The position numbers were made by a program, and so were the translations under genes. From a virus, in the IMG/VR virus record IMGVR_UViG_3300048079_000098, positions 1 through 20,148 of that record: a stretch of DNA of 20,148 bases; one strand, given 5' to 3'. Positions 1 through 20,148 of the stretch are shown here, in pieces. How positions within the stretch are numbered: position 1 is the first letter of the stretch; each line of letters opens with the position of its first letter. The notes beneath the pieces are model-generated. The model ran no database searches. It was not told where the DNA came from and worked only from the letters and a program-made list of their open reading frames with translations.

Positions 1-2
1 AG

Positions 3-3000
3 CCCGGGCCCACACGGGCGGTACCGGGTGGCCCGCCGGCGCTCGCCCAGCCGGCGACCGCGGCCGTCATCAAGGACGTGACGCCCGGCGGGCCGCCGAA
101 GACGCATGACTTCAGTTCGATGCAGGTGGACCTGCCGGCGGGCCCGGCCGGCTGGGCCGAGCGAACCGCGGCCAAAATCGCCGACGAGGACTTGGCCGAC
201 GATGGCCGCGAGACCGAGTTCCACGTAACGGTGAAGTACGGCCTGAAGACCGACGACCCCGAGGCCGTACGACAAGCGCTCCGGGATGAAGGGCCGATCA
301 CGCTGACGGCCGGCAAGACCTCGGTGTTCCCGGCGTCAGAGCAGAACGAAAACAGGGATGTCGTGAAGGTGGACGTGACGTCGCCGGATCTGGAGCGGCT
401 GAACCAGAAACTGGCTGGCGCGATCGAGCACGAGGACACCCAGGCCGAGTACAAGCCGCACATCACGTTGGCCTACGTTCACGCGGGGACGGGCCACATC
501 TACGCGGGCATGGACGACATGGAGGGGATGCCGGTCACGGTGGACACGATCCGGTTCTCGACGGCCAGCGGCAAGCAGTTCGACATCAAGTTGACCGGCA
601 AACCAGAAGGCACCCAGCCCGCCGTTTCAGCGAGGGCTCCGAGCGCTGCGCTGCGCCCCGGTTCCCCTGGGGTTCGCCCGTCCGTTGCGGCGCCGTCCGG
701 CGAGCGCCAACCCGCCAAGCCGCGGCCACCTGTAGAATCCGCACATGTTCAACCGGGATCGCCCGACCGCGCCGACAACTCGCGGGACTACCGTATCAGC
801 GCCGAGGACGCGATCGGCGAGGGCGGACCTCGGAAAAAGCTCGGACAAAACATCGAGGCGATCCGGCTCGCCAAGAACATCGAAGGTGAAGCGCGTCCCG
901 CCACCGAGGAAGAGAAGCACATCCTCGTCAAGTATGTCGGGTGGGGCGGCCTCTCGCAGGTGTTCGGGTACGAGCGCGAATGGCGGGGCGCCCAGGAGGA
1001 TCTGCGCGAGTTGTTGACCACCGACGAGTACGAGGCGGCGCGCGCGTCGACGCCCAACGCCCATTACACCTCGGCACCAGTCATTGAGGGCATGTGGAAG
1101 GCGCTCGAACGGCTGGGCCTGGAAGCCGAGGCCGCAGTGCTCGAGCCAGCGCTGGGCGTCGGGCACTTCCTCGGACTCATGCCTGAATCGCTGCTGCCAG
1201 CGCGGCGTAGCGGCATCGAGTTGGATCCGATTTCGGCGCGGATTGCGAAGTTGCTCTACCCCGACGCGGCAATCCACGTTGCGGGCTTCGAGAAAGTGCG
1301 GATGCCCGACAACTTCTACGACGCGATCGTGTCGAACGTGCCGTTCGGCAACTACCCGGTTCTGGATCCCCGCTTCAAGCGGCAGCCGTTCCTCACGGCC
1401 TCGATCCACAACTACTACTTCGCGAGAGCGCTCGACCTGACGCGACCGGGCGGGGTCGTCGCGTTCATCACGTCGAACTACACCATGGACGCGAAGGATC
1501 CGGCCGTGCGCGAGTACCTCTCCAAGCACGCCCGGTTCCTGGGGGCCATCCGGCTGCCCAACACCGCCTTCAAGGCGACGGCTGGCACCGAGGTAACAAC
1601 CGACATCATCTTCCTTCAGAAGATAGCTGGCGCCGACGCGGAAACCTTCATGGGGATCCTCGAGGGAATCGCCAAGGGTCCGCTGACGCCGGAGAGCTGG
1701 GCCAGCACCGAGAACACGAAGGGCCGGGGCGGCGTCGACGTCGAGATCAACGAGTACTACGTGCGCCACCCCGAGATGATGCTCGGCGAGATGACGCTGG
1801 GCGGCACGATGTATCGCGGCGAGGCCCAAGCGCTCGAAGGCCAGTTCACGCCCGAAGCACTCGACCGCGCCATTGAACGGCTGCCGGCGGGTGTCATCCC
1901 GAGGCATACGATCCAGCCCCATGAAATTGGACAGCAGGGGACCATGCTGGACGTACCTGGCGCCGATTACGTCAAGGAGGGGGCCTTCTTTGTGCGGGAC
2001 GGCCAAGTGGTTGTGCGGGAGGGTACGCAGTACCGCCCCGCTGGCCTGAGCGCCGCTGGGGTTGAGCGCATCAAGGGCATGATCGCGGTGCGGGGCGCCG
2101 TTCGCGACGTTCTGCGAACGCAACTCTACTCGGAAAGCGCCAAGGAAATCGAGGATGCCCGCAAGAAGCTGAACAGCGTTTACGATGGGTTCGTCAAGAC
2201 GTTCCGGTTCCTGAGCGATCGAGCAAACGCCGGCGCCTTCCGCGAGGATCCCGATGCCCCGCTCCTGCTCTCGCTGGAGAACTGGGATAAAGACAACAGG
2301 ACCGCGACCAAGACCGACATCTTCACGAAACGCACGGTGCAGCGGGCCCAGCCGGTCGAGCGCGTCGACAAGGCCAGCGAGGCGGTGGCGATTTCGTTGA
2401 ACGAACTCGGCCGCATCGACTGGACGCGGATGCAGGAGTTGACCGGCAAGACGCCGGATGATTTGCGCGACGAATTAGGTGGCCTCGTTTACCACGACCC
2501 CGAAGGTCGCCGCTGGATGATGGCAGACGAATACTTGTCGGGCAACGTGCGGCACAAGCTGGAAATCGCTGAAGCGGCCGCCACATCGGATACAAACTTT
2601 CAACGAAACGTCGAGGCACTCCGCGGGGTCCAGCCCGAAGATATCCGGGCCGAAGAAATTACCGTTCGGCTCGGTGCCGCCTGGCTGCCGGTCGCCGACG
2701 TCCACCGTTTTGCAGCGGGCCTCGTCGAGGCGCGAAACGACAACGACGTCGAAGTCTACCACATCCCCGAGACGGCCACGTGGCGCCTCATCGTCAAGGG
2801 CTATGCGGGAGCATCGCTGGCGAATAGGGAAACGTGGGGAACACCGCGAGTCGAGGCCGCCGAGTTGATGCAGGACCTCCTGAACCTGAAGAACACCAAG
2901 GTCTACGACATCATCATGGTGAATGGCGACGAGAAGCGGGTTCTCAATGCCGAGCAGACGCTGCTTGCCCAAGACAAACAAGCCGCCATCCAGGAACGCT

Positions 3001-6000
3001 TTGCCGCGTGGCTCTGGGGGGACGCTAAGCGTGCGGAAAGGCTCGCGCGCCAGTACAATTGGCAATTCAACAACTTGCGGCTGCCTACCTTTGATGGCTC
3101 TCACCTGACGTTTCCCGGCATGTCGAGGTTGCCGCTCGAGGGCGGGGAGTTGCGCCCACACCAGCAAAACGGTGTCTGGCGGATCATCCGCTCGGGCAAC
3201 ACGCTGCTCGCCCACGTAGTGGGCTCAGGCAAGACGTTCACGATGATCGCGGCCGCCATGGAGATGAAGCGGCTCGGCCTTATCAGGAAGCCTATGTTCG
3301 TGGTGCCGAACCACCTTCTGCCGCAGTGGGAAGCCGCGATCCTTCAACTCTACCCGTCGGCCAACATCTTCGTGGCGGGCAAAGAGTGGTGGGGCAAGGG
3401 GAAACGCCAGCAGGCTATGTCGAGAATTGCGACAGGGGACTGGGACGTCGTGCTTGTCACCCACGCAAGTTTTGGCAGGCTCCCGATGTCCAAGGCGAGC
3501 CGCATGGAGTTTTTCGCGGAGCAGATCCAGGAACTCGAAGCCGCGCGCGAGGACGTCGTGCGGCAGGGCGCCAACAAGAGGAACCCGACCGTTAAGGAGT
3601 TGGAGAAGGCGAAGAAGCGGCTCCAGGTGAAACTTGAGAAACTTGCCAACGAAGCCTCCGACGACAACACCGTAACGTTCGAGGAACTGGGCGTCGACCA
3701 GTTGTTTGTCGACGAGGCCGATCTGTTCAAGAACCTGTTTTTCATCACGAAGATGGACCGCATCGCCGGGCTGACGAACCGCGAGAGCCAACGTGCCTTC
3801 GATATGTTTCTCAAGACGCAGTACGTCACCAAGAGGAACAATGGCCGCGGCCTCGTGCTGGCGACCGGCACGCCCGTCAGCAACACGATGGCGGAACTCT
3901 TTACGATGCAGCGGTACCTTCAGATGCCGTACCTCGAGCAGGTCGGGCTACGCCAGTTCGATGCGTGGGCCAGCCAGTTTGGAGAACCCGTCACGGGCCT
4001 CGAGTTGGCGCCCGAGGGGACGGGCTACCGCATGAACACGCGGTTCGCACGGTTCGTCAACCTCCCCGAGTTGCTGACCGGCTTCCGTATGGTGGCGGAC
4101 ATCCAGACGGCCGAAATGTTGACACTCCCCGTCCCCAATGTGAAGGGGGGCAGGACTCAGGACGTGACGGCTCCATCCACAGATCAAATCAAGGAAATCA
4201 TGGCGGGGCTGAAGGACCGCGCCGAGGCGATTCGCGCGGGGCGCGTTCCCGACAAGCGCGTCGACAACATGCTGAAGATCATGAGCGAAGGCAAGAAGGC
4301 CGCGCTCGATGTGCGGATTCTGAAGCCCGGGGAACCCGACCACCCTGATAGCAAGCTGAACCGCGCGGTGGACAAAATCTTCGGTATTTGGCAGAGAACC
4401 GCCGAGCAGAAATCGGCCCAACTGGTGTTTGCCGACCTGTCGGTCCCGAAGGGTGTGCGCCGCGCCAATAAGTGGGTGCGTGGCGCCCGAATACAGTTCG
4501 AGGATGAAGACGGCCAGGTTCTAACGGGCCTAATCACCGCGCAAGCCGGCAACTCCCTGACGATCACGACCGGGCTGGGCGATGTCGTGACGATTCGAGC
4601 CGACGAGGAAACACTTGTGTCGCTCGAGCTCGACGAGTCCGAGGCTGGCAAGTTCACGGCCTACGCCGACATGAAGGCGAAGCTGATCGGCCGAGGTATC
4701 CCCGAGGATCAGATCGCGTTCATTCATCAGGCCAAGACTGACGCCGAGCGGAAGCGCTTGTTCGCAGCGGTCAACGCCGGCAAGATCAGGATCCTGATGG
4801 GCACTACCGAGAAGATGGGGGCCGGCATGAACGTGCAGGAGCGGCTCGTCGCGCTCCACCACCTGGATCCGCCGTGGCGCCCACGGGATATCGAGCAGCG
4901 CGACGGCCGTATCGTCCGGCAGGGCAACCGGAACAAAGAGGTGGAGCTGTTCGCGTACTTGGCAGAAGGCTCGATGGACGCCTATTGCTGGCAGATCCTC
5001 GCCAACAAGGCGCAGTTCATCGGCCAAGTGATGAGTGGGCGGCTGGACGCCCGTGAGATGGAGGATGTGGGAATCTTTACGGTCACCGCCACGGAGTTCG
5101 CCGCAATCTCCAGCGGCAACCCTCTCATCAAAGAAAAAGTCGAGGTCGACGCGCAAGCCAGGAAGCTGCTGGTGCTACAGACGGCCCACACGCAGCAACA
5201 GGCGCGAATCACCCGGGAGATGGCTGAACTCCCAGGCACCATCGAGCTCTTCAAGGAGCAATTGGCTGGCTACGAAGAGGACCTGGAAGCCACGCGGGAC
5301 GCCCCCGATGAGCTCGTATTGGGGAAGCGGACGTTCCGAGATGAGGCGATCCGCGCCGAGGGCGCCAAGGCGCTGGCCGAGACGTTGGCGAGCTGGAAGG
5401 GCACCCCGGGGAAACGTGCGATCGGCAGTTACCGGGGCTTCAAGTTGCTTGCGCGCACCCATGCAGTGGCGGGGGAGCGTGCCTGGGAGGTGGTCTCGAA
5501 AGTTGACCCGGAACTCCAGCGCAACCGGACCTACTCCGCGAATGCGAACCAGGAGAACCCCGCCGCCACCATCACCAGCATGAGCTACGTCTTTCGCGAG
5601 GGGATTCAGCGGCAAATCGCCTCATGGCAAAGCCAGCTAACCGAGCGGGAGAAGCAACGCGCCGACATAAAGGAGCAGGTGGGCAAGCCGTTTCCCCAGG
5701 CTGAGAAACTCCAGACGCTATTGAAGCGCCAACAGGAACTCAACAGCCTCCTGGACATCAACAAGCCCGTCGGCCAAACCGGCGACGACGAGCCCGACGG
5801 CCCGCCCGACGGTTCCGCCGCCGCGCCCACCGCTGTCGAGCAGGCTATCGACACCGGCGCCAGCATTCTGCGGCAAGTCATTGAGGACGAGGCTGGCGCC
5901 CTGAACCTCGACGAATTGGGCCGCAATCTTCGCAAGTGGAAGGAGATCGGCGGCATCGCCGGGCAAGCAGCTAAGCGCGCCCGTTTCGGCTCGACCGGAT

Positions 6001-8675
6001 TCTACCACTGGGCGAACAATACGTGGCACACGCCGCGGTATGTCGGTGAGCTGCACCCGGCGTTTATGCCGTTTGTCGATCGAGCGGCGGCCGCCTACGA
6101 AGAGGGCGATCAGACTGCCCATGAGCTCGTCGAGATGATGGGTGACTACTTCAGTCTTCCCGACGAAGCCCGGCACGTTCTGGATAATCGCCTCATCGAC
6201 TCTCGTTTTGCCCATCGTGAGACGATTGACGAGCGGAACCTCAGCGCGGACCAAGTGCGCGGGTTCCGTGCGGCCCGTCAGACCATGCACCGGGCGCTCG
6301 ATCTGCTGGCCGATCTTACCGTTGATCTTGCGTCTGACGGAAAACTCACGGACGCAGCAACGCTCGACAGCCAGGACGCCGTGCAGCGGGCCCTTGAGGA
6401 CGAAGGTGTCCCGGAAGAACGGGCGGCAGGCTTGGCGCAGAAAACCTGGGAAGCCCTCAAGGTGATCCGCGACGCCAAAGCCAAGGGATATGTGCCGTTC
6501 AGCCGGTTCGGCGACTACACGTATGGGCTATATCCCACCAAGGCCGGGCTGGCCCAGAACCCGAATCTGTTGCCTATTCATGAGGCGCGCGAGAACGTCG
6601 TTGAAGCGGCGGCGCGGTACTGGAAGATCACGCACACGCCGCGGTACAGGCGGTTGATCGACAGCGGCCAATACGAGGCGCGTGCTCCGAAGTTCCGCCA
6701 GACGAAGGCTCGCAAAGAAATACTGAAGGACCTGATCGGGTTCGAGTTGCAGTTGTTCGCCAAGATCGCGGAGGCGAACCCAGAAGTGCTGAAGTTCTAC
6801 GGTCTTGAGCCGGGCGAGATCGAGAAGACCGCCGAGGCTGTGCAGAAAATGCAGCAACGTCTCGGCTTCCGCGCCCACTTTGTCGAGTCACGGCTGGTCC
6901 CCGGCTTCGAGCGGGATCTGGCGCGACCGTTCGCTGACTACATCCTTGGTATAAGCCGGCACATCACCCGGGCACGGATGTTCCGAGACTTCTCTCGCTA
7001 CATGCAGCGCCTGCCCAAGAACTCGCAGCTCCACAAGTACGCCAAGGATTATGTCGCCTACCTCCAGTCACCCGAGGAAGAGTGGGGCTGGGTGCGCGGG
7101 CTGATGTTCCACTGGGCACTCGGGATCGTGAACCCGATGGCCGCGGCCGTCAACCTCAGCCAGGTCACGATGATGACGGGCCCGTGGATGCTCCAGTATG
7201 CGGCCCCACAAGCGGTTGGCACCGAGATACTCAAAGCCTACCGCGATGTCGGCCGAGCCATGCGCGTGGGTGAACTCCGGCTCGACTACTCCAAACTGCC
7301 AGAAGATGTGCGCGACGATGCTCGGCAGGCCCTCGAAGAAGGACTGTTGCGCGCCCAAGCGACTGAGGAACTCTACGGCCTCGCTCGCCGGCCAGGGCCG
7401 GTTAAAGGGATCAGCGAGCGGGCCAAGCGCGTCTCCACGTTTCTCTTCAGCGGTTCCGAGCACATCAACCGGCTCGTGAGCTTTGTTGCAATTCACCGCC
7501 TCTGGACGGCTCGGAATCTTGCGCGCGCCGAGATCGTGACGGCCCGGAAGGCGTTTGAACGTCGTCCCAGGAAGTTCGGGCTGCCCATCGCCTACTTCCC
7601 GTCGGCGCTCGACTTCGCCGAGTACGGCGTGCGGATCACCCAGCTCGAATACGGCCGCTACAACCGCCCGAAGCTGTTCCGCGGCAACTTCCGTGCCCTA
7701 CTGGGCGTGTTCAAGATGTTCAGCATCGGCGACATGGAACTAGCGATGCGCCTGTACCGGGCTGCGGGTGCTGGCGGCGCCGGCGGGAGGGGCGGGGCGG
7801 CGCCACCCAGCCCGCCAGACCACCGCGCCCTCATGGCGCTGATGAGCTACATCGCGATCGGGGTAGCGGCCCACGGCATCATGGGTCTGCATTTTGCCGA
7901 AATGGCCGCCAAGGTCGGGGATCTGGCCTTCCGGGCCTTTACGGGCGGGCGCGACATCGACATGGAAGCAGTGCTCCACGAGAACCTCGCCAAGATGACG
8001 AGCGCGCAGATCGCTGACATGCTGCTCCACGGGGTGAGCTGGCTTACGCCTTACGATTTCTCGCGATCGCTCGGCCGGGGTGATCCGCTCGGCTTGGCGA
8101 GAGCTATCGAGGCAGGTTCCTGGACGGCCGCCCTGCCCGTCACCGCAACGGCCGGGCGAATCGTTGCGGGCGCCGGCGAAGCGCTGGCCGGCGAGGGTGG
8201 CCGCGCCGCCGAAGCGCTGACGCCCAGGACGCTCAGCGGCGCCGCTCGGGCGGCTAGGCTCGCCAAGGAAGGGCTACGAACCCGATCCGGCGGCCAGATC
8301 GTTCCGAAGGAGCAGTTCGGCCCTCCTGAGCTGATTGGCGCCGCCGCCAGCGTGCCGCTCACGCGGGTCAGCCGGGCATACGAAGAGGAGCGGCGCGTCG
8401 CCGTTCTTCGCACCGGGGTCCAGGAACCCAAGGCCCGGCTGGTGCATCGCGTGGCCGCCGCGATCGACGCCAACGATCAGTCTCAGATCAAGAAGCTGAT
8501 GGGTGATGTGGTCGAACACAACCAGCGGGACCCCGGCAACCCGATCACCAGCCAGATCATCAAGGATGCGGTCAAGCTACGAGTGATCCCGCCGGATATC
8601 CGGCGCATTCTGTCTCTGCCCGCTGGCCAGCGCGGTACGTATATTCAGGGTGGCCCGCCCCCGCTTCGGCCTTGA
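3..8675 (+). CDS. Giant polyvalent phage protein (2H phosphoesterase-like, N6 methylase, SNF2 helicase, PLxRFG C-terminal part), 5' partial
   Basis: The frame has no stop back to the left edge, and the residues before the GTG at 78 are Ala/Pro-rich linker, so the gene begins outside the window. Residues are numbered from that GTG. Residues 10-140 resemble a 2H phosphoesterase/RNA ligase fold with two HxT motifs (HVT 49-51, HIT 128-130). A Pro-rich linker follows (about 180-240). An adenine-methylase-like domain has a motif-I-like LEPALGVGHF near 354 and SNVPFG (419-424) in place of the usual NPPF. A SNF2-type helicase follows: Walker A VGSGKT 1048-1053, DEAD 1212-1215, motif VI EQRDGRIVRQG 1606-1616. 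Coiled-coil and Pro-rich segments reach about 1940. The helical C-terminal part carries YVPFSRFG (2138-2145), a PLxRFG-type motif, and hydrophobic stretches near 2341-2362 and 2585-2608. Methylase plus SNF2 helicase is known from DarB-like antirestriction proteins injected with phage DNA. Protection of incoming DNA is inferred. Confidence 0.85.
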   Translation, partial: PGPTRAVPGGPPALAQPATAAVIKDVTPGGPPKTHDFSSMQVDLPAGPAGWAERTAAKIADEDLADDGRETEFHVTVKYGLKTDDPEAVRQALRDEGPITLTAGKTSVFPASEQNENRDVVKVDVTSPDLERLNQKLAGAIEHEDTQAEYKPHITLAYVHAGTGHIYAGMDDMEGMPVTVDTIRFSTASGKQFDIKLTGKPEGTQPAVSARAPSAALRPGSPGVRPSVAAPSGERQPAKPRPPVESAHVQPGSPDRADNSRDYRISAEDAIGEGGPRKKLGQNIEAIRLAKNIEGEARPATEEEKHILVKYVGWGGLSQVFGYEREWRGAQEDLRELLTTDEYEAARASTPNAHYTSAPVIEGMWKALERLGLEAEAAVLEPALGVGHFLGLMPESLLPARRSGIELDPISARIAKLLYPDAAIHVAGFEKVRMPDNFYDAIVSNVPFGNYPVLDPRFKRQPFLTASIHNYYFARALDLTRPGGVVAFITSNYTMDAKDPAVREYLSKHARFLGAIRLPNTAFKATAGTEVTTDIIFLQKIAGADAETFMGILEGIAKGPLTPESWASTENTKGRGGVDVEINEYYVRHPEMMLGEMTLGGTMYRGEAQALEGQFTPEALDRAIERLPAGVIPRHTIQPHEIGQQGTMLDVPGADYVKEGAFFVRDGQVVVREGTQYRPAGLSAAGVERIKGMIAVRGAVRDVLRTQLYSESAKEIEDARKKLNSVYDGFVKTFRFLSDRANAGAFREDPDAPLLLSLENWDKDNRTATKTDIFTKRTVQRAQPVERVDKASEAVAISLNELGRIDWTRMQELTGKTPDDLRDELGGLVYHDPEGRRWMMADEYLSGNVRHKLEIAEAAATSDTNFQRNVEALRGVQPEDIRAEEITVRLGAAWLPVADVHRFAAGLVEARNDNDVEVYHIPETATWRLIVKGYAGASLANRETWGTPRVEAAELMQDLLNLKNTKVYDIIMVNGDEKRVLNAEQTLLAQDKQAAIQERFAAWLWGDAKRAERLARQYNWQFNNLRLPTFDGSHLTFPGMSRLPLEGGELRPHQQNGVWRIIRSGNTLLAHVVGSGKTFTMIAAAMEMKRLGLIRKPMFVVPNHLLPQWEAAILQLYPSANIFVAGKEWWGKGKRQQAMSRIATGDWDVVLVTHASFGRLPMSKASRMEFFAEQIQELEAAREDVVRQGANKRNPTVKELEKAKKRLQVKLEKLANEASDDNTVTFEELGVDQLFVDEADLFKNLFFITKMDRIAGLTNRESQRAFDMFLKTQYVTKRNNGRGLVLATGTPVSNTMAELFTMQRYLQMPYLEQVGLRQFDAWASQFGEPVTGLELAPEGTGYRMNTRFARFVNLPELLTGFRMVADIQTAEMLTLPVPNVKGGRTQDVTAPSTDQIKEIMAGLKDRAEAIRAGRVPDKRVDNMLKIMSEGKKAALDVRILKPGEPDHPDSKLNRAVDKIFGIWQRTAEQKSAQLVFADLSVPKGVRRANKWVRGARIQFEDEDGQVLTGLITAQAGNSLTITTGLGDVVTIRADEETLVSLELDESEAGKFTAYADMKAKLIGRGIPEDQIAFIHQAKTDAERKRLFAAVNAGKIRILMGTTEKMGAGMNVQERLVALHHLDPPWRPRDIEQRDGRIVRQGNRNKEVELFAYLAEGSMDAYCWQILANKAQFIGQVMSGRLDAREMEDVGIFTVTATEFAAISSGNPLIKEKVEVDAQARKLLVLQTAHTQQQARITREMAELPGTIELFKEQLAGYEEDLEATRDAPDELVLGKRTFRDEAIRAEGAKALAETLASWKGTPGKRAIGSYRGFKLLARTHAVAGERAWEVVSKVDPELQRNRTYSANANQENPAATITSMSYVFREGIQRQIASWQSQLTEREKQRADIKEQVGKPFPQAEKLQTLLKRQQELNSLLDINKPVGQTGDDEPDGPPDGSAAAPTAVEQAIDTGASILRQVIEDEAGALNLDELGRNLRKWKEIGGIAGQAAKRARFGSTGFYHWANNTWHTPRYVGELHPAFMPFVDRAAAAYEEGDQTAHELVEMMGDYFSLPDEARHVLDNRLIDSRFAHRETIDERNLSADQVRGFRAARQTMHRALDLLADLTVDLASDGKLTDAATLDSQDAVQRALEDEGVPEERAAGLAQKTWEALKVIRDAKAKGYVPFSRFGDYTYGLYPTKAGLAQNPNLLPIHEARENVVEAAARYWKITHTPRYRRLIDSGQYEARAPKFRQTKARKEILKDLIGFELQLFAKIAEANPEVLKFYGLEPGEIEKTAEAVQKMQQRLGFRAHFVESRLVPGFERDLARPFADYILGISRHITRARMFRDFSRYMQRLPKNSQLHKYAKDYVAYLQSPEEEWGWVRGLMFHWALGIVNPMAAAVNLSQVTMMTGPWMLQYAAPQAVGTEILKAYRDVGRAMRVGELRLDYSKLPEDVRDDARQALEEGLLRAQATEELYGLARRPGPVKGISERAKRVSTFLFSGSEHINRLVSFVAIHRLWTARNLARAEIVTARKAFERRPRKFGLPIAYFPSALDFAEYGVRITQLEYGRYNRPKLFRGNFRALLGVFKMFSIGDMELAMRLYRAAGAGGAGGRGGAAPPSPPDHRALMALMSYIAIGVAAHGIMGLHFAEMAAKVGDLAFRAFTGGRDIDMEAVLHENLAKMTSAQIADMLLHGVSWLTPYDFSRSLGRGDPLGLARAIEAGSWTAALPVTATAGRIVAGAGEALAGEGGRAAEALTPRTLSGAARAARLAKEGLRTRSGGQIVPKEQFGPPELIGAAASVPLTRVSRAYEEERRVAVLRTGVQEPKARLVHRVAAAIDANDQSQIKKLMGDVVEHNQRDPGNPITSQIIKDAVKLRVIPPDIRRILSLPAGQRGTYIQGGPPPLRP

Positions 8676-8718
8676 CAGCAAACTGGGCATGTAGCACACT
8701 CTTCCAAAGAGGCGGTGA

Positions 8719-8925
8719 ATGCGCATAGCCTGGCAACAGGACATCACCCCACGCGACGAGGATGGGGGTGCCATCCCTAGCTGTGACGTGGCCTACCAGA
8801 AACACGTAGGGACCTTGATCGGAGTCAGCCGAGGCCCGCTGGGAAGATGGTATGCCGCAGTACTGAGGGATGGCGCCACACGGACCACTGAAATCCCCCT
8901 CGACGATATCCAGTTCATGCCGTAG
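8719..8925 (+). CDS. Small hypothetical protein downstream of the giant gene
   Basis: A 68-residue ORF begins 43 bp after the stop of the giant gene. It has a Shine-Dalgarno-like AAAGAGG (8706-8712) six bases before the ATG. It has no membrane segment or signal peptide. The middle (KHVGTLIGVSRGPLGRWYAAVL) looks like alternating beta strands, possibly a small SH3-like barrel, but I recognise no family. Its last 11 bp overlap the 3' end of the HNH gene on the other strand, so this is the convergent junction of the two transcription units. Confidence 0.6.
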   Translation: MRIAWQQDITPRDEDGGAIPSCDVAYQKHVGTLIGVSRGPLGRWYAAVLRDGATRTTEIPLDDIQFMP

Positions 8926-9382
8926 CGCGGCGAGCCGCAGGCGTCCATGCGAGCCGGCCGGTCTTGCGCCCATGGCATCGCACGCACAGGAGTTGCAGGT
9001 TGCTCAGCCGATCGTTCCGGCCGTGCGCGCGAGCGCGGATGTGGTCCTGCTGCAACGGACCCGCCGAGGTACAGAATTTGCACCGACCCTTTTGCTGCTC
9101 CAGCAGGATCTCGCGACACAGCGCCAGATGGGCGCTCAAGAAGCGGTCCTTGAGTCCTCGCAACTCTCGGCTGAGGGCGGTTACCCGTCGGCCGTAGGGC
9201 GCGGCCGTAGCGGTCCACTGGGCTGGTCCATGCTCGTAGTGCTGGTATGCGACTTCAACTGCCAGCCCCGTAATTGCTTCGAGTTCGCGGGTGATTTTAT
9301 GGCGCTCCTGCGGGTCATCGCTCGGTAAAGGTGCATCCGGTTCCCACGCGGGTCGCACCTCTTTGTTCGGCCCCCACCTCAC
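8915..9382 (-). CDS. HNH endonuclease
   Basis: This 155-residue protein has a C-terminal HNH nuclease fold. A zinc-binding pair C101/C104 lies in CKFC and a second pair C133/C136 in CVRCHGRK. Between them is the beta-beta-alpha metal motif with D113-H114 (QQDHIRARAHG), N128 (LSNLQLL) and H137. The N-terminal 90 residues are helical and unrecognised. The start is GTG at 9382, overlapping the previous stop as GTGA. The gene comes directly after terminase and a membrane protein. HNH proteins beside terminase are common in tailed phages and are required for packaging cleavage in some (for example HK97), so a packaging role is plausible. A homing-type HNH is the alternative. Confidence 0.88.
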   Translation of the reverse strand: MRWGPNKEVRPAWEPDAPLPSDDPQERHKITRELEAITGLAVEVAYQHYEHGPAQWTATAAPYGRRVTALSRELRGLKDRFLSAHLALCREILLEQQKGRCKFCTSAGPLQQDHIRARAHGRNDRLSNLQLLCVRCHGRKTGRLAWTPAARRATA

Positions 9383-9696
9383 GGGTGCGCCTTCGCGCCG
9401 GATCCCTTGAGGTCCTCGGTGTCCTCGACAAACATCTCACCCAACTCTTCGCGGGTGCGCAATGACTCCTCGAACTGCTCGGCGTAGCGTTTGGCCCCCG
9501 CGATACTGATCGGCTCCCCGCGAAGCTGCTTCGCAAGAGCGTCGATGGCATTGTCGGCGCGAGTGCGTTCATCGGCGGCTTGCTGGCGCGCAATCCCCAC
9601 TTCCCGCCAAACGATCCACAGCGCGCCGGCTGTACCTAATAAGACACCGAGCACTCCGGCGGCAACAGCTATCGCCCAAACGGCGGTCGTCACCAT
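9379..9696 (-). CDS. Small protein with one N-terminal transmembrane helix
   Basis: The 105-residue protein begins at the ATG inside an ATGGTGA overlap with the terminase stop, preceded by a G-rich stretch. An earlier in-frame ATG at 9747 would lie deep within terminase and is less likely. Residues about 4-30 form a strongly hydrophobic helix (AIAVAAGVLGVLLGTAGALWIVW). A charged, Gln/Glu/Arg-rich helical tail follows, likely coiled coil. The layout (one TM helix, cytoplasmic or periplasmic coiled coil) resembles phage spanin- or holin-like proteins, but no family motif is visible and lysis function is only a guess. The neighbouring genes are terminase upstream and HNH downstream, both overlapping it. 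Confidence 0.7.
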   Translation of the reverse strand: MVTTAVWAIAVAAGVLGVLLGTAGALWIVWREVGIARQQAADERTRADNAIDALAKQLRGEPISIAGAKRYAEQFEESLRTREELGEMFVEDTEDLKGSGAKAHP

Positions 9697-11342
9697 TCCA
9701 GCCCCCCGTCTTGTTCTGCAAGCCGCTCCCAAACGTGGTCCTGCCACATTTCCCCAACGCCACCGACAGGTTTGCCTTTGCCGGCCAGCACGGTGCGATG
9801 CTCAGACTCCCGGTAACTCGCATAGTGCAGCCGCTTCAGCGCCTCGATCTGGGGATCCACTTCCGGCAGTTCCCACACGGGCGGCAAGACCCTGAAGCCG
9901 TAGATGGTAGCGTCTGCTTGGTGATCGTCCTTGTCCTCGGGGCGGTCCGTTGCCTCGCCGGTTCGCCGATCGCGGTGCCACTGCCAGGCGTCATGTTCAC
10001 GTCGCCAGTTGTCGCACCTGTCGCGGAACACCCAGATGCGAGGCGCATCCGGCACCACCAACGCGCCGAAGCTTCCATCCGGCAACCGCTGCGCCGGAAT
10101 CGTCTTGACGCGCCCAGGCATCCGGTGCATGTAGCCGGCCACCTGGAGAATGCCTGGCAACTTCGGCCCCTTACGGGCCGCCTCGCAATAGATGCCGTGT
10201 TGTGCGAGCTCGACCATGGCGAGCTTGTTTTCCGGGTCGATGATGTAGCGGGCCTTCTTCCAGTCGGGGATCCAGCTCGCCGCGGGGTCTTTGATCCAGG
10301 CGGCGATTTCGGACACGAGCACCGAGGGCTTGTAAAACTCGCTCACGACAAAGACGTCGCCGGCCGAATCCACGCGAAGCACTGGGATCGCCCATGGAGC
10401 GTCGCCGCCTACGTCAATTGGCACGACGGCGCGCCAGTCGTCCGGGAGAGCGAACGAGTCGATATTGTGGGCCGAGTACAGATCGTAGGGGTAGATCCTA
10501 CCGACCCACTCGTCGAAACTGGAATCCACCATGCGTTTGACCCAAGCCGGTGGATTGTATCGGCGTAGCCGCGCCACATACTCGGCCGCAGCCTGGCGGC
10601 ACGCTTCGCACCCAAAGGCGTGGCCAGGGTGGTCCGAGCAACGGCCATTGAAGAAGTTCTCCTCGGTCTGCGCGACGATCGCATAAAGGCCCGCCCCGGC
10701 CCGGTAGTGGCTGCTCGGCACGAGGCCGCCACTGACGCTCGGGACCATCACCTTGTGGACGGCGCCGGAATCCTCGGCCGGCTTGATCCACCGGCGCCAG
10801 CACCAATCGTGCCCCTTTGGGTTGATGATGCCGAACATGTACGGCATACGCACGCTCGAGCGCCGGAACCGGGCCATGACGTCGTTCCAGCGCGCCTCTT
10901 CCCAATCCTCAACCTGATCGCCTCCGATCCAGCCGAGATTCATGCCGGCCAGATGCTTCTTGTCGGGGCGCGGCTCCCAAATATGGCGGAACCAGATTTT
11001 GGATGGGTGGTTGGGGTCGCCCGTGCGAAGGACAACGCAATCCTCGCTTTTGCTGTAGTGCAAGATGACTTGAGCGGGGACTTCCTCAAAGAACTGCTTT
11101 TTCGTGGAACTCTCGAGTTCCGCTGAAGTGTAGCGGGCGATCAGGCCCTCGTTGTCTGGTTCCATGGTGGACAATGCGATCGCACGCTTGTTGAGGCTGT
11201 GGTTTTTGCCACAGCCAACCCCTCCGGCGAGAAGCGTCTGGAACTGATCGCTGTGTTCAAAGGCGTACTGCGAGGGCGACGAGTAGCCGCGAAGGTACTC
11301 GTCGAGTCCGATGTCCTTGCAGCCGAGGCGTTCGATTTCCAC
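9690..11342 (-). CDS. terL: Phage terminase large subunit
   Basis: The 550-residue protein matches the two-domain ATPase/nuclease plan of TerL, the DNA-packaging motor. In the ATPase, AGGVGCGKNHS (39-49) is in the Walker A position with K46, but the usual Ser/Thr after Lys is Asn. The Walker B-like segment is LGWIGGDQVED (136-146). In the RNase H-like nuclease, acidic residues are D310 (VVPIDVGGD), D369 (YIIDPENK) and D477 (DHQADATIYGF). A Cys/His cluster at C235-C248 (CSDHPGHAFGCEAC) sits between the domains and looks like a zinc-knuckle insertion. The start is GTG at 11342, three bases after the upstream ribbon-helix-helix gene, with GAGGA about ten bases upstream. Length is in the normal TerL range. 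No small terminase subunit is recognisable beside it. Confidence 0.88.
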   Translation of the reverse strand: MEIERLGCKDIGLDEYLRGYSSPSQYAFEHSDQFQTLLAGGVGCGKNHSLNKRAIALSTMEPDNEGLIARYTSAELESSTKKQFFEEVPAQVILHYSKSEDCVVLRTGDPNHPSKIWFRHIWEPRPDKKHLAGMNLGWIGGDQVEDWEEARWNDVMARFRRSSVRMPYMFGIINPKGHDWCWRRWIKPAEDSGAVHKVMVPSVSGGLVPSSHYRAGAGLYAIVAQTEENFFNGRCSDHPGHAFGCEACRQAAAEYVARLRRYNPPAWVKRMVDSSFDEWVGRIYPYDLYSAHNIDSFALPDDWRAVVPIDVGGDAPWAIPVLRVDSAGDVFVVSEFYKPSVLVSEIAAWIKDPAASWIPDWKKARYIIDPENKLAMVELAQHGIYCEAARKGPKLPGILQVAGYMHRMPGRVKTIPAQRLPDGSFGALVVPDAPRIWVFRDRCDNWRREHDAWQWHRDRRTGEATDRPEDKDDHQADATIYGFRVLPPVWELPEVDPQIEALKRLHYASYRESEHRTVLAGKGKPVGGVGEMWQDHVWERLAEQDGGLEW

Positions 11343-11344
11343 TG

Positions 11345-11563
11345 TCAGCGGTCCTCGTGACGGCGGAGAAGCTGCGTAGCTTCTGGTGGATGAATGCCCC
11401 CATGCTCGTCGATGGTGATGACGTCCACATGTTGGCCGTCCAGGCAGTCACGTAGGGCCTGTCGGACAAGTGCGGTGAAACTGATCCGTTTACGAATGGC
11501 GAGGATCTGGGCCTCTTCCCAGAGCGCCTCCGGTAACAGGATGTTCGTAGACTTCATGCTCAA
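11345..11563 (-). CDS. Ribbon-helix-helix (CopG/Arc-type) DNA-binding protein
   Basis: A 72-residue protein whose first half fits a ribbon-helix-helix fold. A short beta strand (STNILLPEALW) is followed by two helices separated by an S-F-type turn (EEAQILAIRKRISFTALVRQALRDCL). The tail (residues 45-72) is polar. Such proteins are antitoxins or small phage repressors; no toxin-like partner is adjacent. I take the TTG at 11563 as start, directly after the TGA of the MazG-like gene, with AAGGCGG five bases upstream. An ATG two codons later (11557) is possible. It may regulate the operon or the downstream packaging genes, but this is inference. Confidence 0.7.
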   Translation of the reverse strand: MSMKSTNILLPEALWEEAQILAIRKRISFTALVRQALRDCLDGQHVDVITIDEHGGIHPPEATQLLRRHEDR

Positions 11564-11887
11564 TCATACCGCCTTGTGCTGGCCCACGCGGTCTCCCGCC
11601 GTGGTCCATTTACGCATTCGGTTGATCGCCATCTTGTGGTCGACTTCCGCATCAAGGTCGATACTTTGCACACTGGCCAGCCGATATAGTAAGATCACGC
11701 AGTCGGCAAGTTCGCCGGCAATCGCCTCCCGGCAATGGGTTCGTGAGCGACAGCGCATCCGGAGGGCGTCTCGCAACTCCACGACCTCGGCCATAAAACG
11801 CTGGAAGATGCGCTCCCAGCCGGTGCGGCGTACCGGGCCGAAGGTTTCATTCGCCCACTTCTCCATGCTGGCCTGAGATTCATTCAT
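11564..11887 (-). CDS. MazG-like NTP pyrophosphohydrolase (dATP/dGTP diphosphohydrolase type)
   Basis: The likely 107-residue product starts at the ATG at 11887, where ATGAATGA overlaps the end of the previous gene and GAGGGGG lies six bases upstream. A longer in-frame start at 12013 would lie inside the upstream gene and is rejected. The N-terminus (MEKWANETFGPVRRTG) resembles the start of phage dATP/dGTP diphosphohydrolase-type proteins. Helix pairs with EVVELRDAL and ELADCVILLYRLA supply the acidic ExxE and ExxD metal motif of all-alpha NTP pyrophosphatases. The C-terminus (INRMRKWTTAGDRVGQHK) also fits that family. Expected role: hydrolysis of (d)NTPs to NMP and pyrophosphate, adjusting nucleotide pools during phage growth. 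Confidence 0.8.
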   Translation of the reverse strand: MNESQASMEKWANETFGPVRRTGWERIFQRFMAEVVELRDALRMRCRSRTHCREAIAGELADCVILLYRLASVQSIDLDAEVDHKMAINRMRKWTTAGDRVGQHKAV

Positions 11888-12584
11888 GCAGTTCCCCCTC
11901 TTGCTCCCACTGGAAGCGGCAGGATGCGATGATACAGTCGAGCGTGTCGCTCGGGTTGTCGCCGGCCCGCAGTTTGGCCGCCTCAATGGTGTCCAAGAAG
12001 ATCGCGAGAACATCCGGTTGCGCCAGCTTGATGAAGTTCACGATGCGACCGAGCGGCGCCGCGACGCTTGGGTCGTCCAATACGATAGCAAGCACGAGCT
12101 TTTTGCTCTTGCCTGCCAAGGCGCGAAACTCGTCCATGGGCAGCGTCTTGGCCGCATCGAGCAGCGCGGGGGACACCGGACCGTCGCGCTCCATCCTCGC
12201 AATGTCGATGACGTTCGAGAGCGTCCTGAAGCCGATCAGTTCGTCCGGCGGCAGCGCCCCAAAGCTTTTCGACCTCGCCAGCATGATGGCCATGTAGCCG
12301 GTCTCGCGGCTGAGGCCCGTCAGCGCGTGGAAGCCGCGTTCCATGAACTCCGACCAGTTCCCGCAGTCGAGGCCGAAGTGCTGCCAGAGGACCAGCTCCT
12401 GAATGCGAACCAATTGACGGCCGAGGAGAATCCTTGCGTAGACGCCGAGCGCATTCGCAAACAGAACAGAGTCGGCGGCTTGCTTGAGGAACCGCGCGCT
12501 GCCCTCTGGGTCGTCGGCGACCTGGAGATCGTTGAAGGTGACGCCGGTGGGCCCAACAAGGACGCGGGTGTCGCCGTCGCTCAA
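11880..12584 (-). CDS. Hypothetical phage protein, TTG start
   Basis: A 234-residue protein of unknown function. The start is best placed at TTG 12584. It overlaps the stop of the LexA-like gene as TTGA and has a near-perfect AGGAGGG (12592-12598) seven bases upstream. The ATG at 12623 lacks a ribosome binding site and lies within the previous gene. The sequence is mainly helical. A segment at about residues 35-105 (YARILLGRQLVRIQELVLWQ, then WSEFMERGFHALTGLSRETGY) resembles the helical, possibly helix-turn-helix region seen in phage or plasmid proteins related to ParB/KorB-like DNA binders, but this resemblance is weak. No catalytic motif is seen. Its end overlaps the MazG-like gene by eight bases, so translation is probably coupled. 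Confidence 0.7.
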   Translation of the reverse strand: MSDGDTRVLVGPTGVTFNDLQVADDPEGSARFLKQAADSVLFANALGVYARILLGRQLVRIQELVLWQHFGLDCGNWSEFMERGFHALTGLSRETGYMAIMLARSKSFGALPPDELIGFRTLSNVIDIARMERDGPVSPALLDAAKTLPMDEFRALAGKSKKLVLAIVLDDPSVAAPLGRIVNFIKLAQPDVLAIFLDTIEAAKLRAGDNPSDTLDCIIASCRFQWEQEGELHE

Positions 12585-12835
12585 CGCGGCTCCCTCCTGA
12601 TTGTAGCCCCGCGCGTCGGGCATGCCCCGCTCGTCAACTGGATCGAGCGAGACTGTCTTTCATCCCGAGTCAGATGTCCACGCGCCTGAAGTCCATCGAC
12701 ATGCTTAAAGACCGTTGATGGGCTCAGGCTGACGCCCTTGGCGATTTCCTCGAACGACGGTGCCCATTCTTCTCGAGCCATGTAGCCGCGGATGAACGCC
12801 AGGACTCGTGCTTGCGCTGGAGTAGGCGGCTTCAT
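12581..12835 (-). CDS. LexA-type winged-helix DNA-binding protein without peptidase domain
   Basis: An 84-residue protein that matches the N-terminal DNA-binding domain of LexA. Residues 5-20 (TPAQARVLAFIRGYMA) form the first helix. PSFEEIAKGVSLSPSTVFKHVDGLQARGHL (27-56) forms the helix-turn-helix and wing. The C-terminal 25 residues are polar, and there is no S24 peptidase domain. It cannot self-cleave in the SOS response as LexA does, so it is probably a small constitutive phage regulator. The start ATG 12835 overlaps the previous stop (ATGA). Its stop overlaps the next TTG. Confidence 0.8.
   Translation of the reverse strand: MKPPTPAQARVLAFIRGYMAREEWAPSFEEIAKGVSLSPSTVFKHVDGLQARGHLTRDERQSRSIQLTSGACPTRGATIRREPR
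12592..12598 (-). promoter_or_regulatory. Ribosome binding site deciding a TTG start
   Basis: AGGAGGG on the minus strand lies seven bases before TTG 12584. No comparable site precedes the in-frame ATG at 12623, so this site decides the start of the 234-residue gene. Confidence 0.7.
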
Positions 12836-13173
12836 GGTTCTTTCGTGCGCGCCTTCTTGGTTGCTGGCGTGGGTTGTACCACGATAGCCAGCTTCGCCTT
12901 CCCGGACAGCAGCAACCGCACTTCATCTGCGCTCAAAAGCCTAGCATGTCCATATGCATCTCGGTCCCAGCAGCACTCCGAGAAACTCTGAATGAGGGTT
13001 CGCTCCGACCGGGCGTCGAAGAAGTTGCCGACAACGATAGCAACAGCAGCGCGATGCGACGTGAAGCGGTGGTCGAGGTTCTTCGCTTCGGCGCAGGGCC
13101 ATTTAGCATCCGCCGAATCCTCAGCACAGAGGCAATAAGTACAAATGCGAGTCAGTGTTGCCGGGTCAGTCAT
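12832..13173 (-). CDS. Small cysteine-containing hypothetical protein
   Basis: The 113-residue product is taken from ATG 13173, which overlaps the stop of the Gp37/Gp68 gene (ATGA) and has GAGGAGG (13181-13187) seven bases upstream. The longer in-frame ORF start at 13251 lies inside that gene. Residues 11-16 contain ICTYCLC and another Cys follows at 27, which could bind a metal. The central HRFTSHRAAVAIVVGNFFDARSERTLI is probably helical. I recognise no family. Its placement in a run of overlapping genes argues that it is real. Confidence 0.7.
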   Translation of the reverse strand: MTDPATLTRICTYCLCAEDSADAKWPCAEAKNLDHRFTSHRAAVAIVVGNFFDARSERTLIQSFSECCWDRDAYGHARLLSADEVRLLLSGKAKLAIVVQPTPATKKARTKEP

Positions 13174-14195
13174 CGGCGGGCCTCCTCGATGTCGCGCGCC
13201 ATCTCTTCGAGCGGCTGTCCCTCGGCATTCGCATCGGGCATCTCTCGCCACTCACGGCCGTCCAGTATCGCGCCAGCGCGCTGCTTCCCCGCCCGCCAGA
13301 CTTTGGTTCCGCCGTCCAAGACGCGCATTGGCGTTGACCGCTTCGCGGTGTGGGGCGTCCACTCTCCCCATTGCTTGAAAAAGTACGCCACACCGACCGC
13401 TTGGCAGGCGTCCCGTGCCGCCCGGAACCAATTGGGATGAGATGGCTTCGCGCCAGCCCCGCTCTCCCCGCCGGCGATGAGCCAGCCAAGTTTCGGGCTG
13501 GCGTATCCGACTCCGATATTCGTTATTTGCTCCCCGCGGAGCACGTCCAGTTCTCCAGCGCCATTTATGGCCCGGAGAACTCCATGGGATTCGGGGATGG
13601 GAATGCGCGTGAAATCCACCGCGCCCCATGCCGGCTCGTAGCTTACTCCGAGCACCCGCGCCCCAAGCGCCCGCAGCTTCAGTAGTTCCCGGATGCGCCC
13701 GACGTTCTCGGGCCCAGTCACGCTGGTCAGCAGCCAGAAGTTCTCCGGGATCAGATTGTCCTTCGAGCAGTGGGCGTAGAAGTAGTCGTACATGCGGCGC
13801 GGCCTCTTCGTGAGGATGATGTAGATATGCCGTGACTCCGCTAACGGCACGATGAAATCGTCAAGCCAGTCGATCGGCAAACTCTCCGTGAACGTGTCCC
13901 CCATATCATTCAGGAAGATCAGCCGGGGGGAGCCATTCAGCCACGGCTTGTCTGGGCGGTCTTTGCCAGCCAAGTCCGACCACTTCAGCGCCTCTTGCAA
14001 ACGCTCCGGGAAGATCCGTGGCTGCTCGAACGCCGTCGGCCAGCCCTTCTTTCCAGGGCCACCGTGCAAGACCGTCAGATTCCCCGCGTAGCAGCGCTTG
14101 ACGCCAGCAGCGGGGTTCCACAATTCACACCCGTCGCAACCCATCTGTAGGTTCAGCGTCGAATCCGCCCACTCGATCTTTGTGTGTTTCCCCAT
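13170..14195 (-). CDS. Phage Gp37/Gp68-family protein (DUF5131), predicted radical-SAM-like
   Basis: The 341-residue protein has the full DUF5131 signature. It starts TKIEWADSTLN, followed by a Cys cluster with C20, C23 and C35 (GCDGCELWNP, then RCYAGN). Middle segments NDMGDTF and IILTKRP follow. Near the C-terminus LIAGGESGAGAKP and YFFKQWGEW are characteristic. Family members are common in phages and prophages; the cysteines suggest an iron-sulphur, radical-SAM-like enzyme, but the substrate is unknown. I choose ATG 14195 over GTG 14204 because GGGGGTG (14202-14208) lies six bases upstream of the ATG. Repeat array 1 ends only 20 bp upstream, so the array occupies the position of its leader. 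Confidence 0.85.
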   Translation of the reverse strand: MGKHTKIEWADSTLNLQMGCDGCELWNPAAGVKRCYAGNLTVLHGGPGKKGWPTAFEQPRIFPERLQEALKWSDLAGKDRPDKPWLNGSPRLIFLNDMGDTFTESLPIDWLDDFIVPLAESRHIYIILTKRPRRMYDYFYAHCSKDNLIPENFWLLTSVTGPENVGRIRELLKLRALGARVLGVSYEPAWGAVDFTRIPIPESHGVLRAINGAGELDVLRGEQITNIGVGYASPKLGWLIAGGESGAGAKPSHPNWFRAARDACQAVGVAYFFKQWGEWTPHTAKRSTPMRVLDGGTKVWRAGKQRAGAILDGREWREMPDANAEGQPLEEMARDIEEARR

Positions 14196-14215
14196 CGCGT
14201 TCACCCCCGTTCTCG

Positions 14216-14491
14216 TGGTGCGCTCAATCTATTTGGCTCGCTCCGCTCGCATGGTTCTCTCTTCGCCGATGGCTCGCTCTCAATCTTTGGTCCCCTGGCG
14301 CGAACTGGCTCGCTCCCTGCCGATGGTTCCCTCTGAGTTCTTGGCTCGCTCTCATCCCATGGCCCATTCGCTTCGCTTGGCTCGCTCAGGCTGCATGGTT
14401 CTCTCTGCGCGGATGGCTCGCTCCGTTCCCATGGTTCACTCGAAGTTTTGGGCTCGGTTAGTCTGGTCCGCTCTCCGTTGATGGCTCGTGC
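14216..14491 (-). repeat. TIGR-like array 1: 16 conserved 10-mers on an 18-bp grid
   Basis: Conserved 10-mers start every 18 bp from 14216 to 14450. After one 4-bp slip, two more start at 14464 and 14482. Given on the plus strand, class A (TGGCTCGCTC) starts at 14234, 14270, 14306, 14342, 14378 and 14414, all identical, with degenerate copies at 14450 and 14482. Class B (TGGTYCNCTC) starts at 14216, 14252, 14288, 14324, 14360, 14396, 14432 and 14464. The 8-bp segments between them are all different, for example AATCTATT, CGCTCGCA, TTCGCCGA, TCAATCTT. The composite unit is therefore 36 bp with two spacers. Degeneracy is greatest at the two ends. The right end encodes the last residues of the Tas-like protein; the left end stops 20 bp before the Gp37/Gp68 start. 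Strand of transcription is assumed from the genes. Confidence 0.93.
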
Positions 14492-15324
14492 TTGGCCGGA
14501 ACAATGTGCGGCCAATTCGGTGGCGGAATCACGTGCGCGTGCTCCATGTGCGCGATCGGGTACGGCAGCGGCGGCGCCGTGCCGAACGCCAACCAGAACG
14601 CGACGTGGTGGTAGTGCGCCAGAAACAACTTGACGGCGTACCGCTTCGCCCGCGCATGAAGATGGCCAGCCGGCAACCGACCAGCTTCGTACGACTTCCG
14701 TGCCTCCTTCTCTTTGCCGATCTTGAACTTCTCCAACTTGATGCGGGCCTGCTCGGCAAACAGCCCTTCGTCGTTGCGCCGGATCTCGAGTTCCTTGCGG
14801 GCCAGCCACACCTTGCCGTAAACGTCTTGCTCGAGACCCGATACCTTGACGAAGCTCTCGCCGATCTTCCAGCACAGCGTTTTCAGCGAGGCGTTCCAGG
14901 GCCGCTTCTTGCCCTTCTGCCACTCGACCGTCGGGTCCAGCCCGGCGAACCGCCAGATATGGCCGGCCGTCGGCGCCTTCTGGATGTCGATGTGGGCCAA
15001 CAGCCCGGCCGCGATGACGGGCCCGATACCGCAAACGGATCTGGCCCACTGGCCCAACGGCTGATCGGCCGAGTAACTGTCCAGCATGGCCTTGATGTTT
15101 GCTTCGAGTTGCCGCGTTGCGACGTCCAGTTCGATGATGGCTTCGTGCGGCTCGCCCGACTGTTCCATGGACAGCATCTGGTTGGATGATCGCTTACGGT
15201 TCTCCTGCATCGCATAATAGTCGTCGACCAGAAAACGCACCTCGGCCGGCGACAGCAACTTGGCGGCGTTGCGGAGATCGCGTGATAACTTCCTGACGGG
15301 GTCAAACTGCGGTGCTGCGCTCAT
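14458..15324 (-). CDS. Tas-like protein (Nop / IS110 C-terminal Transposase_20-like domain), no fused nuclease
   Basis: The start is ATG 15324, with GGAGAGGAG six bases upstream; the longer ORF from 15393 begins inside the array. The 288-residue protein has a helical N-terminus with a probable coiled coil (about 25-85). A helix-hairpin-helix/Nop-like core follows: GIGPVIAAGLLAHI (99-112), GHIWRFAGLD (121-130), RPWNASLKTLCWKIGESFVK (141-160). A charged helical region and a His-rich HLHARAKRYAVKLFLAHYHHVAFW (221-244) follow. This is the fold of the C-terminal half of IS110-family transposases. The N-terminal DEDD RuvC domain of IS110 is missing, and the loop after AGLDP (VEWQKGKK) lacks the catalytic Ser. 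Flanked by two arrays with 36-bp dual-spacer units, it fits Tas, the guide-RNA-binding protein of TIGR-Tas systems. A degraded IS110 transposase is the alternative. Confidence 0.8.
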   Translation of the reverse strand: MSAAPQFDPVRKLSRDLRNAAKLLSPAEVRFLVDDYYAMQENRKRSSNQMLSMEQSGEPHEAIIELDVATRQLEANIKAMLDSYSADQPLGQWARSVCGIGPVIAAGLLAHIDIQKAPTAGHIWRFAGLDPTVEWQKGKKRPWNASLKTLCWKIGESFVKVSGLEQDVYGKVWLARKELEIRRNDEGLFAEQARIKLEKFKIGKEKEARKSYEAGRLPAGHLHARAKRYAVKLFLAHYHHVAFWLAFGTAPPLPYPIAHMEHAHVIPPPNWPHIVPAKHEPSTESGPD

Positions 15325-15330
15325 CTGTGG

Positions 15331-15339
15331 CTCCTCTCC
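15331..15339 (-). promoter_or_regulatory. Ribosome binding site of the Tas-like gene
   Basis: GGAGAGGAG on the minus strand lies six bases before ATG 15324, between the start codon and the first unit of array 2 (15357). It decides the start and shows that array 2 lies in the 5' leader, not in the coding part. Confidence 0.8.
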
Positions 15340-15356
15340 TTTGAAGTTTGGAATTG

Positions 15357-15798
15357 CGGCTCGCTCGCTGCTGATGGTTCCCTCTCGGTACATGGCTCGC
15401 TCTTGATCCCTGGTCCCCTCGACTCACATGGCTCGCTCTACCTGTCTGGTCCTCTTAGGCAAGATGGCTCGCTCGTCTCAGATGGTTCTCTCAGCCCATT
15501 TGGCTCGCTCACATCCTCTGGTCCCCTCGTTGTACCTGGCTCGCTCCCGCATGATGGTTCCCTCCGGGTTCGTGGCTCGCTCCCAGTCTTTGGTCCCCTC
15601 GAAACGATTGGCTCGCTCCACTCGCCTGGTTCGCTCGGCACACTTGGCTCGCTCATCCCACTTGGTCCCCTCGGAACGCTTGGCTCGCTCACTTCCTATG
15701 GTTCCCTCATGGGGACTGGCTTGCTCTCGCTTCATGGTCCGCTCGCTTCTGTTGGCTCGCTCACAACTGTTGGTTCGCTAGCTTCTGTTGGCTCGCTT
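15357..15798 (-). repeat. TIGR-like array 2: 25 conserved 10-mers on an exact 18-bp grid
   Basis: Twenty-five 10-mers start at 15357 and every 18 bp up to 15789 without one slip. On the plus strand, class A TGGCTCGCTC fills the odd places (13 copies, 10 identical; single changes at 15357, 15717 and 15789). Class B TGGTYCNCTC fills the even places (12 copies). On the gene strand these read GAGCGAGCCA and GAGNGRACCA. The 24 spacers of 8 bp are nearly all unique (GCTGCTGA, TCGGTACA, TTGATCCC, GACTCACA and so on); only GCTTCTGT occurs twice. The repeat unit is 36 bp: A, spacer, B, spacer. Conservation covers every base of the 10-mers, including third codon positions in all frames, so the constraint acts on the nucleic acid. 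It starts within the 3' end of the RuvC-like gene and ends 33 bp before the Tas-like start. Confidence 0.95.
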
Positions 15799-16291
15799 TC
15801 GTTCTCGTGGTCTGGCTGTCCCAAAACGTCAGCGCAAGCGCCAGCGCGCTCCACTCGTCGCCGGCAATCCCGTACAGGGGACCGCCCTTCCTGATTGTCG
15901 CCGGTCCGCCAAAGCGGTCGATGATGGCCCGGCGGATGTTCGAGTCCTTGGCCCGGGAATCGTGGCAGAGGTGCTGTTTCACGACGAGACGCGGAATCAG
16001 GTGTGCGTGCGTCCCGTCGAAAGTTTGCACAAACCGCCCGATCCACACACACGTCTCGAATACCTCGGCGCCCACTGGCATCCCGTAGGACGCGATCATC
16101 TCGATCGCGAGCACGATGTCCTTCCCGCAATCGACGCGATCTGTCCAGTAACACTTGAGCCTGTGCAGGCAGGACGCATTCGGAGCCCGCTCGTGGTGGA
16201 GGATTTCGCGGCCGTTCCACAAGACCCACGCAGTTTGCGCGGGTCCAGGGTCCACGCCGATCACGAAGCTGATGGTGTCCGCCGTCGGCAT
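15761..16291 (-). CDS. RuvC-like nuclease (phage Holliday-junction resolvase type)
   Basis: The 176-residue protein has an RNase H/RuvC fold. A first strand FVIGVDPGPAQTAWVLW carries D14 in the DPG motif. VLAIEMIASYGMPVG supplies E64. The last helix begins at GDEWSALALAL with D145, and D116 (AKDSNIRRAII) is another acidic candidate. It resembles phage proteins with the EMIASYGMPVG segment that I place with RuvC-like enzymes. The start ATG 16291 has TGAGGT five bases upstream, which overlaps the DnaB stop. Placement after DnaB fits resolution of replication or recombination intermediates. However, array 2 and the Tas-like gene follow immediately, and the last 13 codons overlap the first repeat units. 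A nuclease working in trans with the Tas-like protein is therefore possible. Confidence 0.85.
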   Translation of the reverse strand: MPTADTISFVIGVDPGPAQTAWVLWNGREILHHERAPNASCLHRLKCYWTDRVDCGKDIVLAIEMIASYGMPVGAEVFETCVWIGRFVQTFDGTHAHLIPRLVVKQHLCHDSRAKDSNIRRAIIDRFGGPATIRKGGPLYGIAGDEWSALALALTFWDSQTTRTKASQQKLANQQL

Positions 16292-16294
16292 AGT

Positions 16295-17710
16295 CTACCT
16301 CAGCTCCGGTCCGCCGGGGGCTTGGTCGCTCTCGCCAAGATCCTCGTGCCGATTCTCAAAGCGAGCGTACTTGTGCAGAAAACACAGATCCACTTTCCCG
16401 ATGGGGCCGTTGCGTTGCTTGCCGATGATGATTTCGGCAAGGCCATGGAGGTCCTGGCGGTCCGGTTTGTAAACTTCTTCGCGAAAAACGAATAGCACAG
16501 AGTCTGCGTCCTGCTCGAGCGATCCCGAATCACGCAGGTCCGATAGCCGGGGGCGCCCGTCCCCGTGGCGCTGCTCGGTTTGCCGGCTGAGTTGCGAGAG
16601 CGCCACGACCGGAGCCTCGGAATCCCGCGCCAACTGCTTGAGCGCCTTCGAGATCATCGTCACTTCTTCGTTGCGGTTCCCGAACCGGCCAGTAGTACTC
16701 ATGAGTTGCAGGTAGTCGATCACGATGAGGTCGAGTGTGCCATGCACGACCCGGAGCCGTTGACATTCTGCACGGACCTGCTCGACAGTGGCGCCGGCCG
16801 TATCGTCGACGTGGAAGTTCCATCCGATGAGCTTCACGTGGGCCGCGTCGATGCGCTGTCGCTCCTCTTGGCCCAGGAAGCCGCCCCGAAAGCGGTGCAG
16901 GTCGACCCGCGCGCTCATGCACAGGAGCCGATGGTACAGCGCCACCTTGCTCATTTCCATGCTGAACATGATGATTCGCAGCCCCTGCTGGACGGCGTGG
17001 GCGCCAATAGTCAGCGCCAGGGCCGTCTTGCCCATCGACGGGCGTGCGGCTATCAGGATCAGGTCTTGCGCGTGCAGCCCAGTCGTGGCTTGATCGAGCT
17101 TGGGGAAGCCGGTCCCAACCCCGCGGTCCCACTGCGATGGATTCAACAGTTTACTGACGCCCCCTGGAAAGCCCTGGGCAAACTCCGAGAGGGTTTCGGC
17201 CTTGACGCTCCGCTGGCCCAAGCCCACGAGCTGCGACATCGCGCTGGCCGCAATCTCGCCTGCTTTGGTGCCGCCGTCGATCGCTTGCCCCACCATCGTT
17301 TCGGCGAGGTACACAAGCTGGCGCCGCTCGCTGGCCTCCTTGATGGCCCGGCAGTAAGCTTCAATATGCGGTTGCTTGAACAGGCCCTCAGTCAGCCCGG
17401 ACAGGTAGGCGGGCCCGTCGACGGACTCCAACTCACCGCGAAAGGAGAGCTGGTCCGCTACCGTCACGTAGTCGACTTCCTCGCCCTGGTCGCCCAAATC
17501 GGCCATGGCGCGGAAAATCCGGCGATGTTTTTCGAGCGTAAAGTCGTCGGCGACGAGCAAGGCGGTCGCCTGTGGGACCATGGCCTTACCGGCCAGGAAG
17601 ATGTTGCCGAGCAGGGCCTTCTCGGCCTCGATGTTGGAGGGCAAGCCCTGAGCGAACAGGAGGGCCTCGGCCGCTGCTTGGCGGCTACTTCTTTTCGCGG
17701 AGGCTGGCAT
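16295..17710 (-). CDS. dnaB: Replicative DNA helicase, DnaB family
   Basis: The 471-residue product has the complete DnaB plan. Residues about 22-130 are the helical N-terminal domain (LPSNIEAEKALLGNIFL, then VDYVTVADQL). The RecA-like motor follows. Walker A is ARPSMGKTA (222-230), Walker B is LIVIDYLQLMS (328-338), LSQLSRQTEQR is at 371-381 and DLRDSGSLEQDADSVLF at 391-407. It unwinds the duplex at the phage fork as a hexamer. The start at 17710 is the only in-frame ATG that gives normal length; upstream codons to 18010 only shadow the preceding gene. It overlaps that gene by 26 bp. The order initiator, small protein, DnaB suggests a replication module with its own loader. Confidence 0.93.
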   Translation of the reverse strand: MPASAKRSSRQAAAEALLFAQGLPSNIEAEKALLGNIFLAGKAMVPQATALLVADDFTLEKHRRIFRAMADLGDQGEEVDYVTVADQLSFRGELESVDGPAYLSGLTEGLFKQPHIEAYCRAIKEASERRQLVYLAETMVGQAIDGGTKAGEIAASAMSQLVGLGQRSVKAETLSEFAQGFPGGVSKLLNPSQWDRGVGTGFPKLDQATTGLHAQDLILIAARPSMGKTALALTIGAHAVQQGLRIIMFSMEMSKVALYHRLLCMSARVDLHRFRGGFLGQEERQRIDAAHVKLIGWNFHVDDTAGATVEQVRAECQRLRVVHGTLDLIVIDYLQLMSTTGRFGNRNEEVTMISKALKQLARDSEAPVVALSQLSRQTEQRHGDGRPRLSDLRDSGSLEQDADSVLFVFREEVYKPDRQDLHGLAEIIIGKQRNGPIGKVDLCFLHKYARFENRHEDLGESDQAPGGPELR

Positions 17711-18071
17711 CGAGTGCTTCGGCCCATTCTGCGGTTTCCCGTCGGAGCCGTGCGCGCTCCTCGGGGTCGATGACGTCGCTGGGCGGCGTGATATAGGAAT
17801 CCACGCACGCTTGGAACAACTGCCCTGGCTTGGGGAACCAGGATTCGTCGCCAGCGTGGGCGATATAGTAGCGAACCGTGCGGGCCCAGGCGCCGGCGGC
17901 AAGTTGCGAGAAGTATTCGTAGATGACCTCGGAACGCCCCTGGAGCCTTTCGGCGTCCAGGCTCGGCGGGATGTCGAAGCTGACCATGAGCCGCTTCCAG
18001 CCAGCCGCAAACTCCTCGCGGCCTACCGTGGTTTCCGGCTGTCGACCAGATCCATCATCGCGGTCAGCCAT
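17685..18071 (-). CDS. Small protein between initiator and DnaB, possible helicase loader
   Basis: A 128-residue, mostly helical, charged protein. It starts at ATG 18071, overlapping the replication-protein gene by 49 bp, with GGATG just upstream. The segment EEFAAGWKRLMVSFDI (19-34) and the region around ARTVRYYIAHAGDESWFPKPGQLFQACVD (62-90) resemble the small helical proteins that phages encode beside DnaB. These include helicase loaders and G39P-type proteins, where short helices and the phrase FPKPGQL-like are typical. There is no ATPase motif, so it is not a DnaC-type loader. Loader function is inferred from gene order. Confidence 0.7.
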   Translation of the reverse strand: MADRDDGSGRQPETTVGREEFAAGWKRLMVSFDIPPSLDAERLQGRSEVIYEYFSQLAAGAWARTVRYYIAHAGDESWFPKPGQLFQACVDSYITPPSDVIDPEERARLRRETAEWAEALDASLREKK

Positions 18072-18883
18072 TTGTCATCCATCGCTTTCTTGGCTACGTT
18101 TTCCCGAGCGCCGGCGCGCGGCACCCTCTGTGCTTGCTTCGCCTCGTCCAAGTAGGCGGTCATCGCGTCCTTGAGTGTCCGCCCCCCTTGGGCGGCCCAG
18201 TCTTCGACCGTTTGCGCTATGCCCGCGCGGTGGGCTTCTGGGTCCAACACCTTCAGCTCGAGGTCCTGCAGGAAGCTGAGTTGCCCGGCGGTGATCTGGT
18301 TTGCGGCAACCCGCTTCGCGTCAGCCCGGGCGACGCCCAGTTTCCACTTGGTGGCGAGCTTCCCCCAAAAGACCCTGAAACTACCCTCGTCCATGAGCCG
18401 CTTCCCCGGGGTTGGTTTTGCCCTTACTTCTTCCTTCGCGCGCCCTGACGGTTCAGGTGATGGTTCTACTGATGGTTCACTAAGGATAGGGGGTCTATTC
18501 TTGTCGTAATCTGCACCCTTTAGTGTCGCAACCTGCACCCTTTCTCTGTCGCAATCTGCACCCTTTCCGCCCTCTGCGTCTGCGGAAAGGGTGCAGATAC
18601 TGCACCCTTTATCCTTCCTGAGAAGCACGCAGTACTTGGCAGTGTGGCCCCGCCCGCCCTTGCGTTCGTGGATGCACACTTCGCCAAGCTCCATGAGTCG
18701 TTTCAGGGAATCCTGGACGGCCCGCTCGCACAGGTTGGCTTTCTTGGCAATCCGCCCGACCGACGGCCAGCAGCACCAGGTCTCATCGTCGGCGTGGTCT
18801 GCCAGAGCCAACAGTACAAGCCTGTCGCCGTTGGCCGAGGAATTCGACAGGTCAAACACGGCCGTCATCACCTTCACGCTCAC
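18023..18883 (-). CDS. Winged-helix phage replication initiator-like protein with internal origin
   Basis: The start is placed at GTG 18883, with AAGAGGG (18890-18896) six bases upstream. The longer frame to 18964 runs through a promoter-like sequence. Product 286 residues. Residues 6-90 (MTAVFDLSNSSANGDRLVLL, then WPSVGRIAKKANLCERAVQDSLKRL) form a winged helix of the HTH_36 type, as in phage replication proteins of the lambda O/DnaD class. Residues about 92-128 are encoded by the iterons and read as a repeated KGADxD/KGCSIC pattern. A Pro/Ser linker (131-147) follows, then a C-terminal helical domain with DAKRVAANQITAGQLSFLQDLE. Expected role: it binds the iterons inside its own gene and recruits the helicase. 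The gene order supports this. Confidence 0.75.
   Translation of the reverse strand: MSVKVMTAVFDLSNSSANGDRLVLLALADHADDETWCCWPSVGRIAKKANLCERAVQDSLKRLMELGEVCIHERKGGRGHTAKYCVLLRKDKGCSICTLSADAEGGKGADCDRERVQVATLKGADYDKNRPPILSEPSVEPSPEPSGRAKEEVRAKPTPGKRLMDEGSFRVFWGKLATKWKLGVARADAKRVAANQITAGQLSFLQDLELKVLDPEAHRAGIAQTVEDWAAQGGRTLKDAMTAYLDEAKQAQRVPRAGARENVAKKAMDDKWLTAMMDLVDSRKPR
18502..18566. repeat. Three direct iterons inside the initiator gene (putative replication origin)
   Basis: Three copies of the 20-bp sequence TGTCGYAAYCTGCACCCTTT occur at 18502-18521, 18524-18543 and 18547-18566, spaced 22 and 23 bp, about two helical turns. A single site type on one face of the helix is typical of initiator binding sites. 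They lie in the middle of a replication-protein gene, as the lambda origin lies in gene O. A further two cores form the inverted repeat just to the right. Confidence 0.82.
18586..18610. repeat. Perfect 11-bp inverted repeat carrying the iteron core
   Basis: AAAGGGTGCAG (18586-18596) and CTGCACCCTTT (18600-18610) are exact reverse complements separated by three bases. Both contain the core of the three iterons. This palindrome is probably a dimer binding site for the initiator, or the origin hairpin. No U-run follows on either strand, so an intrinsic terminator is unlikely. Confidence 0.82.
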
Positions 18884-18906
18884 GCGAAGCCCTCTTGCGG
18901 GGGTGG

Positions 18907-18935
18907 ATTTTACTGGAGAAGCGGACCGATTGCAA
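18907..18935 (-). promoter_or_regulatory. Putative sigma-70 promoter for the replication operon
   Basis: On the minus strand TTGCAA (18930-18935) and TAAAAT (18907-18912) are separated by 17 bases, the preferred spacing. The -10 box matches TATAAT at 5 of 6 places and the -35 box matches at 4 of 6. An A-rich stretch (18939-18955) just upstream could act as an UP element. The -10 box lies 23 bp before GTG 18883, leaving room for the AAGAGGG ribosome binding site. This is the largest gap (126 bp) in the minus-strand gene run. Confidence 0.5.
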
Positions 18936-19009
18936 GGCTTTTCTTTTTTACACAGGATTTCCACGGTGTGTGGTTTTTGGTGCGGTCCAAGCTCTGGTGA
19001 ATAAGTGAT

Positions 19010-19714
19010 TTAGCTGGACTGTGGCGGGGCTGTGGAAATAGCGCGTTTTGGCTTTGAGTGCCGCAAGTGGCGCCCGCGCTCGAGCCGCGCGCCTGGCACG
19101 GGGATCCCGGCATCCAGCGCGAGGCGAACACCGGCACCGTCGACCGCCTTGGACTTCAAGAGATCCTCGACGGTTCCGTCGATCCGAGCGCCCGGGCAAA
19201 ACTCCGACATGAAGAGTTGGAGAGTGTCGAGTTGCCCCGCCAGTTCCGCGACGGTATCGCCGGCTGGCAGCACCAGCTTGACCGTGCAGGTCTGGTACTC
19301 GGGCGGCACCGCGGCCGGATCGTCGATGCGTACGGCCATCGAGCTGTTGGCCTGCGTTCGGATCCAGAACAGCTTGCCGTCGAGCCGGCGGTTGTCCTCC
19401 GGGAGATTGTGGTCGATGTGGTTCTGGACGTGCAGCCGGATCTTTTCGCGAGCCATCTCGATCCGCTCCTTCGCGGCGAGGTAGAGGTTGGCCTTTTTCT
19501 GTGCGTAAGCGATCTGATCCTCGAGCCCGTTCAGGCCCTCGACGAGCTGGTCGACGACCTCCTTCTCGCGGCTCACGAGCGCTTCCGTGATGCGAAGCAG
19601 GAGGTCTGCCTTGTGGTCGTCGCCCTCTTCGAGCGCTTCGTCGAGGTGCTGCGCGTAGGCGAGCAGCGCCCCGTCGAGCTGCTCGAGCTTGGAAACCTGG
19701 CGATCGTCGCTCAT
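19010..19714 (-). CDS. Siphovirus Gp157-family protein
   Basis: The 234-residue protein fits Gp157 (Siphovirus Gp157 family). A long coiled-coil N-terminal half (residues 5-100) is followed by the beta-rich part. LDGKLFWIRTQANSSMAVRIDD (111-132) and AVPPEYQTCTVKL (135-147) match the family, as does the C-terminal ALDAGIPVPGARLE (199-212). The family was named from Streptococcus thermophilus phages, where its product was linked to phage resistance; it is common in early or recombination gene clusters, and its molecular role is not settled. It starts at ATG 19714 with AAGGAG about 11 bases upstream. The last 20 residues are basic and low-complexity. Confidence 0.85.
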   Translation of the reverse strand: MSDDRQVSKLEQLDGALLAYAQHLDEALEEGDDHKADLLLRITEALVSREKEVVDQLVEGLNGLEDQIAYAQKKANLYLAAKERIEMAREKIRLHVQNHIDHNLPEDNRRLDGKLFWIRTQANSSMAVRIDDPAAVPPEYQTCTVKLVLPAGDTVAELAGQLDTLQLFMSEFCPGARIDGTVEDLLKSKAVDGAGVRLALDAGIPVPGARLERGRHLRHSKPKRAISTAPPQSS

Positions 19715-19767
19715 GGGGGTTAATTCTCCTTCACTTTCTGCGGAGCATTATCAAACCCGCCCTTTGC

Positions 19768-20001
19768 TCATCCGGGATCCTTCTTCACCAAGGTGCCGCC
19801 GCATACCGCGCAGGCTACCACCGTCTTTTCGTTCGCCTCAGCATCCGGGTCCGGTATCGCCAGGTAATTCAACGCCGTCACCGCCCGGTCCAGGTGCTCG
19901 ATCGTCGGGAACAGATCCGGGTCATTCAGCGACCTCAGGCCGAACTGCGCCTCAATGATATGGTTGCGGAGGAGCCGGCGCTCGTTGTAGGTGATCGTCA
20001 T
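19768..20001 (-). CDS. Small hypothetical protein with C-terminal CxxC
   Basis: A 77-residue product from ATG 20001 (a GTG two codons earlier, 20007, is also possible; neither has a strong ribosome binding site). The N-terminal part (YNERRLLRNHIIEAQFGLRSLNDPDLFPTIEHLDRAV) is helical. The C-terminal CAVCGG is a single zinc-knuckle half, so two chains would be needed to bind a metal. No family recognised. It follows the partial upstream gene at 4-10 bp distance. Confidence 0.6.
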   Translation of the reverse strand: MTITYNERRLLRNHIIEAQFGLRSLNDPDLFPTIEHLDRAVTALNYLAIPDPDAEANEKTVVACAVCGGTLVKKDPG

Positions 20002-20011
20002 AGTCACAGAC

Positions 20012-20146
20012 TCATTCGGCAGCGTCGCTTTGTCCTGGAAGCAGGAACGCGCGCAACTCGCTGGCGGGCATTGCTTCCATGGCCTTGAAAATGCTGTCCA
20101 AGCGGCCGAGTTCTTCTGGATCCGTGCAGGTGGTGATGCGGTGGTG
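20012..20146 (-). CDS. Hypothetical protein, 3' end only
   Basis: Forty-four codons are open to the right edge and end with TGA at 20012-20014, so the gene begins outside the window. The readable part (TDPEELGRLDSIFKAMEAMPASELRAFL) is helical and ends in an acidic tail. It lies directly before the next minus-strand gene. Nothing more can be said about function. Confidence 0.5.
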   Translation of the reverse strand, partial: HHRITTCTDPEELGRLDSIFKAMEAMPASELRAFLLPGQSDAAE

Positions 20147-20148
20147 GC

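What the first reader, a model, noticed from the sequence alone, without database searches (positions are those of the whole stretch)
14216..15798. TIGR-Tas-like locus: dual-spacer arrays on both sides of a Nop/IS110-like protein
Seen: 41 conserved 10-mers in two arrays, strict 18-bp grid, two alternating repeat classes and therefore a 36-bp unit with two independent 8-bp spacers, flanking a single gene. Known: TIGR arrays (tandem interspaced guide RNA) give about 36-nt RNAs with two short spacers and are used by Tas proteins, whose Nop-like domain is related to box C/D snoRNP proteins and IS110 transposases; they occur in phages. Inferred: this phage carries such a system, with array 2 in the leader and array 1 in the tail of the tas gene. 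CRISPR does not fit, because the spacers are only 8 bp.
Basis: partly seen in the sequence, partly recalled or inferred. Interest (0 to 1): 0.96.

Follow-up and report, generated by a model that had tools for sequence, protein, structure and literature searches.

The report
Phage TIGR-TasA guide-RNA locus
A phage genome fragment carries a nuclease-less, RNA-guided DNA-binding protein (TasA) flanked by two arrays that encode about 21 dual-spacer guide RNAs; it is a clear, ordinary member of the recently published TIGR-Tas family, whose natural targets are still unknown.

Summary
On the minus strand 41 ten-base repeats of two alternating classes (edge GAGCGAGCCA, loop GAGGGAACCA) sit on an 18-nt grid in two blocks, 25 upstream and 16 downstream of one 288-residue gene, giving about 21 units of 36 nt with two 8-nt spacers each. 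The grid is far beyond chance. The protein scores 196 bits against NCBI's TIGR-Tas model (cut-off 100). Its closest solved relatives in sequence and predicted fold are TasH and TasR, then IS110 transposases. It has no HNH or RuvC domain, so it is the TasA type. Nearly all fetched relatives from phage contigs and prophages carry the same kind of array on the tas-sense strand; one of them is the published Salicola phage TIGR locus, with a near-identical edge repeat and 8-nt spacers. It is therefore a new member of a known kind. Beyond the window, near-identical phages carry strongly reshuffled arrays, and shared blocks keep the tigRNA register (24 against 4), which is independent support that the two spacers of one unit act together. 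Searches for natural targets found none.

The parts
14458..15324 (-). tasA gene, 288 residues, nuclease-less TIGR-associated (Nop-domain) protein; start ATG at 15324 behind a GGAGAGGAG ribosome-binding site
   Evidence: NCBIfam NF052498.1 196 bits, cut-off 100; Pfam Transposase_20; PDB TasH/TasR by sequence and by fold; model pLDDT 85
15357..15798 (-). upstream TIGR array: 13 edge + 12 loop repeats, 12 complete edge-A-loop-B units, ending about 30 nt before the tas start codon
14208..14491 (-). downstream TIGR array: 8 edge + 8 loop repeats, about 8 units; first two repeats (14491-14482, 14473-14464) lie inside the last codons of tas; ends at the start of the next gene
15808..15817 (-). weak extra loop-like copy (AGCCAGACCA) followed by spacer CGAGAACG, at the outer end of the upstream array
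15800..15811 (-). 12-nt exact direct repeat ACCACGAGAACG, first copy (outer end of the upstream array)
   Evidence: family D9
14208..14219 (-). 12-nt exact direct repeat ACCACGAGAACG, second copy (outer end of the downstream array)
   Evidence: family D9
15761..16291 (-). neighbour, not part of the system: Holliday-junction-resolvase-like gene whose last codons run into the upstream array
   Evidence: PHROG 1770, 4e-17
13170..14204 (-). neighbour, not part of the system: DUF5131 gene starting directly after the downstream array (probable start ATG at 14195)
   Evidence: Pfam PF07505, 2e-53

Best explanation
This is a phage-borne TIGR-TasA system. A transcript running through the phage's minus-strand replication genes (inferred) covers both arrays and the tas gene. 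TasA binds the array RNA, and a host RNase cuts it in the edge repeats into 36-nt tigRNAs (processing shown for other Tas proteins in PMC12045711, inferred here). A TasA dimer holds one tigRNA, the CCA end of the edge and loop repeats each gripping one subunit. Spacer A (8 nt) then pairs with one strand and spacer B (8 nt) with the other strand of adjacent DNA. Since the protein has no nuclease domain, it most likely acts as a programmable DNA-bending roadblock that silences its targets or blocks their replication. Rival mobile elements or host genes are the likeliest targets. The targets are not known. The confidence given is for membership in TIGR-Tas with RNA-guided DNA binding; the roadblock role against other elements alone is about 0.5.
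For: Curated family match far over the cut-off. Profile match to TasH 2.9e-56 and TasR 7.6e-33, against IS110 at about 1e-6. Predicted fold closest to TasH and TasR complexes with tigRNA and DNA. No HNH or RuvC domain. Array layout and grid. Nearly all of about 80 relatives have the same kind of array on the tas-sense strand. Edge repeat GAGCGAGCCA close to AAGCGAGCCA of the published Salicola phage array. The last base of edge and loop repeats changes together across loci: 62 A/A, 13 G/G, 2 A/G, as expected if both bind the same site of a symmetric dimer. Shared spacer blocks keep the edge-A-loop-B register, 24 against 4.
Against: No target was found for any guide tested. No sigma-70-like promoter or intrinsic terminator was found in the region by simple pattern scans. 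RNA production and DNA binding are untested. The edge/loop covariation and the block counts are not corrected for shared ancestry.
Confidence: 0.93

Rival explanations
1. TasA with its guides is an RNA-guided aid to the phage itself, for example bending or marking its own or host DNA for recombination, integration or segregation, rather than a weapon.
For: PMC12045711 suggests such a role and reports TasA genes next to ParB genes; one relative here (L003) follows a ParA-like gene (judged by eye). The window's tas lies next to a Holliday-junction-resolvase-like gene.
Against: No gene neighbour recurs across the 86 relatives beyond a handful. No guide of the window matches the window's own 20 kb exactly.
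Confidence: 0.2
2. The gene is an IS110-type transposase, and the repeats are its ends or a bridge-RNA locus.
For: Pfam Transposase_20 match; PHROG 4285 is annotated as a transposase.
Against: The IS110 NCBIfam model scores 30 bits against a cut-off of 140, while the Tas model scores 196 against 100. There is no DEDD catalytic domain: the protein is essentially the Nop part alone. Bridge RNAs are single units, not arrays of 41 repeats.
Confidence: 0.01
3. The repeats are a CRISPR array, coding repeats of a protein, or a plain satellite.
For: Regular spacing; open frames run through the arrays.
Against: Spacers of 8 nt and two alternating repeats do not fit CRISPR. Spacers show no clear codon rhythm. 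The same repeats accompany tas across about 80 loci with different spacers.
Confidence: 0.01
4. The locus is a decayed or inactive TIGR system.
For: A few degenerate repeats (14455, 14369, 15817); no terminator found.
Against: Intact tas frame with the family-invariant residues of alignments A1 and A3 present; most repeats near-perfect.
Confidence: 0.05

Closest known systems
TIGR-TasA (Flavonifractor plautii and others, PMC12045711)
   Same: Solo Nop-domain protein beside dual-repeat arrays of 36-nt units; [quoted passage not shown]
   Different: 8-nt spacers with 10-nt repeats instead of 9-nt spacers; phage context; arrays on both sides
Salicola phage CGphi29 TIGR-TasH (SpTIGR; PDB 9vzx, 9w02-9w04, 21kl)
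   Same: 8-nt spacers, edge repeat AAGCGAGCCA against GAGCGAGCCA here, phage-borne; closest solved protein by profile and fold
   Different: TasH carries an N-terminal HNH nuclease; the window protein does not. Loop repeat AGACAACCA against GAGGGAACCA
TIGR-TasR (PDB 9mty)
   Same: Nop fold and tigRNA logic; repeats ending in CCA
   Different: RuvC nuclease domain absent here; 9-nt spacers there
IS110 family (IS621, ISCro4) bridge-RNA recombinases
   Same: Related Nop-like RNA-binding region
   Different: No transposase catalytic domain, no bridge RNA, an array of guides instead

Membership tests
TIGR-Tas | Tas protein with Nop domain | tested here: met
   NCBIfam NF052498.1 196 bits, cut-off 100; Foldseek best hits TasH and TasR
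TIGR-Tas | Array of two distinct alternating repeats of 8-12 nt with short spacers, 36-nt unit | tested here: met
   41 repeats of 10 nt, 8-nt spacers, 33 pairs at exactly 18 nt
TIGR-Tas | Repeats end in a box C motif (CCA) that covaries between edge and loop | tested here: met
   CCA in nearly all repeats; across 79 loci the last base is A/A 62, G/G 13, A/G 2
TIGR-Tas | Repeats start with box D (UG in TasR arrays) | tested here: inconclusive
   Here both repeats start with GA(G), shared by edge and loop and by most Tas relatives; the paper says the motifs may diverge but match between edge and loop
TIGR-Tas | Array begins and ends with a truncated edge repeat, then a terminator | tested here: inconclusive
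   Upstream array begins and ends with edge repeats; no terminator found; the downstream array runs into the next gene
TIGR-Tas | 36-nt tigRNAs bound by the protein | not testable with these tools
   Needs small-RNA sequencing
TIGR-Tas | Two spacers of one unit act as a pair on adjacent DNA | tested here: inconclusive
   Indirect support: in related phages shared blocks keep the unit's register, 24 against 4. No target found
TasA subtype of TIGR-Tas | No HNH or RuvC nuclease domain | tested here: met
   Only Transposase_20 in Pfam; 288 residues, all-helical fold from residue 15
IS110 transposase | DEDD catalytic domain and match to the IS110 model | tested here: not met
   30 bits, cut-off 140; catalytic domain absent
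CRISPR | One repeat class of about 25-36 nt with spacers of similar size | tested here: not met
   Two alternating 10-nt repeats and 8-nt spacers

The most novel reading that the evidence does not exclude
In this phage TasA clade the arrays are a fast-changing repertoire: phages with 99-100% identical Tas and flanks about 90-96% identical share only part of their spacers, in shuffled order, and the shared blocks tend to be whole edge-A-loop-B units. TIGR arrays would then evolve by recombining ready-made tigRNA units between related phages, so that the guide is the unit of selection and the system is an exchangeable set of weapons or regulators.
Probability: 0.5. Interest if true: 0.6.

Novelty: new member of a known kind. 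Interest (0 to 1): 0.35.

Why it matters
The locus itself adds one clear case to TIGR-Tas, a family described in 2025. Its value is as one of a large, easily collected phage TasA group in which guide arrays can be compared between near-identical phages. That makes two questions left open in the founding paper approachable: how arrays change, and what TasA is aimed at. It also shows that these genes are filed as transposases in PHROGs, so phage annotation hides the family.

Tried and rejected
Target search in the fetched phage flanks (583 kb, 1412 guides, four strand arrangements, gaps 0-2): no more matches than with spacers re-paired at random. Viral-contig scans for the one guide shared by the diverged loci L010 and L015: 69 stretches in the expected arrangement and 23 in the other. 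Much of the excess is one family of 29 contigs with the same site at the start of what looks like a structural gene, which one lucky site could give; rejected as evidence. Four guides of the Halomonas prophage relative against 90 genomes of its genus: no exact match. Gene-neighbour association: nothing recurs widely. Rfam: no match in the window. PADLOC: no match. Whole-window search in annotated phages: no match. Protein-coding repeats, CRISPR and IS110 were considered and rejected for the reasons given above.

Full report
What is there. On the minus strand of the window two blocks of short repeats flank one gene. Reading 5' to 3', the upstream block (15798-15357) has 25 repeats, edge class GAGCGAGCCA alternating with loop class GAGGGAACCA or close variants, each followed by 8 variable bases. 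The gene follows about 30 nt later (15324-14458, ATG behind a GGAGAGGAG site). The downstream block has 16 repeats (14491-14216); its first two lie in the last codons of the gene, and its end touches the next gene. The automatic parse found 38 of these repeats; the other three, two of them in the gene's end and one degenerate, were read by eye in the same register. The grid is not chance: 33 neighbour pairs at exactly 18 nt, against a maximum of 1 in 100 shuffles and 0 on the other strand. The spacers show no clear codon rhythm.

What the protein is. Pfam sees only the IS110-type Transposase_20 domain (4e-5) and PHROGs calls its family a transposase (9e-51). NCBI's newer curated model for TIGR-Tas proteins scores 196 bits with a cut-off of 100, while the IS110 model scores 30 with a cut-off of 140. 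A profile of 40 relatives finds TasH at 2.9e-56, TasR at 7.6e-33 and IS110 recombinases at about 1e-6 among solved structures. A model made from 38 sequences (pLDDT 85, pTM 0.83) has TasH and TasR as its best fold matches, then IS110 enzymes. PDB 9MTY is the TasR structure of the founding paper. No nuclease domain is present, so this is the TasA type; the word endonuclease in NCBI's model name should not be carried over.

Relatives. A search of viral contigs with an alignment of five Tas proteins confirmed 418 relatives, of which 80 were fetched. With those from further searches, nearly all loci carry dual-repeat arrays on the tas-sense strand, most often with edge repeat GAGCGAGCCA and a loop repeat of the form GAGnGnACCA. 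Loci that the automatic parser missed also have arrays when read by eye (L031, L046, L073); L033 ends at the gene. Bacterial genomes with a copy include Halomonas, an Acidobacteriaceae strain and Candidatus Propionivibrio. The published Salicola phage CGphi29 locus is among the relatives; its array reads AAGCGAGCCA N8 AGACAACCA N8 and ends in a terminator built on the last edge repeat, which fixes which class is the edge. The last base of the repeats is A in both classes in 62 loci, G in both in 13 and mixed A/G in 2 (not corrected for ancestry).

Array change. L011, L012, L013 and L014 have 99-100% identical Tas proteins, and flanks about 90-96% identical in the longer non-array alignments, yet their arrays differ in length (26 to 94 repeats) and share only part of their spacers, in shuffled order. 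One guide (GGAGTATC / AGCACGCG) is present in all four, each time with the same unusual loop repeat. Over twelve groups of related loci, maximal shared spacer runs of even length keep the edge-A-loop-B register in 24 of 28 distinct cases (p 0.0002). Recombination at edge repeats could give this without selection on the guide, and the groups are related, so the p-value is a guide only. Two diverged loci, L010 and L015, share one exact guide near the far end of their arrays.

Targets. None were found. Four strand arrangements with gaps of 0-2 in 583 kb of phage flanks gave no excess over re-paired controls for 1412 guides. The wider scans were negative or uninterpretable. The strand arrangement expected from the founding paper's 8-nt 3' overhangs is spacer A followed by the reverse complement of spacer B; this is my reading of its text.

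How it works, and what is shown. Shown here: family membership, array anatomy, conservation across relatives, lack of a nuclease domain. Shown elsewhere for relatives (PMC12045711): processing to 36-nt tigRNAs and DNA targeting by the two spacers on opposite strands. Inferred: that the same holds for this locus, and that a nuclease-less Tas blocks transcription or replication at its targets. Verdict: a real and well-preserved TIGR-TasA locus, a new member of a known kind.

Noticed in passing
window 14208-14219 and 15800-15811: An exact 12-nt repeat (ACCACGAGAACG on the minus strand) marks both outer ends of the array-tas-array block, that is, the same loop end and spacer at both extremes; it could be a trace of duplication or of movement of the whole block.
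   Followed up: partly
window 15744-15798: The first two units of the upstream array carry the same spacer A (ACAGAAGC), a sign of recent unit duplication.
   Followed up: no
L003 5000-5870 and L002 upstream of tas: In L003 the tas gene follows a ParA-like gene and a small DNA-binding-like gene; L002 has a similar small gene. The founding paper mentions ParB beside TasA. Judged by eye only.
   Followed up: no
L011-L014: Near-identical phages with strongly reshuffled TIGR arrays; one guide with a distinctive loop repeat is kept in all four.
   Followed up: partly
PHROG 4285 (window 14458-15324): This family is annotated as transposase, integration and excision, but the window's Tas protein is a strong member; phage annotation by PHROGs hides Tas genes.
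   Followed up: no
L005 (Microcystis phage Mvi-JY20) 4893-6000: A TIGR array (ATGCGAGCCA / ACGAAACCC) with a terminator built on the last repeat follows a Tas-like gene annotated as hypothetical protein.
   Followed up: no
window 3-8675: A very long open frame (about 2890 residues) runs off the window's left edge; it contains helicase- and methyltransferase-like stretches by eye.
   Followed up: no
BFVD A0A1B1IUH6: A 449-residue viral protein is the closest predicted viral fold to the window's Tas (E 2e-18) and is about 160 residues longer; possibly a Tas protein with an extra domain.
   Followed up: no
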